Part shown: piece by piece, positions 1 to 64,000 of the stretch
Position numbering within the stretch: position 1 is the first letter of the stretch
Layout: each line of letters opens with the position of its first letter
Source: Kitasatospora azatica KCTC 9699
GTDB lineage: Bacteria; Actinomycetota; Actinomycetes; Streptomycetales; Streptomycetaceae
NCBI RefSeq assembly: GCF_000744785.1
Contig: NZ_JQMO01000003.1
Coordinates: 1 to 64,000 of the forward strand
DNA length: 64,000 nucleotides
Reading direction: 5' to 3'
Notes under the pieces: model-generated
What the model was told of the DNA's origin: nothing
The model's input: the letters and a program-made list of their open reading frames with translations, nothing else
The model's database searches: none
Translations under genes and position numbers: made by a program

Positions 1-163
1 TCCCGCGAGACGCCCCCGGAGCAATCACCAGGGCGACAACGCCAAACCGAACACCACCCCCAGCACCGAGCGGCCGAGGACACGGCGGGACCGCGACCAG
101 GCGCGGGCCCTACCCTCCAGAAGTACTCACCCAGCCCCAGCCGACCACAACCCGAGAACCGAC

Positions 164-322
164 ATGCCCGGCCCCGCAAGCACCCCAGACCCTCAGCTCC
201 GCCCCAAGCTCAGGACCATTGCCCTGCGGGCTCTACTGGGCACGGCCAGCGCCATCACCATCGGACTCTTCCTTCTCCTCGTAACCCACCTGCTCGCCAT
301 CCACCGCCACACCTTCCATTAA
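164..322 (+). CDS. Small single-span membrane protein (52 aa)
   Basis: An ATG-to-TAA frame of 52 residues. The first 25 residues are polar and basic (PQLRPKLRTIALRALLG), followed by one hydrophobic segment (about residues 29-46, with IGLFLLLV) and a His-rich tail ending HRHTFH. Charge distribution suggests an N-in, single-pass peptide. No clear Shine-Dalgarno sequence precedes it. A similar architecture (basic N-terminus, hydrophobic stretch, His-rich end) is seen in the small reading frame at 27219-27380. The family is not recognised; small membrane proteins are common on Streptomyces mobile elements, but that link is inference. Confidence 0.35.
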   Translation: MPGPASTPDPQLRPKLRTIALRALLGTASAITIGLFLLLVTHLLAIHRHTFH

Positions 323-1500
323 CCCCACCACCGACCAAAGCCCCGGAACAGGGCACAGCAGCGATGAGCGGACGACGGGGCACAGCAGCGAGCACGAGGC
401 CGGCGGACCGAACGACAGCGGTGCAACACGCCCCCCGGCCCCCGCCCAGGGCTACATAACACCTGATCAACCCACAACACCCTCTTGCCCACCCACGCAA
501 CTAACCCCAGACGGGCACAGCACCCGGAGCCGGACAGTGGCCGGGAAGCTGGAGGCCGGCCTGACGGCCGATCAGCGCCCACCACCCCGGACAGCAACCC
601 CGCCCCGCGGCTGTCACGGATGCCATCACGCCCACACCACACACAGGGATTGAGGGGTAACCGCCCACGTCACACCACACACGACACCCCAACCCGACAA
701 CACACAGCCAACCCCCGAACCACCCCCAGCCACCCCGGGAACGCCCTCCGGGGCGGCCTGACGGCCACCCACCACTGGGCGGGCGGCCCCAGCGAGGCGG
801 GCGGGAACAGCGGCGCAAGCCCAGACGGCGGCGCGGGCAGAGACCTGGACGGAGCGAGCCCGGCAGAACGCACAGCAGCCGGTGGCCGGTCACCGCCGAA
901 GGCCACCACCCGAACACACGGCAGGCCCCACCGGTCACCAGACCGCCCCGGCACCAGGCGGAGGCGCAGCCTGGACGCCTCCAAGGCCGCCTGACGGCCA
1001 CCCAGCACGAGAGCCGACCCGACCCGGGGCAGCGGCGCAGCGGGTGGGCGAGCCCCGAGCGAGCCCGACGCCCGAACCGCAGCAACGGCGTGAGCAGAAC
1101 GCGGACCTGGCCACCCGCCAGACAGAGGCCGACGCCGAGCCGCAGCACCCGGGAGCGAGCGGGGCCACGGACCGGGCAGCCCCCAGCACCCGGGCACCGG
1201 ACTCGAACACACCTCCCCGCGCCCTCCCCCAGAAATAGCAGGCCCGAAATACCGCACCCAATTCCCAATATTGCCCCCGTGCGCAGTCAGGAAGGAAATC
1301 CATGCCCCCACCGGAGGGTGAAGGGCGGTCACGAGCCGCCCCCGCCCCCCGACCCTCAGACAACACACACAGTAACCGCCAGTGAAGCGAGTGCGGCCCT
1401 GCCAGCCACCCGAACCACCCGGACAACAGGTCCAGACAATATGACGATCAAGGCCGTCCCGTGCCACATATCGCCAACAGGTCACACCTGCGCTTTCGCC
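323..1500. other. C-rich stretch without a supportable gene; three GCCTGACGGCC repeats
   Basis: Several frames are open here, but only because stop codons are rare in such C-rich sequence; codon bias and protein composition are not gene-like. The 11-mer GCCTGACGGCC occurs at 559-569, 756-766 and 989-999; the last two are followed by ACCCA. Spacing is 197 and 233 bp. Confidence 0.5.
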
Positions 1501-1539
1501 GGGTAAAGCCCCGCGTGCAACACCCGGACCTCCCACCCA

Positions 1540-3000
1540 CGGATCGTCCGGAGCCGACACCAGCCCCCGCTTCGTCGGGACCGACAGCACCAACAGGCCC
1601 AAATCCATTACTACATGGTCCTGTTCACAACCCGGGCACCCCAGCCGGTCCAGGTCGGCCTTCTCTCGCAGCTCCAGCTTCGAGCCCTCCTCCCCGCCGA
1701 TCGAGCCTCGGCACCTCCAGCACGGGCGCAGCGCGGCGTTCGCCGTGCGGGCGGCCTCCAACTGCTCTTCAGCCTCCCGTTCCAGCCGTTCCTCGCGTTC
1801 CTGGTGGCAGGGGTAGCAGCGGCCGCCGGGGCGGCGGGTCCGCTGGCCGTGGAGCCCGTACTCGTAGGTGCTCTCCTGCTTGGGGGCCTGGCCGCAGTCG
1901 GCGCAGGCCAGGGTCTGCATCAGCTCCCGGTGGGCCCGGCGGGCCTTCTTCTCCCGGGCGGCCTGGCGCTGGTCGTAGGCGGTGCGGTTGTCCGGGTTGT
2001 CCAGCGCGTCGGTCAGGAAGTGCCGGCCGGGGCGGCCGTAGCGCCACCAGATGGGGCCGAGCGGGCCGTGCTCGGCGAGGAGTTCCAGGGTGGTGGCGAC
2101 GATGGGCACGGCGTCGTCGTACTCGCGCCAGCCGTCCCCGTCGTTGTCGTCCCGGTGCACCGTGTACCGCTGCCCGCGCCAGCACTCCGCCGACAGGCCA
2201 GACACCGCCTCCTGCCGGTTGGCCAGGGCGAGCGGTCCGGCGTCGGTGACGACCAGGGCGACCGGCGGGTACCCGGCGTGGGAGTGGCCGGGGTAGGCGC
2301 TGCGCCACCAGTGCACCGTCCGGTCGGCGGGTTCCTCGCCAAAGCGGGCCGGGTCGTTGTCGCGGACCTTGACGCGGAACAGCTCGCGATAGGCGGTGAG
2401 CTTCGCGGCGACCCGGGCCGGGGCCATGGTGGAGCGGTCGACCTCCACCATCAGCACCGGCACCCCGACCTCCGGGGCCTGGAGCACCGCGTCCGGGCGC
2501 ACCTTGCGCCTGCCGCCGGGCAGCGTGAACTCCACCTCGGTCGCCCAGGACGTGACCAGGCCGATCCCGCCCGCCGACCCGGGCGCGGTGCCGCCGCGCA
2601 CGAACGCCACCAGGGTCTCGTTGACGGCCGTCGCGTGCGGGGCGCCCGAGGTGCCGGCGCCCCGGGCCGTTCCACCCATCTCGGCGCGGGGCAGCCGGAG
2701 GACGTGCCCGGCCGCCTCCAGACCGGCCGTGCCATCCAGCCGCCACTCGCCGGTGTGGGCCTTGAACTCGGCGAACGCGGCGCGGCGGTCCTTGAGGCGG
2801 TCGGTGCCGGCCTCCGCCTTCGCCCGGATCCGCTCCGGGCGCTCCGCATCCGGCAGCAGCTGGGAGGCCTCCAGCAGGGTGCTCGCGAGCTCCCGCGCCG
2901 CGGACACCCGGGAGTGGAAGGTGATCACGCGGCGCAGGCGGAGGTCGGCGACCGCGCGCAGCACCGCGGTCTGCAGCGCCAGGAGTGCCGGTGCCCCCAC
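1540..3000 (-). pseudogene. Replication-relaxation-type nuclease protein, chimeric and broken at both ends
   Basis: The minus frame reads as a plasmid-type replication-relaxation family protein. It has a PD-(D/E)xK-like core (RPDAVLQ, then LMVEVDRSTMAPARVAAKLTAYRE, about 2380-2500), a tryptophan-rich stretch (TVHWWRSAYPG) and two C-terminal zinc-ribbon pairs (CADC...CYPC and CWRC...CPGC, about 1720-1920). The N-terminal 60 residues instead resemble motif IV of an SF2 helicase (LRRVITFHSRV, about 2900-2940), so the frame looks like a fusion of two gene pieces. No credible start lies beyond 3000. The frame also has no stop near the expected end and runs to 670 through non-coding-like sequence. 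Shorter copies of the nuclease part occur at 11055-11110 and 35714-36073. Confidence 0.6.
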
Positions 3001-3290
3001 GACGCGCTGCCCTTGGCCGGACTCGCCATCGTGAACGATCCCGACCGGACGCCGGAGTCTGTATCACGCTCCCTCACCCGGGCCGTGTACGACTATCTCG
3101 CCGCCACCGGGACCCCGGTTCTTGCCCGGCTTCCGTACCTGCCCCGTGTGGCCGCCCGCACGCCGCTGCCGCTGCCGGTCACTTACCGCCCCGTATCACG
3201 GGCAGCCCGGATGTTCGCCACGGACGCCGCGGGGATCGACTCCGCATGGCGGTCCGACGCCGAGGACGACCCGGGCCTCGCGGTCACTAC
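3001..3290 (+). pseudogene. C-terminal fragment, possibly ParA/MinD-like ATPase
   Basis: From 3001 the plus frame switches to convincing high-GC3 coding sequence beginning LAGLAIVNDPDRTPESVSRS and continuing TGTPVLARLPYLPRVAAR. The pattern (hydrophobic strand ending in N-D, helix, then 'G-x-PVLARxP') resembles the C-terminal part of ParA/MinD-type ATPases; this is a weak, family-level impression. The Walker A part is absent because the adjoining minus-strand pseudogene begins at the same point. Both genes are therefore truncated at their 5' ends at about 3000, which marks a recombination breakpoint. Confidence 0.35.
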
Positions 3291-3326
3291 ACAAGCACCG
3301 ACGCGCGGGTCCGCTGCACGGTTGGC

Positions 3327-3608
3327 TCAGTTGGCCTTCGCGGCGTCCTTGAGCTTCGAACCCGCGCTGACCTTCGCGGCGTAGCCGGCCGGGATCTCGA
3401 TCGGCTCGCCGGTCTGCGGGTTGCGTGCGGCCCGGGCGGCACGGTGGGTGCGTTCGAACGTCAGGAAGCCGGGGATGGTCAGCTTCTCGTCGCCCTTCAT
3501 GACGATCTCGCCGGCGATGTCGGCGAAGGCGGCCAGCACGCCGTCGGCGTCCTTGCGCGTCACCTGGGCGCGGTCGGCGATGGCGGTCACCAGTTCACTG
3601 CGGTTCAT
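3327..3608 (-). CDS. hupA: HU-family nucleoid protein (HupA type, 93 aa)
   Basis: Short actinobacterial HU homologue that binds and bends DNA as a dimer. The sequence begins MNRSELVTAIADRAQVTRKD and contains the conserved GFLTFERTHRAARAARNP segment with the NPQTGEPI beta-arm tip, ending in a Lys-rich SKLKDAAKAN. Length matches Streptomyces HupA rather than the long Lys-rich HupS. A second ATG lies three codons upstream (3617), but the canonical family start is MNRSEL at 3608. It stands alone between decayed fragments. Because chromosomes normally carry a core hupA, this could be an extra, plasmid-borne copy; that is inference. Confidence 0.93.
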   Translation of the reverse strand: MNRSELVTAIADRAQVTRKDADGVLAAFADIAGEIVMKGDEKLTIPGFLTFERTHRAARAARNPQTGEPIEIPAGYAAKVSAGSKLKDAAKAN

Positions 3609-3617
3609 TGCGCGCAC

Positions 3618-4203
3618 TTTCGATCAAGGGACGTACTGATCACCGCATCGTGCCAGACCGCACCGACGCGGCAGTCGTCGGCCCTTGGCGACGCGCCGGG
3701 CGAGAGCTCCGCTGTATGGCTGGTTCTCGCGCGTGGTCGCCTGGGCGGCCAGCTCGTGAGTTCTGCCGCCCAGGCCGGCAACGCCGTGGACCGAGCATGC
3801 GGGCGTGATGCCGGCCTCTGAGGAGCAGGCGTTGGCGTCGCGTCCCGGTTAGAACGCTCCCTCAGCTCAACGAGCATCTGCGGTGACGGGCACAGCTCGG
3901 TGCGGTATGTGCGCGGCCGACCCTCGCCGCGATCGCTCGGGCCGCCGGCACCAGCGATCGCGGCGGTCAGCTTCCATCTGTCCGGCGAGCGGCACCCGAG
4001 GGCGGAGGTCCTGCCGCGCCTGGCCCTGGCGGTCGGCCTGGCGGACCCGCTGGACCGACACGCGCTCGGCGCCGGTGCGCTGGCCGTGGACCTGTCTCTT
4101 GCCGCCCGAGCAGAGCACGAGCGCCAGCGACCCATGCCGCATATCTATACGAACCATGACAAACTGGGCGTAAGTGATAGCGCTCTACAGAGGAAAATCA
4201 CCC
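3618..4203. other. No supportable gene
   Basis: Open frames exist on both strands (for example 3605-4135 minus and 3900-4346 plus), but their Arg/Pro/Ser-rich translations and codon bias are those of shadow frames. No hairpin or repeat stands out. Confidence 0.4.
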
Positions 4204-4350
4204 ATGACTCATGGAGCCCACCCCTACGCTCCTACCGTCCGCGCGAACATCGACTGGGCCCGCGGCTGCGAAGAATGCCGCAGCTGGGGCACCGTGATCA
4301 CACCCGAGGGCCGCCACGAGCTGTGCCCCAGATGTCAGCACCCTGATTAA
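4204..4350 (+). CDS. Small zinc-ribbon protein (48 aa)
   Basis: An ATG frame of 48 residues with a good Shine-Dalgarno sequence (AGAGGAAA, about 4190). Two CxxC knuckles, CEEC (residues 22-25) and CPRC (41-44), are separated by 15 residues including a Trp and a short turn; this is a compact zinc ribbon. The N-terminus (MTHGAHPYAP) is short and disordered, and the gene ends HPD. Such mini zinc ribbons in actinomycetes are usually unassigned. A role in nucleic-acid or protein binding is possible but unsupported. Confidence 0.7.
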   Translation: MTHGAHPYAPTVRANIDWARGCEECRSWGTVITPEGRHELCPRCQHPD

Positions 4351-4735
4351 GCACGCGCCCGCCGGACTCAGGCGAGACCGGCGGCTGTCTCTCGTTCCCG
4401 CGGTGGACGGCTCGAGCCACCCGCAATAGCAGGTTGGTCGACTCCAGTCTGCTCACCCTGCTGAAGCCGGTCCGCGACTGAACGCGCCAGCTACGAGAGA
4501 CGCGCCGCGACGACCTGCAGGACGGACGCCTCCTCGTCAGTTATCCGGTGTCCGATGTGGATCTTCGCAGCGCAGTATCCGAGTAATGAAGGCACGTCAG
4601 GATGTCACTGGCAGCCGTGCTGGTGGGTGGCTGCAACGCTGGCCAGCGCCGGACCGGTGCGGCACCCCGGCCCGTGCGCCTAGAGCCTGTTGCGAGAGTG
4701 GATCGTCTGTCAGACCTGTCTGGGATTCTCCGAGC

Positions 4736-5191
4736 ATGGAGATGACGCTGCAGCTGACGATCGACTGCTCCGATCCGCAGAGAATGGTGACTTTCTGGGC
4801 CGAGGCCCTGGGCTACGTGCCTGAGCCTCCGCCGGGCGGGCACGCCACATGGCGTGCTTACTGGGCGGCGATGGGGGTGCCCGAGGCAGAGTTGCCAGCC
4901 GGAGCCGGGGATATTCCGGAGTCGATCATCGATCCCGCGGGACGTGGACCGAGGGTGTGGTTCCAGCAGGTTCCGGAGCCGAAGGCCGCCAAGAACCGGT
5001 GGCACTTCGATTTGAAGGTCGGTGGGGGCCGTGACGTTCTACTGGACGTCCGCACGCAGCGGGTCAAGGCTACGGTGGAACGGCTGGTCAAAGCTGGTGC
5101 CACCGTGCTGCGGATCAAGGATGAGCCGGACATGGGGTTCTACGCCGCCGCCATGCAGGACCCCGAGGGCAACGAATTCGACATCGTCTGA
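4736..5191 (+). CDS. VOC / glyoxalase-like domain protein (151 aa)
   Basis: Vicinal-oxygen-chelate fold protein of the Glyoxalase_6 type. The N-terminal half begins MEMTLQLTIDCSDPQRMVTF followed by WAEALGY. The second half has the paired metal-ligand pattern with WHFDLKVGG and ends MQDPEGNEFDIV, the classical VOC C-terminus with its Glu ligand. Substrate is not predictable: members act in antibiotic resistance (bleomycin or fosfomycin type) or small-molecule metabolism. The start at 4736 is chosen because it gives the canonical short N-terminus. A strong hairpin follows directly, so the gene appears monocistronic. Confidence 0.88.
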   Translation: MEMTLQLTIDCSDPQRMVTFWAEALGYVPEPPPGGHATWRAYWAAMGVPEAELPAGAGDIPESIIDPAGRGPRVWFQQVPEPKAAKNRWHFDLKVGGGRDVLLDVRTQRVKATVERLVKAGATVLRIKDEPDMGFYAAAMQDPEGNEFDIV

Positions 5192-5199
5192 GGGCCGTT

Positions 5200-5251
5200 G
5201 CGACTGTGCTGGTCACAACCACTCGTTCACGGCTGCGACCAGCACAGTCGC
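5200..5251 (+). terminator. Strong hairpin after the VOC gene
   Basis: Perfect 15-bp inverted repeat: GCGACTGTGCTGGTC at 5200-5214 and its complement at 5237-5251, with a 22-nt loop, starting 8 nt after the VOC stop codon. No U-run follows, as is usual for actinomycete terminators. Confidence 0.7.
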
Positions 5252-5700
5252 CTCGTAGCGGACGGAGAGCAACTCGCCGAGCAGATCTCCGTCGCCGCGG
5301 AGAACCGGGCCGCCGCGGGCCTACTGGCCGTGCAGTCGGTGCGCGAGGAGCACGACGAGGCCGTGGTCGCGGCAGCCGAAGTCGACCTGGCGCAGTGGGG
5401 CGCCGTCTTCGCGCGCGCGGTCACCGAGACCGCGCGGCACCGCACCGCGACCATCGCCACCCATCGGCGGCTGCTCGACGCGGCGATCGAGCGGGTCGGG
5501 GACGATCCGGCCGCCGTCGCGGTGCTGACCCAGTTCCGGTCCAGCCCGGCGGTGTCGGCGCCGTGGCTGCGCGAGCGGATCGCGCACGACCCGGCACCGG
5601 CCCTCGCCCGCCTGCTCGACTCGGGAATCCTGGCCACCCATCCGCGCCTTCCCGGACCACTGGTCCACCCCCAGCTGCTCGCCGTCCTCGACGCTCCCTT
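5252..5700 (+). pseudogene. Unrecognised coding fragment
   Basis: The plus frame has strong GC3 bias from about 5260 to 5690 and reads as a helical protein (LAEQISVAAENRAAAGLLA, EEHDEAVVAAAEVDLAQW, HDPAPALARLLDSGILATHP). No start codon or ribosome site fits, since the frame opens inside the preceding hairpin. Beyond 5700 the frame runs into sequence that is better read on the minus strand. I do not recognise the family. It looks like an internal piece of a larger regulatory or mobile-element protein. Confidence 0.4.
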
Positions 5701-5899
5701 CGACGCATCACACTCCGGGCTCGGCTGGTACTCCAGTGAGACTTCTCCATTTGCCCTGGTCAAGAGCCTAGTGGCGGGGAGTTTAGCGGGGCTGGTCGTT
5801 GGTGATCCAGGTGGCGCCGGACTGCCCGGTCAGATTGCTGGTGCCGGTGGTGGCGGTGGCGCCGTCGGCGCTGGTGTCGTTGAGGGCCAAGGTGAGAGG

Positions 5900-6240
5900 T
5901 CGCGGCGAACAGCGACTGGGGGCGCCGAAGCGCCCGCCCGATCGCCTGCACGATGTCGTGCGGCGCGCCCTTCGGATCCAGTAGGGCCACGCTGTCCACG
6001 CTCCGGATGTCGACACAGTCGCCCAGGACCCGACAGTTCGAAAGCACAGCCCGCTGCGTCTGGCGGCCGAACTCGCCCGGCACCCGCTGACGTCGCTCGC
6101 CACCGTGCTCGCCCTTGAGCCGGTTGCTCCACGGCTCCGCCGGGCACAGGTCCGGGTCGGCCGCGTGCGGCTGGGCCGCGACCGCGGGCAGGCCCTCGGC
6201 GAAGGCCCGCGCCTCCACGGGGCGGGAGTGAGCGGTGCGC
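5900..6240 (-). pseudogene. SF2 helicase C-terminal fragment (motifs V and VI)
   Basis: The minus frame contains AFAEGLPAVAAQPHAADPDL, then RAVLSNCRVLGDCVDIRSVD and KGAPHDIVQAIGRALR. The last is the QxxGRxxR motif VI of superfamily-2 helicases, and NCRVLG...VD corresponds to motif V. This matches the large 'helicase associated domain' proteins of actinomycetes. Only about 110 residues remain: the DEAD-like N-terminal domain and the downstream repeats are missing, and the frame degenerates after motif VI. Related pieces lie at 2850-3000, 29811-30164 and 42072-43063. Confidence 0.65.
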
Positions 6241-6250
6241 CCACGCCGCG

Positions 6251-7192
6251 TCAGGCCTGCGCCTGGTAGTCGATCGTGTGGCGCAGTCGGTACAGGTACG
6301 CCTTCTCGCGGGCTACCACCGGCGGCCGGGCGGTGACGCTCTCGAACAGGCCCACGGCGGCGATCGTGCCGGCCGTGGCCAGACCGTACAGGACCGGCCA
6401 GCTGACCAGAAAGACGAGGACGGCGAGCGGGCCGACCACGAAGAGGGCCAGGGCGCTGAGCAGCGCGCTGACTACCGTGACGGTGACCCACTTGGCGGTC
6501 CGCCGCGGGGGCAGCATCCGCCTCTTGTCCACCACCAGCGCACCCAGGCACAGCACGGTCAGCGCCAGTGCGAGGAAGAGGCAGGCGCCGATCCAGTGCG
6601 ACCGGTAGTCGGCGGCCGAGATCTCGACGAAGCCGCCGAGGTGGCTGCCCGGGTGGACGACCAGGCGGTGCGGGCCGAAGACGTAGCCGGCGCTGGTGGC
6701 CAGGGCGAGGGTGGCCAGCCCCGTCAGCCGCTGCTTGCGCAGCACCACGGCGGCCAGCAGCACGGTGACCAGGGTGGCGAAGATGGCAACTGCCTGGTTG
6801 GCGATCCCCCAGGTGACCAGGCCGATCACGGCCGCCGACAGCCAGACGGCCGCGGCGTGCAGCGGGGCCCGGGAGTTGAAGGGCGAGGTGGCCGTGCCGT
6901 AGAGGGCGCGCTCCCAGGCGGTGGCCGCAGGGAGGGTGAACTCGCCGTGTTCGAGGCCGTAGTCGACCCTGGCGTGCCAGGCGGACCAGCGCAGTGCCTG
7001 GAACTGGTCGCTCTGCTCGCTGGACAGCCCCGGGCGGTTCTCGACTGACTCGGTGCGGGTGCCGAAGCCGTAGTCGGTGACGACCAGCACCTGGTGCCCG
7101 GCCTGCCGGTCGATCATCTCCTGGGCCCGCACCTCGGCCAGGTACGCGACGTACCACTCGGCGGAGCCGTGGGGGTGGTCGGAGGGTGCCAT
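6251..7192 (-). CDS. Polytopic membrane protein (313 aa), unknown function
   Basis: ATG start with GGGAGA about 7 nt upstream. The first 120 residues are soluble and rich in Trp and Tyr (SAEWYVAYLAEVRAQEMIDR). They are followed by about seven hydrophobic segments, including AVWLSAAVIGLVTWGIA, VAIFATLVTVLLAAVVL, HWIGACLFLALALTVLCLGA and VVGPLAVLVFLVSWPVLYG. The C-terminus is cytoplasmic-looking and basic (YLYRLRHTIDYQAQA). No family recognised. It is immediately followed by the helicase fragment on the same strand and preceded by about 200 bp of non-coding DNA. Confidence 0.75.
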   Translation of the reverse strand: MAPSDHPHGSAEWYVAYLAEVRAQEMIDRQAGHQVLVVTDYGFGTRTESVENRPGLSSEQSDQFQALRWSAWHARVDYGLEHGEFTLPAATAWERALYGTATSPFNSRAPLHAAAVWLSAAVIGLVTWGIANQAVAIFATLVTVLLAAVVLRKQRLTGLATLALATSAGYVFGPHRLVVHPGSHLGGFVEISAADYRSHWIGACLFLALALTVLCLGALVVDKRRMLPPRRTAKWVTVTVVSALLSALALFVVGPLAVLVFLVSWPVLYGLATAGTIAAVGLFESVTARPPVVAREKAYLYRLRHTIDYQAQA

Positions 7193-7406
7193 GGCCGTCT
7201 CCCGGTCTGCGCGGCACGCCGGATCGGCGGCGGGCCGGGATCCGGTTGTGGAGCTGACGTGCAGTCACCATAGTGCCCCGTGCGCGGCCTGCGAAGGGGT
7301 CAATTGCCCTGCGCTGCAAGGGCGGTGGTGACAAGGCGCGGGCACCCGGCGCGTGGCGGGCCCGGTGGTGCGCCGGGCGGCAGCGGTGCCGTGCGGGTGC
7401 CGCGGG

Positions 7407-7720
7407 TCAGTGCAGGATCGCGTGGGTGACCGCGCAGGAGTTGGTGTCGGCGGACAGCGCCTCGTCCAGGCGCCGCGCTTCGGCGCGGTCCTGGAAGGAG
7501 CCGGCACGCGGATGGATCCGGCCGACCAGACCCGGCCAGGTGGCGGGCGCGCGGGGCGCGCCGTGCCGGTGCTGGTGCTGGTGCTGGTGCTGGTGGAGCT
7601 CGCCGACGCTCGCGGCGGCGACACTGCGGTCGCCGGAGCCGATGACGTCCGTGCCGCCGACGTGGCCGACGGGCGGTCGGTCAACGCGTGGCTGAGTGCG
7701 GACGGATTGGTGCTGGTCAC
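7407..7720 (-). pseudogene. N-terminal fragment of an NB-ARC/TPR STAND protein with a terminal tag
   Basis: The strongest minus frame reads VIGSGDRSVAAASVGEL, a His-Gln run (HQHQHQHQHRH), then WPGLVGRIHPRAGSFQDR and a helix ending CAVTHAILH before a stop at 7407. In actinobacterial NB-ARC/TPR proteins the pattern 'W-P-x-x-VG-x-(I/V)-P-x-x-A-x-x-FQ-x-R' precedes 'V-x-x-x-L-x-G-x-GGVGKT'; here the stop falls just before the P-loop. No start codon exists in this frame. A GTG at 7718-7720 with AGGAG upstream opens the neighbouring frame, suggesting a frameshift. The simple (GGTGCT)n repeat at about 7567-7596 encodes the His-Gln run. Confidence 0.55.
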
Positions 7721-7753
7721 CAGGGGTGGAACTCCTACTCGGCCCCTCTCGGA

Positions 7754-8644
7754 CTAACCCGACAAGGCGGACGTCTCACCCAAGGCTGACAGAGAGGGCT
7801 GCAGCGCGGTGACGGCCGGAGACACCTGCCCACGGGGATGCACCACCATCACCTTCCAGGTCGGTGCGTTCTGGGCGAACCGGCGTGCCGTCAGGTCGGG
7901 AAAGCGGGCGGCCAGGGATTCCGGCATGATGCACACACCCAAGTCCTGGCGGACCAGGTCGGTGGCGCTCAGAATGTCGTTGACCTCGAAGGTGGCGGCA
8001 CGGTCGACGAGGGCTGTACGAAAGGCACGGTCGACCGAGTGCCGGATCGCCCAGCCGACGGGGAATTCCACCAGTGGTAGGCCGGCCACCTCGGCGAGGG
8101 TGACCGGTCGCTCGGGTTCCACGGCGCGGCTCGGCGCCGCGATCAGGACCATCTCCTCCTCCTTCAGCACGCTTACGGCCAGTCCTCGCTGCTGCGGGCG
8201 GGCCAGCGCCACGACGGCCACATCCGTGGTGCCGTCGCGCAGTGCCCGCAGGAGGTCGTCCGCCGATGCCTGGCGAAGCCTGACCGTCACCTGCGGATGC
8301 TGGTGACGGAAGGCGGCCAGCGCCTCGGCGAGGCCCGTGTAGAGACCCTGCATGACGCCGATCGTGATCTCCCCCCGGAGCTCTCCTTTGGCCAAGTCAA
8401 CGGCGGCCCGGGCCTGTTCGGCGGCCTGTAGCGTGGCACGGGCGGCTGGGAGGAACGCCTGGCCCGCCGGGGTGACGGACACCCGGTGGGTGCTGCGGTG
8501 GAACAGCGATGCGCCCAGCTCGCGCTCAAGGGCGCGCACCGTGGTGGACACCGCGGACTGCACCACGTGCAGGCGCCGCGCCGCCGCGCTGAAGCCGCCC
8601 TCCTCGGCGACCGCGACGACGACCTCCATCTGCCGAAGATCCAT
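7754..8644 (-). CDS. LysR-family transcriptional regulator (296 aa)
   Basis: N-terminal winged helix-turn-helix begins MDLRQMEVVVAVAEEGGFSA and contains AARRLHVVQSAVSTTVRALE and the LFHRSTHRVSVTPAGQAFL wing. The C-terminal two-lobed effector domain starts near residue 90 (GEITIGVMQGLYTGLAEALA). I chose ATG 8644, ten codons inside the longest frame, because LysR proteins normally start one residue before this D-L-R-Q motif. It is transcribed divergently from the cysteine hydrolase and MFS genes at 8832-10882. By the usual LysR arrangement it probably controls them from the 187-bp intergenic region. Confidence 0.95.
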   Translation of the reverse strand: MDLRQMEVVVAVAEEGGFSAAARRLHVVQSAVSTTVRALERELGASLFHRSTHRVSVTPAGQAFLPAARATLQAAEQARAAVDLAKGELRGEITIGVMQGLYTGLAEALAAFRHQHPQVTVRLRQASADDLLRALRDGTTDVAVVALARPQQRGLAVSVLKEEEMVLIAAPSRAVEPERPVTLAEVAGLPLVEFPVGWAIRHSVDRAFRTALVDRAATFEVNDILSATDLVRQDLGVCIMPESLAARFPDLTARRFAQNAPTWKVMVVHPRGQVSPAVTALQPSLSALGETSALSG

Positions 8645-8831
8645 CCCACACTCCGTAAGCCGATCCCAGGCCATCTCTCATAGAGATTACCGTCATCTCG
8701 AACCATCTCCCTGACCTAGGAAGCGACCACGGTGGCACAGGGTTGAAGAGGTCATCGGCAGCAAGCGCTGCTGGTGAACGAGGGAATCCGGCCCGGTGCC
8801 GGACGCCCGCCCTTGCCCCAAGGAGACACCC

Positions 8832-9521
8832 ATGTCGAGCAACAACGGCCTCATCGACCCCGCGGACGCGGCGGTACTGCTGGTGGACCACCAGAGCGGT
8901 CTGCTGCAGATCGTCAACCACACCAACGTCCGTGAGCTGCGCAACAACGTGGCCGTACTGGCCAAGGCCGCCACCCTGGCCGGCGCCCCGGTGATCGCCA
9001 CCGCGTCCGTCCCCGAGGGCCCGAACGGCCCGCTGATCCCGGAGGTGTTCGAGAACGCGCCTAAGGCGACGTACGTCCAGCGTCATGGCGAGATCAACGC
9101 GTGGGACGTGGAGGGCTTCCGCCGCGCCGTCGAGCAGACCGGCCGCCGTACGCTCCTCGTCGCCGGCATCATGACCAGCGTCTGCGTCGTGGAGCCCGCG
9201 CTGTCGGCCCTCGCCGAGGGATACGACGTGTACGCCGTCATCGACGCCTCCGGCACCTACTCCGACGAAGCTCAGCGGATCTCGATCGAGCGCTTGAGCC
9301 GGGCCGGCGTCAAGGTCGTCGACGTCCTCGGCGTAGCGGCCGAGCTGCAGAAGACCTGGGCCCGCGAAGACTGGGCCGACTGGGGCGGCGTCTACGCGAG
9401 TGTCAGCCCGGGCTACGCCGCCGTCATGGAGTCGGTGGGCCGCGCCCAGGCGGAGGCCACCGGCGGCGAGGCCACCGGGGCCGAGGTCAAGTGGGCTCGG
9501 GCACGCGGCCAGCTGGCCTGA
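8832..9521 (+). CDS. Isochorismatase-like cysteine hydrolase (229 aa)
   Basis: Alpha/beta cysteine hydrolase of the isochorismatase/nicotinamidase superfamily, YcaC-like. The catalytic Asp is D19 in AVLLVDHQSGLLQ and the nucleophile is C118 in LLVAGIMTSVCVVEPALSAL. The C-terminal extension with AREDWADWGGVYA is typical of the YcaC branch. An excellent Shine-Dalgarno sequence (AAGGAG) lies 7 nt before the ATG. It lies divergent to a LysR gene and 107 nt upstream of an MFS transporter. The set resembles a LysR-controlled detoxification or amide-catabolism unit; the substrate cannot be read from sequence. Confidence 0.92.
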   Translation: MSSNNGLIDPADAAVLLVDHQSGLLQIVNHTNVRELRNNVAVLAKAATLAGAPVIATASVPEGPNGPLIPEVFENAPKATYVQRHGEINAWDVEGFRRAVEQTGRRTLLVAGIMTSVCVVEPALSALAEGYDVYAVIDASGTYSDEAQRISIERLSRAGVKVVDVLGVAAELQKTWAREDWADWGGVYASVSPGYAAVMESVGRAQAEATGGEATGAEVKWARARGQLA

Positions 9522-9536
9522 ATCCCGTCGCTGCTC

Positions 9537-9558
9537 CCCCGGGCCGGCGGGCCCGGGG
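9537..9558 (+). terminator. GC-rich hairpin between hydrolase and MFS genes
   Basis: CCCCGGGCC at 9537-9545 pairs with GGCCCGGGG at 9550-9558 across a 4-nt loop, 15 nt after the hydrolase stop. It may attenuate read-through into the transporter or stabilise the upstream message. Confidence 0.4.
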
Positions 9559-9628
9559 CGGCCGACCCCCGCAGCTGGCGTCGATCCCGGCCGCCGGCCG
9601 ACAACCTTCACGAAATCGGAGCAGTCAC

Positions 9629-10882
9629 ATGTCGTTGTCCGCATCCCGGCCCGCTCTCCGGGCACCCTGCGAGGGGGTCGGCGAGCGGCACTCGTCCCGC
9701 AGGCACGGTGCCGGGTTCTGGTTGATCGCCTCGGCGTTCGTCACGGCCATGGCGTTCTCCACCGTCCCGACGCCGCTGTACCCCCTCTACCAGGCACGGG
9801 AGGGGTTCTCCACGTTCACGGTCACGATCGTCTTCGCCGTCTACGCCATCGGTGTACTGACCAGCCTGCTGCTGGCCGGGCACGTCTCGGACTGGGTCGG
9901 CCGAAGGAAGGTCATGATCACGGCGCTGACGGTGGAACTGGTCGCCGCCGCGCTGCTCCTCACCGAACCGTCCCTGCCGGTCCTCCTCCTCGCCAGGCTG
10001 GTCACCGGCCTCGGTGTCGGCATGCTCACCGCGACCGCCACCGCGCACCTGCACGAACTCCACAGCGCGCACCGCCCCGGCACCTCGTCGCAGCGCTTCG
10101 AGATCGTCTCCACCGCGGCCAACATCGGCGGCCTCGGCTTCGGCCCGCTCGTCGCCGGCCTCCTCGCCCAGTACCTCGACGCGCCGCTGCGCCTGCCCTA
10201 CCTCGTCTTCGGCGCCCTGCTGCTGATCAGCATCGCCGCGGTCGCGCTCACCCCCGAGACAGTCAAGAAGCAGCCCGTCAGGCCGGCGTACCGCCCGCAG
10301 CGCGTCAGCGCCGACCACGGCGACCCGGCCGGATACGTGGCCGCCGCAGCCGCGGGCTTCGCGTCCTTCGCGGTCTTCGGCCTGTTCACTTCGCTGGCCC
10401 CCGGGTTCGTCAGCCACACCCTGCACCACCCGTCCCGCGCACTGGCCGGGCTGATCGTGTTCGCCGTGTTCGGTGCCGCCGCGGTGGCCCAGACGCTCAC
10501 CGGCCGACTCGACGCCAAGATACGCAGGAACATCGGCCTGTTCGCCCAGGCGGCCGGGGTGGCCGCACTCGCCGTCGGCACGCGCACCGCCAGCCTCCCC
10601 GTGTTCCTGGCGGCCGGCATCGTGGCCGGCATCGGCGCCGGAGTGCTGTTCAAGTCCGCGGTCGGCACCGTCGTCGCCATGGCCACGCCGGCCAAACGCG
10701 GCGAAGCTCTCGCCGGGCTCTTCCTCATCTCCTACCTGGGCCTCGCCCTGCCCGCGATCGGCCTCGGCATCGCCACCCTCTACACCACCGTGACCGCCGC
10801 GATGACGTGGTTCACCGGTGTCCTGCTCATCCTGCTCACCACGGCGGGTGTGCTCGCCCGCCGCCCCGGCGGCACCGGCTGA
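9629..10882 (+). CDS. MFS transporter, 12-TM type (417 aa)
   Basis: Major facilitator exporter. After a polar N-terminus come about 12 hydrophobic segments. The cytoplasmic motif A is HVSDWVGRRKVM between TM2 and TM3, and RLVTGLGVGMLTATATA matches TM4. The ATG is preceded by GGAG (9618). Located downstream of the cysteine hydrolase, so probably co-regulated by the divergent LysR protein. The substrate may be the hydrolase substrate or product, but this is inference from proximity only. Confidence 0.92.
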   Translation: MSLSASRPALRAPCEGVGERHSSRRHGAGFWLIASAFVTAMAFSTVPTPLYPLYQAREGFSTFTVTIVFAVYAIGVLTSLLLAGHVSDWVGRRKVMITALTVELVAAALLLTEPSLPVLLLARLVTGLGVGMLTATATAHLHELHSAHRPGTSSQRFEIVSTAANIGGLGFGPLVAGLLAQYLDAPLRLPYLVFGALLLISIAAVALTPETVKKQPVRPAYRPQRVSADHGDPAGYVAAAAAGFASFAVFGLFTSLAPGFVSHTLHHPSRALAGLIVFAVFGAAAVAQTLTGRLDAKIRRNIGLFAQAAGVAALAVGTRTASLPVFLAAGIVAGIGAGVLFKSAVGTVVAMATPAKRGEALAGLFLISYLGLALPAIGLGIATLYTTVTAAMTWFTGVLLILLTTAGVLARRPGGTG

Positions 10883-11054
10883 GCGAACCGTCCGCCACCG
10901 GGTCGAAGACCTGGCGGCGGCCCCGTGCCCGGCCGGCTTGGCCAACCCGTCCCAGGTCCGGAAGGTGCACCATGGCGACGACGCCGGGCCGCACAGTGGC
11001 ACCCCGCTCCGGCCGTTGCGCGGCCGGCAGCTGCGCAGGCCGTCGCAGCCGCAG

Positions 11055-11110
11055 CGCCAGCAGTCCGCGGACAGATCCGCGACCGCCTCCTGCCGGTTGG
11101 CCAGAGCGGC
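11055..11110 (-). pseudogene. Short remnant of the replication-relaxation nuclease gene
   Basis: The minus strand encodes ALANRQEAVADLSADCWR, which matches ALANRQEAVSGLSAECWRG in the pseudogene at 1540-3000 and ALANRQQAVADLSADCWRG at 35714-36073. Nucleotide similarity is obvious over about 55 bp and fades on both sides. The surrounding 10883-11363 holds no supportable gene. Confidence 0.55.
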
Positions 11111-11363
11111 GGATCTTCTGCGTCAACTGAGCGGTTGGCGCCGGCCAATCGGGAGCGCAGTGGCGACGCGAACCAAGCCATTCGACTACGAATAGTGATG
11201 ATACAGTCACTAAGAGTATCGACGGGTTTCCGTGAGCTTATCCCGGGTCGCCACGCGCCGACCCGGCCGGCACCCGAACGCCACGGCCCGAAGTACTTCA
11301 GCGGATGCAGGGTCCATCCGCTCCTGTCCGGGCCCATCAGTCGTCAACAGGAAGGCGGACACG

Positions 11364-12101
11364 GTGAGCAACGAGAATGCGCAGCTGATCTACGGACAGG
11401 GAGAAGAGGCGTGCCCCGAGGGAAGCTTCGGCCTCTACCGCGCCACCAACTTCAACATCGGTCAGGCCCCGGGGGTCGGTGACAAGATCCTGGTCATCCC
11501 GGTCGGCACGTACGTCAACGACTTCTCCGTGTACGGCTTCGACCACAGCGGCGACGGGGTGAGCAGCGTCGTCAACCGCACCGACGAGGACAACGCGCTC
11601 TTCTCGGCCGCCGACCAGCGGGGGCATTCGCTGCCGGTGGACCGCAGGTCCTCGATCGCGAACCTGGCGCGGATCGCCATGGCCGACAGCCCGAACGGCT
11701 CCTGGAACGACCAGCCGCAGTCGGCGCTGGCGGCTCCCTTCCTGGGGAACCTGATCGTCGAGCAGTCCTTCCTGAGCAAGTGGCAGGACTGGGAAACCCA
11801 GAAGTGGATCTACTCCTACCGGATCACGGTGCGCGCCGCGCAGACGCGCGTCGTGAAGTGGGCGCTCGGCTTCGGTGACCTGCCCGAGGAGACCTCCCTG
11901 TACAAGGGGTTCACCGATGTCTTCTGGGGCCAGATCCTGCGGGACGGCACCGAGGGCAGCGTCCTGCTCGGCTCCCCGGCGGGCGGCGGACACACCATCG
12001 ACCCCGGCACCGACCTCGCCATCGACATCCAGGTCCTCCACGCGAAGGAAAGCACCGCCCACGAACACCTCACGAGCCTGAACGCCCAGCAACTGGGCTG
12101 A
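11364..12101 (+). CDS. Hypothetical protein (245 aa), strand-rich
   Basis: GTG start with AGGAAGG 8-14 nt upstream; the codon bias is convincing throughout. No signal peptide or membrane segment. The sequence is rich in Gly, Asp, Asn, Trp and beta-branched residues (YRATNFNIGQAPGVGDKILV, VNDFSVYGFDHSGDGVSSV), suggesting a mostly beta protein. It has a YSYRITVRAAQTRVVKWALG segment and an acidic C-terminal part. I do not recognise the family; the composition would fit a carbohydrate- or surface-binding fold, but there is no motif to prove it. A clear terminator hairpin follows 27 nt after the stop. Confidence 0.8.
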   Translation: MSNENAQLIYGQGEEACPEGSFGLYRATNFNIGQAPGVGDKILVIPVGTYVNDFSVYGFDHSGDGVSSVVNRTDEDNALFSAADQRGHSLPVDRRSSIANLARIAMADSPNGSWNDQPQSALAAPFLGNLIVEQSFLSKWQDWETQKWIYSYRITVRAAQTRVVKWALGFGDLPEETSLYKGFTDVFWGQILRDGTEGSVLLGSPAGGGHTIDPGTDLAIDIQVLHAKESTAHEHLTSLNAQQLG

Positions 12102-12128
12102 GCTCGGACACCACCGACCACCCCAGCC

Positions 12129-12162
12129 GCGGGCCGTTCCCCCACCGGGGGAGACGGCCCGC
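12129..12162 (+). terminator. Hairpin terminator after the 245-aa gene
   Basis: GCGGGCCGT (12129-12137) pairs with ACGGCCCGC (12154-12162), with an inner CCCCC/GGGGG stem around a short ACC loop. Confidence 0.7.
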
Positions 12163-12428
12163 GCGCCGCCTCACCCACCGCCAGCCGGCGCAGGCAGGAC
12201 CGCTCGAAGTTCACGCACCAGCGCGGCGGCGCCTGGCGCGCGACCACGAACACCCCCGCCAGCTCCGAGCCGCGCTGTACGGGGCGACGACCGCGAGGAC
12301 TTCCGGCTCCGCCTCGGCACGAACCCCGAGAGGTCCCCAAGAGGTCCCTACCGGAGCAGCCCGCATCAAGGACCCGGTCCAACGCGGACCGGCCGCGCCG
12401 ATAGCCAGCGAATCTCCGACCCAGGACA

Positions 12429-13439
12429 CTAGGAACGGCTCGGGAGCGACCGTGGAAGCCCGAACCATGGCAGCACGCTGTTCTCGAAACGGGTCATCGT
12501 GCGGATCCGATCCCCTGAGAGCGTGAGGACGTAGAGGCCGACGCCGTGACTGACACCGGTCGGGTTGCGCAGGTAGGCCCCGAACGCCGGCTGGCCGTTG
12601 GCTCGCGTGGGAACGAGATCGAACCTGCGGCCCGCATCGAAGAGGGCGGCGCAGAAGCCAGCCACGACATCCCGGCCCTGGTATTCGAAGGGCATCGGCG
12701 GCATCGCCATGAAGACGTCGTCGGTCAGCAGCGCGACGAGGGCATCGAGATCGGCGCACTCCCAAGCGCGGACGAACTTCGCCACGAGCGCGTCTTCGGC
12801 CCGCGACCCGACAGCCGGCGCCGGCGCGACGTCGGCGATGTCCCGGGGCTGTCGACGGTGAAGCGCCGCGCGTGCCCGCTTGAGGGCGCTGTTGACCGAC
12901 TCAACCGTCGCGTCGAGCATCTCGGACACCTCGCTCGCTCGGAAACCGAGGACGTCGCGCAGGATCAGGACGGCGAGCTGGCGCGGCGGCAGGAGCTGCA
13001 CCGCGGTGACGAAGGCCAGGGAGACGGCCTCGGTCTGCTCGTACCGACTTTCGGGGCCAGGCGTCGTCGCGATCGCGTCCTCCGGCAGATCAGGAAACGG
13101 CTGCAGCCACACGACCTCGCCGAGCCGGGTCGGTTCGGGCATCTCGACCCCGGGCACGTCCCACTCCCTACCCAGGCGCCGACCTGCGGCGCGGCGCGCG
13201 TCGAGGCACCGGTTGGTGGCGATCCGGTACAGCCAGACCCGGAGGGACGCACGTCCCTGGAAGCCGCCGAGGCCCTGCCAGGCAGCCAGCAACGTGGCCT
13301 GGAGGGCGTCCTCGGCGTCCTGGAAAGAGCCGAGCATCCGATAGCAGTGCACCTGCAGCTCTCGGAGGTACGGCTCGGTCAGTTCCCGGAAGGCCTCGTC
13401 GTCCCCGGCCTGCGCCTTCTCGATCAGATTCGCCGCCAT
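12429..13439 (-). CDS. ECF sigma-70 factor with C-terminal SnoaL-like domain (336 aa)
   Basis: Sigma region 2 is visible as YLRELQVHCYRMLGSFQDAE and the WQGLGGFQGRASLRVWLYRI block. Region 4 lies near residues 140-190, with PPRQLAVLILRDVLGFRASE and VESVNSALKRARAAL. The last 120 residues (VAKFVRAWECADLDALVALL onward) form an NTF2/SnoaL-like domain, as in large ECF proteins of the SigJ/TIGR02960 (SigX5) kind that lack a separate anti-sigma factor. Start chosen at ATG 13439; ATG 13463 is an alternative. Divergent from a DHFR-like reductase, a pairing typical of these factors, so it may control that gene. Confidence 0.92.
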   Translation of the reverse strand: MAANLIEKAQAGDDEAFRELTEPYLRELQVHCYRMLGSFQDAEDALQATLLAAWQGLGGFQGRASLRVWLYRIATNRCLDARRAAGRRLGREWDVPGVEMPEPTRLGEVVWLQPFPDLPEDAIATTPGPESRYEQTEAVSLAFVTAVQLLPPRQLAVLILRDVLGFRASEVSEMLDATVESVNSALKRARAALHRRQPRDIADVAPAPAVGSRAEDALVAKFVRAWECADLDALVALLTDDVFMAMPPMPFEYQGRDVVAGFCAALFDAGRRFDLVPTRANGQPAFGAYLRNPTGVSHGVGLYVLTLSGDRIRTMTRFENSVLPWFGLPRSLPSRS

Positions 13440-13591
13440 CGCCACACGCCACCCTCTCCACATCTCGTCCCATCCTGTACAGACGTTGGCCGGGGGCCGA
13501 ACTGGGCGGGCGGTCGACGCCCGGTTTCGCGACTCTCCGGCGCCTTCATGAGTAGCGGCTGACAACGCCGCCACAGATGAAGGGAACCGTG

Positions 13592-14176
13592 ATGGGAAAG
13601 ATCGTGATGAGCGGTCCGCAGAACATGTCGCTCGACGGGGTGGTGCAGGATCCGGACGGCAAGGAGGGCTTCAGGGTCGGCGGCTGGTTCCTCGAGTACG
13701 GCGAGGGACTCGAGGCATGGAGCAGAGTCGCCCTCGACGACGCGCTCGGCGCCGAGGCGTGGCTGTTGGGCCGCCGCAGCTACGCCTACTTCGGGGAGCG
13801 CTGGCGGCCCCGCACCGGCCAGCTCGCGGACAAGTTGAACAGCATGCCGAAGTACGTCGTGTCGTCGACCCTCACTGAGCCCGACTGGAACAACACGACG
13901 ATCCTCAAGGGTGACATCGTGACCGAGGTCTCGAAGCTGAAGGAGGAGTTGGACGGCGAGATCGTCATCCCCGCCAGCTATCAGCTCGGGCACACGCTGA
14001 TCGAGCACGACCTCGTCGACGAGGTGCGGCTCGTCGTCTTCCCGGTGGTACTCGGGGCTGGAGAGCGGTTCTTCGGCGAGACCACCGGCAAGAAGCCGCT
14101 GTGCCTCGTCGACGTCAAGACCATCGGCGACGGCCTCGTCTCCCTGACCTACCAGTTCCTCCCAGGACGCGGCTGA
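13592..14176 (+). CDS. Dihydrofolate-reductase-like RibD C-terminal protein (194 aa)
   Basis: Reductase of the YwjB/RibD C-terminal family. It opens MGKIVMSGPQNMSLDGVVQD, carries EAWLLGRRSYAYFGERW and the NADPH-binding-like ILKGDIVTEVSKLKEEL, and ends VDEVRLVVFPVVLGAGERFF, a family signature. ATG 13592 is preferred over 13577 because AAGGGA lies 7 nt upstream of it. Adjacent and divergent to the ECF sigma gene; it may be a member of that regulon. The physiological substrate in this family is unknown and classical DHFR activity is not implied. Confidence 0.9.
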   Translation: MGKIVMSGPQNMSLDGVVQDPDGKEGFRVGGWFLEYGEGLEAWSRVALDDALGAEAWLLGRRSYAYFGERWRPRTGQLADKLNSMPKYVVSSTLTEPDWNNTTILKGDIVTEVSKLKEELDGEIVIPASYQLGHTLIEHDLVDEVRLVVFPVVLGAGERFFGETTGKKPLCLVDVKTIGDGLVSLTYQFLPGRG

Positions 14177-14183
14177 GTGCGCG

Positions 14184-14215
14184 GATCCGGCGCCGCCGAT
14201 CGACGGCGCCGGATC
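14184..14215 (+). terminator. Perfect 12-bp hairpin after the reductase gene
   Basis: GATCCGGCGCCG (14184-14195) pairs with CGGCGCCGGATC (14204-14215) across an 8-nt loop, 8 nt after the stop codon. Confidence 0.75.
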
Positions 14216-14841
14216 TTCGGTCCGGTATCTGCGCCAGCTGGCCACCGGCTGGCCCCGCCGTCGGGCCGGCAGCAGACGGTAGACGGCGCCGGGCAGGACG
14301 CTGCTCATCGAGGACAGGTCCCGGCCCTTCTCGACGGCGGTGGCCGGCAGATGCACAACCGCCCCGACCGGCCGGCCGGTCGGGGCGGCGCTCGGCCACC
14401 AGCGCCACGGCGATCCTTCAGTGACGCCTCAACCAACTGGGGAGCGAACAACACACCTGGCCGTCTTCAAGGCTCTCGCCGCAGTTGCGTGAAGGGCCGC
14501 CGCGAAGGTCGCTCCCCAGCAGCCACGACCTGGCCGGCCGTGACCTGGGGAAGATTGGGGAGCAGTGACGCGATCCCCTTCCCCGGCCAACGCACACCCT
14601 GAGCAGCCGCCCGCGCAGGACGACTCGTCGCGTTCCGCACAGGGCGCGCAGGCGGCGCCTCAGGGCTCGCGGCGAATAGTTCGCAACCAAAGTGATTCCG
14701 CCGGACCGCCGGTTTGTGTACGTGCTTCCGGGCGCTCTTACCCAGGCGGGCGCTTCGCACTGATCCTGATGATCGGCCAGGTCGCCGCTGAACCGTGGCC
14801 CTCGGCCTCCCACGCCAGCTTGTTCCTATGAGAGGAAACTT
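14216..14841. other. No supportable gene; promoter region of the protease is expected here
   Basis: Open frames on both strands have shadow-like composition. The stretch 14660-14760 is less GC-rich than its flanks (GCGAATAGTTCGCAACCAAA), as expected for a promoter region, but I cannot place -35/-10 boxes with confidence. Confidence 0.35.
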
Positions 14842-16398
14842 GTGGCCATCGGAATTCGCCTGCCGCGCGGCTTCGCCGTCCTGGGCGCCGCCCTGCTCGC
14901 CGCCGCCGCCGTTCCGCTGACGGCGTCCAGCGCCGCGGCGGCGTCCCCCATCTGCCTGAGCGGCAAGCTCCAGTACGACTACCAGTCGGCCGAAGCCGGC
15001 ACGGGCAAGCCCACGATGACCAAGCCGGTCCGCAACGCGAACGTCCAGCTGTGGGGCAGGGAGAAGTCCACCGACACCCCGCACCAGCTCACCGCCGACT
15101 ACCAGTACACCGGCGTCAACGACGGCGGCTTCAACCTCTGCTACACGCCCACCTCCACCACGTCGATGAGCAGCATCTGGGTGCGGTCCCGCACCGAGAG
15201 CACCAAGCTGTGGAAGGTCAGCGACACCACCGGCACCCCCTACACCCTGGACTCGCCGACCCTGACCAACGTCGCCGCCAGCACCTCCGTCGGCACCCTC
15301 AAACCGTCCGCCGACACCGCGCGGGCCTGGCACGCCTTCGATACCGTCAACCTCCTGTGGTGGTACCGCAACAACCCCACCAGCGACTGCTGGTCCACCC
15401 ACGAGCCGAACAGCAACGCCTGCACCGAGCTCAACGTCCAGTGGAGCGCCAACTCGGCCGACGGTCCGTACTACGACCTGGCGGGCACCGTCCACCTGTC
15501 CGCCGCCGACCCCGACTCCGAGCACACCGTGCTCCACGAGTCCGGCCACTTCCTCATGCACCGCCTGTACAACGGACGGTGGCCGGCCATCACCAACTGC
15601 AGCCCGCACTACATCAACCTGGCCAGCTCCGGCACCTGCGCCTGGGCGGAAGGCTTCGCCGACTCCACCGCCGCCTACCTCCTCGGGGACCACCGCTACG
15701 TGTGGCCCAACGGCAGCAGCTACAGCTTCACCTACACCACCGGCTGGAACACCGGGGACCAGGTCCAAGGCAACGTGGACGGCTCACTGCTCGACCTGTG
15801 GAACAACCTCGACGACGGCTGGAACAGCACCATCAACGTGATGGCCGCGCAGACGCCCTCCACCTTCGCCGAGTACTTCAAGACCGACCGGCCCACGGCC
15901 AACCCCCCGCTCGCCACCACCGCAACCGCGCTCACCTACCTGGCCGCCCACGCCATCAACTACGGCCCCACCATCGTGGGCGACGGCCGGACCCACGCCC
16001 TCTCCAACAGCGGTGGGATGGCCCTGGAACGTGCCGACCAGTGCGGCACCTCCGGCAGCTCCCCCGCCATCCTCAACACCTACGACCCCACGCGCGCCAA
16101 GCAGCAGTGGACGCTGCGGGCGTATCCGAACGGCACCGCGAAGCTCATCGACGGCTGCCCGGACGCCCTGGTGCTGACCGCGCCCACCACCGCCGGCGGC
16201 CAGGCCACCCTACGGGCCGTCAACTCCTCCAACCCCTACCAGGACTGGCAGGTCACCCAGAACGCCAGCGGCACCCTGACGATCACCAACCCGGCGACCG
16301 GATACTCCCTCGACAGCGCCGCCGTCACCCTCGGCGCCGCCGTCACCGCCAACCCGGCCGCCAACGCCAACACCCAGAACTGGGCCGCCCTCACCTGA
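14842..16398 (+). CDS. Secreted HExxH metallopeptidase with C-terminal trefoil-like domain (518 aa)
   Basis: GTG start with AGAGGAAA upstream. A Sec signal peptide covers about residues 1-34 (RGFAVLGAALLAAAAVPLTA, then cleavage after SSAAAA). A zinc site is clear: HESGH at residues 232-236 in the context EHTVLHESGHFLMHRLYNG, with E270 in CAWAEGFADS as probable third ligand, spaced as in gluzincins. Residues about 30-190 form an N-terminal beta domain. The last 140 residues (MALERADQCGTSGSS..., QQWTLRAY, YQDWQV, NWAAL) carry spaced Q/N-W motifs typical of ricin-type beta-trefoil carbohydrate-binding repeats. Likely an extracellular protease targeted to a glycosylated surface. A terminator hairpin follows. 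Confidence 0.85.
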   Translation: MAIGIRLPRGFAVLGAALLAAAAVPLTASSAAAASPICLSGKLQYDYQSAEAGTGKPTMTKPVRNANVQLWGREKSTDTPHQLTADYQYTGVNDGGFNLCYTPTSTTSMSSIWVRSRTESTKLWKVSDTTGTPYTLDSPTLTNVAASTSVGTLKPSADTARAWHAFDTVNLLWWYRNNPTSDCWSTHEPNSNACTELNVQWSANSADGPYYDLAGTVHLSAADPDSEHTVLHESGHFLMHRLYNGRWPAITNCSPHYINLASSGTCAWAEGFADSTAAYLLGDHRYVWPNGSSYSFTYTTGWNTGDQVQGNVDGSLLDLWNNLDDGWNSTINVMAAQTPSTFAEYFKTDRPTANPPLATTATALTYLAAHAINYGPTIVGDGRTHALSNSGGMALERADQCGTSGSSPAILNTYDPTRAKQQWTLRAYPNGTAKLIDGCPDALVLTAPTTAGGQATLRAVNSSNPYQDWQVTQNASGTLTITNPATGYSLDSAAVTLGAAVTANPAANANTQNWAALT

Positions 16399-16414
16399 CA
16401 GCCCGCAGCGCGCC

Positions 16415-16447
16415 GGCGCTCCCGCAGCCCCCGGCCGCGGGAGCGCC
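16415..16447 (+). terminator. Hairpin after the metallopeptidase gene
   Basis: GGCGCTCCCGC (16415-16425) pairs with GCGGGAGCGCC (16437-16447), 17 nt after the stop. Confidence 0.65.
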
Positions 16448-16539
16448 CCACCCACCAGCACACGAGCCTGTCCACAGGCGCGCCGCGCGCTGGATCACTG
16501 CTGGACCCGTCCATCACGCACGAAAAGGCGCGCGGCCGC

Positions 16540-16715
16540 GCGGTGCGGTGCGCGCGGCGGCGCGGTGCGGTGCGCGCGGCGGCGCGGTGCGGTGCGCGCG
16601 GCGGCGCGGTGCGGTGCGCACGGCGGCGCGGTGCGGTGCGCACGGCGGCGCGGTGCGGTGCGCACGGCCGCGCGGTGCGGTGCGCACGGCCGCGCGGTGC
16701 GGTGCGCACGGCGGC
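16540..16715. repeat. 22-bp tandem repeat, 8 copies
   Basis: The unit begins GCGGTGCGGTGCGC and recurs exactly every 22 bp from 16540, 16562, 16584, 16606, 16628, 16650, 16672 and 16694. Copies differ only at GCGC/GCAC and GGCGGC/GGCCGC positions: the first three carry GCGC, the last five GCAC, suggesting stepwise amplification. As 22 is not a multiple of 3, long open frames across it are artefacts. It lies between two convergent genes. Confidence 0.9.
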
Positions 16716-16848
16716 CCTACCGGGCCAGGCGCTGACCGAGCGCCACGCGCAGCAGGGCGAGCGCGTCGGCGGCACTCGCGCAGCGCGGTTCCTGGACGCC
16801 CGGGTTGGTCGGCCAGGTGGGGCTCCACATCTACGAAGACCCAGCCGG

Positions 16849-18429
16849 TCAGAGGCAGCTGCGGCGCACCCCGGGGCGGGCTGCCGGAACCTGGTCGGCG
16901 CCGCGCGGGCGGCCAGAAGCTGGTCGTGCCGGTCCATTCACGCTGTACACAGACCGGTCACCAGTAGCAGCCAGGGCCTCCTGGCGCTCGTCACTGCGCC
17001 GGTCGACGTGCGCAACCTCGAACCTGCGCGCAGTGGTCTGGCGTGTCCAGAGAAGCATGATCGAGGCGGCCAAGGTGAGCAGCGCGGCCCCGCCCCATAG
17101 CGTCGGTACCAGGCCGGCGACGAAGTCGGATCCGCTGCGGTAACTCCCGCAGACGGAGAACACGGTGGAGCCGACGGCGACTCCGAGGACGCCTCCGGTC
17201 TCCCGTAGGGCGCTGTTCACGCCGGCTGCGGGGCCCTGCTGGGCCGGGCCTGCGCGGGTCATCAGTAGGTGGGCGGAGGGGGTGAAGAAGAGGGCCATGC
17301 CGATTCCGCCAGCGAGCAGTCCTGGGACCTGGGTGGGGTAGGCGACGTCGGGTACGGCGGTCGTGGCGAGCCAGGCCAGGCCGAGGGCGCTGAGTCCCAG
17401 TCCTGTGGCTGTCAGGGCCCTGGCGTGGCGGTCGGCCCATCGGCCGGCCAGCGGGGCCACCAGCAGTGGCATGGCTGTCCACGGCAGCATGTGCAGCCCG
17501 GCCTGCAGCGGAGTTTGTCCCTGCACGGTCTGGAGGAACTGGGCGAGTAGGAAGACCGCGCCGAAAACTCCGGCGTGCAGGAGGAAGCCGGCCGAGTTGA
17601 GGGCGGTGAAGTACCGGTCGCGTAGCAGGGCGGGATCCAGGAGCGGGGCTTGGGCGCGATGCTGCCAGGCGAGGAAGCAGCCCAGCAGGGCGGTGCCGGC
17701 TGTGGCGACGGCGATGCGCAGTGGGGTGTTGCCATCGCCCAGGCCGGTTCCCGTCACCGCCAGGAGGATGCCGAGCAGGCCGAGGCCGGCCAGGGCGGTC
17801 CCGAGCAGGTCGAGTCGGGCGTGCGTGCCCCGGCTCTCGCGCAGCCGCCCTCTGGCGAGTGGCAGCAGCGCGCAGCCGATCGGGACGTTCAGCCAGAAGA
17901 TCCCACGCCACGACCCGCACGCCATGACCGCTCCACCGACCAGCGGGCCGAGCGCTACGGCCACCCCGATTACCGCGCCCCACAGGCCCAGGGCGAGCCC
18001 GCGCCGTCGCTCTGAGACGGCGTCGGTCAGCAGGGTCAGGCTCAGCGGCTGAATCAGGGCCGCGCCCGTGCCTTGCACGACACGGGACACCAGCAGCGGC
18101 CTGACCCCCGGTGCCAGGGCCGCGAGAGTCGAGCCGGCGGTGAACAAGGCCAGCCCGGCGGTGAAGACTCGCCGGCGACCGTAGCGCTCGCCGAGGACCG
18201 CGGCCGGCAGCGGGAGCACGGCCAGGGTGAGTGTGAAGGCGTTGACCAGCCAGCCCAGCTCATGGGCATCGAGTCGCAGGTCGGTGCGAAGGACCGGCAG
18301 GGCAGCGGTGACGATGAGGTGGTCGAGGCCGCATACGAATCCGGCGATCGCGGTGATGATGCAGGTCCACCGGGCAGTTCGTGGGCTTCGTGCGCCGTCC
18401 TGGCAAGCCGCGCCTCGAACTGCCCTCAC
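16849..18429 (-). CDS. MFS drug exporter, DHA2/14-TM type (526 aa)
   Basis: About 14 hydrophobic segments. Motif A is GERYGRRRVFTAGLALFTAG after TM2, and the TM4-TM5 region carries VVQGTGAALIQPLSLTLLTD and LGPLVGGAVMACGSWRGIFW, matching EmrB/QacA exporters. GTG start at 18429 overlaps the stop of the SGNH hydrolase gene (GTGA), so the two are translationally coupled. The last 60 residues are polar and run close to the minisatellite. As the final gene of a glycosyltransferase-hydrolase-SGNH-exporter operon, it probably exports a glycosylated or acylated small molecule (inference from context). Confidence 0.92.
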   Translation of the reverse strand: MRAVRGAACQDGARSPRTARWTCIITAIAGFVCGLDHLIVTAALPVLRTDLRLDAHELGWLVNAFTLTLAVLPLPAAVLGERYGRRRVFTAGLALFTAGSTLAALAPGVRPLLVSRVVQGTGAALIQPLSLTLLTDAVSERRRGLALGLWGAVIGVAVALGPLVGGAVMACGSWRGIFWLNVPIGCALLPLARGRLRESRGTHARLDLLGTALAGLGLLGILLAVTGTGLGDGNTPLRIAVATAGTALLGCFLAWQHRAQAPLLDPALLRDRYFTALNSAGFLLHAGVFGAVFLLAQFLQTVQGQTPLQAGLHMLPWTAMPLLVAPLAGRWADRHARALTATGLGLSALGLAWLATTAVPDVAYPTQVPGLLAGGIGMALFFTPSAHLLMTRAGPAQQGPAAGVNSALRETGGVLGVAVGSTVFSVCGSYRSGSDFVAGLVPTLWGGAALLTLAASIMLLWTRQTTARRFEVAHVDRRSDERQEALAATGDRSVYSVNGPARPASGRPRGADQVPAARPGVRRSCL

Positions 18430-19439
18430 CGGACGGCGGCCTGCGCGGCCGGGTTATGAACCGGCGGTGCTGCGGGTCGGGAGGCCGACTGCCAGGGGAC
18501 GCAGCGGACGGAAAGCTCGCCGGTTGGGCTGGTCCGCGGGAAGAACGATGCTCCCGGTCGGCGGTGGATCTCTCGCATCGCCTCCGGCACGCTCAGGTCG
18601 TAGGCGTGGTCGCCGAGGTAGCCGGGCTCGCTCGGCGGGCCGGAGGGGCAGGGGGAAGAGGATGTCCGGTATCGGTGGGCGTGGCCTGCCGTCAGGATCG
18701 CGGGCAGGGCGCGGTTCTGATAGAGGCGGTAGCCGTCCGGTGAGGGGTGGAAGCCATCCGGGCAGTAGAGCGCTCGCGGGTGGCTGCGGAACTCCGGTGC
18801 TGTCAGCGACACCACCGCCGCCCCGGCCCGCAGTGCGGCGGCGGTCTGCAGACTCGCGAGCCGCTTGGACCTCCGTCGGCCCAGCGGGCGGGCCCAGCGG
18901 CGTACCGCTCGCGCCGCTGATACGTCAGGGCAGGAGGTGACCACCACCTGCCAGCCGCCGGCCCGCAGGCGCTCGACATGGCCGGCGAGCCGGGCCGCGG
19001 TGCGGCGCAGGCTCACCGGGAGAAACACGTCGTTGCCGCCGATCTGGACGATCGCCACTCCCGGCTCCTGCGCCGCCACCGTGCGAATCTGGCGGCTCAT
19101 CGAGGCGGTGGTGGCGCCGGCCCGGGCTTCCACCTGGACCTCGACCGGGCAGTCCAGGCCCGCTGCCAGTGCGTCGGCCAGGACGGCGGCGACGGTCTGC
19201 TCGACCCGGGTCACCCCGACCGTGACGGCGGAGGAGTCGCCGAGCACCGCCAGCCGAAGCGGTTCTCCGTGGGTTGGGCCGCGCAGCCCCTGCGGGTCGG
19301 GCACGCCCGAGCCGTCCCACAGGGGGTTGCGCAGCACGAGCCGGAACCCGGCGCGGGCGCCCGCGCGGCGTGCCCTGCGCGCTAAGCGGTCGCGCAGGGC
19401 ACGCCGGGAAGCCGGGGACGGGGGCATGGACGGGGGCAT
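18426..19439 (-). CDS. SGNH/GDSL hydrolase (337 aa)
   Basis: Esterase/acyl hydrolase of the SGNH superfamily. Block I is PLRLAVLGDSSAVTVGV (nucleophile Ser in GDSS), block III is VAIVQIGGNDVFLPV, and block V is CPDGFHPSPDGYRLYQ with the catalytic Asp-His pair. No signal peptide; the N-terminus is basic (RRALRDRLARRARRAGARAG), so it probably acts in the cytoplasm. ATG at 19439 has AGAGGAGA about 7 nt upstream. It is coupled by a GTGA overlap to the MFS exporter and lies 200 nt downstream of the S15-type hydrolase. Confidence 0.9.
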   Translation of the reverse strand: MPPSMPPSPASRRALRDRLARRARRAGARAGFRLVLRNPLWDGSGVPDPQGLRGPTHGEPLRLAVLGDSSAVTVGVTRVEQTVAAVLADALAAGLDCPVEVQVEARAGATTASMSRQIRTVAAQEPGVAIVQIGGNDVFLPVSLRRTAARLAGHVERLRAGGWQVVVTSCPDVSAARAVRRWARPLGRRRSKRLASLQTAAALRAGAAVVSLTAPEFRSHPRALYCPDGFHPSPDGYRLYQNRALPAILTAGHAHRYRTSSSPCPSGPPSEPGYLGDHAYDLSVPEAMREIHRRPGASFFPRTSPTGELSVRCVPWQSASRPAAPPVHNPAAQAAVR

Positions 19440-19639
19440 GGATGTCTCCTCTGATTGGCGCGGTGGATCGGTCCGACGAATTTCGGCGGTGCCGGACATG
19501 CGTCGTCCGCAAGCCGTCGGACCGGGCCGTAAGACGGTCGCGGTCCCTGCGTGTCGGACCGTGTTCGGCCTGATCGGGACGTGTGCGGCCCGTGGCTGAG
19601 CGGGCTGGCCGGAGGGCATCGGCGCTCGTGCGGTCGGTG

Positions 19640-21253
19640 TCAGCCGGTTCGGGCGGGGGCCGTGAGACGGGTACCGGAGGTGTCGAAGTCGAGGGTGGCT
19701 CCGAGCGGGTTCTCGTCGGCGTAGCGGTGGTCCGCGGTGTCGATGACGAGGGCGAGCCGGTGTCCGGGGCGGATGGTCCAGGCGGTGGCGGGTAGAACCA
19801 CGTCCACTGGCAGCGGTCTCCCGGCGGGTTGGCCGTAGAAGGAGTAGGGCGTGTGGCTCAGCAACCGGGCCGTTCCCAGAGGGTCCACGTCGTACAGGTA
19901 GCTGACGAATGTGCCGTGGTCGGCGGAGCCGGTCACAGTGGTGTGCAGCCGCGGTGAGCCACGCAGTGCCCAAGGAGTGTCGAGCGGTCGGCTCTGCCAC
20001 ACGGCGGCCAGGGGCGGGACAAGCAGCGGGAGCACGGTGGTGGGCGGCAGGCCTACGGTGTCGAGGCGACCGGCAGCCGGGAAGAGACCGGAGTCGGCCG
20101 GCGAGTCGGCGCCGGCGACCAGGCGGACGGAGTCGGCGCCCGGGAGGGCAGGCTCGAGCTGTACCGCCCTGAGGGCGAGGTCGAGGGCGGCCCAGGTCGG
20201 GTAGCTCTCCAGCCGGTCGTCGTCGCGCGGGCGCATCAGGACGGGCCCCAGTGCCTGGGCGCCGTTGGGCCGGCCGCGCAGGAAGTGGTCCAGCCAGTCG
20301 GTGGCGTGCTCCCACACCCGGGCCTCGGGCTGGAGCAGGTCCGCTTCGCGGGCGCTGGAGTCACCGTGGCCGCCAGGACTCATCCACAGTTGGCGGGGGC
20401 CGGTCAGGGCGTCCAGGAAGTGGCCGCTCTGGCCCGCGGGGACCAGCGGGTCGCTCCATTCGCCTGCCATGAACACTGCGGTCTGATGGGCGTTCAGCTC
20501 CGGTACGAAGGAGGCCGGCGAGCGCTGCGTGGTCCAGTCGCGGACCGCCGCGATGTCCTCTCCTGAGCGGATCCGGGCCATGGCATCGCGCGTGGCCGGG
20601 CTCAAGCGGCCGTTGAGCCGGCCGATGACCTCCTGAAACGTCACCATCGTGCCGGCTGGGGTGTTGCCCGGATAGAAGGAACCCGCGAGGTCGGTCCACG
20701 GACACAGCGCAGCCACCGCCTTGATGCGGGCGTCGTGGGCGGCCGCGTTCAGGCTGAGCGCCGCGCCGTAGGAGGAGGAGAGCATCCCGATCCGGTCCGG
20801 GTCGGCGCGGGTGTGCGCCAACGCCCAGCTGATCACCTCGGAGGCGTCGGAGACGTCGGCGGGGCCGGTCATGTCGATCTCGCCACCCGAGCGCCGCAGC
20901 CCGCGCGGGTCGTAGGCGACCACCAGGTATCCGGCCCGCGCCAGCTCTCGGTGACGGTCGATGATGGTGTCCAGCGGCATGGCCCACCAGGCGCCGGGAA
21001 TGACGAGCAGCGGGTGCGGTCCGGGCCCGGCGGGCTGGTACACGTCCACGGCGAGCGCGGTGCCGTCCGGGACGTGGACAGTGGTGCTGTAGGTACTCCC
21101 TCCACTCGCCTCGGCGCTGTCGACGGCCGGGAACGCAGTGGCGGCTTCAGCCGCCGCGACCGGCCCAAGGACGCCGCAGAGCGCCAGCATCGAGGCCAGC
21201 AGCACGCGCGGGGCCACCCGCCGGCCGACCGACGCGACGCGGTTGCCTGTCAT
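19640..21253 (-). CDS. Secreted CocE/NonD-type alpha/beta hydrolase (537 aa)
   Basis: X-Pro dipeptidyl-peptidase (S15) superfamily. A signal peptide spans about residues 1-38 (RVLLASMLALCGVLGPVAAA). Catalytic features: nucleophile Ser near residue 160 in DRIGMLSSSYGAALSLNAA, Asp near 266 in MAGEWSDPLVPAG, and His near 291 in SPGGHGDSS. The C-terminal 200 residues are the galactose-binding-like jelly roll of the S15 family (YADENPLGATLDFDTSGT near the end). The ATG overlaps the glycosyltransferase stop codon (ATGA), indicating coupling. Family members cleave esters or amides; an extracellular deacylating or activating role on an exported compound is plausible inference. Confidence 0.9.
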   Translation of the reverse strand: MTGNRVASVGRRVAPRVLLASMLALCGVLGPVAAAEAATAFPAVDSAEASGGSTYSTTVHVPDGTALAVDVYQPAGPGPHPLLVIPGAWWAMPLDTIIDRHRELARAGYLVVAYDPRGLRRSGGEIDMTGPADVSDASEVISWALAHTRADPDRIGMLSSSYGAALSLNAAAHDARIKAVAALCPWTDLAGSFYPGNTPAGTMVTFQEVIGRLNGRLSPATRDAMARIRSGEDIAAVRDWTTQRSPASFVPELNAHQTAVFMAGEWSDPLVPAGQSGHFLDALTGPRQLWMSPGGHGDSSAREADLLQPEARVWEHATDWLDHFLRGRPNGAQALGPVLMRPRDDDRLESYPTWAALDLALRAVQLEPALPGADSVRLVAGADSPADSGLFPAAGRLDTVGLPPTTVLPLLVPPLAAVWQSRPLDTPWALRGSPRLHTTVTGSADHGTFVSYLYDVDPLGTARLLSHTPYSFYGQPAGRPLPVDVVLPATAWTIRPGHRLALVIDTADHRYADENPLGATLDFDTSGTRLTAPARTG

Positions 21254-22476
21254 CGGTTCACTGCGGGCTGACGGCGCAGCGCCTGCTCGATCACATCGGC
21301 GGCTCGGGCGGCGCCGCCGGCCTCCTGGACCTGACGGCGCATCGCGGCGACAGCGCGCGCGACGTCCGAGTCCGCGGCGACCTGCAGGACCGCCTCGCGC
21401 AGGGCCTGTGGCGTCGCCAGCTCCCGCGGCAGGTGCATCCCCAGAGACAGCTGCTCGATCTGGTGGGCGTTGGCCCGCTGCTCGGCCATCTGCGGCACCG
21501 CGACCAGCGGAACGCCGTACGCCAGGGCCTCCATCGTGCTTCCCATCCCGCCATGAGTCACGAACGCGCTCGCCTGGGCGAGGACGCTCAGCTGCGGCAC
21601 GCTGGAATGGATCTCGATGCTGTCGGGAACCGGCCCGATCTCCCGGGGATCGACACCCGCTCCGACAGACATGACGACGTGCCAGGGCAGCTCCGCGAAC
21701 GCCTGCACGCACGCACGGTAGAAAGACGGCCGGCGCGTGTACTGCGAGCCGAGCGAGACCAGCAGGACCGGAAGACCCGATGCCGGGGCCTGCCAATGCC
21801 CCTGGTACGAGCGGTCTCCGAGCGCCGGACCGACGAACGCGACCTTCTCGGCAGCCACGGTCTCCGCACGTCGCTGGAAGCTGCGCGGGAAGAACGCCAC
21901 CGCCTCGCGGGGCGCGAGCGTGAGTTCGTGGACCGAGGCGGTGACGCCGTGGGAGGCCAGTGCGGCGGCAAGTTGCGCGTACCCCGGAATCTGCGCGATG
22001 TCCGCCACCCCGAGCAGCTCCTGGACGATCCCCTCGTAGGGCAGATGGGTGGGCGCCAGCTGAACGGCCGGCACCCGCCAGCGCGCGGCCAGCAACGGGC
22101 CGGCCCACGCGTACATGTCGTACAGCACGATCTCGGGATGGTCGTCGGCGAACGCCGCCGCCAGGTCGGGAAGCGCGACGACGGTCTGCATGACGGCCTG
22201 GGTGACCCCCGCCGCCAGGTCCTCCGGCGCCTCCTGGCCCGCAGCGGCGTCCTGGTAGACCACCGGGGTCGCCCCGACAGCCTTCACCTGCGCCGCGAAC
22301 TCCTCCGTGACCGCATAACTCACGCGGTAGCCCCGTGCGACGAGCTCCGCCACCACAGCAAGCGTCGGGTTCACATGCCCGTGCTGCGGGACGTTGAACA
22401 CCGCGACGTGCCCCCTGCCTCCCACGGCGGACCGGGATGCCGGGAAAGCGGCACGAGCGTGGGGAAGAACAGTCAC
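21250..22476 (-). CDS. MGT-type UDP-glycosyltransferase (408 aa)
   Basis: GT1 family, macrolide-glycosyltransferase type. The N-terminal acceptor domain begins with GHVAVFNVPQHGHVNPTLAV. The C-terminal donor domain carries the PSPG-like signature SAFVTHGGMGSTMEALAYGV followed by PLVAVPQMAEQRANAHQIE. No membrane segment. I chose GTG 22476 because GGAG lies 7 nt upstream and it gives the usual length of about 400 residues; longer extensions read into low-quality sequence. First gene of the operon. Known relatives (OleD, OleI, Mgt) inactivate macrolides by glucosylation, so self-resistance is a reasonable hypothesis, not a demonstrated role. Confidence 0.92.
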   Translation of the reverse strand: MTVLPHARAAFPASRSAVGGRGHVAVFNVPQHGHVNPTLAVVAELVARGYRVSYAVTEEFAAQVKAVGATPVVYQDAAAGQEAPEDLAAGVTQAVMQTVVALPDLAAAFADDHPEIVLYDMYAWAGPLLAARWRVPAVQLAPTHLPYEGIVQELLGVADIAQIPGYAQLAAALASHGVTASVHELTLAPREAVAFFPRSFQRRAETVAAEKVAFVGPALGDRSYQGHWQAPASGLPVLLVSLGSQYTRRPSFYRACVQAFAELPWHVVMSVGAGVDPREIGPVPDSIEIHSSVPQLSVLAQASAFVTHGGMGSTMEALAYGVPLVAVPQMAEQRANAHQIEQLSLGMHLPRELATPQALREAVLQVAADSDVARAVAAMRRQVQEAGGAARAADVIEQALRRQPAVNR

Positions 22477-22739
22477 GGTGGCTCCATCGGATAGACCATC
22501 ACCGCCAAAGCGGGCGGGATCATTGCAGCGATCAACTGCCGTCCAGCAGCGAGGAACCGGCCGATACCGCCTAGTTCGCCCACACGAGGCCGGCGCCCCA
22601 CGGTTGGTTGACAGACCACCGGACCACCCCCTGCCGCCGCACCCCGGGCCCGGCCGACACACGGCACAGGTGGTACGTCCCCGGCGAGCCGACCGGCCGC
22701 CGGCCTGGCCATCCGCGCGGCCCTCCTGCAGCATCGCGT

Positions 22740-23040
22740 ACGGCGCCCCGCTCAACGCAGGCCGCGAGTGGTGGCGCGAACACCTGAACCCGACACCCGA
22801 CGACCCGTCAACGTTCGACCTGTCCGAGCTGACGGTCCGCCCCCGCTGGCGCAAGACCGGCACCGCCGACCGCCTCCACCAAGAGCTGCTCACCGACCGC
22901 CCCGAACACCTCGCCGTGCTCCTGGTCGACCCCGACCACCCCCGTGTCCAAGCCCTCTACGAATCCCGGGACTACCAACAGATCGACATCCGCCAACGCT
23001 TCCCCAACCCCCCGCCACACCGTCACACAGCGCTTGCCGC
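22740..23040 (+). pseudogene. GNAT acetyltransferase, C-terminal fragment
   Basis: The plus frame reads NAGREWWREHLNPTPDDPST, then FDLSELTVRPRWRKTGTADR (motif A, acetyl-CoA-binding R/K-x-x-G), LHQELLTDRPEHLAVLLVDPDH and ALYESRDYQQIDIRQRFPNPP (motif B). These are the second half of a GNAT domain. No start or N-terminal half is present; upstream sequence to 22477 holds nothing gene-like. It abuts the short gene at 23097. Confidence 0.6.
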
Positions 23041-23096
23041 GGTACCGCTTCTACGATCCGTCACCGGGCAGGTACCGCCGGGAGGGCGGCGTGGGG

Positions 23097-23303
23097 ATGC
23101 GGGAGCCGGAACGGATCAGGGCTCGCCGGGCTGAACTGGACACGCTCGCTGCGGAGCTGGCCATGCAGCTGCAGGAGGTCCAGGCCGAGCGAGAGACGCT
23201 CGTGATCGCCGGGCGGGTCCTGAACCGGCTGGCCGAGCCGGCCTACGAGGAAGGCTCGGGGCCGTCGTCGCCGAACTGCCGGTGTCGGGTCATCGAGCGG
23301 TGA
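23097..23303 (+). CDS. Short coiled-coil protein (68 aa)
   Basis: ATG frame with GGAGGG 10-15 nt upstream. The first 50 residues form a charged heptad-like helix (REPERIRARRAELDTLAAEL, QLQEVQAERETLVIAGRVLN), and the tail GPSSPNCRCRVIER reads antisense to the end of the TetR gene (14-bp convergent overlap). The helix resembles the N-terminal part of the protein at 49593-50159, so this may be a truncated member of the same mobile-element-associated family. Confidence 0.5.
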   Translation: MREPERIRARRAELDTLAAELAMQLQEVQAERETLVIAGRVLNRLAEPAYEEGSGPSSPNCRCRVIER

Positions 23304-23838
23304 GGACGTGCGCCCACGGCTCATCGATGTCGGCCAGGCCCAGCACGGCCGCCACGTTGTCGAGCATTCCGGCGCCGAACCAGCGCCGTACGGCGTCGTC
23401 GTCGCCCAGCAACTGCCGGACGGTGTCGACCTGCTTGGCGTAGCACCGGCGCACGGCCTGTGCCACCAGCGGCTCGCCGGCGGCACAGTTCGCGTGCATG
23501 AGGAAACGCAGGATGCTCCGGTCCGCGACGAGCGCGGCGTAGGCGCCGCGCGCCGCGTCCAACGCCGCCTCGGGCGCAAGCCCGGTCCCACCCGACGCCG
23601 GTGAGTGAGCGAGCAGCGTTTCGGTCATGACGACGGACACGTGGTCGACCACCGCCGCGAACAGTGCTTCCTTGTTCGGGTACAGGCGATACAGATACGG
23701 CTGGGAGACGCCGACCAAGTCGGCGATCTCGTGCGTCGTCGTACCGTAGAAGCCTTTTTGCGCGAAGCACTCGACCGCGGCGGCCACGATGGCCCGGCGT
23801 CGTTCGTCGCTCTTCGTACTGATACCGGCGGCAGGCAT
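23290..23838 (-). CDS. TetR-family transcriptional regulator (182 aa)
   Basis: The N-terminal helix-turn-helix covers about residues 10-55 (RRAIVAAAVECFAQKGFYGT, TTHEIADLVGVSQPYLYRLY, PNKEALFAAV). The C-terminal ligand domain is alpha-helical and without a recognisable subfamily signature. Start at ATG 23838; no stronger site nearby. It follows the SnoaL-like gene by 25 nt on the same strand and is probably co-transcribed with it, which suggests autoregulation of the pair. Confidence 0.93.
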   Translation of the reverse strand: MPAAGISTKSDERRRAIVAAAVECFAQKGFYGTTTHEIADLVGVSQPYLYRLYPNKEALFAAVVDHVSVVMTETLLAHSPASGGTGLAPEAALDAARGAYAALVADRSILRFLMHANCAAGEPLVAQAVRRCYAKQVDTVRQLLGDDDAVRRWFGAGMLDNVAAVLGLADIDEPWAHVLTAR

Positions 23839-23863
23839 GGGCGTCAGTCAAACACGGCTCTCC

Positions 23864-24337
23864 TCAGCCTCCAAAAGTCACGCTGAGGTCGGAGTCGGAC
23901 GGCACGTCGTCGGGTGTGAGCGCCTCGATCGCCACCAGCGGGTTCCAGTAGTCCAGGTAGTGGGTGATGCGCGCGTCGTCATCGGTCCGCACGACGGAGA
24001 TGCACGTCTGCTCGTACGGCTTGCCGGTCGGCAGCGCGGTGCCCTTCGAGCGGAATTCGGCGATCACGAGACTCGGGTCGACCGTGTCGTGGAAGACCAG
24101 GTCGACGAATTCCACGTCGAAGGTCTCGGGAAAGTTGCTCATGTGCGCGAGCAGTGCGTCTCGCCCCGTCACCCGCTGGGGCACGCCGGCCGGCGCGTAC
24201 GGAAACTCGAGCACCGCGTCCGGGGCGAACAGCTCCACCCATTCCTCGACGCGTCCCGCGGCTGTCAGGCGCAGGTGCTCGGCCAGGGCGTGCTGGGCAG
24301 CGGCACGGCGGGCGGCGTCGTCTTCCTTGACTGTCAT
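23864..24337 (-). CDS. SnoaL/NTF2-like protein (157 aa)
   Basis: A cone-shaped alpha+beta NTF2-like fold is suggested by AEHLRLTAAGRVEEWVELFA, DAVLEFPYAPAGVPQRVTGR and the beta strands up to the C-terminal HYLDYWNPLVAIEAL. The polyketide-cyclase-like subgroup uses this fold for isomerases, dehydratases and ligand binding. Start ATG 24337 follows TAGGAGTGA; a GTG two codons upstream is possible. First gene of a two-gene unit with the TetR regulator. Confidence 0.88.
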   Translation of the reverse strand: MTVKEDDAARRAAAQHALAEHLRLTAAGRVEEWVELFAPDAVLEFPYAPAGVPQRVTGRDALLAHMSNFPETFDVEFVDLVFHDTVDPSLVIAEFRSKGTALPTGKPYEQTCISVVRTDDDARITHYLDYWNPLVAIEALTPDDVPSDSDLSVTFGG

Positions 24338-24410
24338 CTTCACTCCTACGTTAGTGATCGACCTATAACCTACCACGCCGTGAACCGTTTCGGGTAGACG
24401 AGCAGAGGCA

Positions 24411-24773
24411 ACACCCGAGGGATCCCGGCTGCGGGCCTTCGTCGAACGCCACCGCCCCAGTATCGGCGCCGAGCAGAGCGCGGCGCAGCCGGCGGCCTGC
24501 GCCCGGTGGTGGCGGACCTGCGCCCTCGCCGAGGAGAACCCGACCACCGGCGAGAAGAAGAGCACCGCCACTGCCGGGACCCGGACCGACCCGAGCGCGC
24601 GCAAGAGCACCAACACCACCGCCAAGGGCCGAGAAGACCTGCGCGCCCTGACCAAGGCCGAGCTGTACCAGCGGGCCACCGACCTCGACATCCCCCACCG
24701 CTCCACCATGACCAAGGAACAGCTGCAGGACGCCCTCGAACACACCCCCCTCGGTCGCCGACGCAGCGCCTGA
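24411..24773 (+). pseudogene. C-terminal fragment with SAP/Rho-N-like motif
   Basis: The plus frame ending at TGA 24773 reads LRAFVERHRPSIGAEQSAAQ, then a Thr/Lys-rich linker, and ends with LTKAELYQRATDLDIPHRST plus MTKEQLQDALEH. The pattern 'LTKxELYxRAxxLDIPxRSxMTKxxLxxAL' is that of SAP or Rho-N-type nucleic-acid-binding helices, as appended to Ku and other actinomycete proteins. No start is present, so only the C-terminus of a larger gene survives. Confidence 0.5.
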
Positions 24774-24946
24774 CCACCCGTCGCCTCGCCCGGGCCGGCC
24801 CGCCGTGCCGGGGCACCGGTTCGCGGTTTCTCAGCCTCCGGGTGCCGGCAGCCGCACCACCACCCGGACTGGAGGACTACCACCAGCGCGTCCTGGACTC
24901 CATCGAACCCGCCCGGGAAGCTACCGCCCCGCAGTAGCCACCGCCC

Positions 24947-24988
24947 CAGCAGAGCGTCGGCCCAGTGAACCGGGCCGACGCTCTGCTG
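24947..24988 (+). terminator. 17-bp perfect hairpin
   Basis: CAGCAGAGCGTCGGCCC (24947-24963) pairs with its complement at 24972-24988 across an 8-nt loop. It lies 10 nt after a TAG (24935-24937) that closes a short coding-like tail (LEDYHQRVLDSIEPAREA), so it probably terminated the gene whose remnants precede it. Confidence 0.7.
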
Positions 24989-25685
24989 CCCCGGCGCCGC
25001 CGTTGACGGCGACCGGCTCCCTATCAGCAGAACGCCTCCCACCTGGTTCCAAGTGCGGTCCGCCGCGCCCTGCGGTGCCCCTACGAGGCCGTGGTCACCC
25101 GTAGAAGGCCGCGGCCTGGGGGCCGGGCTGGATCAGCAGGGCATCCAGGGGGCGGGTGCCTGTGGGCTGGACGACCTCCAGCCATTGACCCGTGCGGGGC
25201 AGGGCGGGCGGTCTCAGCTACTCACTGGTTTCGCGACGGCCCGGGCGGCTTCATCGTCTGCTCCGGCCCGGCGATAGGCCGCCGCAGATGCCTCCCGCAC
25301 GGCCCGCACCTGGATGCCCGACCGGTCGGCAGGTCACCGTGCTGGCCGTCCAAGCCGCCGCTGCCCCGCAACCGGCCCGTCCCGACGCCGGCGCACCATG
25401 GCGGACGAGTGCCCTCTACCTCGCCACGCACCCGCACAGCGCCGCACACGAGTTGGGTGCGCGCCTGGTGCGGGCCGGCCGTGCCCTGGACGATCTTGGT
25501 GTTGGCCTCTTCCAGGGTGATGCCCCAGGTCTCGTTCAAGTCCGAAGGACGAAGACCCCGCTGAATGACGGGCTCGTTGGGGTACCTGAGTTCGAGGCCC
25601 TGCTCTCCCGAAGCTATTGCCGGCTGTCGAGGTCCCCACGGATGGCTCCGGCCGGTGGCCCACCCAGGCGCCAGCGACATCAAAG
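24989..25685. other. Region of decayed fragments, no intact gene
   Basis: Two short stretches show real codon bias. On the plus strand, about 25310-25495 reads TSALYLATHPHSAAHELGAR and LVRAGRALDDL. On the minus strand, about 25495-25590 reads GLRPSDLNETWGITLEEANT and KIVQGT. Neither has a start, and I recognise neither family. Confidence 0.35.
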
Positions 25686-26411
25686 TCACCCTGCCGATGA
25701 CGACATGCCCAGCCGCAGGTTATCCGATGAGTGTTCGCTGTTTCCGCCAGCGGGCCTGGTGGAAGATCGGTTCGATGGCGTCGCCGAGAACGCGTGCATG
25801 GGCTGGTCCGTGCCCCCGGGGTCGAAGAAGCCCACCATGTCGCCGAGGAAGCTTTCGCCGTGCTGATGGACGCGGGGGTCTTGGGCGACGCGGTCGCCGG
25901 CGGCGGTGAGCCAATCGCCGATCCAGAACAGAAGTTCGGCACGGGCGGTGATGACGATCGTCGCGGCGTACTCGGCGAAGCGGGCGGGGTGGCGATCGGC
26001 TCGGCGACGGACGTCGTCGGGACGGTCGGGAGATCGTGCCGCTGGGGCGGTCACCCTCAACGGCACCGAGGCGCGGCGCATCCTGTGCCGCAGATCCGGC
26101 CAGTCGGAAGGCCGCAGGCCCGTATCCTCACGGGCCACGAGCATGGGCATCGGATGGGTGTCGCCGCTGGCGGAGGCCATCGGATGGGCGCCCGGTGGGA
26201 CCGGGATGTAGATCGCGCTGTGCGAGCTCGCCGCGGCGACGCGGAATAGAGCGCCGAGCCGGAGGAGATCGGCGCGGCTTGCGTTCAGATACCCGACTTG
26301 GTAGTTGGGCGGGTGGACGAAAGTGTTGCGGAGCATGGGACCGGCACTCAGGATCCGGCTGAGCCCGGATCCGGGATCGGCAACAGGGTGGCTCGTCACC
26401 CGCAACCGCAT
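25686..26411 (-). CDS. Hypothetical protein (about 241 aa), possibly frameshifted
   Basis: The minus frame from ATG 26411 reads MRLRVTSHPVADPGSGLSRI, LRNTFVHPPNYQVGYLNASR and SAIYIPVPPGAHPMA, then ATIVITARAELLFWIGDWLT. The ribosome site is weak. Near 25800 the neighbouring frame becomes more coding-like (ARVLGDAIEPIFHQARWRKQ before a stop), so the true C-terminus may lie in the other frame after a single-base shift. No membrane segments and no recognised family. Confidence 0.4.
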   Translation of the reverse strand: MRLRVTSHPVADPGSGLSRILSAGPMLRNTFVHPPNYQVGYLNASRADLLRLGALFRVAAASSHSAIYIPVPPGAHPMASASGDTHPMPMLVAREDTGLRPSDWPDLRHRMRRASVPLRVTAPAARSPDRPDDVRRRADRHPARFAEYAATIVITARAELLFWIGDWLTAAGDRVAQDPRVHQHGESFLGDMVGFFDPGGTDQPMHAFSATPSNRSSTRPAGGNSEHSSDNLRLGMSSSAG

Positions 26412-26516
26412 CCGCCCGTCGCCAACCCCCATGCGCCAAGTACAACACGCGCGCCAGTGGCCGCAGGCTCCATTTTTTGCGAGCCCTGGGAGCCCCCCGC
26501 GGTGCAGGGCACAACC

Positions 26517-27029
26517 ATGGTCCCAAAGCAAGCACCTGAGCGCTCTCGAAACTCGGCGACATCCGCGGCACGGAGTGCTCTCGCCGCTGAGCAACAGGTG
26601 CTCTCACTACTCGCCTACAAAGTCATCCAGGATGACCTGCACCAGCACCTCGCCGGCACGCTCACCCCCGGCACCGTGCAGCGCGAACTCATCGACGTCG
26701 CCAGCGGACGCACCGACGTCACCTACACCCCAGAGCCCGGCAGCCGCTTCGTCGCCGAGGTCAAACGCCGCGACACCAGATGGACGCGCGAACGCATCGA
26801 GAAGAGCTACCTCGCGCAGGCCGCCAACTACACCGCCACCGGGCCGCCCTTCGGCGTGCTCCTGGTCGGGGACGACAGCGGCCACGCCAGCGGCTACCGG
26901 AGCGTCGAGGACGGCGTCTGGATCATCCACCACGCGCGCAGCGCCACCGAGGTACCCCGGCTCATCGTGGTCGGCGTCCTGCCGATCGGGCGCCCAACCC
27001 CGTCCGCGCTACGCATGCCCCGGACCTGA
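26517..27029 (+). CDS. PD-(D/E)xK-like nuclease domain, probably a C-terminal fragment (170 aa)
   Basis: From about 26590 the frame is strongly coding. The core VASGRTDVTYTPEPGSRFVA followed by EVKRRDTRWTRERIEKSYL gives the D...(D/E)-x-K pattern (D in GRTD, E and K in AEVKR) of the restriction-endonuclease fold, with the next strand GPPFGVLLVGDDSG. The ATG at 26517 has no ribosome site and the first 25 residues are low quality. This may therefore be the detached C-terminal domain of a larger defence-type or repair protein. It lies divergent to the hypothetical gene at 25686-26411. Confidence 0.5.
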   Translation: MVPKQAPERSRNSATSAARSALAAEQQVLSLLAYKVIQDDLHQHLAGTLTPGTVQRELIDVASGRTDVTYTPEPGSRFVAEVKRRDTRWTRERIEKSYLAQAANYTATGPPFGVLLVGDDSGHASGYRSVEDGVWIIHHARSATEVPRLIVVGVLPIGRPTPSALRMPRT

Positions 27030-27218
27030 CCTGACCCCACTGCGACTCACGGATCCCATCCCGCTCGCCTGGCACCTTCAGCGGCTCGAACAACGCGAGC
27101 GGGCAACCCGATGACCATGCGAAGCCCCGCAGCCGCTCGGACGAGAGCGTGACCGCGGTGCTGACCGACGCCGACCCGGACGGCATTCCGGTCGGGGTGC
27201 CGGGCTGCGACTGGCTCG

Positions 27219-27380
27219 TCAGGCAAGGTGGGCCAGGTGGAGCAGGGCGTGGACCACGTCGCCGGCAAGGGCCCCAGCTGCGGCGGCGGCTGTGGCGTGC
27301 AGGAGCGCCCGGTGCAGCCGGTGTCGCCGGCGGCGAGCGGGCCTGGGCTGTCGGGTCCGGCGGGTGCTGCGGTGTGACAC
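27219..27380 (-). CDS. Small basic/hydrophobic protein (53 aa)
   Basis: GTG start with GAGGAC 4-9 nt upstream. Residues 1-25 are Arg-rich (RSTRRTRQPRPARRRRHRLH), followed by an Ala-rich hydrophobic helix with interspersed His (ALLHATAAAAAGALAGDVVH, ALLHLAHLA). It resembles the 52-aa protein at 164-322 in layout. Transcribed towards 27030, divergent from the gene at 27537. A membrane-associated peptide is plausible. Confidence 0.35.
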   Translation of the reverse strand: MSHRSTRRTRQPRPARRRRHRLHRALLHATAAAAAGALAGDVVHALLHLAHLA

Positions 27381-27536
27381 GTTCGTCCTCTTTCCGGATT
27401 GGGGACTCGTGCCACCCGTTACCTTTTGACGGGTTGTCGGTGCGGGGCGGCTGCTTCGTCTTCTGTCTCCAGCCTGGCGGCCGGGCCCCATCGGGTGCAT
27501 GCCGCGGGCCGCGAATCTGGGTGTAGGTTCTGCGCC

Positions 27537-28535
27537 ATGACGGACCCTCACGACGGCACCTGGGTGGAGGGCACGGCCGCCGAGTTGGTGGCGGACGCGA
27601 TGGCGCTGGGGGTGGAGAAGGTCAGCACCCGGATGGTGGCTGACTGGGTCGGCGACGGCCTGCTGGCCAGCCCCGGCTTTCGCAAGAGCACCCGGCACGG
27701 CAGCGACGAGCGGGTCTTCTCCCCCGAGCAGCGCTGGCTGTTCACCGAGCTACTCAAGGCCCGCCAGCGCTCGTCCCTCAAGCGGATCCCGCACCACACC
27801 CTGACCCGGATGGTCTTGTACCTGTGGCTGGTGGAAGACACGGTGGTGCCCACCGAGCAGGCCCGGCGAGCTTGGCGCACATACGCCCGCGCCACCGGCC
27901 GGCACACCGGGCCCGGCCGCCGCAGGCTCGCCCAGCGGGTCGTCGAGCAGCTCGCCCACCCGGAAGCCACCTACCGTCAGCGGCGCACCGCGCTGCTGCT
28001 CATCGAGGCCGGGGAGAAGAGCAAGCAGCCCGACTGGGAGAAGCTGTCCCCGGTCATCGCCCAGCTCGCCTCCCCGTGGCTGGTCCCCGGCACCCCCCGG
28101 ATCGAGCGCTCCCTCGGCCCGGCCTGGCTGCCGGGCACCGCCACCCAGCTCGTGGGGATGTGGTGGGCCACGCAGCAGGTGACGGAGCTTCTGCTCAACA
28201 AGAGGATCAAGGAGCCGGTCCTGGACGAGGTCCGCGCCGTGTTCCGGGCGTCGTGGTCCGACTACCAGGCCCGGCGCGCCGGGATGGCGGCGGCCAGCGG
28301 GGAGTACGGGCGCATGTTCGCGCCGCCGGCCAGCGCCGAGGCCCGGATCAAGGAGACGGTGGAGGCCTTCGTCGGTGAACTGGCCGGGGTGCTCGGCTTT
28401 ATCACCGCCGCGATGGAGGCCGCCGACGCCGGCGCGGTGCCCGAGAGGCGCTCAACGCCGAAACGTGATCCGGCACTCGGCAGACCAAAAAGCCCCGTGA
28501 TCCATGAGCCAACCATTCCCGATCTGTCTCGCTGA
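27537..28535 (+). CDS. MerR-like helix-turn-helix protein, unknown role (332 aa)
   Basis: The N-terminal 60 residues resemble a MerR-type winged helix (ALGVEKVSTRMVADWVGDGL, then LLASPGFRKSTRHGSDERVF). The remaining 270 residues are helical with no recognised effector domain (TRMVLYLWLVEDTVVPTEQA, GMWWATQQVTELLLNKRIKE). ATG 27537 is only a few bases from a TAGGTT-like -10 element, so the mRNA may be leaderless or nearly so. Downstream is a long non-coding block rich in palindromes, which this protein might bind (inference from adjacency). Confidence 0.75.
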   Translation: MTDPHDGTWVEGTAAELVADAMALGVEKVSTRMVADWVGDGLLASPGFRKSTRHGSDERVFSPEQRWLFTELLKARQRSSLKRIPHHTLTRMVLYLWLVEDTVVPTEQARRAWRTYARATGRHTGPGRRRLAQRVVEQLAHPEATYRQRRTALLLIEAGEKSKQPDWEKLSPVIAQLASPWLVPGTPRIERSLGPAWLPGTATQLVGMWWATQQVTELLLNKRIKEPVLDEVRAVFRASWSDYQARRAGMAAASGEYGRMFAPPASAEARIKETVEAFVGELAGVLGFITAAMEAADAGAVPERRSTPKRDPALGRPKSPVIHEPTIPDLSR

Positions 28536-28694
28536 ATCTGGACCGCAGTCACGAGTGCCACGTCCGCCAGGTTCGGTGAGACCGGACAGCCGCAGCCCTG
28601 CATCAGTGCTGCACGCAGCGGTGCAGCGGCAGCGGCCGGACGTTCCCGCTGTCCAGGTAGCAGCGCGACATGTTCTCCCGTCACCGGCCGTAGC

Positions 28695-29115
28695 CGCTCG
28701 CCCCCTTGTCCTGCTGCCCGCCGGCCCCTTGTCCGGGGTTGTCCCGCGCAACGGCCCGGTTGTCCCGTTGCGCATGCGCAACGGCTTTCCCGCCACCATG
28801 CGCATGCGCATCCGGCTGACCGCCCAGCCGAGGCCTGCGGAACCCGCGTCTGCGATCCCCGTCGCACCGCACCCACCTGCGGCGTCGCACCCGGCGGGCA
28901 GCCCCCGCACCCGCCCTCGCGCATGGCGAGCCGGGCGGCCGCGACCCGAATCGCACTGTCGCACCCGGCTCCGGCCGTTGCGCAGCCAGCGGCCGCGCGG
29001 GCTGCGCGCCGACGGTGCAGCATGCGCTGTTGCTGCGCCGCCGGAAGCAGCAGTGTGTAGCAAGGGCCGCCTTGCTACACGGGGGCAGCAGGACGCCCGG
29101 GTGTAGCAAGGTCCT
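28695..29115. promoter_or_regulatory. Palindrome- and TTGTCC-rich non-coding block (candidate origin or operator cluster)
   Basis: Within about 400 bp: four TTGTCC hexamers at about 28700-28770; GCGCAACGG at 28746-28754; the perfect 20-bp palindrome CCGTTGCGCATGCGCAACGG at 28765-28784; the 14-bp palindrome ATGCGCATGCGCAT at 28798-28811; and GTGTAGCAAGG facing CCTTGCTACAC at about 29054-29080, repeated near 29100 with a partial partner CCTTGCTGCT. No gene is supportable here. The hexamers match the first six bases of the Streptomyces DnaA box (TTGTCCACA) but not the last three. Confidence 0.5.
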
Positions 29116-29186
29116 TGCTGCTCCCGTGACCGTCCGGTCCGGCGGGCGGTCGCACCGGCATGACGACTTTCCAAGGCGGGCGGCGA

Positions 29187-29723
29187 CTACTGCTCCACGA
29201 GGGCCGGGTAGTCCTCCAGCAGTTCTCCGTACAGCGGCAACCGCCGGATCTGCGCCAGGACGCTGTCGGCGACCGGCCGGGCCGCCTTGTAGGCGCTGGG
29301 GCCCTTCTCCCGCCTGTCGAACGGCATGCCGCCACTGGCGTGGATCTCCCGGCGTCCGAGGTTGGCCATGGCCCTGATCACGACGCTGGCCCGCACTCGG
29401 CCGCGGCCCTGCGGGTCGTCCGGCACGACCGCCTGGGCAATCTGCGGGATGGTGACCCAGACATCGGGCGTGCTGCAGATCCGCCAGACCGCGGCCAGCT
29501 GCTCGGTCGCGTCCAGGAGTCCCACCCAGCGGTGCAGCATCGCCCCGTCCCAGTGCTGGACGAACCAGCCGCCGTGCTGGATCCACACCGTCGGCCCTGG
29601 CGCATGCCTCACCCCCGTTTCGGGAGGCTGCACGGCATTGACAGCCCCGAGACCATAGGCGGCGCGGACCGCAGCCATGGCCTCTTCGAACGTGCTCTTC
29701 TCGGTGTCGATGACGATCTGCAC
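29187..29723 (-). CDS. Hypothetical protein (178 aa)
   Basis: GTG 29723 with GGGAGG at 8-13 nt upstream is chosen over the ATG at 29840, which adds low-quality residues. It begins VQIVIDTEKSTFEEAMAAVR and carries a Trp-rich middle (WIQHGGWFVQHWDGAMLHRW), then a wHTH-like region (TPDVWVTIPQIAQAVVPDD, ASVVIRAMANLGRREIHA) and a helical C-terminus. The middle and end suggest a small DNA-binding protein of mobile-element type. It faces the palindrome block from the right. Confidence 0.65.
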   Translation of the reverse strand: MQIVIDTEKSTFEEAMAAVRAAYGLGAVNAVQPPETGVRHAPGPTVWIQHGGWFVQHWDGAMLHRWVGLLDATEQLAAVWRICSTPDVWVTIPQIAQAVVPDDPQGRGRVRASVVIRAMANLGRREIHASGGMPFDRREKGPSAYKAARPVADSVLAQIRRLPLYGELLEDYPALVEQ

Positions 29724-29810
29724 GAACGGCCTCCCCTGACGCCTGCTCAGGCCACCGTAGCGAGCCGGCACCGGGCCGGAGCGAGGTTCGGCCGAGCTGG
29801 GCATGGTCTG

Positions 29811-30164
29811 GTCCGTGTTCGGCACCGCCTTCACCGACAATCTCGCCGCGGTGGCCGGCTACGCCGCCGACACGGGCAGGCCTGCCCCCCTGCCGAAGTG
29901 GTCTGGGGCGGTCGGCCGGTCGGGACCATCATGAAGAACCTGCGCACCGCCCAGCGGCGCACCAAAGCCCTGGAGCGCCGCGCGGAGGCTGGCGAGACCG
30001 GCCTCGACTGGGCCGGGCGCTGACCGCCGACCGCAAGGCTGCCCTGGACGCCATCGACCCGGCATGGTGCCCCACCTGGTCGGAGGAGTGGCAGCGGTGC
30101 TTCGCCCTGGCCTGGCGCCACGTGAAGGAGGGCGGCACGCTCGCCGGAGCCGAACCGGATTGAG
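29811..30164 (+). pseudogene. Helicase-associated-domain C-terminus, frameshifted twice
   Basis: Three consecutive frames reconstruct one sequence: FGTAFTDNLAAVAGYAADTG, then VGTIMKNLRTAQRRTKALER ending at TGA 30023, then LTADRKAALDAIDPAWCPTW and EEWQRCFALAWRHVKEGG ending at TGA 30164. These are repeats of the helicase-associated (PF03457-like) domain. Two single-step frame changes and the absence of any start show it is dead. Confidence 0.6.
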
Positions 30165-30301
30165 CACCCGGACCGCAGCGGGCAGTCTGCGACGGGACCA
30201 CTCCAGCGGAGAGGCCGTTTCTGCGTGGTTCAGCCCGCGCCGTCGATCTTGGTCGATACAGTCTGAACGCCATGCCAATGACCTCTCTTGGGGAGACCCA
30301 G

Positions 30302-30556
30302 ATGACGCTTCAGGCTCAGTTCGCGCAGGCACAGGCCGATTCCAAGACGCTCTCCGAGCGCCCGGACAACATGACGATGTTGAAGCTGTACGCCCTGTTC
30401 AAGCAGGGCAGCAGCGGGAACGTCCAGGGCGAGCGCCCAAGGATGACCGACTTCGTCGGCCGGGCCAAGTGGGACGCCTGGAACGAGGTCAAGGGCACAA
30501 CACAAGAAGACGCACAGCAGCAGTACATCGACATGGTCGAGAACCTGAAGAACTGA
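30302..30556 (+). CDS. Acyl-CoA-binding protein (84 aa)
   Basis: Four-helix ACBP fold. It begins MTLQAQFAQAQADSKTLSER and contains the signature MLKLYALFKQGSSGNVQG, the acyl-CoA-contacting K/R-x-x-x-F region (MTDFVGRAKWDAWNEVKG) and TTQEDAQQQYIDMVENL. ATG 30302 is chosen because GGGGAG lies 6 nt upstream; ATGs at 30272 and 30278 lack such a site. Length equals the eukaryotic-type family. ACBPs bind C14-C22 acyl-CoA esters in the cytoplasm. It stands alone; no lipid genes are adjacent. Confidence 0.95.
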   Translation: MTLQAQFAQAQADSKTLSERPDNMTMLKLYALFKQGSSGNVQGERPRMTDFVGRAKWDAWNEVKGTTQEDAQQQYIDMVENLKN

Positions 30557-30909
30557 CGCCCAACTGCTCTGAGGGCGGAACCGGCTGCGCGGGCCGTCGG
30601 CTCGCCTTCCCCTGCGCTGCCCCTTCTCCATCTTGTCAGCACGATGAGGGCCACCAGAAGCACTGACGCGCCCGCGAGCCGCCCAGTGGTATCGGGTCTC
30701 CGGGCTGCCACGGCGCCTGGCGTTCCTATCCCGGCTACCCCAGGCCGCGAGCGCCTCCGTCAGTTCCGGCAGGGCCTCTGACCTCAGCGGTCAATCTTCC
30801 GTGACACAAACCGGCATCCGTCATCTGCCTCCGTGTCGGCGGCGGTTGAAACCAGCTTCACCCGGCGCCGACACTCCGTCGCCTGCGCACCACACGATGA
30901 AGCGATCAG

Positions 30910-31902
30910 TCAGAACAGGATGATCGGATTGGTGAGTGCGGCGACGGTCCCGTCGGGATGGCGGACCTCGATGCGGACGAACGCCGAGTCCTCGGCTGTC
31001 GTGTACCACTGCACCAGACCTGCTCCATCACCCGGAACGGCCGCGCGGTGAACCTTCCCCCGATCGGTGTGGAAACTGACGGTCGCCGCCGGCACGCCCT
31101 GTATCGCTGCGCGGACCTCGACTTGCCCACCATGCGTTGCGAGCCGCTCCCCCACTCCGGCGATGTGACCCTCCAAATGGGCCACGAACGACACCTCCAC
31201 GGCCGCCGACTCGGCGATCCAGCTCCGGCCCGAGCGGATCCCCGCCAGGATCGCCTCCGTGCTCAACTCCTCGGCGAAGACCACCGTGTGAGGTATGCCG
31301 ATCTGCCCTTCCAAGTGCGTGTCGCTGCTGCCCATCGCCGGCCGCCACGAACCCGTCTGAATGTCGGCTGCGAGGCTTCGCCCCCATTCGGCCAGGGCGA
31401 CCTCGTTGTCAGCCTGCCAGGGCTGGTCCGAAGTCCATGGCCCGTTCCACACCTCCACCACGTCGAAGCCCTGGAAGGAGTACATGAAGTCGCCTGATGG
31501 ATAGGGCGCATGCGGATGCGCCGCCACGCACAGGCCCCTCACCCGATGGACCTGGTCCAGACACTGATCGATCAGTCCGTCGCTGACCCCGTAATTCCAG
31601 TCGACGACCTGGCCGGGTCGGAGGCCGAGCGCGAGCCAGTGCCCGGTCTTCGTGGTCACTTCCTGACCGAGAACAATCAAGAAGTCATCGGCGGCCAGAT
31701 GCCCCCATGCACCGGGTTCCGCAGCAGCTTTGTGCTCTGTCGTCGCGATGAAGTCGAGCCCGGCGGCGCGGGCTCGGACCACCAACTCTTCCGGAGTGAG
31801 TTCTCCCCCACCCGAGCGCACGGAGTGGACATGGCTGTCGCCGCGGTACCAGGTCGCCCCGCGTCCGACCGCCCGCACCGGCGGGAAGCTCAAGCCCGAC
31901 AA
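30910..31902 (-). CDS. CehA/McbA-type PHP metallohydrolase (330 aa)
   Basis: PHP-domain phosphoesterase/hydrolase with all four metal motifs visible: WYRGDSHVHS (motif I), DFIATTEHKA (II), LCVAAHPHAPYPSG (III) and MGSSDTHLEG (IV). The C-terminal 100 residues (ESAAVEVSFVAHLEGHIAGV onward) form the beta sandwich of CehA/McbA-like proteins. The best start is TTG at 31902 with a strong GAGGGGGAA 5-13 nt upstream; a GTG at 31878 is the alternative. Cytoplasmic, monocistronic. Substrates in this family include carbamates and phosphoesters. Confidence 0.92.
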   Translation of the reverse strand: MSGLSFPPVRAVGRGATWYRGDSHVHSVRSGGGELTPEELVVRARAAGLDFIATTEHKAAAEPGAWGHLAADDFLIVLGQEVTTKTGHWLALGLRPGQVVDWNYGVSDGLIDQCLDQVHRVRGLCVAAHPHAPYPSGDFMYSFQGFDVVEVWNGPWTSDQPWQADNEVALAEWGRSLAADIQTGSWRPAMGSSDTHLEGQIGIPHTVVFAEELSTEAILAGIRSGRSWIAESAAVEVSFVAHLEGHIAGVGERLATHGGQVEVRAAIQGVPAATVSFHTDRGKVHRAAVPGDGAGLVQWYTTAEDSAFVRIEVRHPDGTVAALTNPIILF

Positions 31903-31917
31903 GGTTCTTCCCCCTCA

Positions 31918-32207
31918 TAGCCCTGTCGAGGCAACGTGCAAGCAGAGCAACCTGTTCCGTGGCATCGCCGAGTTCCACGTCGCCGAGAAGTCGAGATCAC
32001 GATCTCATTCTGAAACGATCAGTAGCCCCGGCCGCGCCGTTGGCTGTGATCCAGGTCGACGACCTCGATGCGACACGGCAAGCCGTGATCGAGGCGGGCG
32101 GCACGGTCACGGTCGAGGCGTTCGACTTTCCTGGCGGGCGGCGCATTCATTTTCGTGAGCCCGGCGGGAACGAACTGGCCGTCTGGGTTCCGATGAGCCA
32201 GGGGTGA
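31918..32207 (+). pseudogene. VOC-family C-terminal fragment
   Basis: The end of the frame is a clear VOC half-domain: AVIQVDDLDATRQAVIEAGG, then TVTVEAFDFPGGRRIHFREP and GGNELAVWVPMSQG. Upstream coding-like residues (LFRGIAEFHVAEKSRS) lie in another frame, so a frameshift separates them at about 31990-32020, and the N-terminal half is missing. Confidence 0.6.
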
Positions 32208-32450
32208 TGCCCCACCCCCAAGGTCTCGGGCGCTGCTGCGCCCGAAAGATGCCTGCCGAACCGCCGGTGCGGCGGAATGGGTGGTGGGCCAGGCGCAGTT
32301 GCAGTAGGCCTGCCGGGTCCGGGCAGGTCGCGACGGTGAGCCAGAGCGCGCCTGACGCGCCGACAGCGGCGACCGGCAAGCACACGTCACCGGGTGCGGC
32401 TCTGGCGGACAGCTGAACGCCGCCAGGCAGCCCACCCGCCGCCCGAGGAC

Positions 32451-33692
32451 CTACTCGTCCAGGCGGGGGGAGGGCCTCGTCGCCGGTTTCACCCGGCTGG
32501 CCCGGGATTCCAGGTAGCGCTGCTCGGCGATGCTGGCGGTGGCTCTCGCGGCGCGTCGGTAGTGCTCGTGGGCCCCGGCCAGGTCGTCGGTCCGCTCCAG
32601 CAGATGCGCCCGCACGGACAGCAGTCGGTGGTGCCCGGCCATCCGCTCGTCACCGTCCAGTGTGGCGAGCAAGGCCAGCCCGGCTGACGGGCCCTCGGTC
32701 TCGGCGAGTGCGATCGCGCGGTTGAGGGTGACCATCGGGTTCGGTGCGATCCGTTCCAGGATCAGGTAGAGGGCGTGCACCTGCGGCCAGTTGGTCTCCT
32801 CGGTGGTGGCCGCGTCGGCGTGTGTGGCGGCGATGGCAGCCTGCAGCTGGTAAGGCCCCAGCGCCGGCCCGGCCAGCGACGCCCTGGCCAGCGTCAGCCC
32901 CTCGTCGATCAGCCGGCCGTCCCAGCGCGTCCGGTCCTGCTCGTCCAGCGGCACCAGGTCCCCGGTCGCGGTCGTACGCGTCTCCCGGCGCGCGTGGGTC
33001 AGCAGCATCAGCGCCAGCAGCCCGGTCACCTCGCCGTCCTCGGGCAGCTGCGCGTGCACCGTCCTGGTCAGTCGGATCGCCTCGCGCGCGAGGTCGGGGC
33101 GGTGCAGCTCGCTCCCGGAGGAGGCGGTGTAGCCCTCGTTGAAGATCAGGTAGAGGACCTGCAACACGACCCGCAGTCGCTCCTTGCGCTCGGTGCCCTC
33201 CGGCAGGGCGAACGTGCTGCCGGCAGCCCTGATGCGCTGCTTGGCCCGGCTGATCCTGGCCGCCATGGTGGGCTCCGGCACCAGGAACGCCCGGGCGATC
33301 TCGGCCGTGGTCAGGCCGCCGACCGCCCGCAGCGTCAGCGCCGTCTGGGAGGCCGCGGTCAGCGTCGGATGGCAGCACAGGAACAACAGCACGAGCGTGT
33401 CGTCGCTGTCCGACACCTCGGCGGGAGCGACCTCCGCCGAAGTCGCGGACTCCCGTTCGCGGCGGGCCCGCTCGCTGCGCATCTGGTCGATGAAACGACG
33501 GGACGCGACCGTCACCAGCCAGCCACGCGGGTTGTCCGGCACCCCCTCGGACGGCCACTGCACGGTGGCGGCGAGGACGGCCTCCTGCACCGCGTCCTCG
33601 CAGTCCTCGAACCCGCCGTACCGCCGTACCAAAGCGCTGAGGACCTGCGGCGTGAGCTCACGCAGCAGGTCCTCCGTCACCGGTGCTGTCAT
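32451..33692 (-). CDS. ECF42-type sigma-70 factor (413 aa)
   Basis: Sigma region 2 is represented by SALVRRYGGFEDCEDAVQEA and PRGWLVTVASRRFIDQMRSE, and region 4 by ALTLRAVGGLTTAEIARAFL with PEPTMAARISRAKQRIR. The long C-terminal part (LYLIFNEGYTASSGSELHRP, ALYLILERIAPNPMVTLNRA, ending in TPR-like helices) is the DUF6596/TPR region diagnostic of ECF42. ECF42 genes are found next to DGPF/YCII proteins; here the YCII gene lies immediately upstream and overlaps by ATGA. The product would direct transcription of a small local regulon. Confidence 0.95.
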   Translation of the reverse strand: MTAPVTEDLLRELTPQVLSALVRRYGGFEDCEDAVQEAVLAATVQWPSEGVPDNPRGWLVTVASRRFIDQMRSERARRERESATSAEVAPAEVSDSDDTLVLLFLCCHPTLTAASQTALTLRAVGGLTTAEIARAFLVPEPTMAARISRAKQRIRAAGSTFALPEGTERKERLRVVLQVLYLIFNEGYTASSGSELHRPDLAREAIRLTRTVHAQLPEDGEVTGLLALMLLTHARRETRTTATGDLVPLDEQDRTRWDGRLIDEGLTLARASLAGPALGPYQLQAAIAATHADAATTEETNWPQVHALYLILERIAPNPMVTLNRAIALAETEGPSAGLALLATLDGDERMAGHHRLLSVRAHLLERTDDLAGAHEHYRRAARATASIAEQRYLESRASRVKPATRPSPRLDE

Positions 33693-34060
33693 GCCTCCAA
33701 TTGTCCGACAGCGAACATCACCTGCCGCACCTCGACGCCCAGGCCCTCGACCGAGGCATCCGGGATCTGCGCGGCCAACTCGATCGCCCGGCCCTTGTCC
33801 TCGCAGTCGACCAGGTAGAAGCCCCCCAGGTGCTCCTTGGCCTCCAGGAACGGGCCGTCGGTGACCACCGGCTGGCCATTGCGCACCGTCACCACGACGG
33901 CCTGGGACGGGTCGACGAGGGCCTGGGTGCTGATCAGCTCCCCGGACTGCTTCAGCGCCTCGATGAACGTGCCGTGCCCGGCGCCGATCGCCACCTTCTC
34001 CTCGTCGGTCAGCGCGTCCAGCACCGCCGGGTTGATGTGCAGGCTGATCAGGAACTGCAT
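33689..34060 (-). CDS. YCII/DGPF-domain protein, ECF42 partner (123 aa)
   Basis: Ferredoxin-like YCII fold. It begins MQFLISLHINPAVLDALTDE and contains the family signature VVTDGPFLEAKEHLGGFYLV (the 'DGPF' motif). The stop overlaps the ATG of the sigma gene. Such proteins are obligate neighbours of ECF42 factors and are thought to be involved in signalling or as targets; the mechanism is unknown. The gene faces the nested dyad at 34108-34198. Confidence 0.93.
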   Translation of the reverse strand: MQFLISLHINPAVLDALTDEEKVAIGAGHGTFIEALKQSGELISTQALVDPSQAVVVTVRNGQPVVTDGPFLEAKEHLGGFYLVDCEDKGRAIELAAQIPDASVEGLGVEVRQVMFAVGQLEA

Positions 34061-34107
34061 CTCGTACTCCTCGTGGTTCGCGAGCCCCGGCAGGGGCCGT
34101 CCGATCG

Positions 34108-34198
34108 GTTGGTCGGAGCCACTGCGCCCGTCTTGACATCCTCCGCCGGAAAATCTCGCACGAGTTCGATGTCAAGAACCGCTCCGCCGCTCCGACCA
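34108..34198. promoter_or_regulatory. 91-bp nested dyad between the YCII/ECF42 operon and the MFS gene
   Basis: The outer arms TTGGTCGGAGC (34108-34118) and GCTCCGACCAA (34188-34198) and the inner arms CTTGACATC (34131-34139) and GATGTCAAG (34167-34175) are perfect complements sharing one centre at 34153. Each inner arm contains a TTGACA, one per strand, pointing towards each divergent gene. Matching -10 boxes are not obvious. The symmetry suggests a shared operator or paired promoters. Confidence 0.6.
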
Positions 34199-34241
34199 AG
34201 GGACGAAACCTCGAGAGTCGAGAGAGCGGAGCGTTTCGGAC

Positions 34242-35735
34242 ATGCGAGTCAACCGGGCATGGCTGGGGTTGGTCCTCCTCATGCTGCCCACCTTCCTCGT
34301 CGCACTGGACACGACAGCGCTGCTCCTGGCGCTCCCACGGTTGAGTGCCGACCTGGGGGCGGGCGGCGTCGAGCAGCTGTGGATCAGTGACGTATACGGA
34401 TTTGCGGTGGCCGGCCTGGTCATCACGATGGGGACGCTCGGCGACCGGATCGGTCGCCGACGGCTGCTGCTGCTCGGCGCAGCGGCTTTCGCAGTGCTCT
34501 CGGTCGTGGCCGCCTTCGCGGTCGACCCGCTGATGCTGATCGTTGCGCGTGCGCTGCTGGGTGTGGCCGGTGCGACGTTGGCGCCGTCGACGCTGGCATT
34601 GATCACCAGCATGTTCCGCGACGAACGCCGGCGCGGGAGGGCGATCGCGCTCTGGGCGAGCTGCCAGTTCGCCGGCGGCGCGCTCGGCCCGGTGCTTGCC
34701 GGGTTCTTGCTCCAGTACTTCTGGTGGGGGTCGGTGTTTCTGGTCTCGGTGCCGGCGATGGCGCTGCTGCTGATCGCCGGGCCGGTTCTGCTGCCGGAGT
34801 CCCGCGGCGAGGGTGCCGGGCGGCTCGACCCGGCGAGCGTCGGCATGTCGCTGGCTGCGGTACTGCTGGTGATCTACGGCATCAAGCAGCTGGCCGTCGG
34901 GAGCGCGCCGCTCGTGCCGGCCCTCGCCGTGGTCGTCGGCGCCGCGATCGGCGCCGCGTTCGTGCGCCGCCAACTGCGGTTGGAGACGCCGCTGCTGGAG
35001 TTGCGGCTGCTGCGAGCCCGCCCGTTCACGGCCGTGCTCGTCGCGCTGGTCCTCGCCGGCGTCGCCATGGCCGGGACGGGCTTGCTGGTGACCCAGTACC
35101 TGCAGAACGTGCTGGGCCACTCGCCGGCCACGTCGGCGCTGCTCTTCGCCCCCATGGGCCTGGGCGTGGCGGTCGGCACCGTGGCCGCGCCGGCGCTGGC
35201 CGCGCGGATGCGGCAGCGGACCGCGATCGCCGGCGGTCTGGCGGTGTCGGCACTGGGCGGCCTCCTGCTGGTCGGTGTCGACGGGGCGCACGCCCTGCCC
35301 CTGGTGATGACCGGCGTCACGGTCCTCGCGCTGGGCACCGGCCCGCTGTTCGCACTGGGCACCGGCCTGGTCGTCGGCTCGGTGCCGCCGGAGCGCGCCG
35401 GCTCGGCGGCGTCGATGTCGGAGACCGGGAACTACCTCGGCGGCTCGCTCGGCTTCGCGCTGCTCGGGGTACTGGCCGCGGTGGTCTACCGCAGCCGGAT
35501 GCACGGCACCTCCGGCTCCCTGGCCGACGCCGTCGCCGCGAGCCGGCGCCTTCCCGCCGCCCGGGGCGCAGAACTCCTGCACCACGCGCGGGAGGCGTTC
35601 ACCGCCGGCCTGCACGTCGTCGGCGGTGTGGCCGCGGTCGTCTTCGCCACGTCGTCCGTACTGATCCTGACCATGCGTCCGGCACGCCCGACCACCCCGG
35701 CTGCGGTCCCCGACTACGAGGCGGTCCCTTCATAG
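34242..35735 (+). CDS. MFS exporter, DHA2 (SmvA/QacA) type (497 aa)
   Basis: About 14 hydrophobic segments. TM1 carries PTFLVALDTTALLLALPRLS. Motif A is GTLGDRIGRRRLLLLGAAAF, and the antiporter region has LGVAGATLAPSTLALIT and FAGGALGPVLAGFLLQYFW. It ends with a polar tail (VPDYEAVPS). Divergent from the ECF42/YCII operon and sharing its dyad, so probably a target of that sigma factor. The last 22 bp overlap the minus-strand nuclease remnant. Confidence 0.93.
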   Translation: MRVNRAWLGLVLLMLPTFLVALDTTALLLALPRLSADLGAGGVEQLWISDVYGFAVAGLVITMGTLGDRIGRRRLLLLGAAAFAVLSVVAAFAVDPLMLIVARALLGVAGATLAPSTLALITSMFRDERRRGRAIALWASCQFAGGALGPVLAGFLLQYFWWGSVFLVSVPAMALLLIAGPVLLPESRGEGAGRLDPASVGMSLAAVLLVIYGIKQLAVGSAPLVPALAVVVGAAIGAAFVRRQLRLETPLLELRLLRARPFTAVLVALVLAGVAMAGTGLLVTQYLQNVLGHSPATSALLFAPMGLGVAVGTVAAPALAARMRQRTAIAGGLAVSALGGLLLVGVDGAHALPLVMTGVTVLALGTGPLFALGTGLVVGSVPPERAGSAASMSETGNYLGGSLGFALLGVLAAVVYRSRMHGTSGSLADAVAASRRLPAARGAELLHHAREAFTAGLHVVGGVAAVVFATSSVLILTMRPARPTTPAAVPDYEAVPS

Positions 35736-36073
35736 CGGCGATCGCGCTCCAGGGTGGTCGCGACGATGGGCACGGCGTCGTCGTACTCGCGCCACCCGTC
35801 GTCGTTGTAATCGCGGACCTCCCTGCACCACCGGCCGCGCCAGCAGTCGGCGGACAGGTCAGCGACGGCCTGCTGCCGGTTGGCCAGCGCGACCGGTCCG
35901 GCGTCGGTGACGACCAGCGCGACCGGCGGGTACCCGGCGCGGGTGTGGCCGGGGTAGGCCCGGCGCCACCAGTGCACCGTCCGGTCGGCCGGCTCCCGGT
36001 CAGCGAGGGCCGGGTCGTTGTCGCGGACCCTGGTGCGAAACAGCTCGCGGTAGGCGGACAACTTCACGGCGAC
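35714..36073 (-). pseudogene. Replication-relaxation nuclease fragment (second copy)
   Basis: The minus frame reads LSAYRELFRTRVRDNDPALA, TVHWWRRAYPGHTRAGYPPV, ALVVTDAGPVALANRQQAVA and YDDAVPIVATTLE. This is closely similar to the middle of the pseudogene at 1540-3000, and the shared segment ends at the same kind of position. The PD-(D/E)xK motif and zinc ribbons are missing. The last residues are random before a stop at 35714. Nothing gene-like was seen in the following 36074-36745. Confidence 0.65.
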
Positions 36074-36745
36074 GTCGGCCGCGCGGGACGGCTGGTGGCG
36101 CAGCGGTGGCGATGGCCGGGGACGGATGACGGCGGCGACCGCGCGAGTGACCGCACGGCCTGGCGGCCACCAGGACCACTGGGCCGCCTACGAGTGTTCC
36201 GGGCGGGATAGAGGCAACTTGCAGGCCATGACAGCCGCTTCCTCACCTCACGACAGCCAAGATCCACGACCTCGACCATGAGAAGCCCAGCTCACGAGCC
36301 TTTAGGCTCAGCCAACCCGCTGCCACCCAACCCACTGACACCACCCCACCCACTCACACTCTGACTCGGAAAGGGCCGTGTCGAATCCCGGGAGAACTGG
36401 GTTCCGTCTTTCCTGGGTCTGTGGTCGCGGGGGTCTTCTCGGCGCTGGTGCTGGCGGAGGCCGTCGCCCCTTCCGGGTGCGTGCCCTGTCCGGTTCCTGT
36501 GGGTGCGGCAAATCGGGCACCGGCTGCGGTAGGGCGGCGCTACGCTCCATCAGCAGGGCGGACGGGCAGGGTGTCCGCGGCATGTGGGGGTGGGGACGCG
36601 GGTGGATACCGACGGCGCGGCAGCGCAGGACGGGCAGGACAAGCGCAGGACTGATGCCCCACCAGAGTTCCTCCAGGGCTGGCGCGGTGGCGATCCCGCC
36701 GGACCGGTCCCGGAGTCCGATCCCGGACGGGATGGTGGGGCGGGC

Positions 36746-39700
36746 GTGTCGATCTCGGCGAGCAACCGCTCGGCGGCGGCGTACCGCATGGATCATGTGG
36801 AGGTGCACGACCACCAGCACCATCACTACCCGCCGACCCCTGACCCGGTGCCGGGGCTGGTGCGAGTCGGGACGGTACCGCCGCTGGCGTCCGAGGCCGA
36901 CGACTTGGCCCGTACCGTCGACGCGCAGTGGCGGGAGGAGGCCAGGGCCCGCAGTCTGCGGGACCCCCAGGTGGTGCCGCTGACGTGGTCCGCGACCCGG
37001 CGGGCCGTTGCCGACGGCCCGGAGGCGGTGTTCGGCCGGGGCCAGGCCGGACGGATCACGCGGGTCAGCGTCGACGGCAGGCTGGAAGGCGGCTTCGACG
37101 CGGCGGTCGCCTCCCTCGGCGAGGACTTCGGGCGCATCCCCAGCGGGCGGCTGGTGGTGCTCGGCGAGCCGGGCGCCGGGAAGACCGTGCTCGCGCTGCT
37201 GCTGACCCTGGGCCTGCTCGGACGCCGCGCGCCCGGCACCCCGGTGCCGGTCCTGCTGTCCGTGGGCGGCTGGGACCCGGTGCGCAGGTCGCTGGCCGAC
37301 TGGGTGGTCGGCACGCTGGCCGACACCTATTACGCCGGGCGCACCGAGATCCCGCGCCGGCTGCTGCACCAGGGGCTGCTCGTGCCGGTCCTCGACGGCC
37401 TCGACGAGATCCCCGAAGCAGCCCGGCGCAACGCAGTAAAGGAGGTCAACCGCTTCATCGGGACGGACCGTCCCGTGGTGGTGACCTGCAGGTCGGCCGA
37501 GTACGAGGACGTGATCACCGGCGGTTCCCCGGTGCTGCGCCGCGCGCCAGTGGTGGAGGTGCGTCCGGTCCAGGTCGAAGACACCGTGGCCTATCTGGAG
37601 AGCGTGGACTGGCCTGACGGCACCTCGTGGGACCGGGTCGTGCATCACCTGCGCACGGAGTCCGACAGCCCGGTCCACCAGGCCCTGCTCACACCGCTGA
37701 TGATCTCGCTCGCCCGCATGGTGTATGCGCGGTGCGGTGGGGACCCGGCCGAACTGCTCGACCCGGAACGGTTCGAATCCCGGCACGGCATCGAGGACTA
37801 CCTCTCCTCCCGGGTGATCGAGGCCGCCTACGCACCGGACCGGCTACTGTCCGGTGCACCGGCCGACCCGTCGGACCCGGCCGGATTCCCGGGCGCGGGA
37901 AGGCCGTTGACGCCACCCGGTGCCGCGGGCGCGCCCGGTGCGGCCACCGCAGCGGCGGCCGCCGGAGCCGGGTGGGACGCCGAAACCGCCCGGCGCCTGC
38001 TGACGTACCTCGCCCTGTACCTGCATCGCCACGGCGAACGCGACCTGGCCTGGTGGCGGATGTCGGGCCGGCTGCTCCCGGCGTGGGCCGTGCCGGCCGC
38101 GGCGCTCGCCCTCGGTATGGTCATGGCGGCTGTGGCAGTCGTGGGGTCCGGCGTGGCATCGCACCGGGAGGCGCTGCCCGCACTCGGGATCGGCGGCCTG
38201 CTCGTCGGGATCGGCACGGCAGTGGTGGCTGTCGCCCTGCTCGCCGTACCCGAACGACTGCCCGGGCGCCTGTCCTCGGGCCGGGCCGGATCGCTGCGCC
38301 GGCTGCGCCGCGGATTCCTCAAGGGCTTCGGGCTCACCATGGTCCTGACAGTCCCGATGCCGGCCACTTTCGCCCTGATCCTGGCGATCGAGGAGGAGCC
38401 GCTCTCCGTTTACCTGAACTACGTCCAGCTGATCGGCGGCTGCACGGCTTTCGCCTGTGTGGTGGGGCTGGGGTTGGCGGCTCACCACTGGCTCGATTCA
38501 CCGCCCCGCTCGGCGGTCCAGGCGACGCCGGACCTGTTCCTCGTGGAGGACCGGCGGGCGTCGGCCGTCGGCGCGGGGAGCGCGGGGCTGGTGGTGGCGC
38601 TGCTGACCTGGCCCCTGGTCCTGGTGGGCTTCGTGATCGGTGGGATCAGCGGGCGGGCCCTCAGCGGTTGGCCGGGGTGGCCCGACCACTACGACCTGGG
38701 CGGCGTCGTGCGCTCGATGTTCGCGAGCGTGTATACCCCGGGGAGCGGATTCGGTAATTACAGTGCCAAGTTGGTGCTGGTCCCCGTCCTCTCGTCGCTG
38801 GTGCTGGGTGCCGGCTTCACCCTCGCCGCGCTCATGACGAGGGCCTACCCGCGATTCCTGATCATGCTTGCCTATCTGGCGTTCCAGAAGCGGCTGCCCA
38901 TGCGGTTCATGGCGTTCCTGCGCGACGCGCGGAACCGGGGGCTACTGCGGCAGTCGGGAGCGGCGTACCAGTTCCGCCATGCACGGCTGCAGGAGTATCT
39001 GGTGGCCGCTGCGACGGTGCCGGACGGGCAACGATCCGCCGCCCGAGGGGCGGGCCTCGACACGGAGGGCCGCCGGGGCGAAAACCGTGGCCGGATCGGG
39101 GGCCGAGGCCGGGTGGTTGCGCTCGCCTGTGCGGTGCTGGCGGTCGTGGTGCTGGCGACTCCCCTCACCAACCGCCCGACGGACTCGTCCAGTGCCGTAC
39201 TCGGCGGATTCCACACGGGAGTGGAACACGTGGCGTTCGGCCCCGACGGCCGGACCCTGGCCACCGTGGACGGCGGCACGCTGTGGAGCCTCATCGGCAG
39301 CGACACGGCGTACGTAGGAGTGTGGAGCCTCGACGACGGACACCGCATCGCACGGATGGAGTGCTCCGGGTCGCTCGACAGGGTGTTCTTCGCCGGCAAG
39401 GGTCGTGCTCTGGTCGCCGCCGGGCGGACGGGACCCACCGAGCGACCCCGGCGCTACATTCAGGTGTGGGAGGCCGGCTCCGGCACCGCGCTGAGCGGAC
39501 CCGACGGCGGGGAATCTGCCGCCTACGCGGGACTGGGCGCGGACGACCAGGTAAGCCTGCTCAGCATCGCGGCCGACCCCGACGCCTTGACATTGCGCGA
39601 CGCCCGGGACGGGCACACGATCAGCCAGCTGACCGGGCCGAGCGCGCGGGGCGCTACGTCCGCCGTCCTCAGCCCTGACGCGCGCTTCGTGGTCACCACG

Positions 39701-40309
39701 ACCCGGAATTCCCTGATGCAGCTCTGGCGGGTGGCCGACGGCCACCCGATCGGTGACGCAGGCACCGGCTTCGAGCCCACAGCCTCCTTCAGCGCCGACT
39801 CCTCCGTTGTGGCGATGGTTGCGACGGACGGGAAGAAGGTCGAAGTACGGGACACCTTCCAGGGACGGATCATCAGCACCTTGCAGACTGAAAGCGCCAG
39901 TGCTAGCCAAGTGCTGCTCAGCCCGGACGGCAGTACGGCGGCGACCGACACCTACTCCGACGTCCAACTGTGGAACACGGCAACGGGCAGTAAGATCGGC
40001 AGCCCGCTTGCCGGCACGGAGCCTGACACGTCGGACGGGCACCACGACGCCGTGATGCGCTTCAGCCCGGACGGGCGCACGCTCGCGACGACGGTGGGCC
40101 CGGACCTGGAGCAGATCCGGCTGTGGAACACCGCGGACGGACAGCCGATCGGCCCTGTTCGGTCCGGTCACGTCAAAGCGGTCAACGACATCGCGTTCAG
40201 CCCCGACGGACTCACCCTGGCCACAGCATCCGACGACAAGACCGTACGGCTGTGGCGGCTCGACACTCTGGGGCTGCGGGAACGGGCGGGTGCACTCGGC
40301 AAGAGGTGA
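36746..40309 (+). CDS. Membrane-embedded NACHT-WD40 STAND ATPase (1187 aa)
   Basis: Signal-transduction ATPase of STAND type. Order: N-terminal tag VSISASNRSAAAYRMDHV followed by a His-rich run (HDHQHHHYPP); linker VRVGTVPPLASEADDLA; NACHT with Walker A GEPGAGKT (residues 140-147) and Walker B LDGLDEIPEA (about 216-225); the helical region to about 440; six predicted membrane segments between about 445 and 700; one more at about 789-806; then a WD40-type propeller from about 825 to the end (last blade DIAFSPDGLTLATASDDKTV, RLWRL). GTG 36746 is chosen because the tag begins there; ATG 36584 would add 54 low-complexity residues. The likely role is threat sensing by the propeller with NTP-driven oligomerisation at the membrane (family inference). 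Confidence 0.88.
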   Translation: MSISASNRSAAAYRMDHVEVHDHQHHHYPPTPDPVPGLVRVGTVPPLASEADDLARTVDAQWREEARARSLRDPQVVPLTWSATRRAVADGPEAVFGRGQAGRITRVSVDGRLEGGFDAAVASLGEDFGRIPSGRLVVLGEPGAGKTVLALLLTLGLLGRRAPGTPVPVLLSVGGWDPVRRSLADWVVGTLADTYYAGRTEIPRRLLHQGLLVPVLDGLDEIPEAARRNAVKEVNRFIGTDRPVVVTCRSAEYEDVITGGSPVLRRAPVVEVRPVQVEDTVAYLESVDWPDGTSWDRVVHHLRTESDSPVHQALLTPLMISLARMVYARCGGDPAELLDPERFESRHGIEDYLSSRVIEAAYAPDRLLSGAPADPSDPAGFPGAGRPLTPPGAAGAPGAATAAAAAGAGWDAETARRLLTYLALYLHRHGERDLAWWRMSGRLLPAWAVPAAALALGMVMAAVAVVGSGVASHREALPALGIGGLLVGIGTAVVAVALLAVPERLPGRLSSGRAGSLRRLRRGFLKGFGLTMVLTVPMPATFALILAIEEEPLSVYLNYVQLIGGCTAFACVVGLGLAAHHWLDSPPRSAVQATPDLFLVEDRRASAVGAGSAGLVVALLTWPLVLVGFVIGGISGRALSGWPGWPDHYDLGGVVRSMFASVYTPGSGFGNYSAKLVLVPVLSSLVLGAGFTLAALMTRAYPRFLIMLAYLAFQKRLPMRFMAFLRDARNRGLLRQSGAAYQFRHARLQEYLVAAATVPDGQRSAARGAGLDTEGRRGENRGRIGGRGRVVALACAVLAVVVLATPLTNRPTDSSSAVLGGFHTGVEHVAFGPDGRTLATVDGGTLWSLIGSDTAYVGVWSLDDGHRIARMECSGSLDRVFFAGKGRALVAAGRTGPTERPRRYIQVWEAGSGTALSGPDGGESAAYAGLGADDQVSLLSIAADPDALTLRDARDGHTISQLTGPSARGATSAVLSPDARFVVTTTRNSLMQLWRVADGHPIGDAGTGFEPTASFSADSSVVAMVATDGKKVEVRDTFQGRIISTLQTESASASQVLLSPDGSTAATDTYSDVQLWNTATGSKIGSPLAGTEPDTSDGHHDAVMRFSPDGRTLATTVGPDLEQIRLWNTADGQPIGPVRSGHVKAVNDIAFSPDGLTLATASDDKTVRLWRLDTLGLRERAGALGKR

Positions 40310-41351
<1,042 letters not shown>

Positions 41352-41828
41352 GTGGTTCCGGGTGTGGAGGTCGCGGTGGGGTACATCTTCGCCTGGGCCG
41401 TACGCAAGGCGCGGCTGGTCGCCGGCCGGGCGGACGGGGAGGTGGACCGGGCGCTTGGGGCCGGGATGGATCGGGTCCACGACGTGGTCAGCCGCAAGCT
41501 CGGGCAGGATGCCGCGCTGGTCCAGGTCGTGGAGGAGGCGAATGCCGACCCTGCCCGGCTGTCGGAGGACTCGCGGCAGTGGCTGGCGCTCAGCCTGAAC
41601 AACGCTGCGAAGCGTGACGCGGAGTTCGCCGCTGAACTGCTCGCCGCGGTGGAGGCGGCCCGGGTCGCAGAGCGCGCCGCCCGGGTGCAGGCGAGCGGAG
41701 ACGGCGTGGCAATCGGCGGAGGCGTGTCCATGCATGCGGAGAGCGGGTCCGTCGTGGCCGTCCGGATCGACGGGCCAGTGACGATCGGTTCGCCGGCCCC
41801 TTCCCCGCCGGGGGCGGCCCAGGGCTGA
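41352..41828 (+). CDS. Small tag-bearing companion protein (158 aa)
   Basis: GTG start with GAGGGGG 5 nt upstream; strong codon bias. The N-terminus VPGVEVAVGYIFAWAVRKAR is a short amphipathic or membrane-surface helix. The middle is helical (ADGEVDRALGAGMDRVHDVV, SEDSRQWLALSLNNAAKRD, AAELLAAVEAARVAE). The C-terminus is strand-like and repetitive: ASGDGVAIGG then VSMHAESGSVVAVRIDGPV. This matches the N-terminal tag of the STAND protein at V, S, A, S, A, R and D positions. In actinomycetes similar short proteins are annotated loosely as 'chromosome partitioning'; no such function is evident. It is probably an adaptor or effector partner of the STAND ATPase (inference). Confidence 0.75.
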   Translation: MVPGVEVAVGYIFAWAVRKARLVAGRADGEVDRALGAGMDRVHDVVSRKLGQDAALVQVVEEANADPARLSEDSRQWLALSLNNAAKRDAEFAAELLAAVEAARVAERAARVQASGDGVAIGGGVSMHAESGSVVAVRIDGPVTIGSPAPSPPGAAQG

Positions 41829-42071
41829 CCGCACCCGGCACACCCACCCCGGCCACCGCCACCGGTCCGGCCACGGGAACGTAGCCCACCACCCACATCA
41901 CCGCCGCCAAGAGCAGCATCGCCGGGTACATCATCGGCGAGGCACACGTCCACCATCACGCCCTATCCGGCACAGGCAGGTGCTCGAGCCGCCGTTCAGG
42001 TCGATCCGCAGAAGCGCCGGCCGTCGGACCGGGCACCAGAACGGGCCGAAGCGGGGTCTCTCCCGGTTGGG

Positions 42072-43063
42072 TCAACCAATGACGGTCTCGACGTGCCGGG
42101 TGAGCGCGTCCAAGAGGGCGGTCTGCTGGTCGGTCAGCTTCCCGTCGGTGCGGGCCTTCTCCTGCTTGCGCAGCCAGGTGCCGGGCCGGAATGCCGGGTC
42201 GTCGCCGAGGCCGGTGCGGTTGGCGGGGCCGTCAAGGGTGCCGCCGGCGGCAAGGTAGGCGAGCAGGCGCCGGTAGGAGCGGTTCCAGTCCGGCTCCAGG
42301 CGCCACAGCTCGTCCAGCGCGTCCAGCTTGGCGGCCTGGTCGGCGGTGAGGTTGTCGGCCTTGCGCTGGCGGCGCATCCACGCGCCGACCGCGTAGTCGT
42401 CGACCTTCGCGGTCGCGGGGATCGCGAGGTGGCCGTGCCGGCGGTGGAAGGCGGCGGCGTAGGCATGGCCGCGCTCCCAGACGTTGGCGTTCTTCGACCA
42501 GATCATGCCGAGCGCGTCCAGCTCCCAGATCCGGGCGGCGTCGAGCAGGCCCTGGCCGTGGAGGTGGCGCTGGCGGGTGAGCCAGGAGATCAGCTCGGCG
42601 TTCTTCGTCTTGTCGGTGGGGTCGAGGTGGCCGCGCTCGATGTGGAACGCGGTAGCGACGGCGTGCATGCGCTGCCACTCGACCGCACGCGGGTTGAACG
42701 CGCGCAGCTTCACGGTCTGCAGGATCCGGGCGGCGTGCTGCCGAGGTTGATCTTCAGCCACTCGACCGGCGACCCGACTGGGGCCGACTGCTGCTCGCCC
42801 TCCCCCGCTGCGGCGGCCTCGCCCTCGGCCGGCTTGGCCGCGGTAGTGTGCGCGGTGCCCTGGGAGCGGTGGGCGCGCAGCTCGGTGATCCGGCCGACCA
42901 CCCGGGCATCGTGCGCGGCCAAGGCCCGCAGGACCCGCCAAATCGTGCGGAACGAGCTGGCCTCGATCTCGGTGTCGGCCTCCGCCTTCACAGCCTCGCC
43001 GGCGTCGTGGACCTCGGCCGGATCCGCGGCGGCGGTGTCGTCGGCCGCCACTCCGAAGATGCT
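42072..43063 (-). pseudogene. Helicase-associated repeat region of an SF2 helicase, truncated and frameshifted
   Basis: Three or more helicase-associated (PF03457-like) repeats are visible on the minus strand: EWQRMHAVATAFHIERGHLD, WERGHAYAAAFHRRHGHLAI, VGAWMRRQRKADNLTADQAA and PDWNRSYRRLLAYLAAGGTL, ending at a proper stop (HVETVIG). Upstream residues (IEASSFRTIWRVLRALAAHD, PVEWLKINLG) lie in another frame; one shift at about 42740 joins them. The helicase core is absent, cut at about 43063 where a transposon ATPase fragment begins on the other strand. Confidence 0.7.
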
Positions 43064-43684
43064 GGCCATGGAGTTCGCCCGGTTCATCGGGCTGCCGCTG
43101 CCGTCCCGTTACAGCCAGGTCGAGGTCACCAACAAGGTCTGCGATCTGCTCTGCACTCTCGGCTGCCGTCTCGTGCTTATCGACGAGCTGCACAATCTCG
43201 ACATCGGTACACGGGTCGGCGCCGAGGCATCCGACCAGATCAAGTACCTCTCCGAACGGATCCCGGCGACCTTCGTCCTGGCGGGCGTCGACGTCGAGGG
43301 CACCGGCCTGTTCGCCGGACGGCGCGGCGGACAGATCGCCAGCCGCTACAGCCTCACCCCCACCAGTGCCTTCCGGCACACGACCGCAGACCAGCGCGGG
43401 CCTGGCAGTCCCTCGTCGCGACGCTCGAGGAATCGCTGCGGCCGCACGCCCACCGGCCGGGCACCTTGCTGAAACTCAGCAGCTACCTCCACGACCGCAC
43501 CGGCGGCATGATCGGCAGCCTGTCCCATCTCGTCCGCGAAGCCGCCCTGGACGCCATCCTCGACGGCAGCGAAAGAATCACCAAAGCCTCGCTGGAGCGG
43601 GTCGACCTGGACGAGAACGCCGAGCAGCAGAACCTCCCGCGCGCACGTCGGCGCCGGGCCCGCAACGAGAAACGCACCGCGTGA
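43055..43684 (+). pseudogene. TniB/TnsC-like transposition AAA ATPase, 5'-truncated and frameshifted
   Basis: The frame reads MLAMEFARFIGLPLPSRYSQ, VTNKVCDLLCTLGCRLVLID and ELHNLDIGTRVGAEASDQIK (Walker B VLIDE), then RIPATFVLAGVDVEGTGLF. The Walker A part is missing upstream. Near 43398 the frame shifts and continues AWQSLVATLEESLRPHAHRP, SYLHDRTGGMIGSLSHLVRE and AALDAILDGSERITKASLER to TGA 43684. The stop overlaps the GTG of the TniQ gene, preserving the operon structure of Tn5053/Tn7-like elements. Confidence 0.75.
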
Positions 43685-44515
43685 CCACCCGGCTGCGAGC
43701 CCTGCCGCTCACGCCACCGCCCGTCCACGGTGAAACCATCGGCTCCTATCTGAACCGGCTCGCCGACGCCAATCACCTCACCATCGGGCACCTGTCGTCC
43801 CTGATCGGCCTGTCGCGACGCCACCGCCGTGGCGACAACCGAGTCGGCTACTGGACCCCCGAGGGACTGTTGCGGCTCGCAGCCCTGACCGGCCGGAACC
43901 CGTCCTCCCTGATCCACTCGATGCCCCCGCTCTGCACAATCGGCGACCTGATCCGGCGTCTGCCGCTGTCCGCCACCGACGAAGTCATCGAGCCTCGGCG
44001 CCGCCCGGCCTGTCGGCTCTGCATGGCCCGCCGCCACGTCCACGGTCTCGTCATCCGCAGCACCCCTCACCATGAAGGCGTCTGCCACCGGCATCACCGA
44101 TGGCTCCTCGGAGACGAGCAACACGGGCTCACCCGACTGCCCGAGATCCTTCGGGCCAACCGACGACATCAGCGGATCGCCCGCCGAGGCACCCACCCGT
44201 CCACCGCGCTGGCCTACGTCGATGCCCGCGACCGCCTGATCAAGTGGTTCACCAACGAGGTCAGCGGCCCGCCGCTTCAGCAGCGTTGGAACCATCGCCT
44301 CGACGTGCTCGGCGAGGACCCGTTCGGCGATCCCCACCGTCCCTCCGAGGCCCGGATCGAACTGGTCACCTATCCCGAAGCCGTCGTTCTCACCAGCCTG
44401 TTCGCCGCACCGCACTGGCGAGACCACCCCCAGCTGCCTGCCGAGGCAGCACGACGCTGGGCATCCCTCCTCAACAACTGTGTGATCTTCAGCGGCAGTT
44501 GCCCACTGCCGGCGG
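43681..44515 (+). pseudogene. TniQ-domain transposition protein, 3'-truncated
   Basis: GTG start in GTGA overlap with the ATPase fragment. It begins VTTRLRALPLTPPPVHGETI and continues GSYLNRLADANHLTIGHLSS, the canonical TniQ N-terminus. It then has the zinc-finger block CRLCMARRHVHGLVIRSTPH with H-x-x-x-C-x-x-H. The coding signal stops at about 44515 (ARRWASLLNNC), and the frame then runs into the start of the nucleotidyltransferase gene out of phase. No TnsA/TnsB/TniA-like transposase is seen. Confidence 0.75.
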
Positions 44516-44528
44516 ATAGGGTTGCGCC

Positions 44529-45287
44529 ATGTTCGACGTCGATCACCGGGAACAGGTCCGAGCGCAGCTCCTCACACTGGCAGAGGCTGATCCCGACGTC
44601 GCAGGCGCCGCGATCACCGGCTCCGCAGCCGTCGACGGGGGCGACCGCTGGTCGGACATCGACCTGGCGTTCGCCATCAACGGTGAGCTCGGCCCGGCCC
44701 TGGCCCGCTGGACCGAAACGCTCTACCAGGAATTCGCCGCCCAGCACCACTGGGACCTGCCGTCCGGTTCCACGATCTACCGGGTATTCCTCCTCCCGGG
44801 CTGGTTGGAGGTCGACGTCGCCTTCACCCCTGCGGACGATTTCGGCCCGCTCGGACCCGCCTGGCGCACCGTCTTCGGTCGAACCGCCCAGCTTGAACCC
44901 GCCGGTCCGCCAGCCCGCGCCCATCTCGTCGGCCTGGCCTGGCACCACTCCCTCCACGCACGCGTATGCATCGAAAGGCGCAGGTGGTGGCAGGCCGAGC
45001 ACTGGATCAGCGCCGTCCGAGACCTGGTGATTGCGCTGGCCTGCCTTCGCCTGGGGCACCCCACCAGCTACGCCAAGGGGGCTCACCTGCTGTCGCATGA
45101 CGTGACCGGACCGCTGGAGACGACCCTGGTCCGATCGCTCGACGAGGCGGAGCTACGGCGCGCACTCGAAGCCGTCGCTGCCGCGCTGAACCAGGAACTT
45201 GAGCACACTGACCCGGCTCTGGCCGCGCGTCTTCAGCCCATGCTGACCGAACTCGCACAGCCCGATGGACCCGCACCCGCCCACTGA
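44529..45287 (+). CDS. Nucleotidyltransferase-domain protein (252 aa)
   Basis: Pol-beta-type nucleotidyltransferase. It has AAITGSAAVDGGDRWSDIDL (the G-S and D-x-D metal motif) and a second acidic strand GWLEVDVAFTP as third carboxylate. The C-terminal half is helical with a Trp/His-rich stretch (HLVGLAWHHSLHARVCIERR), as in aminoglycoside adenylyltransferase-like proteins. Start at ATG 44529, the position that abuts the truncated TniQ. Possible roles: antibiotic nucleotidylation or a MNT-type toxin/antitoxin. No HEPN partner is adjacent, so resistance-type modification is slightly favoured. Confidence 0.85.
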   Translation: MFDVDHREQVRAQLLTLAEADPDVAGAAITGSAAVDGGDRWSDIDLAFAINGELGPALARWTETLYQEFAAQHHWDLPSGSTIYRVFLLPGWLEVDVAFTPADDFGPLGPAWRTVFGRTAQLEPAGPPARAHLVGLAWHHSLHARVCIERRRWWQAEHWISAVRDLVIALACLRLGHPTSYAKGAHLLSHDVTGPLETTLVRSLDEAELRRALEAVAAALNQELEHTDPALAARLQPMLTELAQPDGPAPAH

Positions 45288-45634
45288 CGCGCTCAGTCTC
45301 AGCAATCACCGATCGAACCCAAGTGGCCAACCATCGCTGAGCACGACCACCCGTCTCTGAACGTCACGAGCTGCCGCGGGATCCGACCCGGAAACTGCCA
45401 CCTTCGATGAGAACTTCACACGCAGACGTCCCAGCTTCCTGACACTCCCCAGCCCAGGCGAACCTTCCTCGTCATGATCGACGAGACATGCGCTCAGCAC
45501 CCGTGCACCGGTCGCCAGGACGCATCCCCTCAAGCCCTCCCTGCGTCCCACTCCAACCTGTCACCCCGCAGGTCAACGATCCCACCCCCGCATCTAATGA
45601 GACGGGACAGAAGCGGTCATGCACACAACGTGGA

Positions 45635-46306
45635 TCAGGACACGAGGGAACGTGCGATGCGGAATCCCACGTCGTCGACCTGGAAAGTCGGATGGCTGCG
45701 GCGCCGCGCGGAGGCCCGGCAGCTCCAGTGCTCGTCGAACCAGCCTCCGCCGCGTAGCACTCTGTAGTCTCCGTAGACCTCGGCGTCGTAGATGTCCCAG
45801 CACCAGTCCCAGACGTTGCCGAGCATGTCGTAAAGGCCCCACGGGTTGGGCCGTTTGCCACCTACGTCGTGGATCTGCTCGTGGGAGTTGCCGCGGTACC
45901 AAGCGATCTCGTCGAGAGGTCCGTAGTGCGGTCCGGTCGTACCGGCACGGCAGGCGTGCTCCCACTCGGCTTCGGTCGGTAGCCGGTACCCGTCGCCGGA
46001 CGCGTCCCACTCGATGCCTTCGCCGTCGGCATGGAGGTGGTAGGCGGGTGCGATCCCGTCGCGTTGGGACAGCGCATTGCAGAATCGGACCGCGTCCCAC
46101 CAGGAAACGTTCTCGACGGGCATTGTGTCCACCTGGGCGGTGCTCGGCCGCAGGCCGGTGACCTGTGCGTACAGTGCCTGGGTGACTGGGAAAGCCGCGA
46201 GTTCATAGGGCGCAAGCTCGACCGACCAACTGCGTTGTGTCCGCCGGTCCGACAGCGTTACCTGCCCCTGCGGAACGGCGATCATCTTTCCTGCGCTCGC
46301 ATCCAT
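45635..46306 (-). CDS. FGE-sulfatase (SUMF1-type) domain protein (223 aa)
   Basis: Formylglycine-generating-enzyme fold. It shows VENVSWWDAVRFCNALSQRD, GYRLPTEAEWEHACRAGTTG, NPWGLYDMLGNVWDWCWDIY and VLRGGGWFDEHWSCRASARR with GFRIAR at the end, all family hallmarks; Cys and Arg of the SCRASAR block are retained. Start at ATG 46306 (MDASAGKMIAVPQGQVTLSD); an upstream ATG at 46363 adds unrelated residues. No sulfatase gene is nearby. The fold is also used by EgtB-type and diversity-generating proteins, so genuine Cys oxidation is not assured. Confidence 0.9.
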   Translation of the reverse strand: MDASAGKMIAVPQGQVTLSDRRTQRSWSVELAPYELAAFPVTQALYAQVTGLRPSTAQVDTMPVENVSWWDAVRFCNALSQRDGIAPAYHLHADGEGIEWDASGDGYRLPTEAEWEHACRAGTTGPHYGPLDEIAWYRGNSHEQIHDVGGKRPNPWGLYDMLGNVWDWCWDIYDAEVYGDYRVLRGGGWFDEHWSCRASARRRSHPTFQVDDVGFRIARSLVS

Positions 46307-46767
46307 GGACAGGTGATCATATCGGTACCTGTTCTGGACGACCGCGCGGCTGACCTTCTGCATCGCGCCCCGCGCCGGATCGGACGGATCTTCAGGGGCT
46401 ACCAGTCGTGGCTGACGACTCAGGCGTGGTATCAGTTCGAAACGGCGAAGCCGACCAGATCGGCTGAGACAGCATCCGGCATTCGCTCGCCCGGGACCAC
46501 ATCACCTGCGATTCCCAGCATCTCCACGTCCCAGCTGAACTGGTCGCCGCAGGTCAGGAGCCCGACTCGGGGCCAGATCATTTGAGACGGGACACCGGCG
46601 CCGTGGTCGCCGCTGCGAAGCGCGTGGGCCGACCCGAGCCCTTGCACCGGCCGTAGGCACGGCGAGCTGGTAACAGGCGCGTATTCGGATCGCGCGGTAT
46701 TCGGCCGCGCCTGCGCCGATCGGCGGTCCGGCCCGTGCCCTGCACCCGCGGGGCTCGTTTGCAGAGC

Positions 46768-46974
46768 ATGAAGAAGATCGTTTCGGCCGCCGCGCTCACC
46801 GCTGCCGCACTCGCCCTGGCCACCCCGGCCGCCCACGCCGCGCCCGTCTCCACCCAGGAAGGCTCGGTTGGCTCGGCCCCTCGCATCGCCAACGGCGGCC
46901 CCGTTGGACCCGGCCTCAGTGAGCTCGTGGCAATCGCGGAAGGCATCCTGAGGAAGTACGGAATCACCAAGTAG
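46768..46974 (+). CDS. Small secreted peptide (68 aa)
   Basis: ATG followed by KKIVSAAALTAAALALATPA and AHA, a textbook Sec signal peptide with cleavage after about residue 24. The mature peptide of about 44 residues (PVSTQEGSVGSAPRIANGGP, GLSELVAIAEGILRKYGITK) has a Gly/Ser-rich start and an amphipathic C-terminal helix, and contains no cysteine. No strong ribosome site is seen. A terminator-like hairpin follows. Function unknown; an extracellular signalling or antimicrobial peptide is possible but unsupported. Confidence 0.65.
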   Translation: MKKIVSAAALTAAALALATPAAHAAPVSTQEGSVGSAPRIANGGPVGPGLSELVAIAEGILRKYGITK

Positions 46975-46989
46975 ATTGTCTGGCTCCCA

Positions 46990-47028
46990 TCGACGCTCCG
47001 CTGCCGGCAATCGGCGCCGGGGCGTCGA
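46990..47028 (+). terminator. Imperfect hairpin after the secreted peptide gene
   Basis: TCGACGC at 46990 pairs with GCGTCGA ending at 47028; the 17-bp arms contain about three mismatches. It begins 15 nt after the stop. Confidence 0.5.
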
Positions 47029-47050
47029 GTGTGACTGGCGGGCCAGGTCA

Positions 47051-47897
47051 ATGACCTGCGGAATCGTCCGCACCGCCCACCGCGCCCCCCTGGACGACCG
47101 CCCCGAACAGCCCTGCGAGGTCTACCTCGCGCTGGAGTACATGCAGCACACCGGCTCGTTCAAGGCCCGCGGCGCGCAGAACTTCATCCAGGTCCACCGC
47201 GCTCGTACGGCGCCAACGTGCGCCTGGTCGGCGCGGAGTACGCCGAAGCACTCGCCGCCTGCGAGGACTTCGCCGCCGCGACCGGCGCCCTGGCCAGCCA
47301 CGCCTACGACCACCCGCTGATCGCGGCTGGCGCGGGCACCCTGCTCGAGGAGATCCGCCAGCAGATTCCCGGCCTGGACACCGTGGTGGTCGCGGTCGGC
47401 GGCGGCGGCCTGTTCGCCGGCATCGCCACCGCCGCCCAGCACCACGGCGTACGTGTCGTCGCCGTCGAACCGCAGAGCTGCCGCGCGCTCAACGCCGCCC
47501 TCGAGGCCGGCCGCCTGGTCGACGTCACCGTCGACTCGATCGCCGCCGACTCCCTCGGCGCCCGCCGCACCTGCGCGATGGCCCTGCACGCAGCCCAGCA
47601 GGAGGGCGTCCACTGCGTACTCGTCCCGGACACCGAGATCGTCCGCGCCCGCCAGACACTGTGGGACCACCGCCGCGTCGCCGTCGAACACGGCGCGGCG
47701 ACCGCGCTGGCCGCCCTGACCGGGCCGGCCAGCCACGTACCGGACCGGCCAGCCACGTACCGGACCGGGACCTGCCCTCGCGGCCCGCCGGCCCGGGCCG
47801 CGGCTACCGGCCCGGCAGCGGCGAAAAGGTCGCGGTGGTGCTGTGCGGCGCCAACACCGACGCCCGCACGCTCATGGACCACACCAGCGACAGCTGA
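47051..47897 (+). pseudogene. PLP-dependent threonine/serine dehydratase, inactivated
   Basis: Fragments in three frames reconstruct a threonine-dehydratase-like enzyme. YLALEYMQHTGSFKARGAQN carries the PLP lysine; VRLVGAEYAEALAACEDFAA and VVVAVGGGGLFAGIATAAQH carry the Gly-rich phosphate loop; VAVVLCGANTDARTLMDHTS is the C-terminus. About 40-60 residues between the lysine segment and VRLVGAEY are deleted with a frame change near 47208. A 20-bp tandem duplication at 47727-47766 causes the second frame change; removing one copy restores a continuous frame (ASHVPDRDLPSRPAGPG). Confidence 0.85.
47727..47766. repeat. 20-bp tandem duplication inside the dehydratase pseudogene
   Basis: GGCCAGCCACGTACCGGACC occurs twice head to tail (47727-47746 and 47747-47766) without a mismatch. 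As 20 is not divisible by 3, it shifts the reading frame. Confidence 0.95.
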
Positions 47898-47947
47898 CCA
47901 CCAACCCCGAAGGAGGCAGCCGGGCGAAGACCGCCCGGCTACCCCCT

Positions 47948-48313
47948 TCAGGTTCCTGACCAGCAGCTCCGGCCGATCAGGCCGGTCAACGGCGGCGCCG
48001 CGGTGACGAGCACTCCCTCGCCGATGCCGTCGGCCAGGGCGAACCCGGACTCCCGCAGCTGGGTGGCCACCATCCGGGAGGCCATGGACAGGACCGCCGT
48101 GGCGCCGATCCGGTCGGAGTCGCACAGCCGCAGCATGAACGGGACCGTGGGCGGGGTGAGCGGTTGCGGGCCGAGGTTCCACTTCAGGACGACGCCTTCG
48201 GGTCGCGTGGCGACCGCGAGGCCGGTGGTGCCGGGCTCGGTGAGCGCGTAGCCGGCGGCGCACAAGGTGGTGTGGACGGCGTCGTACAGGTGCTGGTGGT
48301 GCTGGTCGTACAT
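47948..48313 (-). CDS. Hypothetical protein (121 aa)
   Basis: ATG start, full-length codon bias. It opens MYDQHHQHLYDAVHTTLCAA followed by GYALTEPGTTGLAVATRPEG and VVLKWNLGPQPL, then a helical second half (VLSMASRMVATQLRESGFAL). No signal or membrane segment. Family not recognised; short soluble proteins of this kind are common in streptomycete accessory regions. Confidence 0.65.
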   Translation of the reverse strand: MYDQHHQHLYDAVHTTLCAAGYALTEPGTTGLAVATRPEGVVLKWNLGPQPLTPPTVPFMLRLCDSDRIGATAVLSMASRMVATQLRESGFALADGIGEGVLVTAAPPLTGLIGRSCWSGT

Positions 48314-48447
48314 CCGGTGAGCCTAACCCGCCGAGCAGTGCCGACAGGCGGCCCCGCGTCGGTGACCAGACATGGAAGACCTGGACCAGGACGCCCAACG
48401 GGACATCACAGCAGTGGGTCGCGTCCGGCCAGGGCGCAGGCGGCCAC

Positions 48448-48795
48448 CTAGTTGATCCTGAAGTCCTCCCGCACTACTTCACCGTCGGGCAACTCCTTGA
48501 TCTCCTCCCGCACTACTTCACCGTCGGGCAACTCCTTGATCTCCTCGATCGTCTTCTTGCCGTTCTCGTCGTCGAAGATGATCGCCTCTCCGCGGACAGG
48601 ATCGACGATCTCTTCGATACGCGAGTGGGTCGAGTGGTGTCCGTTACCCACGTGATCGTCCTGGATGACCTCGGTCTCGACGAACTTCCTCTCCTCGAAG
48701 AAGGGGGGAGGTTCAGCGGCGTGGGCGGTAGCGGACAGGGACAGGGCCACGCCCGCCAGTGCGATGGCGACAGTCACCCGCTTGATGTTGTTCAT
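48448..48795 (-). CDS. Secreted acidic protein with tandem 13-residue repeat (115 aa)
   Basis: ATG 48795 (GGCAGGG just upstream) opens a signal peptide (NNIKRVTVAIALAGVALSLS, ATAHA cleavage). The mature protein is highly acidic with alternating charge (PPFFEERKFVETEVIQDDH). It ends with two identical copies of EIKELPDGEVVRE preceded by a diverged one (IFDDENGKKTIEE), then DFRIN. The repeat is exact at DNA level (39 bp). The alternating strand pattern suggests a beta-hairpin ladder. Function unknown; localisation extracellular or cell-wall-associated. Confidence 0.8.
   Translation of the reverse strand: MNNIKRVTVAIALAGVALSLSATAHAAEPPPFFEERKFVETEVIQDDHVGNGHHSTHSRIEEIVDPVRGEAIIFDDENGKKTIEEIKELPDGEVVREEIKELPDGEVVREDFRIN
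48464..48541. repeat. Two exact 39-bp tandem repeats
   Basis: Copies at 48464-48502 and 48503-48541 are identical and in frame, encoding the 13-residue repeat of the secreted protein. Exact DNA identity implies recent duplication. Confidence 0.95.
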
Positions 48796-49592
48796 ACCCT
48801 GCCAACGATCTTGATGGCCTGCCGTCACCAGGGATCCCGGGTGGCGTGCCTCCGTGGCCACCGGGCATGGAACCCGGATAGCTCACTTTCCGGTACCCAC
48901 AGACACGACGACGGCCCGCGCACCCCCGACGGGGTCGCACACGCCGTCGTCGCCAAGGCCCTCGCCGGTTCACTCACAGCATCCCTGGAGGGAGGGCATA
49001 TTGGGGCGTGCTCGGTCTAGTAGCTGCCGGTTCAGTTGCAGAACTCGTCGGGGCGGAGGCCGAACCAGACTTGCCTCGCTTCGGGGCTGCTGCTTCTCAC
49101 CGACATCGCGCACGGCCGTGATCGGGAAGTGGTCTTGGAAACCGACGATGAATGCTCTCGGTTGTGACCTACGCAGCCACCCTGTCGATCGCCATCTTCG
49201 AGCGCACCGGGTATCCGAGTCCCGGCGGCGCGAGCCGCTTGGCCCAGCCGCCATACCCGCGCTCCGCACCAGCGGATTCCTCCAGCCACGGCCCGGGCGC
49301 TGGGCCAAAAAGCCGATTCAGGCGCAGCGGGGCACGATGCGACCGGGTAGCGGCTCTGCCCGGGTAGGCGCGCCGCAGCCGGGGCGTTCGGTCGCGCGGC
49401 CGCCACTTCGGTCGCGCCACCACAGGCATTCCCCACTCCATGCGGCACGGCGTGCACCTGCACAGGCCGGGCCGACTCAGAGGCTGTTGTCGTACCGAAC
49501 TTGATCGGCGTGTTCTCGCAGCTCAGGCATGATGTCGCGGTTGGCGAGGCAGGCTGATGCCGTCGGGTTGTCTCGTCGGTGGAGGTACCGGG
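48796..49592. other. About 800 bp without a supportable gene
   Basis: Open frames on both strands have poor composition. A short minus-strand tail (QVWFGLRPDEFCN before a stop at 49032) has gene-like codons but no recognisable body upstream. Confidence 0.35.
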
Positions 49593-50159
49593 ATGGCGTC
49601 GGTCGTGGGTCTGCTGGAAGAGCGGGAGCTGGCCGCGCGGGAGCGGGTGGAGGGACTGCGGGAGGAGGCGGACCGGGTGCTCGCCGAGCTCGCGGAGGCG
49701 GAAACCGACTGGCAGGAGTGGTTGATCGCCCGGCAGCGCGTGGGTGAGGTCTTGTCTGTGCCGCGAACCCGGGAAACCGAAGTGGCCAACGCGGTCACGG
49801 TAGGGGATGCCTCCGCGCCGACGCCGGAACCCGAGCCGGCGGCGGACATGCCCGCCGCGGTGTCTGCCCCTGGGGCTGCGCGGGCGGGTTCGATCGTGCC
49901 GGTGTGGCGGCCCGCGCTGACCGCCGACATGCTCGCCGTGGACTATCAGCGGATCCTGTCCGCGCTGGCGGAACGCCGATCGGGCGGTGACGGGGTGATG
50001 ACGTGCCAGGAGATCGCCGCCCGGCTCGGGCTGGAGCTGTGCCCGGCCAGCGTGGAGGGGGTGCGGTCGAAGATGAAGCGGCTCGCGGACCACGGCTGGG
50101 CCACCGAACCGACCCCGGGCCGGTTCACGCTCGCCGACGGGCCAGTCTGCGGCTCATGA
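49593..50159 (+). CDS. wHTH/coiled-coil protein of a mobile-element-associated family (188 aa)
   Basis: ATG 49593 with GGAGG 8-12 nt upstream. Residues 1-55 form a charged coiled coil (LLEERELAARERVEGLREEA, DRVLAELAEAETDWQEWLIA). A Pro/Ala linker follows, and then a winged helix (LTADMLAVDYQRILSALAER, MTCQEIAARLGLELCPASVE, GVRSKMKRLADHGWATEPTP, GRFTLA). Proteins with this layout frequently lie beside insertion sequences in actinomycetes, and a remnant of the winged-helix part is seen at 59530-59629. Its last residues overlap the IS5-type transposase end, so the C-terminus may be altered by that insertion. Confidence 0.7.
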   Translation: MASVVGLLEERELAARERVEGLREEADRVLAELAEAETDWQEWLIARQRVGEVLSVPRTRETEVANAVTVGDASAPTPEPEPAADMPAAVSAPGAARAGSIVPVWRPALTADMLAVDYQRILSALAERRSGGDGVMTCQEIAARLGLELCPASVEGVRSKMKRLADHGWATEPTPGRFTLADGPVCGS

Positions 50160-51069
50160 GCATCGTCATCGACCACAGCACCATCTGCTCGTGGACGGCG
50201 GGCAGCGTCTCGTAGTCGCGCACCAGCCGACGCGAGCGGAACAACCACGCGAAAGTCCGTTCCACGCACCAGCGCCTCGGCAGCACCACGAACCCCGAGA
50301 CGTCGTCGCTGCGCTTGACGATCTGCACGGTGAGCTGGAGCTTCTCCCTCGCCCAGGAGACCAAGCGGCCCGCGTAGCCGCCGTCGGCCCACACCAGCAC
50401 GATCTTCTTGTAGCGGTCCCGCACCCGCTTCAGCAGCGGCGCGGCCGCGTGGCGGTCCTGGACGCTCGCAGTGGTCACCATGACCGCCAGCAGCAGGCCG
50501 AGGCAGTCCACCACGATGTGGCGCTTCCTGCCCGGCACCTTCTTTCCCGCGTCGTAGCCCCGTGAGGACGCCGGCACGTTCGCGGCGGCCCGCACCGACT
50601 GCGAGTCGACGATCGCGGCGGTCGGCTCCGGGTCGCGGCCAGCGTCCTCGCGCGCCAGGCCCCGGAGCCGGTCGTGCAGCTCGGTCAGCAACCCGGTCGC
50701 GCCCCAGCGACGCGCGAAGGCATAGACGCGGTCCCACACCGGGAAGTCGCCTGGCATAGCGCGCCACGTGATGCCGCCCGCGACCAGGTACCGCACGGCG
50801 TCCAACATCTGCCGGTGGCAGTAGCACTCCGGCTGCCCGCCACGGCCGTTCATCCACGCAGGGACCGGCATCGCGTCCCGCACGACCGCCCACTCCGCGT
50901 CCGACATGTCCGAGGGATACCGCGGCTCGCGATCCGGATGGTCGCCCGCATTCCCGAACCGGTGAGCGAGGCAATCACACGACCGGGCAACCGAGTTGGA
51001 CTCCACCGGCACGGAACCGCGAGACTGCGACACGAGGGCCTCCTGGCTGGCTCGTTCGGACTTCGACAA
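50125..51069 (-). CDS. IS5-family transposase (314 aa)
   Basis: DDE transposase. It has YPSDMSDAEWAVVRDAMPVP and the DUF4096-like N-terminal domain (MLDAVRYLVAGGITWRAMPG). Catalytic residues are D in TAAIVDSQSVRAAANVPAS, D in VLVWADGGYAGRLVSWAR and E in RRWCVERTFAWLFRSRRLVR. Length and motifs are complete, so the gene may be functional. I could not find convincing terminal inverted repeats within 60 bp of either end, so the element's boundaries are not given. Confidence 0.9.
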   Translation of the reverse strand: MSKSERASQEALVSQSRGSVPVESNSVARSCDCLAHRFGNAGDHPDREPRYPSDMSDAEWAVVRDAMPVPAWMNGRGGQPECYCHRQMLDAVRYLVAGGITWRAMPGDFPVWDRVYAFARRWGATGLLTELHDRLRGLAREDAGRDPEPTAAIVDSQSVRAAANVPASSRGYDAGKKVPGRKRHIVVDCLGLLLAVMVTTASVQDRHAAAPLLKRVRDRYKKIVLVWADGGYAGRLVSWAREKLQLTVQIVKRSDDVSGFVVLPRRWCVERTFAWLFRSRRLVRDYETLPAVHEQMVLWSMTMLMSRRLARRRA

Positions 51070-51239
51070 TCCCGAGCTGGACAGGAGGCCCCGCCTTCAT
51101 GCGTGTCGGCGACAATATTCCCCCGACCGAGTCACCCCGATACGTAAGCCCCAGAGCCGCTCCAGGGCTGGCGGACAGCCGCTTCCTCGCCGGCGACGCG
51201 CCGCTCCAACTCCTCGTCCGGCGCCTCTACAGTGTCGGA

Positions 51240-51659
51240 ATGCACTGGGGGGAACGTCCGCGCTGGGCGCGGTGGGCAACGGTCGTTTTCGTCGTGGGGT
51301 TCGTCGAGGGCCTCGGCTCGCACGTCCGTGACGTGCTGGTCCACGGCCCGCACGTCTACGACGGCTGGCCGGAACCGAGCCGGCTGCTCTTCTTCGCACT
51401 GTTCGTGTTGGACCCACTCATCGCCGTGCTGGTGGCGTTCGCCCGGCCGTTCGGCCCACTCCTCGGGGCGGTGGGCATGACAGCCGACCTGACGGCCAAC
51501 TACCAGGGCAACTGGGACGGTCTGCTGCACGACCCGCTCGCCTACGTGGGGATCGTCGGGCTACTGCCTATGACGCTCTTCGGGCTTTTCGTCCTGGCGA
51601 CGGCTCTCCCGCTCCATCGCGCCTTCCGCAAGATCACACGGCAGACCATCGCCGTCTGA
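51240..51659 (+). CDS. Small membrane protein (139 aa)
   Basis: Four hydrophobic segments: WATVVFVVGFVEGLG, LLFFALFVLDPLIAVLVAFA, a shorter one around GPLLGAVGMTADLTA, and VGIVGLLPMTLFGLFVLATA. The tail is basic (HRAFRKITRQTIAV). I chose ATG 51240; the longer frame upstream reads through transposase-flanking sequence. Family not recognised beyond 'hypothetical membrane protein'. Convergent with the CHAT gene across a shared hairpin. Confidence 0.75.
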   Translation: MHWGERPRWARWATVVFVVGFVEGLGSHVRDVLVHGPHVYDGWPEPSRLLFFALFVLDPLIAVLVAFARPFGPLLGAVGMTADLTANYQGNWDGLLHDPLAYVGIVGLLPMTLFGLFVLATALPLHRAFRKITRQTIAV

Positions 51660-51719
51660 CCCGAGTTCCGCGTCCGCGGGTCAGAACGAGACCGCTCAGC
51701 CTTCAGCCTGACGGGATAA

Positions 51720-51747
51720 CCCGTTCGAGCTCTCTGGCTCGAACGGG
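51720..51747. terminator. Bidirectional hairpin between the membrane protein and CHAT genes
   Basis: CCCGTTCGAGC (51720-51730) pairs with GCTCGAACGGG (51737-51747) across a 6-nt loop, between two convergent stop codons. Confidence 0.75.
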
Positions 51748-51765
51748 CATGCAACAAGATCGGTA

Positions 51766-53685
51766 CTACAACAGCCTCTCAAACCAGCTGAAACGGGATG
51801 TCTCACCCGAACCCGTTACAGAGGGGTGAGCGGTGGCGGCGGGGTCGCCATAGGCGGTGTACGCCAGCCACGTCGGATCCCCGTCTCCACTGGCCGCGGA
51901 CCGGCGTGCCGTCAGAACGGCCTGGCCCAGCGGCTGCCCGTCCGCGAGCGCGGTGTAAAAGGTGGTGGCAAAGGAGCTGGCCTTGTCGCTGCGCACGGCC
52001 CACAGCGTGCCCAGGAAGGCGCCGGCGCCAGCGGAGAGAAACTGCTGGGCCCAACCCATCATCTGGGTGTACTCGGGGATCGCCCCGGCGGAGCGGCAGG
52101 CATTGAGGAAGACGATCGGGTTGTGGCGCGCCAGTGAGCGCCGCGCGGTGGCCCGGTTGAGCATTTCCGGTACGAATGGCCCGCCGACCAAGTCGATGCT
52201 CGATCCCGCCCCGTCCGCTTGGAAGGCGTTGTGGCAAGCGAAGTGGGCGACGCTGGGGCCTCCGGCGTCGACGATCTGCAGGACATCCTCCAGTTTGTCG
52301 GTGGTCTCGCCTGAACCGATGACGGCCTGGACTGCGGCGATCTCTGAGGCCGCATCCTTTGGCTGCCTGGCTGAGACGACGAAGTGTGCGTCTTCCAACC
52401 GGAGGCGGCGCGCACGTCCCTGCCCGCGCGCACGGCGCAGCACAGGAAATCCTTCGACGAGGAAGCCCTGGTCCCGGCCAGGTGCCAGGGGGTAGAGAAG
52501 TTCCCAGGGAATGTTGTCGTCCGCTGCGATCGTGAACGTCGTGATCTGATCCCGTAGCTGCCAGTACTCCTCCTTGATCGCGTCCGGGACCATCTGCAAC
52601 CACAGCCCGGTGCCAACTTCCTCCATCCACCGGCGCGCTGTGCCGGCGGAGTAGGGCGAGCGTCCGACCGCGAGGTCGCGCAGTGTCGCGATGGCCCGCT
52701 CCACAGCATCACCAGGGGCTCCGATCAAGCTCTCGGCATGGACGATCTTCCCCAGGTACGGCTCTGAGATGAACTGGAACGCCGGCCGACCCTCGATATT
52801 GGTGATCTGCAGAGTGACCTCGCCTGGTTCGGCACTCATCCACCCAATCTGGGCTGTCACCCGACGAGATGACCCACCGTGGAGCGCTGACGTCCGGACA
52901 GAGATCTCCACCTCCAACTCACATAAGAACGAGCCGCCCACCCAAGCCGTGAGGCGGATCCGCCGGAGGCCCGCCGCTGTTCCCCGGAACACGAAACGCG
53001 CCCGTGGTGTTTCGCTTGCTAGCGACGTCACGAGCAGTACTTGTTCGGCGGCCTCTTCCGAGACGAGTCCGGCAGAGGGATGGGCCACAATAACGACTGA
53101 AGTGCCATCAGGATTCGAAGGCACCCCCATGCGAACCGCCCGCACCTGCTCCGCTAGGGACTCTCGCCCAACGATGCTGACGATCAGGCTGAACGAGGCT
53201 CCCAGCGGGGCAGCGGAAGGTATCTCGGCGACAAGCAACCGATCCCAGCGGGGTGCGGCGTCACTGGGACGATCTCTACGGGTGTCTCCGACCAGCTCGA
53301 TAGGCGGGACCTGTCGGGGCAGCCCCGCAGGACGACGAGGGGTGTATCCGGCCGGCGGCTCCGGTTCGGGCAGCCCCGGCGGGGGCGACGGCTGGTAATT
53401 GCCGGCACCGACGCTTCCTAAATCGTCACCATCACCCACGAAGACCGACCGGGGGACGCCCAGACGTGTCGCCCGGCCGTCCAGACGTACCGCTATTCGG
53501 TCCCGCCCGGAGGAATCACGGGCGTCGGCCCGCCATCGGATCACCACTCGGACCAGCACAAAGAGCTGAATGGCGATCGTGGCGAACCACCGCGCGTCGG
53601 TTCCCACGCCCAGGACGATCGCCGCGACGGCGCTTGCGCCGAGTAGGAACAACAGCACTGCTCGAAGACGAGTTATCGGGATCAC
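51766..53685 (-). CDS. Membrane-anchored CHAT-domain (caspase-like) protein (639 aa)
   Basis: Two N-terminal membrane segments (about residues 9-28 and 34-49; LRAVLLFLLGASAVAAIVLG, ATIAIQLFVLVRVVI) precede a Pro-rich linker, a beta-rich middle (about 150-320, with RIRLTAWVGGSFLCELEVEI) and a C-terminal CHAT protease. Catalytic His is H485 in SVAHFACHNAF and catalytic Cys is C530 in IVFLNACRSAGAIPEY. The last segment (AYGDPAATAH) is also CHAT-typical. CHAT proteases are caspase/separase relatives used in bacterial programmed cell death and defence. No STAND gene is adjacent, but the NACHT-WD40 gene lies about 11.5 kb away. Confidence 0.9.
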   Translation of the reverse strand: MIPITRLRAVLLFLLGASAVAAIVLGVGTDARWFATIAIQLFVLVRVVIRWRADARDSSGRDRIAVRLDGRATRLGVPRSVFVGDGDDLGSVGAGNYQPSPPPGLPEPEPPAGYTPRRPAGLPRQVPPIELVGDTRRDRPSDAAPRWDRLLVAEIPSAAPLGASFSLIVSIVGRESLAEQVRAVRMGVPSNPDGTSVVIVAHPSAGLVSEEAAEQVLLVTSLASETPRARFVFRGTAAGLRRIRLTAWVGGSFLCELEVEISVRTSALHGGSSRRVTAQIGWMSAEPGEVTLQITNIEGRPAFQFISEPYLGKIVHAESLIGAPGDAVERAIATLRDLAVGRSPYSAGTARRWMEEVGTGLWLQMVPDAIKEEYWQLRDQITTFTIAADDNIPWELLYPLAPGRDQGFLVEGFPVLRRARGQGRARRLRLEDAHFVVSARQPKDAASEIAAVQAVIGSGETTDKLEDVLQIVDAGGPSVAHFACHNAFQADGAGSSIDLVGGPFVPEMLNRATARRSLARHNPIVFLNACRSAGAIPEYTQMMGWAQQFLSAGAGAFLGTLWAVRSDKASSFATTFYTALADGQPLGQAVLTARRSAASGDGDPTWLAYTAYGDPAATAHPSVTGSGETSRFSWFERLL

Positions 53686-53831
53686 CAGTCGAACCCAAGC
53701 CAGGAGGGGATCAGCATCATCTCATCAGCGCCTGGCCCGCGTTGGTGGTATGAGTCACCCAACACACCGCCATCGACGCCATATGCTCAACTCGCCAGGT
53801 CAACCGCTCATCCGCCAACTGAAGCGCTCAG

Positions 53832-53966
53832 TCACAAGAACTGGGAGACGAGGGAAGCGTCGCGGCCGAGCATCCGGGCGACCTGGCGCTTGGTGTAGCC
53901 CTGGTCAAGGAGTTGCTGGGTCAACCGGGCGGCTTCGTTCGGGTTGTTCGGGTCGGCCGGGCTCAC
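53832..53966 (-). CDS. 44-aa helix-turn-helix peptide, possibly a truncated regulator
   Basis: GTG 53966 overlaps the stop of the upstream recombinase-derived gene (GTGA). The peptide MSPADPNNPNEAARLTQQLL (GTG read as Met) continues DQGYTKRQVARMLGRDASLV then SQFL before a stop. The helix-turn-helix resembles the N-terminus of larger plasmid-type DNA-binding proteins in which the sequence would continue; here it stops at once, so it may be a truncated gene. Confidence 0.55.
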   Translation of the reverse strand: MSPADPNNPNEAARLTQQLLDQGYTKRQVARMLGRDASLVSQFL

Positions 53967-54640
53967 TGGTCAGTCCCCTTCTCGGCGAGTTCGGCGCGGC
54001 CCAGGCCGCGCAGCTTGAGGTACTGCTCCTGGCTGGTCGGGTGCTGGATGGGCCCGGTGAGGTGGCCCTTGAGGAGGTAGTCGCCCACCTCGCCCCGGTA
54101 CGGCCAGGGCTGGCGCTCGGTCAGGGCGATGCCGTCCGTGCCGAAGTAGACGACCGTGCCGGGCTTGGCGTGCAGCGCCCCGGCGTAGCCGATGACCTCC
54201 TTGCCCTGCCGGTACTTCATGTCCAACAGCGCCGCCCGCGCCCCCGACCACACGTACGCCGCCCACTCGGGGTGCGCGTACCGGTCGCGGGAGAACCCGG
54301 CCTGCCGCTGCCAGGTCGCAACCTGATCGTCCTGGCCGAGGATCTCCACCCCGGCCGGGAGCGCCTCGCCGACCGGCGTGGTGCCGGAGACCAGACGCGG
54401 CCGCTGCGCGAAGGCGCCCAGGCCGAACAGCAGCACGCTGCGGACCGCGCCCTTGAGTTCGGGCACGTAGTTGTAGATGGTGTTGCGGGAGACGCCGAGG
54501 AGCTTGGCGATCGAGGTGACGGTGTTCTCCGGGCGGGCGAGTAGGTCGCGGGCGTGACGTACCTGCTCCTCGGTCATCGCCGGCGGGCGGCCGAGTCGGG
54601 TGCCGCGGGCGCGGGCGGCGTCCAGGCCCTCGAATGCGTT
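53963..54640 (-). pseudogene. Serine-recombinase C-terminus fused to an unknown domain
   Basis: The open frame has a serine-recombinase tail (FEGLDAARARGTRLGRPPAM, TEEQVRHARDLLARPENTVT, SIAKLLGVSRNTIYNYVPEL, the Hin-like HTH). It continues in frame into about 160 residues of unknown type (GAVRSVLLFGLGAFAQRPRL, WQRQAGFSRDRYAHPEWAAY, VWSGARAALLDMKYRQGKEV, YAGALHAKPGTVVYFGTDG). No start codon is credible, since the catalytic part is in another frame (54639-54955). Whether the downstream domain is a natural fusion is uncertain; its codon bias is strong to the stop, and the next gene is GTGA-coupled. Confidence 0.6.
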
Positions 54641-54955
54641 ACGCGGCCAGGTCGAAGACAGTGTCCTTGACCTGACTGCCCAGGTCACAGTCACGCTTGA
54701 TCGGCAAGCTTGAGATAACCGCCAGGGCCGCGAACACGTGGAAGACCAGGCGTCCGCCGGGCGTGGTCGTGTCGAGCGCCTCGTGGAGCGAGGTGAAGCC
54801 GACGCCACGCTTGCGCAGGCCGGACACAATCGCGATGAGGTCCTGGATGGAGCGGCCGAGCCGGTCCAGCGACGGGACGACGAGGGTGTCGCCCTCGCGC
54901 AGGTAGTCGAGGGCCTTCCACAGTTCCTCGCGTTCCGACCTACTGGTCACCCGTC
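54639..54955 (-). pseudogene. Serine-recombinase catalytic-domain fragment
   Basis: The minus frame reads EREELWKALDYLREGDTLVV, PSLDRLGRSIQDLIAIVSGL and RKRGVGFTSLHEALDTTTPG, the middle of a resolvase/invertase domain (D-R-x-x-R motif present as DRLGRS). The N-terminal strand with the active-site Ser is missing, cut at about 54955 by the AraC gene. The helix that should join it to the HTH is replaced by IKRDCDLGSQVKDTVFDLAA before a stop at 54639. Confidence 0.75.
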
Positions 54956-55794
54956 GGCCGCCTACGGAGCAATCGCTGCAGAGTCTGCTGGCGATACTGC
55001 GACGGGGAGCAGCCGACGTCTCGACGGAATGCGGTAGCGAAGTGTTTGGGATTGGGATAGCCGCATTTTTGGCCGATGGATGCCACGCTGTCGTCACTGT
55101 GCTCAAGTAACCAGCGGGCTCGGTCGGTCCGGAGCCGGGTGAGGAACTGGTGTGGGGTTTTCCCGGTGGATGCGGTGAATGCCCGGATGAAGTGGAATCG
55201 GCTCAATTTGGCCACTCGTGCCAAATCCTCTAGGGCGACGGAGTCAGCAAGGTGTTCCTGAAAGTAGGAGATCACAGTGGCCAGTCTGTGAAGTGATAGG
55301 GCACCGACACTGACGGCCGACTCCGATGGTTGCTGTAACAGCATGTGTGAAGCCAGAAATTGCATGAGTGTCGCTACGCACGCCTCCTCGGCACCCATGT
55401 CCTGTGCGCGCGCCAGATTCGTTGCCAGCAATGCGACCAAAGGGTCCTGCTGCGGAGTTTTCTGGAGGGCTTGCATGCGACGTCTGCCTAGTCCATGTCC
55501 GGCGAAGTGTGCAAATATAGCTGAGGATAAGAGGATTCGCGTGATCTCCACTGGTTGGAGCGAATGCCAAAGTAGAACAGATGTCTGGCCGGGTGGTGAC
55601 AGCCAGGCGGCCCCGTCAGTGATATCGACGGCCTGTGTACCATGCTCGACTCCGTCCCTTTCCATGCGAAGCCGTCCCTGATTGATTAAGGTGATACCGA
55701 AACGGTCCGACACGAGTTGCAGCCGCCCTCCCTTCTGTTCGGGGACCAGTATGTGCTCAACGGATAGAGACTTCCATTTGCTCAACGGGTGCAT
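54940..55794 (-). CDS. AraC-family transcriptional regulator (284 aa)
   Basis: The C-terminal double helix-turn-helix is clear: VALEDLARVAKLSRFHFIRA, FTASTGKTPHQFLTRLRTDR and SIGQKCGYPNPKHFATAFRR, ending SPSQYRQQTL. The N-terminal 150 residues form a cupin-like sensor (GITLINQGRLRMERDGVEHG). Codon use is less GC-extreme than the neighbours (many T/A third positions), suggesting acquisition from another actinobacterium or relative. It lies 486 nt downstream of the flavodoxin-like gene on the same strand, which it may regulate. Confidence 0.92.
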   Translation of the reverse strand: MHPLSKWKSLSVEHILVPEQKGGRLQLVSDRFGITLINQGRLRMERDGVEHGTQAVDITDGAAWLSPPGQTSVLLWHSLQPVEITRILLSSAIFAHFAGHGLGRRRMQALQKTPQQDPLVALLATNLARAQDMGAEEACVATLMQFLASHMLLQQPSESAVSVGALSLHRLATVISYFQEHLADSVALEDLARVAKLSRFHFIRAFTASTGKTPHQFLTRLRTDRARWLLEHSDDSVASIGQKCGYPNPKHFATAFRRDVGCSPSQYRQQTLQRLLRRRPTGDQ

Positions 55795-56279
55795 CTCCAG
55801 CGAACTCTGGCGGGGGCGTGATTGTGTCTCGCTAAAGCTTCACGAGTCTCGCGTCGGCAGTAGTGCATGGCCCTCGCGTGCACAGTTGGCGCGACCGCAG
55901 TCAAGCATTCGTTGCTCTCCTGCCTGTTGTTGCCGAATTGTCGGCAGGCTGGCCGCCCTTTGGGCGGCGGTCCTTTGGCATCGACGATTTTCATGCTGCG
56001 CCGCCAGCGTGATCGCTTCCGCTGCCTGGAGGCCGTTGAAGATCGCGAGCGGCTCCGCACTTCGCTATGCCGGGTCTTCGAACTTGAGGGGGGTGCTGTG
56101 GTGACGGACAGGCTTGCCGGTCACGTTGCGCGAAGCAGTGAGGGTGCGGGCGCCCGGGAAACAAGTCGCCCGCGATCCTTCGTGGTCCTGGTTGTTCTCC
56201 ATGCAATCGATCATGAAACCCTGGGAACGGTCTAAACGATCATTTCGGGTTCCTTCATTGCTTACTTCGACATCGTTTC
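55795..56279. other. Lower-GC intergenic region, no supportable gene
   Basis: About 485 bp, clearly less GC-rich than the window average. Open frames at 55782-56060 (minus) and 55867-56235 (plus) have no recognisable content. Confidence 0.4.
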
Positions 56280-56981
56280 TCAGCGATATTCCGGGTTCTG
56301 GAAGTCGAACCGGCACCCGGCGTCCCACTGCGACCGCTGGTTCCCGTGCGCCAGGACACCACCGGCGTCCTTGAGCAGCCGGGCCAGATGCAACAGGTTC
56401 CACGTCATGAACGTGGTGTTCCTGTTGGTGAAGTCGTTGGTGGGACCGCCGGAGCCGGGGTCGAGATAGGACGGGCCTGGTCCGGCTTCTCCGATCCAGC
56501 CCGCGTCCGCCTGCGGCGGGATCGTGTATCCCAGGTGCTGCAGGCTGTACAGGACGTTCATGGCGCAGTGCTTGACGCCGTCCTCGTAGCCGGTGATCAG
56601 GCAGCCGCCCACCCGCCCGTAGTACGCGTACTGGCCAGCGTCGTTGAGCAGGCTCGAGCAGGCGTAGAGCCGCTCGATGACCAGCTTGGTGACCGAGCTG
56701 TTGTCACCCAGCCAGATCGGCCCGGCGATGACGAGGATGTCGGCGGCCATCACCTGCTGGTAGATCGACGGCCACGCGTCGCGTTCCCAGCCGTGCTCGG
56801 TCATGTCCGGCCACACCCCGGTGGCTATCTCATGGTCGATCGGCCGCACGTGCTCGACCTGGACATCCTGCTTCTCCATGATCCGCGCACTGAGGTCGAT
56901 CAGACCCTGCGTGTGGCTGCGCTCCGGGCTCTTCTTCAGCGTGCAGTTGAGGAACAGTGCACGCAGGTCGTCATCGCTCAT
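56280..56981 (-). CDS. Flavodoxin-like NAD(P)H-dependent FMN reductase (233 aa)
   Basis: Begins with LRALFLNCTLKKSPERSHTQ, the first strand and FMN-phosphate loop of the NADPH-dependent FMN reductase family. It then has AADILVIAGPIWLGDNSSVT and YYGRVGGCLITGYEDGVKHC, which frame the flavin site. The C-terminus carries NTTFMTWNLLHLARLL, usual for this subgroup. ATG 56981 is very close to GAGGAG, so a slightly later start is conceivable. Same strand as the AraC gene downstream. Confidence 0.9.
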   Translation of the reverse strand: MSDDDLRALFLNCTLKKSPERSHTQGLIDLSARIMEKQDVQVEHVRPIDHEIATGVWPDMTEHGWERDAWPSIYQQVMAADILVIAGPIWLGDNSSVTKLVIERLYACSSLLNDAGQYAYYGRVGGCLITGYEDGVKHCAMNVLYSLQHLGYTIPPQADAGWIGEAGPGPSYLDPGSGGPTNDFTNRNTTFMTWNLLHLARLLKDAGGVLAHGNQRSQWDAGCRFDFQNPEYR

Positions 56982-57072
56982 ACTCCTCAGTGCGGCCGGT
57001 GCCTCGAACGTTACGACCTTGGGTGAAATTGGGGTCTGGGCGTGTTGGCCTGGCGGTTCGGCTGGCGGGTGA

Positions 57073-58116
57073 TCAGCAGACGGTGTCGCGGGCGAGGACG
57101 AGTTCGGTGCTCGTCCGGCGGCGGGTCGGGCGTCGTGCGGAGCGGTCGGAGACCAGCCCGGCGATGGCCAGGTGGGTTTGCGGGTAGTCCTCCCGACGCC
57201 CGGTGTACCGCTGGAGGGGCCGCCACTGCTTGTACTCGGCGTTGGTGTGCTCCACGCAGATCCGCGCCGAGGACTGGCGTCGCCGCATCTCGCGCCAGGC
57301 GCGCTTGTCTCCGTCGCAGGCGTCCCCGGCCGGCTTCTTCGGAGGGGCGCTGACCTGGCCGGGGAACTCCTTGGCCAGGCCCTGGTATCCCGAGTCGACC
57401 TCGGCTTTCACCGCCGGATACTGCTGGAACTGCTCGGCGATGCCCTCGGTGCGAACAGCGGTCTGGTCGTGCATGCGGCCCGGGCGGACGACGCCGGAGA
57501 AGAGGGTGCGGCCCGGGCGGACGACGCCGGAGAAGAGGGTGCGGCCCGGGCGGACGACGCCGGAGAAGAGGGTGCGGCCCTGGTGGTCGCTGAAGGTGGT
57601 GGTCTTGATCGTGTTCTGCTTCTTCTTGCCGGACACGAACGCCTTGCGGCCCGGGCGCCCCGCGCGCGGGCGTCGGACCTGCACCTCGGTGCCGTCGATG
57701 CGCAGGTCCACGCCTTCGGCATCGGCATAGGCGAAGACATCTTCCAAGGTCCGCAGTCTGAGGCCGGGCCGGTCGGGCACCGCGAAGCCGCGGGCTGCGA
57801 GGAGAGGCCTGACCTGGCGGATCGCGGCGGAGACCGTGGAGCGGTCCACCCGGTACAGCTCGGCCAGGGCGGCGTGCGGCAGGCCGAGCCGCAGGTGGAC
57901 GAGGGTGACCAGCAGCCGGTCGACGAACTCCAGCTTCGGCTTGCGCCCAGCGCCCTCCGCCCGGTGCCGCTTGCCGCCCCGCTGCCGATCAAGGGCCGAC
58001 TCACGCCGGGCCCACCAACGCGGCGACAACTCCTCGATCAAATCGCCGAGATGTGCGCGAGAGACCCCGGACGGGGCAGGATGGGAGCAGGCCGCACGGG
58101 CCCAGGTAAGCGTCAC
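57073..58116 (-). CDS. IS5-superfamily (DDE_Tnp_4) transposase with internal triplication (347 aa)
   Basis: The HTH_Tnp_4-like N-terminus reads GRKPKLEFVDRLLVTLVHLR and AELYRVDRSTVSAAIRQVRP. Catalytic residues: D in DLRIDGTEVQVRRPRAGRPG, D in VKAEVDSGYQGLAKEFPGQV and E in ARICVEHTNAEYKQWRPLQR. Between the first two lies a 33-bp in-frame triplication encoding GRTLFSGVVRP three times; the family normally has one copy. TTGGGTGA occurs facing inward near 57020 and near 58130 and may mark the element's ends, but the match is short. Activity with the inserted 22 residues is uncertain. Confidence 0.85.
   Translation of the reverse strand: MTLTWARAACSHPAPSGVSRAHLGDLIEELSPRWWARRESALDRQRGGKRHRAEGAGRKPKLEFVDRLLVTLVHLRLGLPHAALAELYRVDRSTVSAAIRQVRPLLAARGFAVPDRPGLRLRTLEDVFAYADAEGVDLRIDGTEVQVRRPRAGRPGRKAFVSGKKKQNTIKTTTFSDHQGRTLFSGVVRPGRTLFSGVVRPGRTLFSGVVRPGRMHDQTAVRTEGIAEQFQQYPAVKAEVDSGYQGLAKEFPGQVSAPPKKPAGDACDGDKRAWREMRRRQSSARICVEHTNAEYKQWRPLQRYTGRREDYPQTHLAIAGLVSDRSARRPTRRRTSTELVLARDTVC
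57481..57579. repeat. 33-bp in-frame tandem triplication within the transposase gene
   Basis: Three identical copies at 57481-57513, 57514-57546 and 57547-57579 (unit begins CGGGCGGACGACGCCGGAGA). They encode GRTLFSGVVRP three times on the minus strand. Confidence 0.95.
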
Positions 58117-58231
58117 AACTCACCCAACCCGTGCGGCCCTTCTCACGTTACGGCCCCACCAGCACCGGGACTCTTCATCCCCAGGTTGTAAGCTGATCCT
58201 CCCTGTTGACGGTGGGCAAGGAGCGAAACGA

Positions 58232-58915
58232 ATGGCGGGCGCCCGCGAATTACCGCCGGACGAGGCACTGGTCGAGCGTCTGCGTGACGGTGACGAGGAG
58301 GCATTCGCCCTGGTGCTGGACACCTGGTCGGGTGGGATGCTGCAACTGGCCATGTCGTTCGTGTCGACCAAGGCGACCGCGGAGGAGGTCGTCCAGGACA
58401 CATGGCTGGCGGTCATCAAGGGGATCAGCGATTTCGAGGGCCGTTCGGCCCTGAAAACATGGGTGTTTCGGATTCTGATCAACACGGCCAAGGGGCGCGG
58501 TGCCAAGGAGAGCAGGACCGTTCCCTTCGCCAGTCTGCTGCCCGAGGAGGAGGGGCCGACGGTGGAGGCCTCACGGTTCCGCGACCCGGGCGAGCGACAT
58601 GCCGGACACTGGGCCATCGGGCGGGAGCCGCGGAATTGGCACATTCCCGAGGACTACGTGCTGCGTGGTGAGGTCCGCGAGTTGATAGGGCAGGCGCTCG
58701 ACGAGCTCCCGTCCCGCCTCCGCACGGTGGTCACACTCCGCGATCTCGCAGGGTACGGCTCGGAGGAAGTGTGCTCCCTGCTCGGGATCTCGCCCGGCAA
58801 CCAGCGGGTCCTTCTCCATCGGGCCAGGGCCACCCTTCGGCGTAGGCTGGAGGACTACTTGTCCGATGCCCATGACGTTGCGGGAGCGAGGGGGGACGAC
58901 CGTGAACTGTGTTGA
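58232..58915 (+). CDS. ECF sigma-70 factor (227 aa)
   Basis: Region 2 is seen in LRDGDEEAFALVLDTWSGGM, AEEVVQDTWLAVIKGISDFE and LKTWVFRILINTAKGR; region 4 in LPSRLRTVVTLRDLAGYGSE, EVCSLLGISPGNQRVLLHRA and RATLRRRLEDYL. A 50-residue insertion (PEEEGPTVEASRFRDPGERH) links the two, as in some actinobacterial ECF groups. AAGGAG lies 8-13 nt before the ATG. The downstream anti-sigma gene overlaps by 14 nt, a classic sigma/anti-sigma pair. Confidence 0.95.
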   Translation: MAGARELPPDEALVERLRDGDEEAFALVLDTWSGGMLQLAMSFVSTKATAEEVVQDTWLAVIKGISDFEGRSALKTWVFRILINTAKGRGAKESRTVPFASLLPEEEGPTVEASRFRDPGERHAGHWAIGREPRNWHIPEDYVLRGEVRELIGQALDELPSRLRTVVTLRDLAGYGSEEVCSLLGISPGNQRVLLHRARATLRRRLEDYLSDAHDVAGARGDDRELC

Positions 58916-59132
58916 ATTCGTGGAACTGGTGACCGATTTCCTCGGGGGCGCTTTGTCCGTAGCGGACGAGCGGCGATTCGTCGAGCACTTGGCGGAGTGC
59001 GACGGCTGCGAACGCTACCTGGATCAGTTCCGTCAGACGATCGCCATCACTGGCGAACTGACCCCGGACAGTATTTCACCCGACGCCAGGCAGCAACTGC
59101 TCACTGCCTTCAGGGACTGGCGGCGGCCGTGA
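58902..59132 (+). CDS. Zinc-type anti-sigma factor, cytoplasmic (76 aa)
   Basis: GTG 58902 with GGGGGGA 6-12 nt upstream. The ZAS/zf-HC2 signature H-x3-C-x2-C is present as RRFVEHLAECDGCERYLDQF, preceded by VNCVEFVELVTDFLGGALSV. It lacks any membrane segment, so it should be a soluble, possibly redox- or metal-responsive anti-sigma factor that holds the product of the overlapping sigma gene. Confidence 0.9.
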   Translation: MNCVEFVELVTDFLGGALSVADERRFVEHLAECDGCERYLDQFRQTIAITGELTPDSISPDARQQLLTAFRDWRRP

Positions 59133-59236
59133 TCTCCCGCCGCCTGCGGTAGGACTTGTCGAGAACCCAAGCTGCCACGTACACCGGAGTGCCAGGTCAC
59201 CGCCTGGCCTACCCTGCACCGACCAATCAGTCCGTT

Positions 59237-59278
59237 GCTCCCGCGGCGGTTCCTTCAGCTCCCGCGGCGGTTCCTTCA
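59237..59278. repeat. Two exact 21-bp tandem repeats
   Basis: The unit begins GCTCCCGCGGCGGTTCCTTC; copies at 59237-59257 and 59258-59278. They lie in the otherwise gene-free stretch 59133-59655. Confidence 0.9.
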
Positions 59279-59529
59279 GGGCGTGCCGCCGCCCATGCGG
59301 GGGTACGGGGCGGGCCGCGACAAGTCGGCCGTCCTTGATCTGGCAGCCCGTCAGGGGTGAACGGCTGGATCCACGCGGTCGTCCACGGATGTTCCTCGTC
59401 CTCGTCGGCGCACCTGCGCCCACGGATTTGCAAGGCTCACGACGCGCTTCCCCTTCGTCGGACGTGAGCGGGGCAACTGTGGTCTTGCCGGGTGGTGTTG
59501 AGCGACGTTCGCTGTGGTGATCTGTCCGG

Positions 59530-59629
59530 GGTCGATCGCGGTCAGGATTCCGTGCCTGGTCAGGCGCTTGAGCTTGGTGCGGATGTCAGTCCACACGATC
59601 GAGCGATCAGAAAACCGGCAGAAGGTCAC
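59530..59629 (-). pseudogene. Remnant of an IS-associated winged-helix protein
   Basis: The minus strand encodes WTDIRTKLKRLTRHGILTAI and DPGQITTA, similar in pattern to GVRSKMKRLADHGWATEPTP / GRFTLA of the protein at 49593-50159. Only the wing and recognition helix survive. Confidence 0.4.
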
Positions 59630-59655
59630 ATTCCGCTCTCTGAGGTCCGGCGGAC

Positions 59656-61375
59656 GGGGCCGTCGATGAATTAGTGGGTTGATTTGTCCTCGCGGTCTGC
59701 GGCTGTCGCGTGCATGACGTAGTTCGCGAGGTCGCTGGGGTCGATCAGGCGGGCGGGGATCGGTTCCGGGTGGTGTCCCAGGTCTTCCAGGATGGGGCGG
59801 ACCTGCTTGATCAGGGCTCTGATCTGGTTCTCCCCGACGCGGAAGAGGTAAGCGGTCAGCGAGCGGGACAGGCCGCGCTGGTCGAGGATGGCGGCCCAGA
59901 TGATGTTCTCTGTGGTCATCTTGCGGTGCCGGGGCCGCTCCTTGGGCGGCAGGGCGTCCAACCGGTCGCGGACGCTGACGGTGAGTTCGTCCAGGTCATG
60001 GCGCTCGATGCCGGTCAGCAGGGGGTGGGTGGCCAGGGTCGCGCCGAAGGTGTGCGCGTGCCGGGGGTGGGATCTGGGGCCGGGCGGGTGGAGCGGGACG
60101 TCGGGGATGCCGGGCTGGGGCGGGATCGTGTAGTTCCACTCCCCGTGGAAGTCTTCCGGGCGGATCGTGAGGGCGGACGCGTGTTGTTCGCTGATCTCGA
60201 TGCCGGTGGGGTAGCTGCCGGTGTCCAGGCGGGCGGTCACGGTCAGTCCGGTGCGGGTGGTGGTCGCCGAGATGAGGTTCAGGGCGGTCTCGTAGCTGGT
60301 CAGCGGGTGGGAACGCCAGTTGAGGGAGATGAAGGAGAACAGGCGGTGCTCGACCCGGTTCCACTTCGAAGTCCCCGGAGGTAGGTGGCACACGCTGATC
60401 TCCAGGCCGGTCTCGGTGGCGAGAACGGCGAGGTTGGCCTTCCACGCCTTGGCGCGGGAGCTGTTGGAGCCGCCGCCGTCCGCGGTGATCAGCAGGCGTC
60501 TTGCCTGTGGATAGGCGGGCCGCCCTTCCTCGGTCCACCAGCGGCGCAGGCTGGAGACGGCGAACGCGGCGGTGTCGTGATCGGTGCCCACCACGACGAA
60601 CCCGGTATTGCGGCCCAGGTCGTAGATGCCGTAGGGGATCGCTGTGCCCGTGGCGTGGGAGGGGAAGTCGTGGTCGAGGACCTTGACCGGGGCGCCCGGC
60701 GGGGCCCACTCGCGTCCGGGCCGGGCGAAGAGTCCGATCTGCTCCTTCTTCTTGGTGTCCACGCTGATCACCGGATCACCGGCCTGGAGGAACTCGGCCA
60801 CCGTGGAGTTGAGATGCTGGAACTGCGCGTCCCGGTCTGGGTGGTGGCTGCCGGCCAGCACCCGCGCGTTGCCGCGCAGGCTGAACCCGGCCCCTTTCAG
60901 CAGGGCCGCGACAGTGTCGCGGCCCACCTTCCTGCCCTGGGCGGCGAGTTCATCCGCGAGGCGGCGCAACGACTTCGTCGTCCACGTCAGGGGCTTCATC
61001 GGATCGCCCTGTGTGCTGTCCTCGACCAGCGCCAGCAAGGCCGGCACCAAACCTGGGTCCCTGTCCGCCAGGGCCGGGCGGCCCGCACCCGACCGCCGTA
61101 CCCGCCCGTCCGGTCCCTCGCCCGCATCGAGTTCGGCCAGGCCACGGCTGACGCGGCCTTTCGAGACGCCCGCAGCCTGTGCCACCGCGGCAATCCCGCC
61201 GTGCCCGAACTGCCGGGCCTCCGCCGCGTACAGGATCCGGCGCTGCCGCTCGTTCAAATGCGGCGTCACCGCCTCGAACTTCGCCCGTAACGACTCCACC
61301 GATCCATCAAAGCGCCCCATGCCACATCAACGAGCCCAACTACCGTAAGCAACCCACTAATTCATCGACGGCCCC
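59656..61375. mobile_element. Complete ISAzo13-like insertion sequence (1720 bp)
   Basis: A perfect 26-bp inverted repeat bounds the element: 59656-59681 and 61350-61375, core CGTCGATGAATTAGTGGGTT. The sequence GGAC flanks both ends (59652-59655 and 61376-61379) and may be a target duplication. It contains a single full-length transposase gene on the minus strand. Identical ends and an intact gene suggest recent insertion. Confidence 0.9.
59671..61320 (-). CDS. ISAzo13-family transposase (549 aa)
   Basis: The N-terminal helix-turn-helix is GGIAAVAQAAGVSKGRVSRG. The catalytic core has D in AGDPVISVDTKKKEQIGLFA, D in ARRLLITADGGGSNSSRAKA and E in GTSKWNRVEHRLFSFISLNW, the ISAzo13 arrangement. 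The protein is full length with an intact C-terminus (NYVMHATAADREDKSTH); the stop falls inside the left inverted repeat. Start at ATG 61320 (MGRFDGSVESLRAKFEAV), 30 bp inside the right inverted repeat. Confidence 0.93.
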   Translation of the reverse strand: MGRFDGSVESLRAKFEAVTPHLNERQRRILYAAEARQFGHGGIAAVAQAAGVSKGRVSRGLAELDAGEGPDGRVRRSGAGRPALADRDPGLVPALLALVEDSTQGDPMKPLTWTTKSLRRLADELAAQGRKVGRDTVAALLKGAGFSLRGNARVLAGSHHPDRDAQFQHLNSTVAEFLQAGDPVISVDTKKKEQIGLFARPGREWAPPGAPVKVLDHDFPSHATGTAIPYGIYDLGRNTGFVVVGTDHDTAAFAVSSLRRWWTEEGRPAYPQARRLLITADGGGSNSSRAKAWKANLAVLATETGLEISVCHLPPGTSKWNRVEHRLFSFISLNWRSHPLTSYETALNLISATTTRTGLTVTARLDTGSYPTGIEISEQHASALTIRPEDFHGEWNYTIPPQPGIPDVPLHPPGPRSHPRHAHTFGATLATHPLLTGIERHDLDELTVSVRDRLDALPPKERPRHRKMTTENIIWAAILDQRGLSRSLTAYLFRVGENQIRALIKQVRPILEDLGHHPEPIPARLIDPSDLANYVMHATAADREDKSTH

Positions 61376-61383
61376 GGACAGGG

Positions 61384-61929
61384 TCAGATCCAGGTGTAGT
61401 TCTCGTCCGTGATCGGCTCCAGCTCGAACCTGTGCACGGGGGCGGTGGGCGCGTCGAGCTCGGCGATCTGCTTGCCGATCGGCGGGAAGAGCGGCAGGCC
61501 GTCGACCTTGCGGTAGTCGTGCCACTCGACGGCACCCACCTCGTGGCTGCCGTCGGGGAGCTCATCGAACTCCTGGGTGGCGAGCCCGGCGCGGACCTCG
61601 GGGGTGACGTGGAGCCGGTAGATCAGGTGGAACTTGCGGGGCGGCGGGGTCGGGCCGGGCCGGCTGATCCGGGCATCGGCCATCCAGATCAGCTCCGGCT
61701 CGGTGGACGCCTGGTCGCGCCCGAGGCCGAGTTCTTCTTCGAGCTCGCGGCGCACGGCCTCGCGGTAGTCCTCGCCGTCCTGCACGTTGCCGCCGATGGT
61801 GGTGTAGTGCACGGAGTCGGCCCGGTCCCGTCGCAGCAGCGCGATGTCGTCGCCGCAGAAGACCAGCCCGGTGACGCGGACCTTGATCCTGCTGAACGGC
61901 TCGGGCGTCGTCGCTTCGGTGGTGCTCAT
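61384..61929 (-). CDS. NUDIX hydrolase (181 aa)
   Basis: The Nudix box is complete: GGNVQDGEDYREAVRRELEE continuing ELGL (G-x5-E-x7-R-E-x2-E-E-x-G). N-terminal strands read RIKVRVTGLVFCGDDIALLR; the C-terminus reads WHDYRKVDGLPLFPPIGKQI. ATG 61929 has GAGGAG 9-14 nt upstream. Cytoplasmic; hydrolyses a nucleoside-diphosphate-linked compound, substrate unknown. The stop lies 8 bp from the right end of the ISAzo13-like element, which just missed the gene. Confidence 0.92.
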   Translation of the reverse strand: MSTTEATTPEPFSRIKVRVTGLVFCGDDIALLRRDRADSVHYTTIGGNVQDGEDYREAVRRELEEELGLGRDQASTEPELIWMADARISRPGPTPPPRKFHLIYRLHVTPEVRAGLATQEFDELPDGSHEVGAVEWHDYRKVDGLPLFPPIGKQIAELDAPTAPVHRFELEPITDENYTWI

Positions 61930-62089
61930 GGGGTTGGTTCTCCTCAGTGGGGATGGTGGTGTGCTTGCGGTTTCCGGCGAGCCTCCCGACTCAACCGCCG
62001 GAAGGAGTCGGTGTGTTGAGGTACCTAGCTTGCCCCGGGAAAGCCATGGGTGGTGCGCGCGTCGGCCTGGGCGATGTGTTCGATCTCGA

Positions 62090-62290
62090 CGCCGGTGAGG
62101 GTGAAGCGGCGGAGCCGGCAGCCGACAGCCGGTGGAGCGCATCACGGGGGCGAGGTGGCAGGGGTCCATCTCCTCGATGAGGACGGTGGGCTGCTCGGTC
62201 GGCGGGTTCTTGCGGCCGGTGATGGCCAGCGGCAGGCGGCTGTCGGTGTAGGGCAGCGGGGAGATCCGCCAGATCGGGAGCCGCAGACGG
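62090..62290 (-). pseudogene. Unrecognised coding remnant
   Basis: The minus strand in this stretch reads LPIWRISPLPYTDSRLPLAI, TGRKNPPTEQPTVLIEEMDP and CHLAPVMRSTG with good codon bias, but lacks a start and merges into the upstream part of the NUDIX frame. Family unknown. Confidence 0.35.
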
Positions 62291-62293
62291 TGG

Positions 62294-62510
62294 ATGGCCC
62301 AGCTCGGCGACTACGCGAGCGCGCAGAACCACCTCCAACCACGCGCTCGACATCCACGGCCTCGACCGGCGCCGCACCCGCGCCATCGTCCTGGCCGACC
62401 TCGGAACCGTCCGGCTCCGCCACGACGACGTGGACGACGCCATCGCCTCCTGGAACGACTTCCTCGACTGCGCGGACGGCATCCGCTCGATTAAGACCGA
62501 CCGGCAAAAA
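62294..62510 (+). pseudogene. TPR-type C-terminal fragment of an XRE-like regulator
   Basis: MAQLGDYASAQNHL in one frame is followed after a one-base shift by HALDIHGLDRRRTRAIVLAD, LGTVRLRHDDVDDAIASWND and FLDCADGIRSIKT. The pattern matches the last TPR repeats of Streptomyces XRE/TPR regulators. Truncated on both sides. Confidence 0.5.
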
Positions 62511-62890
62511 AATGGGGGCGGCGTCGCAGGCCGATCTCCCGGCGGCGTTCGAGGACGGAGATGACCATGGTGTTGGCCACTCCGATGCCGCCGACGAGCA
62601 GGGCGACTCCGGCGAGGCCGAGAAACAGGGCGGAGAAGTTGGCCTGCGCTGCCCGTTTCGCGGCCAGGGCGTCGGAGGGGCGGCTGACCTGCGCCATGCC
62701 GGGCAGTTGGGGGTAGACCGTGGCGGGCAGGACGCTTCGGACTGCGTCGATCGCGTTCTCGCGGGCCTTGACGTAGATGACCGTGGGATGTCCGTCGAAG
62801 TGCAGCTCGGTGCGTGCGGCGTCCAAGCCGACCAGAACGGACCGGTCGATGTCCGGGGACAGTGGTGTCGTGGCGAGGATGCCGATACGG
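62505..62890 (-). pseudogene. FtsX/MacB-like ABC transporter permease fragment
   Basis: The minus frame reads SPDIDRSVLVGLDAARTELH, PTVIYVKARENAIDAVRSVL and SALFLGLAGVALLVGGIGVA then NTMVISVLERRREIGLRR, the hallmark of FtsX-type permeases before the second membrane segment. The N-terminus is cut at about 62890 and the C-terminus after GLRR (RPHFF is out of register). Confidence 0.65.
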
Positions 62891-63325
62891 GTGGGCGTCT
62901 ACTTCGTCCTGGCCCTGGCACTTTTCCCCGGTCTGGGCTTCGCGCGGGTGTGGGACGAGCTCATCGCCGGACTGCCGGGGCATCTGCGCCTGCACCCCTC
63001 GGCACGCGCCCTGGGGGAACTGCGCCGACGCCTGGGACCGACCCCGTTCCGGGATCTCTTCGAGGTGCTGGCGGGGCCGCTGGCCTCGCTGCACACTTCT
63101 GGAGTCCGCTACCGGCACTGGCGAACCGTGGCCTTCGACGGTTGCAGTCCGGTCCGGGTCCCCGACCAGCCCTGCTTGCGGGCATGGCTGGGCAAAACCC
63201 GCAATCAGCAGGGAGACGCCGGCTATCCCGCGATGCGGCTGACGGCGCTGTGCGAGACAGGGACCCGCGGGCTGCTCGCGGCGCACTTCGGACTCTGCAG
63301 GTGCTGGTGGCCCAGAGTCGTCTGA
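62879..63325 (+). pseudogene. IS4-type transposase N-terminal fragment (148 codons)
   Basis: The frame reads MPIRVGVYFVLALALFPGLG then FARVWDELIAGLPG and LRRRLGPTPFRDLFEVLAGP, and finally WRTVAFDGCSPVRVPD (first catalytic Asp region) and LTALCETGTRGLLAAHFG. This is the N-terminal domain and first DDE residue of an IS4-family enzyme. It ends abruptly at 63325; the second Asp and the Glu are missing. Confidence 0.65.
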
Positions 63326-63366
63326 TTTCATTGCACGATAAGGGAATCAGATGTTCTGTGACGTCG

Positions 63367-63408
63367 GTGACCCAGGCGCGATTCGAACACACGACACGCG
63401 CTTCAGGA
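63367..63408 (-). tRNA. tRNA 3'-end-like fragment (candidate attachment-site remnant)
   Basis: Read on the minus strand: CTCCTGAAGC (anticodon-loop-like), then a T-arm-like GTGTGTTCGAATCGCGC with a GTGTG/CGCGC stem including G-U pairs and the invariant TTCGAAT loop, then CTGGGTCA as an acceptor 3' strand. The matching 5' acceptor strand and D-arm are not present, so this is not a complete tRNA. The shape is what an integrative element leaves when it duplicates a tRNA 3' end; a tRNA-Arg (CCU) origin would fit the loop. Confidence 0.35.
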
Positions 63409-63724
63409 GAGGTCGAATCCATCCGGATCGACGAGCCCCCTGGCCTGCGGCGGAGCGCCGCAGGTCGGCCCGACCGAGCAAACTTGGCCGCGTATGTGCC
63501 GTAGACCTGTGCCGGAGCTCGACGGAGCGCGGTCCGCCGCCCTGGCACCGTGACGCCCCCGTCGCGCCGCTCTGGCGTTGCGATGGGGGCGCCGACTCAC
63601 ATCTTTGAGGCAGTGAGGGTTTCGGGGGGCTTGCCAGGCCGGGCGCGCGAGCACCCGACCATCAGGCGCCTTGGCGCAAGCGAGCGGGCGGGCGGTCTGG
63701 CACTCGCGTAGGGCCCCACGGGTT

Positions 63725-64000
63725 TTACTGTTTCACCGTCCTGGCCCCAGCTTCACCTGCAGCGGCGACCTCAGCCTTCAATATTTCCAGCGCATCCCTG
63801 TCCAGGCTGATAGCGGCCAGATGTTGTGAGACGTATTGGCTAAGCTCAAAAATTTCGCGCACGAGCCACTCTGCACGCGAGCCGGAGGGATGGTTGTCCA
63901 GCTCCGCCTGGTATTGGTTGATATCCTTTTGCTGAATTGCGACGAGAATTTCGGTGTTGCTTATATGGTCTTGGAGCGCCTTCCATTTTGCCCATGCATT
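63725..64000 (-). CDS. Partial gene, lower-GC, hydrophilic helical protein (C-terminal 91 aa)
   Basis: An uninterrupted minus frame enters at the window edge and ends at TAA 63725-63727. It reads NAWAKWKALQDHISNTEILV, AIQQKDINQYQAELDNHPSG, SRAEWLVREIFELSQYVSQH and LAAISLDRDALEILKAEVAA before a Lys/Gln end. Codons such as AAA, ATA, ATT, CAA and TTT are frequent, quite unlike the rest of the window, implying recent transfer from a lower-GC source. Helical, charged, no recognised family. The gene's start lies outside the window. Confidence 0.6.
   Translation of the reverse strand, partial: NAWAKWKALQDHISNTEILVAIQQKDINQYQAELDNHPSGSRAEWLVREIFELSQYVSQHLAAISLDRDALEILKAEVAAAGEAGARTVKQ

What the first reader, a model, noticed from the sequence alone, without database searches (positions are those of the whole stretch)
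7407..7720. A related tag opens a broken NB-ARC STAND fragment elsewhere in the window
The fragment carries VIGSGDRSVAAASVGEL, then a His-rich run and a 'VGxIxPxA' linker. The intact STAND protein has the same order: tag, His-rich run (HDHQHHH), then VRVGTVPPLA. Two different NTPase classes (NACHT and probable NB-ARC) would thus share the same N-terminal module. The companion protein at 41352 also has a preceding ASGDGVAIGG unit, close to SGDRSVAA. This supports a modular tag rather than a chance match.
Basis: partly seen in the sequence, partly recalled or inferred. Interest (0 to 1): 0.6.

Follow-up and report, generated by a model that had tools for sequence, protein, structure and literature searches.

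The report
Relic of a frameshift-made immune receptor
The short stretch is the broken remnant of a bacterial NLR-type immune receptor whose shared "tag" matches its effector partner, and intact relatives suggest that receptor and partner are made as one fused protein by a programmed slip of the ribosome, which I found described for no such receptor in the papers I could search.

Summary
Minus-strand 7718-7407 is a start-less, truncated NB-ARC relic ending (CAVTHAILH*) exactly where intact relatives have a P-loop (VLTGMGGVGKTQLAA); tag, His-rich run and linker all align. The tag (VxAxxGSVAAGxIxxx) is modular: a profile built from NB-ARC tags alone recovers the fragment, NACHT relatives and companion tails. 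In 31 companion-NLR pairs, cognate tails and tag regions match better than swapped ones (p 5e-5). This is the architecture of published bacterial BELL/BASS amyloid-signalling pairs; amyloid itself is untested.

New point: in this tag class the receptor usually has no ordinary start codon and lies in the -1 frame of the companion. Companion ends carry an invariant C_CCU, a 5-nt spacer and an 11-bp covarying stem over the stop: a textbook -1 frameshift signal. All 30 inspected sites end a tag-tailed gene and 28 open into a receptor-like frame; other tag classes lack it. So the tag is probably the joint of a companion::NLR fusion, not an N-terminus. The window's companion (41283-41828) keeps the signal and is followed by a second decayed receptor tag (41897-41962). 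Frameshifting is inferred, not measured.

The parts
7407..7718 (-). Relic of an NB-ARC (TPR-type) NLR: open frame without a start codon, ending in TGA just before the P-loop position
7596..7646 (-). SVAA-class tag VIGSGDRSVAAASVGEL
7563..7595 (-). His-rich run HQHQHQHQHRH; relatives of both NTPase classes have HQHHH, HQH or HHH here
7479..7538 (-). Linker WPGLVGRIHPRAGSFQDRAE, conserved as WPhqVGxIPPxAxxFQxRAE in intact NB-ARC relatives
41283..41828 (+). Companion (BELL-like) gene: about 110-aa helical domain with a hydrophobic first helix, then a disordered tail with two tag units; no Pfam, NCBIfam or PADLOC hit
41688..41789 (+). Double tag tail QASGDGVAIGGGVS + MHAESGSVVAVRIDGPVTIG
41789..41849 (+). 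Candidate -1 frameshift element: C_CCT (CCT codon at 41799-41801), 5-nt spacer, stem 41807-41817 with 41829-41839 spanning the stop at 41826; the only match in this genome (E 9.8e-7)
41897..41962 (+). Second decayed receptor tag ITAAKSSIAGYIIGEAHVHHHA in the -1 frame, 71 nt after the companion stop; cut off from the companion by an in-frame TAG at 41882-41884
36584..40309 (+). Intact NACHT-WD40 protein of the window; tag-like region 36752-36799, His run to 36826, P-loop from about 37151; no companion directly upstream

Best explanation
The fragment is the decayed remains of an NB-ARC/TPR receptor (bacterial NLR) of a two-gene signalling system. An upstream gene makes a small helical, probably membrane-acting effector whose disordered tail carries two copies of a short tag. 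The receptor carries one copy. On sensing its trigger the receptor oligomerises through its NTPase; its tags are then thought to template the tags of free effector into a signalling amyloid, as proposed for BELL/BASS pairs and known for fungal HET-S/NWD2. In this tag class the receptor is most likely not started on its own: about nine codons before the companion stop, ribosomes slip -1 on C_CCU (mostly A_AAC_CCU) ahead of a stem-loop over the stop. Most ribosomes make free effector and some make an effector::NLR fusion, a stoichiometry like Gag and Gag-Pol. Shown by sequence: identity of the relic, tag sharing across NB-ARC and NACHT, tag covariation with the partner, and the slip-site/stem architecture. 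Inferred: frameshifting itself, amyloid, cell death.
For: Relic: intact relatives continue into the P-loop and NB-ARC/DUF7779/TPR. Pairing: the companion family lies directly upstream of NB-ARC and NACHT receptors. Cognate tail-tag similarity 50.0 vs 33.5 for swapped pairs, permutation p 5e-5; tag class of tail and receptor agree, Fisher 2e-5 to 2e-6. Frameshift: the tag lies = 2 mod 3 from the companion stop in 16 of 17 pairs; no ATG/GTG/TTG from slip site to +68 in 17 of 23; CCT at -27 in 23 of 23 (selected) and in 22 of 28 unselected SVAA tails vs 2 of 33 others, against 9.5 % CCT usage; wobble entropy of the last 10 codons 0.49 vs 1.37+-0.07 expected, with no effect in codons -25 to -16; 11-bp stem with 43 doubly changed cells, 0 of 500 shuffles, held in 19 new sequences (0 of 5000). 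A covariance model finds the element in 61 of 298 genomes of 9 genera at E<=0.01; all 30 sites inspected end a tag-tailed ORF, 28 open in -1, and C_CCT is invariant in 40; none of 16 other-class loci has it. One genome (G068) carries companion and receptor as a single ORF.
Against: No ribosome profiling, proteomics or reporter data. The stop context is almost always CTGA, so a CTG re-initiation codon in the same frame cannot be excluded. Eleven of 40 sites lack the full XXXYYYZ heptamer. The first selection of 23-24 loci required CCT at -27; the new loci were found by a model that contains it. Amyloid formation and identity with any published BASS family were not tested. The relic itself keeps neither companion nor element, so its membership in the frameshift class rests on its tag and linker.
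Confidence: 0.8

Rival explanations
1. The receptor is an ordinary second cistron that starts at the CTG overlapping the companion stop (CTGA) by termination-reinitiation; the hairpin and CCCT act in coupling or are by-products of coding in two frames.
For: Other tag classes start at ATGA/GTGA in the same frame with a similar MTG... sequence; the SVAA class has CTGA in 39 of 40.
Against: If initiation occurred there, ATG or GTG should be selected as in the other classes, yet 39 of 40 keep CTG. It does not explain the invariant minor codon CCT, the fixed 5-nt spacer, or synonymous constraint upstream of the CTG. A natural companion-receptor fusion exists.
Confidence: 0.15
2. The tag is a structural or oligomerisation linker unrelated to amyloid, for example a short beta-hairpin docking motif between effector and receptor.
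For: The tail is unstructured in the monomer model (pLDDT below 50); no amyloid data; published BASS sequences could not be read.
Against: Tags of several unrelated classes, including RHIM-like NTISGGxxxGxVVQAG, are exchanged at the same position with partner matching, which is the signature used to define BASS pairs (PMC7889193).
Confidence: 0.25
3. The fragment is a chance open frame in GC-rich DNA and its likeness to the NACHT N-terminus is composition (Gly/Ala/His).
For: Fragment vs NACHT p is only 0.019 with the His runs masked.
Against: 57 % identity over 76 residues to an intact NB-ARC receptor (E 4e-16), DNA match E 7e-20, NB-ARC profile E 2e-13, coding-like codon positions.
Confidence: 0.01

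Closest known systems
BELL-BASS / NLR two-gene amyloid signalosomes of filamentous bacteria (Dyrka et al. 2020, J Mol Biol, as summarised in PMC7889193, PMC8086366, PMC12261475)
   Same: Small helical effector with a hydrophobic helix and C-terminal motif, adjacent to an NLR with the same motif; several interchangeable motif families
   Different: Effector tail usually holds two units and the receptor one; in this class receptor and effector are joined by a candidate -1 frameshift. Whether this motif equals one of BASS1-10 could not be checked
Fungal HET-S/NWD2 pair (background knowledge; BASS4 noted as often repeated on the Bell side in PMC8086366)
   Same: Two pseudo-repeats on the effector, one on the NLR
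   Different: No sequence homology tested; fungal genes are separate and not frameshift-coupled
Bacterial -1 programmed frameshift genes: dnaX, copA, IS elements (PMC5009743); phage G/GT (background knowledge)
   Same: Slip site, short spacer, 3' stem-loop; a fraction of ribosomes makes a different product
   Different: Slip site C_CCU / A_AAC_CCU at an effector-receptor junction; no Rfam match; no NB-ARC or NLR case found in the papers searched

Membership tests
NB-ARC NLR (relic) | P-loop NTPase of the NB-ARC family after the linker | tested here: met
   In intact relatives (L143: PF00931 E 4.5e-9; L158: 2e-9); absent from the truncated fragment itself
[quoted passage not shown]
   31 of 46 companion loci have a P-loop ORF downstream; SVAA-class tags lie 44-65 nt after the companion stop. 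For the relic itself: not met, no companion adjacent
BELL-BASS amyloid signalosome | Same short motif at effector C-terminus and NLR | tested here: met
   Permutation p 5e-5; Fisher 2e-5 to 2e-6
BELL-BASS amyloid signalosome | Small helical effector domain with a hydrophobic helix | tested here: met
   AlphaFold2 model: five helices, first at residues 5-23, mean pLDDT 74, tail below 50; hydrophobic first helix. Homology to published BELL domains not tested; fold search inconclusive
BELL-BASS amyloid signalosome | Motif belongs to a published BASS1-10 family | not testable with these tools
   Source paper not held; supplements not readable
BELL-BASS amyloid signalosome | Motif forms seeding amyloid | not testable with these tools
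   Needs experiment
-1 programmed ribosomal frameshift | Second frame open from slip site into the downstream protein, without its own start | tested here: met
   Open in 28 of 30 loci; no ATG/GTG/TTG in 17 of 23
-1 programmed ribosomal frameshift | Conserved slippery sequence | tested here: met
   C_CCT invariant in 40 of 40, 22 of 28 unselected SVAA tails vs 2 of 33 others
-1 programmed ribosomal frameshift | Full X_XXY_YYZ heptamer | tested here: inconclusive
   A_AAC_CCT in 29 of 40; the others keep only C_CCT
-1 programmed ribosomal frameshift | Stimulatory stem-loop 5-9 nt downstream | tested here: met
   11-bp covarying stem after a 5-nt spacer
-1 programmed ribosomal frameshift | Fusion product detected | not testable with these tools
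   Needs reporter or proteomics

The most novel reading that the evidence does not exclude
A class of actinobacterial NLR immune receptors, with either NB-ARC or NACHT motors, is produced as a -1 programmed-frameshift extension of its own effector gene, so that one mRNA sets a fixed ratio of free effector to effector::receptor fusion. The shared tag is the covalent and amyloid joint between them.
Probability: 0.75. Interest if true: 0.85.

Novelty: new variant of a known kind. Interest (0 to 1): 0.7.

Why it matters
It would show how a bacterial immune system fixes the ratio of sensor to effector protein, link recoding to NLR signalling, and explain why these receptors look start-less or broken in genomes. 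The 61-nt element is short, matches in up to 61 of 298 family genomes, and is directly testable with a reporter. The tag classes exchanged between effectors and both NTPase types give a natural test set for signalling specificity.

Tried and rejected
Neighbour synteny: the membrane-protein gene beside the relic has no homologue in 69 congeners, so insertion or decay cannot be dated. No NB-ARC remains downstream of the relic in any frame, and no frameshift element near it. Plasmid records: only short DNA matches, and companion matches without annotation. Fold search of the companion gave only generic helical-bundle matches (Foldseek none at E 0.001 or below; best VIA Z 5.6; a plant NRC3 resistosome at Z 4.5 is not above background). 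The first profile-HMM test failed on a flag conflict and was replaced by a PSSM. Among the top decoys of the PSSM test were three real tag-bearing receptors, so its p-values are conservative. Papers: no report of frameshifting in NLR or STAND genes among those searched.

Full report
WHAT WAS CLAIMED.

THE FRAGMENT. The peptide is on the minus strand, in a frame that has no ATG, GTG or TTG and ends in TGA at 7409-7407. GC by codon position (81/54/90 %) looks coding. Seventeen of 70 genomes of the genus hold a match at E<=0.001 (this one included); the best is 57 % identical over 76 residues (E 4e-16). Those relatives run on into GMGGVGKTQLAA at exactly the point where the fragment stops, and Pfam calls NB-ARC, DUF7779 and TPR. 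An NB-ARC profile built without the fragment finds it at E 2e-13 over positions 7-63. Nothing of the NTPase remains downstream in any frame. The fragment is therefore a pseudogene remnant, cut at both ends, between a LysR gene and a membrane-protein gene that lacks homologues in 69 congeners, about 7.4 kb from a contig end.

THE TAG IS MODULAR. The companion family (window 41283-41828) is encoded directly upstream of intact receptors, NB-ARC in some genomes and NACHT in others. A genome-wide scan gave 46 companion loci, 31 with a P-loop ORF downstream. Companion tails and receptor tag regions come in several exchangeable classes: SVAA (this finding), GNTFxGPTAxxxGDHxxQxNxF, GTFHGPVxGKGxQHxxxG, RHIM-like NTISGGxxxGxVVQ, GRSYQAGRDM. 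Cognate tails and tags are more alike than swapped ones (50.0 vs 33.5, p 5e-5), and SVAA tails go with SVAA receptors (Fisher 2e-5 to 2e-6). A profile from NB-ARC tags alone scores the fragment (13.7 bits) and the NACHT tags of L157, L170 and L169 (20-27 bits) far above typical segments, while tails of the other clear classes score below zero. NACHT identity was checked with Pfam for L157, L169 and L146. Most NACHT relatives whose N-terminus could be read and that lack a companion have unrelated N-termini, so the tag goes with the partner, not with the NTPase.

WHAT IT RESEMBLES. Two-gene clusters of an NLR and a small helical effector sharing a C-terminal/N-terminal motif are the published BELL-BASS amyloid signalosomes (PMC7889193). 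The companion model is a helical bundle with a hydrophobic first helix and a disordered tail. The same genome also holds a pair with RHIM-like tags at C3:5230.6-5234.5 kb. Whether the SVAA motif is one of BASS1-10 could not be tested because the source paper is not held.

THE UNEXPECTED PART. In SVAA-class pairs the receptor frame is -1 to the companion (tag start 44-65 nt after the stop, = 2 mod 3 in 16 of 17; the exception, L147, has a frame disruption in the companion) and usually has no start codon before the tag. The last ten companion codons are under strong synonymous constraint (wobble entropy 0.49 vs 1.37+-0.07 simulated), while codons -25 to -16 show none. The constraint includes an invariant C_CCT, a minor Pro codon (9.5 % usage), at -27 from the stop, then a 5-nt spacer, then a 10-11 bp stem over the stop. 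The stem covaries: 43 doubly changed cells in 40 sequences, 0 of 500 shuffles; pair -9:+3 is C-G in 17 and G-C in 16. A covariance model found 79 sites in 61 of 298 family genomes, 9 genera, at E<=0.01. The 30 sites held as loci, which are among the strongest, were inspected: all sit at the end of a tag-tailed ORF and 28 open in the -1 frame into a long receptor-like frame, 23 with a recognisable P-loop. The weaker sites were not inspected and may include chance matches. Nineteen of the 30 were new, several with a quite different effector domain (ALAAAGGTAVVQAAGTDAW), so the element travels with the tag, not with the BELL-like domain. In the 19 new sequences pairing exceeds partner shuffles (188 vs 172.5+-3.2, 0 of 5000). 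None of 16 loci of other tag classes has it; most of those have an ATG or GTG at or just after the companion stop. One genome carries companion and receptor as a single continuous ORF (G068).

READING. The simplest account is -1 programmed frameshifting: tRNA-Pro slips from CCU to CCC (and, where present, tRNA-Asn from AAC to AAA), giving free effector plus an effector::receptor fusion. The rival is re-initiation at CTG in CTGA. It shares the frame but explains neither the CCT, the spacer, the stem, nor why ATG or GTG is almost never used there (39 of 40 CTG). I give frameshifting about 0.75.

BACK TO THE WINDOW. The companion at 41283-41828 keeps the element (41789-41849, E 9.8e-7, the only one in the genome), but its -1 frame hits TAG at 41882 and is followed by a decayed receptor tag at 41897-41962. 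The window thus holds two receptor relics of this class, one companion, and a NACHT protein with a weaker tag that has its own GTG start and no companion directly upstream. Whether that NACHT now uses the orphan companion is open.

LIMITS. All mechanism beyond sequence is inference; no product, amyloid or phenotype has been shown. The initial 24-sequence set was chosen for CCT at -27; the unselected comparison (22 of 28 vs 2 of 33) and the other-class negatives are the fairer tests.

Noticed in passing
window 41897-41962 (+): A second decayed receptor tag (ITAAKSSIAGYIIGEAHVHHHA) lies in the -1 frame just after the companion gene, cut off by a TAG.
   Followed up: partly
G000:C3 about 5230.6-5234.5 kb (L192 1134-1724 and 2786-5008): A BELL-like gene whose tail holds NTISGGTQHGPALQG and, about 1 kb downstream, an NB-ARC gene with NSISGGTYYGPVVQAG: a RHIM-like tag pair in the same genome.
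   Followed up: partly
L201, L210, L212, L213, L216, L218, L222, L226: The frameshift element and SVAA tails also occur behind a different small effector domain (ALAAAGGTAVVQAAGTDAWTGLR).
   Followed up: partly
L142, plus strand: A chaplin-like (functional amyloid) segment scored 13.9 bits with the tag profile, as high as the fragment; possibly composition only.
   Followed up: no
L154, L155, L164, L166: Another tail class (TGDATADGxGSxASTGVDYS repeats), mostly with CTGA stops, and a receptor frame that is not simply -1; its start is unexplained.
   Followed up: no
L053/L070 (G068:C5): Companion and NB-ARC receptor are one continuous ORF, a natural fusion.
   Followed up: partly
window about 42070-43700: Remnants that look like a TniB-type transposition gene directly after the decayed receptor tag, perhaps the cause of its loss (judged by eye, not searched).
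   Followed up: no
G000:C2:141543-141965: A second companion-family gene in the genome, without an NLR recognised directly downstream; the next frame looks like a membrane protein.
   Followed up: partly

Follow-up and report, generated by a model that had tools for sequence, protein, structure and literature searches.

Organisation of the gene cassette

The window, i.e. the whole stretch of 64,000 nucleotides analysed from Kitasatospora azatica KCTC 9699 (contig NZ_JQMO01000003.1, positions 1 to 64,000), harbours four neighbouring genes on the minus strand. The most upstream gene encodes a GT1-type glycosyltransferase of the macrolide family, MGT (21250..22476, 408 aa), and has a GTG start with GGAG just upstream and a possible alternative start at position 22425. 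It is followed by genes for a putatively secreted alpha/beta hydrolase of the CocE/NonD (S15) type (19640..21253, 537 aa), an SGNH/GDSL-type hydrolase with the sequence GDSS in block I (18426..19439, 337 aa) and a DHA2-family MFS exporter (16849..18429, 526 aa). A preliminary description had presented these genes as a single overlapping operon in which two of the three junctions are coupled. The coordinates and both overlaps were verified in the sequence; the ATG start of the S15 gene (21253) overlaps the stop of MGT (21250) in ATGA, and the GTG start of the DHA2 gene (18429) overlaps the stop of the SGNH gene (18426) in GTGA. However, since 200 bases (19440..19639, minus strand) separate the end of the S15 gene at 19640 from the start of the SGNH gene at 19439, the "operon" rather consists of two coupled pairs in tandem. 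This gap has room for a promoter though none was recognised in it by a sigma-70 scan.

The segment 14555..22640, whose inner border precedes the MGT start by 164 bases, has an inverted second copy on contig C1 (99718-107804), and the BLAST alignment of the two copies contains gaps and no mismatches. The cassette is duplicated in this genome, the repeat probably being part of a terminal inverted repeat, and the two copies apparently differ by one base at the SGNH start.

Distribution and co-inheritance

Genus-wide searches with the S15, SGNH and MGT proteins (70 genomes each) revealed scattered relatives of 38-48% identity, and a peptide-pattern scan of the genome contigs with the S15 protein gave one distant match of 22% identity. 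The first impression from the 70-genome searches, that the cassette is unique to this strain, was overturned by four further genomes. In the large sister genus the S15 subfamily was found in four (G250, G431, G448 and G561) of 392 genomes, with a sharp gap between their scores (9e-198 or better) and the next (1e-131). MGT lies beside the S15 gene in all four, and in three of them (G250, G431 and G448) the coupled SGNH-DHA2 pair is also present, on the strand opposite to MGT-S15. The 4-base stop/start overlap of SGNH and DHA2 is kept in every genome with the pair (four, the source strain included), and the cassette proteins are ~43-64% identical to the copy in the window. G561 carries S15 and MGT only, so the MGT-S15 pair can exist alone, and its MGT is followed by a 4HBT_2 protein (about 21% identity, E 1e-6). 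In G250 the cassette adjoins the remnant of an IS5-like transposase, identified by eye. The gene order of the window was found in no other genome searched; the same four genes do recur elsewhere, rearranged. Confinement to this strain had been named as a refuting condition, and for the gene set it does not hold.

The distribution is patchy among the genomes searched. No further cassette member was found in a class search of 296 genomes or in two 41-genome searches, which covered largely the same genomes and not near kin, nor was the cassette found in the plasmid collection, and an SGNH profile search of 295 genomes returned the copies of G431 and G448 together with weak matches in G421 and G511 that have no partners. 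The genome searches scored few first-look candidates per genome, and cassette members may therefore have been missed. Of 17 S15-centred stretches only that of G250 contained the set; in the other 16 (10 to 18 kb), all outside the subfamily, not one of the other three genes was present near S15, nor was any in 44 further S15 loci outside the subfamily with 1.5 kb flanks. Near MGT, too, none of the other genes was present in 13 MGT-centred loci. MGT identity was discarded as a cassette marker, as chromosomal MGTs of 62-66% identity sit outside cassettes.

In phylogenetic trees the cassette proteins form a clade of their own in each case: S15 (support 100/100; 13 outgroup rows), SGNH (100/99; 10 outgroup rows, genus locus L035 omitted), DHA2 (97/98; 4 rows chosen from 18 plasmid records, plus 5 further exporters encoded in the source genome) and MGT (94/82; 10 family-search loci, 9 loci selected from the larger number given by the genus search, and the source genome's second MGT, which is a long branch). 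Since each protein falls in a cassette-only clade of its own tree the four genes are, as judged from their sequences, a co-inherited set beyond chance, which together with the conserved coupling bears out the earlier view that they belong together. The S15 tree disagrees with the other trees over G250 (AU p = 0.014), a long branch, and one cassette partner may thus have been exchanged there. That the genes are chance neighbours, each with a separate job, could be argued from the exact order being confined to this window and from the two genes missing in G561, but with four cassette-specific clades and coupled overlaps conserved at such protein divergence this explanation is largely refuted and has very little probability left.

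The hydrolases and the exporter

The S15 protein scores 111.1 with Peptidase_S15 (PF02129, cut-off 23) and 129.8 with CocE_NonD (TIGR00976, cut-off 66.3), and its catalytic triad S161, D268 and H296 is intact and invariant across 18 sequences. Its predicted fold is nearest to PaL (8yzn) and next to cocaine esterase (CocE), and it misses the X-Pro dipeptidyl peptidase profile NF003780 (47 bits, cut-off 642). By similarity the enzyme is esterase-like rather than a dipeptidyl peptidase; of its earlier designation as an esterase/peptidase-type hydrolase only the first half was retained. A hydrophobic signal-like segment is found at the N-terminus of all five cassette S15 enzymes, which are predicted from it to be located outside the cell.

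The SGNH protein meets Lipase_GDSL_2 (PF13472; 90.6 bits, cut-off 32.9), retains blocks I, II, III and V (GDS, G108, GxND and DxxH) and has the residues S69, G108, N136, D228 and H231 invariant across 14 sequences. An AlphaFold2 model (pLDDT 84) displays a TesA/GDSL-esterase-like fold. No signal peptide was seen on the SGNH protein of this window, the N-terminus of which forms a long basic helix (residues 9-35), and the N-terminal segment predicts a location inside the cell, in agreement with the proposal of a second, cytoplasmic acyl hydrolase.

The exporter matches PF07690 and just meets the efflux_EmrB/DHA2 profile (TIGR00711; 233.8 bits, cut-off 230.2), with 9 membrane helices by crude hydropathy in P0004 against the 14 expected of the family. 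Three DHA2 relatives miss residues mid-protein. Plasmid relatives of the exporter adjoin dTDP-sugar and other biosynthetic genes, a setting that would speak against a protective role.

The glycosyltransferase and its relatives

MGT meets TIGR01426 (400.9 bits, cut-off 260), its best relative of solved structure is OleI (2iya), and in an alignment with OleI the HxxP histidine, the aspartate and the E/D-Q donor motif of GT1 are all present. The residues H34, D120 and E332-Q333 are invariant in the five cassette copies, and we take H34 (HxxP) and D120 to be the catalytic His and Asp of GT1. Both the E/D-Q donor motif of MGT-type glycosyltransferases and their promiscuity towards acceptors are described in PMC8657839.

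Family membership, the relation to OleI and acceptor promiscuity would suit the parallel drawn in the preliminary description with oleandomycin-type macrolide self-protection, i.e. intracellular glucosylation, export and extracellular reactivation with an esterase replacing the glycosidase. However, MGT stays below both curated self-immunity profiles (383.2 bits for OleI, NF000362, and 350.4 for Mgt, NF033129; cut-offs 700) and falls across a 99/98 branch from the OleI/OleD/Mgt-like clade in a midpoint-rooted tree. At the five loci, with part of the ORFs scanned, no deglycosylating enzyme or glycosidase was recognised among the genes that were read, nor was a macrolide cluster recognised nearby, and an esterase is not expected to remove an O-glucoside. 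The parallel is therefore weak and this reading improbable; a macrolide is a possible substrate but not a favoured one.

Grouping with enzymes unrelated to antibiotics had been named as an argument against the antibiotic reading, and the tree goes some way towards it: the sister group consists of chromosomal MGTs adjoining a WS/DGAT-type (wax-ester-synthase-like) acyltransferase, in most loci with a 4HBT thioesterase also present. This conserved chromosomal place would fit ordinary lipid or glycoside metabolism and is an observation against protection. Together with the 4HBT_2 protein behind MGT in G561 it raises the alternative of lipid or glycolipid housekeeping, in which MGT and both hydrolases would remodel an acylated glucoside akin to what the chromosomal MGT, WS/DGAT and thioesterase locus of Streptomyces produces. 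The patchy distribution, the drug-type MFS pump and the secreted esterase look unlike housekeeping though, and the cassette has no recognised acyltransferase, making such a role hardly probable.

When comparing the two halves of the protein, the acceptor-binding half of the cassette MGTs is conserved to 75.0% and the donor half to 71.0%, while on the OleD/Mgt side the corresponding values are 64.0 and 76.7. Conservation of the acceptor half on a par with the donor half suggests that the cassette MGTs share one acceptor.

Proposed function

The set probably protects the cell from, or tailors and exports, one natural chemical. The reading preferred here, held tentatively and given a little less than an even chance, is layered protection against one ester-bearing, hydrophobic and hydroxylated natural product. 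The secreted S15 esterase would cleave the ester of the substrate outside the cell, the SGNH hydrolase would deacylate, inside the cell, whatever enters or is made there, MGT would cap the deacylated compound with glucose and the DHA2 pump would expel the glucosylated compound. The common substrate, the order of these steps and the protective outcome are what we infer. Protection is favoured because of the patchy distribution, the IS5-like remnant in G250, the duplication in this genome and the fact that four of the five cassettes have no recognised cluster beside them. The absence of a recognised regulator common to the cassette loci is read as a point against it.

The preliminary description had taken the cassette not to be tied to a local biosynthetic cluster. 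This agrees with the source genome, G250, G448 and G561, where no scaffold gene or biosynthetic cluster was recognised beside the cassette using a home-made gene finder and Pfam scans of some of the ORFs, but not with G431. There a P450 gene (L165 5930-7285), pentalenene-oxygenase-like with 391.6 of 800 bits, overlaps a terpene synthase gene (7282-8364) on the same strand directly upstream of S15-MGT, which fits biosynthesis and stands as an observation against protection. The main rival accordingly is a minimal tailoring and export cluster that would glucosylate, deacylate and export an endogenous metabolite, e.g. a terpenoid glycoside, made by enzymes encoded elsewhere or, in G431, next door. 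The biosynthetic neighbours of the plasmid DHA2 relatives point the same way, as does PaL, which according to PMC9902596 acts on a terpene-alcohol ester (the 8yzn PaL being equated with it by name). No terpene synthase or other scaffold gene was recognised beside the other four cassettes with some of the ORFs scanned against Pfam, and the terpene adjacency, seen once, is kept as a rival and not as the main role; we consider tailoring unlikely. If it holds, the cassette would be a small glycoside cluster, easily missed as most of the genomes have no recognised scaffold gene nearby.

If on the other hand the cassette is protective, it would follow a self-protection logic unlike the oleandomycin paradigm and hint at which chemical selects for it. 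No description of such a four-gene cassette was found in searches of the open-licence PMC literature. The wider claim, that it is a new, phylogenetically coherent and mobile form of protection that couples glucosylation and efflux with the hydrolysis of esters both inside and outside the cell, for one shared natural product, is possible but on the doubtful side.

Comparison with known systems

In oleandomycin self-protection the secreted glycosidase is OleR. PMC6804068 and PMC8657839 describe for Streptomyces antibioticus the glucosyltransferases OleI and OleD and the ABC pumps OleB and OleC. Like this system, the cassette combines a GT1 glucosyltransferase of the MGT type with an exporter and a secreted hydrolase, but it differs in the clade of its MGT, in the use of an MFS instead of an ABC pump and of an esterase instead of a glycosidase, in the extra SGNH hydrolase and in having no recognised biosynthetic cluster. 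With the lone macrolide-inactivating glycosyltransferases (MGT of S. lividans, MgtA/GimA) it shares TIGR01426 and the E/D-Q donor motif, whereas the cassette MGT is below the curated Mgt cut-off and lies within a four-gene set. The S15 enzyme is like PaL (8yzn) and CocE in fold, catalytic triad and C-terminal beta domain, with 36% identity to PaL and about 19% to CocE in structural alignment, but unlike them is found in a cassette with MGT. The chromosomal MGT, WS/DGAT and 4HBT loci of Streptomyces-like genomes (L105-L112) contain the sister MGTs, 55-66% identical, but no relative of S15, SGNH or DHA2, and have an acyltransferase in place of the hydrolases.

Organisation of the cassette and its inverted second copy

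Inspection of the sequence confirmed four genes on the minus strand, encoding an MGT glycosyltransferase (21250..22476), a CocE-type hydrolase, S15 (19640..21253), an SGNH hydrolase (18426..19439) and a DHA2 exporter (16849..18429), as well as the two coupled junctions of the preliminary description, an ATGA overlap between MGT and S15 and a GTGA overlap between SGNH and DHA2, the two pairs being separated by 200 bases. All four family assignments were confirmed by Pfam and NCBIfam profiles. By crude hydropathy the N-terminus of S15 is a hydrophobic segment typical of a Sec signal, and no such segment was found at the N-terminus of the SGNH protein of the window. Just downstream of DHA2 a 22-base GC-rich unit is repeated in 8.5 tandem copies (16528-16715), with a terminator-like hairpin inside the repeat region (16528-16542), and beyond it lies a secreted 518 aa protein (14842-16398) in which a metalloprotease-like motif, HESGHFLMH, was seen by eye and ricin-B lectin is matched at a score beneath the threshold. 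Elsewhere in the window (36746-40309) lies a 1187 aa protein that carries WD40 repeats at its C-terminus and matches NACHT weakly, short of the cut-off; it may be of the STAND type, acting in signalling or defence.

The genome consists of three contigs (8.27 Mb), the window being the start of contig C3, and a second, inverted copy of the cassette was found on contig C1 (99882-105508). Both copies are situated in an 8 kb repeated segment, window 14555-22640 corresponding to inverted C1 99718-107804 with gaps and 0 mismatches in the BLAST alignment. The window 14555 side of the segment is the end of contig C1 and the cassette lies at its inner border; the segment probably belongs to a terminal inverted repeat, which we can only infer because C1 ends within the repeat. 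The upstream context of the copies differs, with TetR and SnoaL-like genes on C3 and a MarR gene on C1. At the start of SGNH a 12-base tandem repeat is present (19416-19442), in which the C1 copy is one C short (at window 19424), so that the reading frame no longer matches the ATG chosen in the window. The remaining differences between the copies are likewise indels, and assembly errors are therefore likely.

Distribution and co-inheritance

Within the genus (70 genomes, source included) S15 relatives, 39–43% identical, were found in 18 other genomes, none adjoined by an MGT or SGNH place among those listed by parallel searches of the same 70. Searching the family (326 genomes) revealed one outstanding S15, 50% identical, in genome G250, where all four cassette genes are present; MGT and S15 share strand and an ATGA overlap, while SGNH and DHA2 overlap each other and are convergent toward them. 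When a two-row S15 profile was run against 392 sister-genus genomes, 111 passed the 1e-120 limit and a clear score gap appeared, G250, G431, G561 and G448 lying at <=9e-198 and all others at >=1e-131. MGT adjoins S15 in all four, S15 preceding MGT without overlap in G431, G448 and G561, and the convergent SGNH-DHA2 pair is found in G250, G431 and G448 and absent beside the S15 and MGT of G561. The class search (296 genomes) gave no further cassette member. Among control loci, another cassette gene was found near 0/16 S15-centred loci outside the subfamily (E limit 1e-8), in 0/44 S15 loci not of the subfamily, taken with flanks of 1.5 kb (E limit 1e-6), and near none of 13 MGT-centred loci (3 + 10 from two sets, one incomplete on one side). 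Among the open-licence PMC papers listed by literature searches, none has a title or abstract describing such a cassette.

Cassette members group together in every protein tree (MGT 94/82, S15 100/100, SGNH 100/99, DHA2 97/98). The MGT, SGNH and DHA2 trees are concordant in placing the source genome outside the other cassette genomes; the S15 tree is discordant, with G250 outermost on a long branch, and the S15 data reject the topology of the other three (AU p = 0.014). This may reflect exchange of one partner or fast evolution of the S15 of G250. That the cassette is real and co-inherited we hardly doubt.

The four proteins and their possible role

In MGT, H34, D120 and E332-Q333 are invariant across five cassette copies, and passages of PMC8657839 describe an E/D-Q donor motif for OleD. 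Among cassette MGTs the acceptor half is 75.0% and the donor half 71.0% conserved, the corresponding figures for the OleD/Mgt side being 64.0% and 76.7%; that conservation in the cassette is as high in the one half as in the other suggests a common acceptor. The S15 catalytic triad is invariant in 18 sequences, and the structure nearest to the predicted model (pLDDT 81) is PaL (8yzn, 36% identity), followed by CocE. Judging from its name, this PaL would be the Pseudomonas alcaligenes lipase which, according to PMC9902596, hydrolyses L-menthyl propionate. The SGNH catalytic blocks are invariant in 14 sequences and the model (pLDDT 84) shows a TesA/GDSL-esterase-like fold plus an additional N-terminal helix. 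A weak SGNH relative in genome G511 (L180 7469-10865) adjoins apparent desaturase, ketosynthase and acyl carrier protein genes (by eye). In DHA2, a stretch in the middle is missing from the three relatives.

Our favoured reading, taken tentatively, is that the cassette gives layered protection from a single hydrophobic compound bearing an ester. In second place, and rather unlikely, is the tailoring and export of a product made by the cell itself. Bearing on biosynthesis, the S15-MGT pair of G431 has directly upstream, on its own strand, a P450 gene and a terpene synthase gene with overlapping ends (L165 5930-8364), and plasmid relatives of DHA2 adjoin dTDP-sugar and other biosynthetic genes; with a home-made gene finder and only some ORFs scanned, neither P450 nor terpene synthase was recognised at the remaining four cassettes.

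Comparison with known systems

Concerning protection, the preliminary description likened the gene set to oleandomycin self-protection, i.e. glucosylation, export and extracellular reactivation. This likeness was not borne out, since the cassette MGT falls outside the OleI/OleD clade in the MGT tree and scores under the curated OleI and Mgt cut-offs. A macrolide as substrate is further argued against by the closest non-cassette relatives, chromosomal MGTs adjoining a WS/DGAT-like acyltransferase and mostly also a 4HBT thioesterase. This neighbourhood (loci L105-L112), whose MGT is sister to that of the cassette, is conserved and uncharacterised. For oleandomycin, PMC6804068 names OleD and OleI together with two ABC pumps, OleB and OleC, whereas the cassette pump belongs to MFS and, unlike in the oleandomycin system, no glycosidase was recognised with the cassette.
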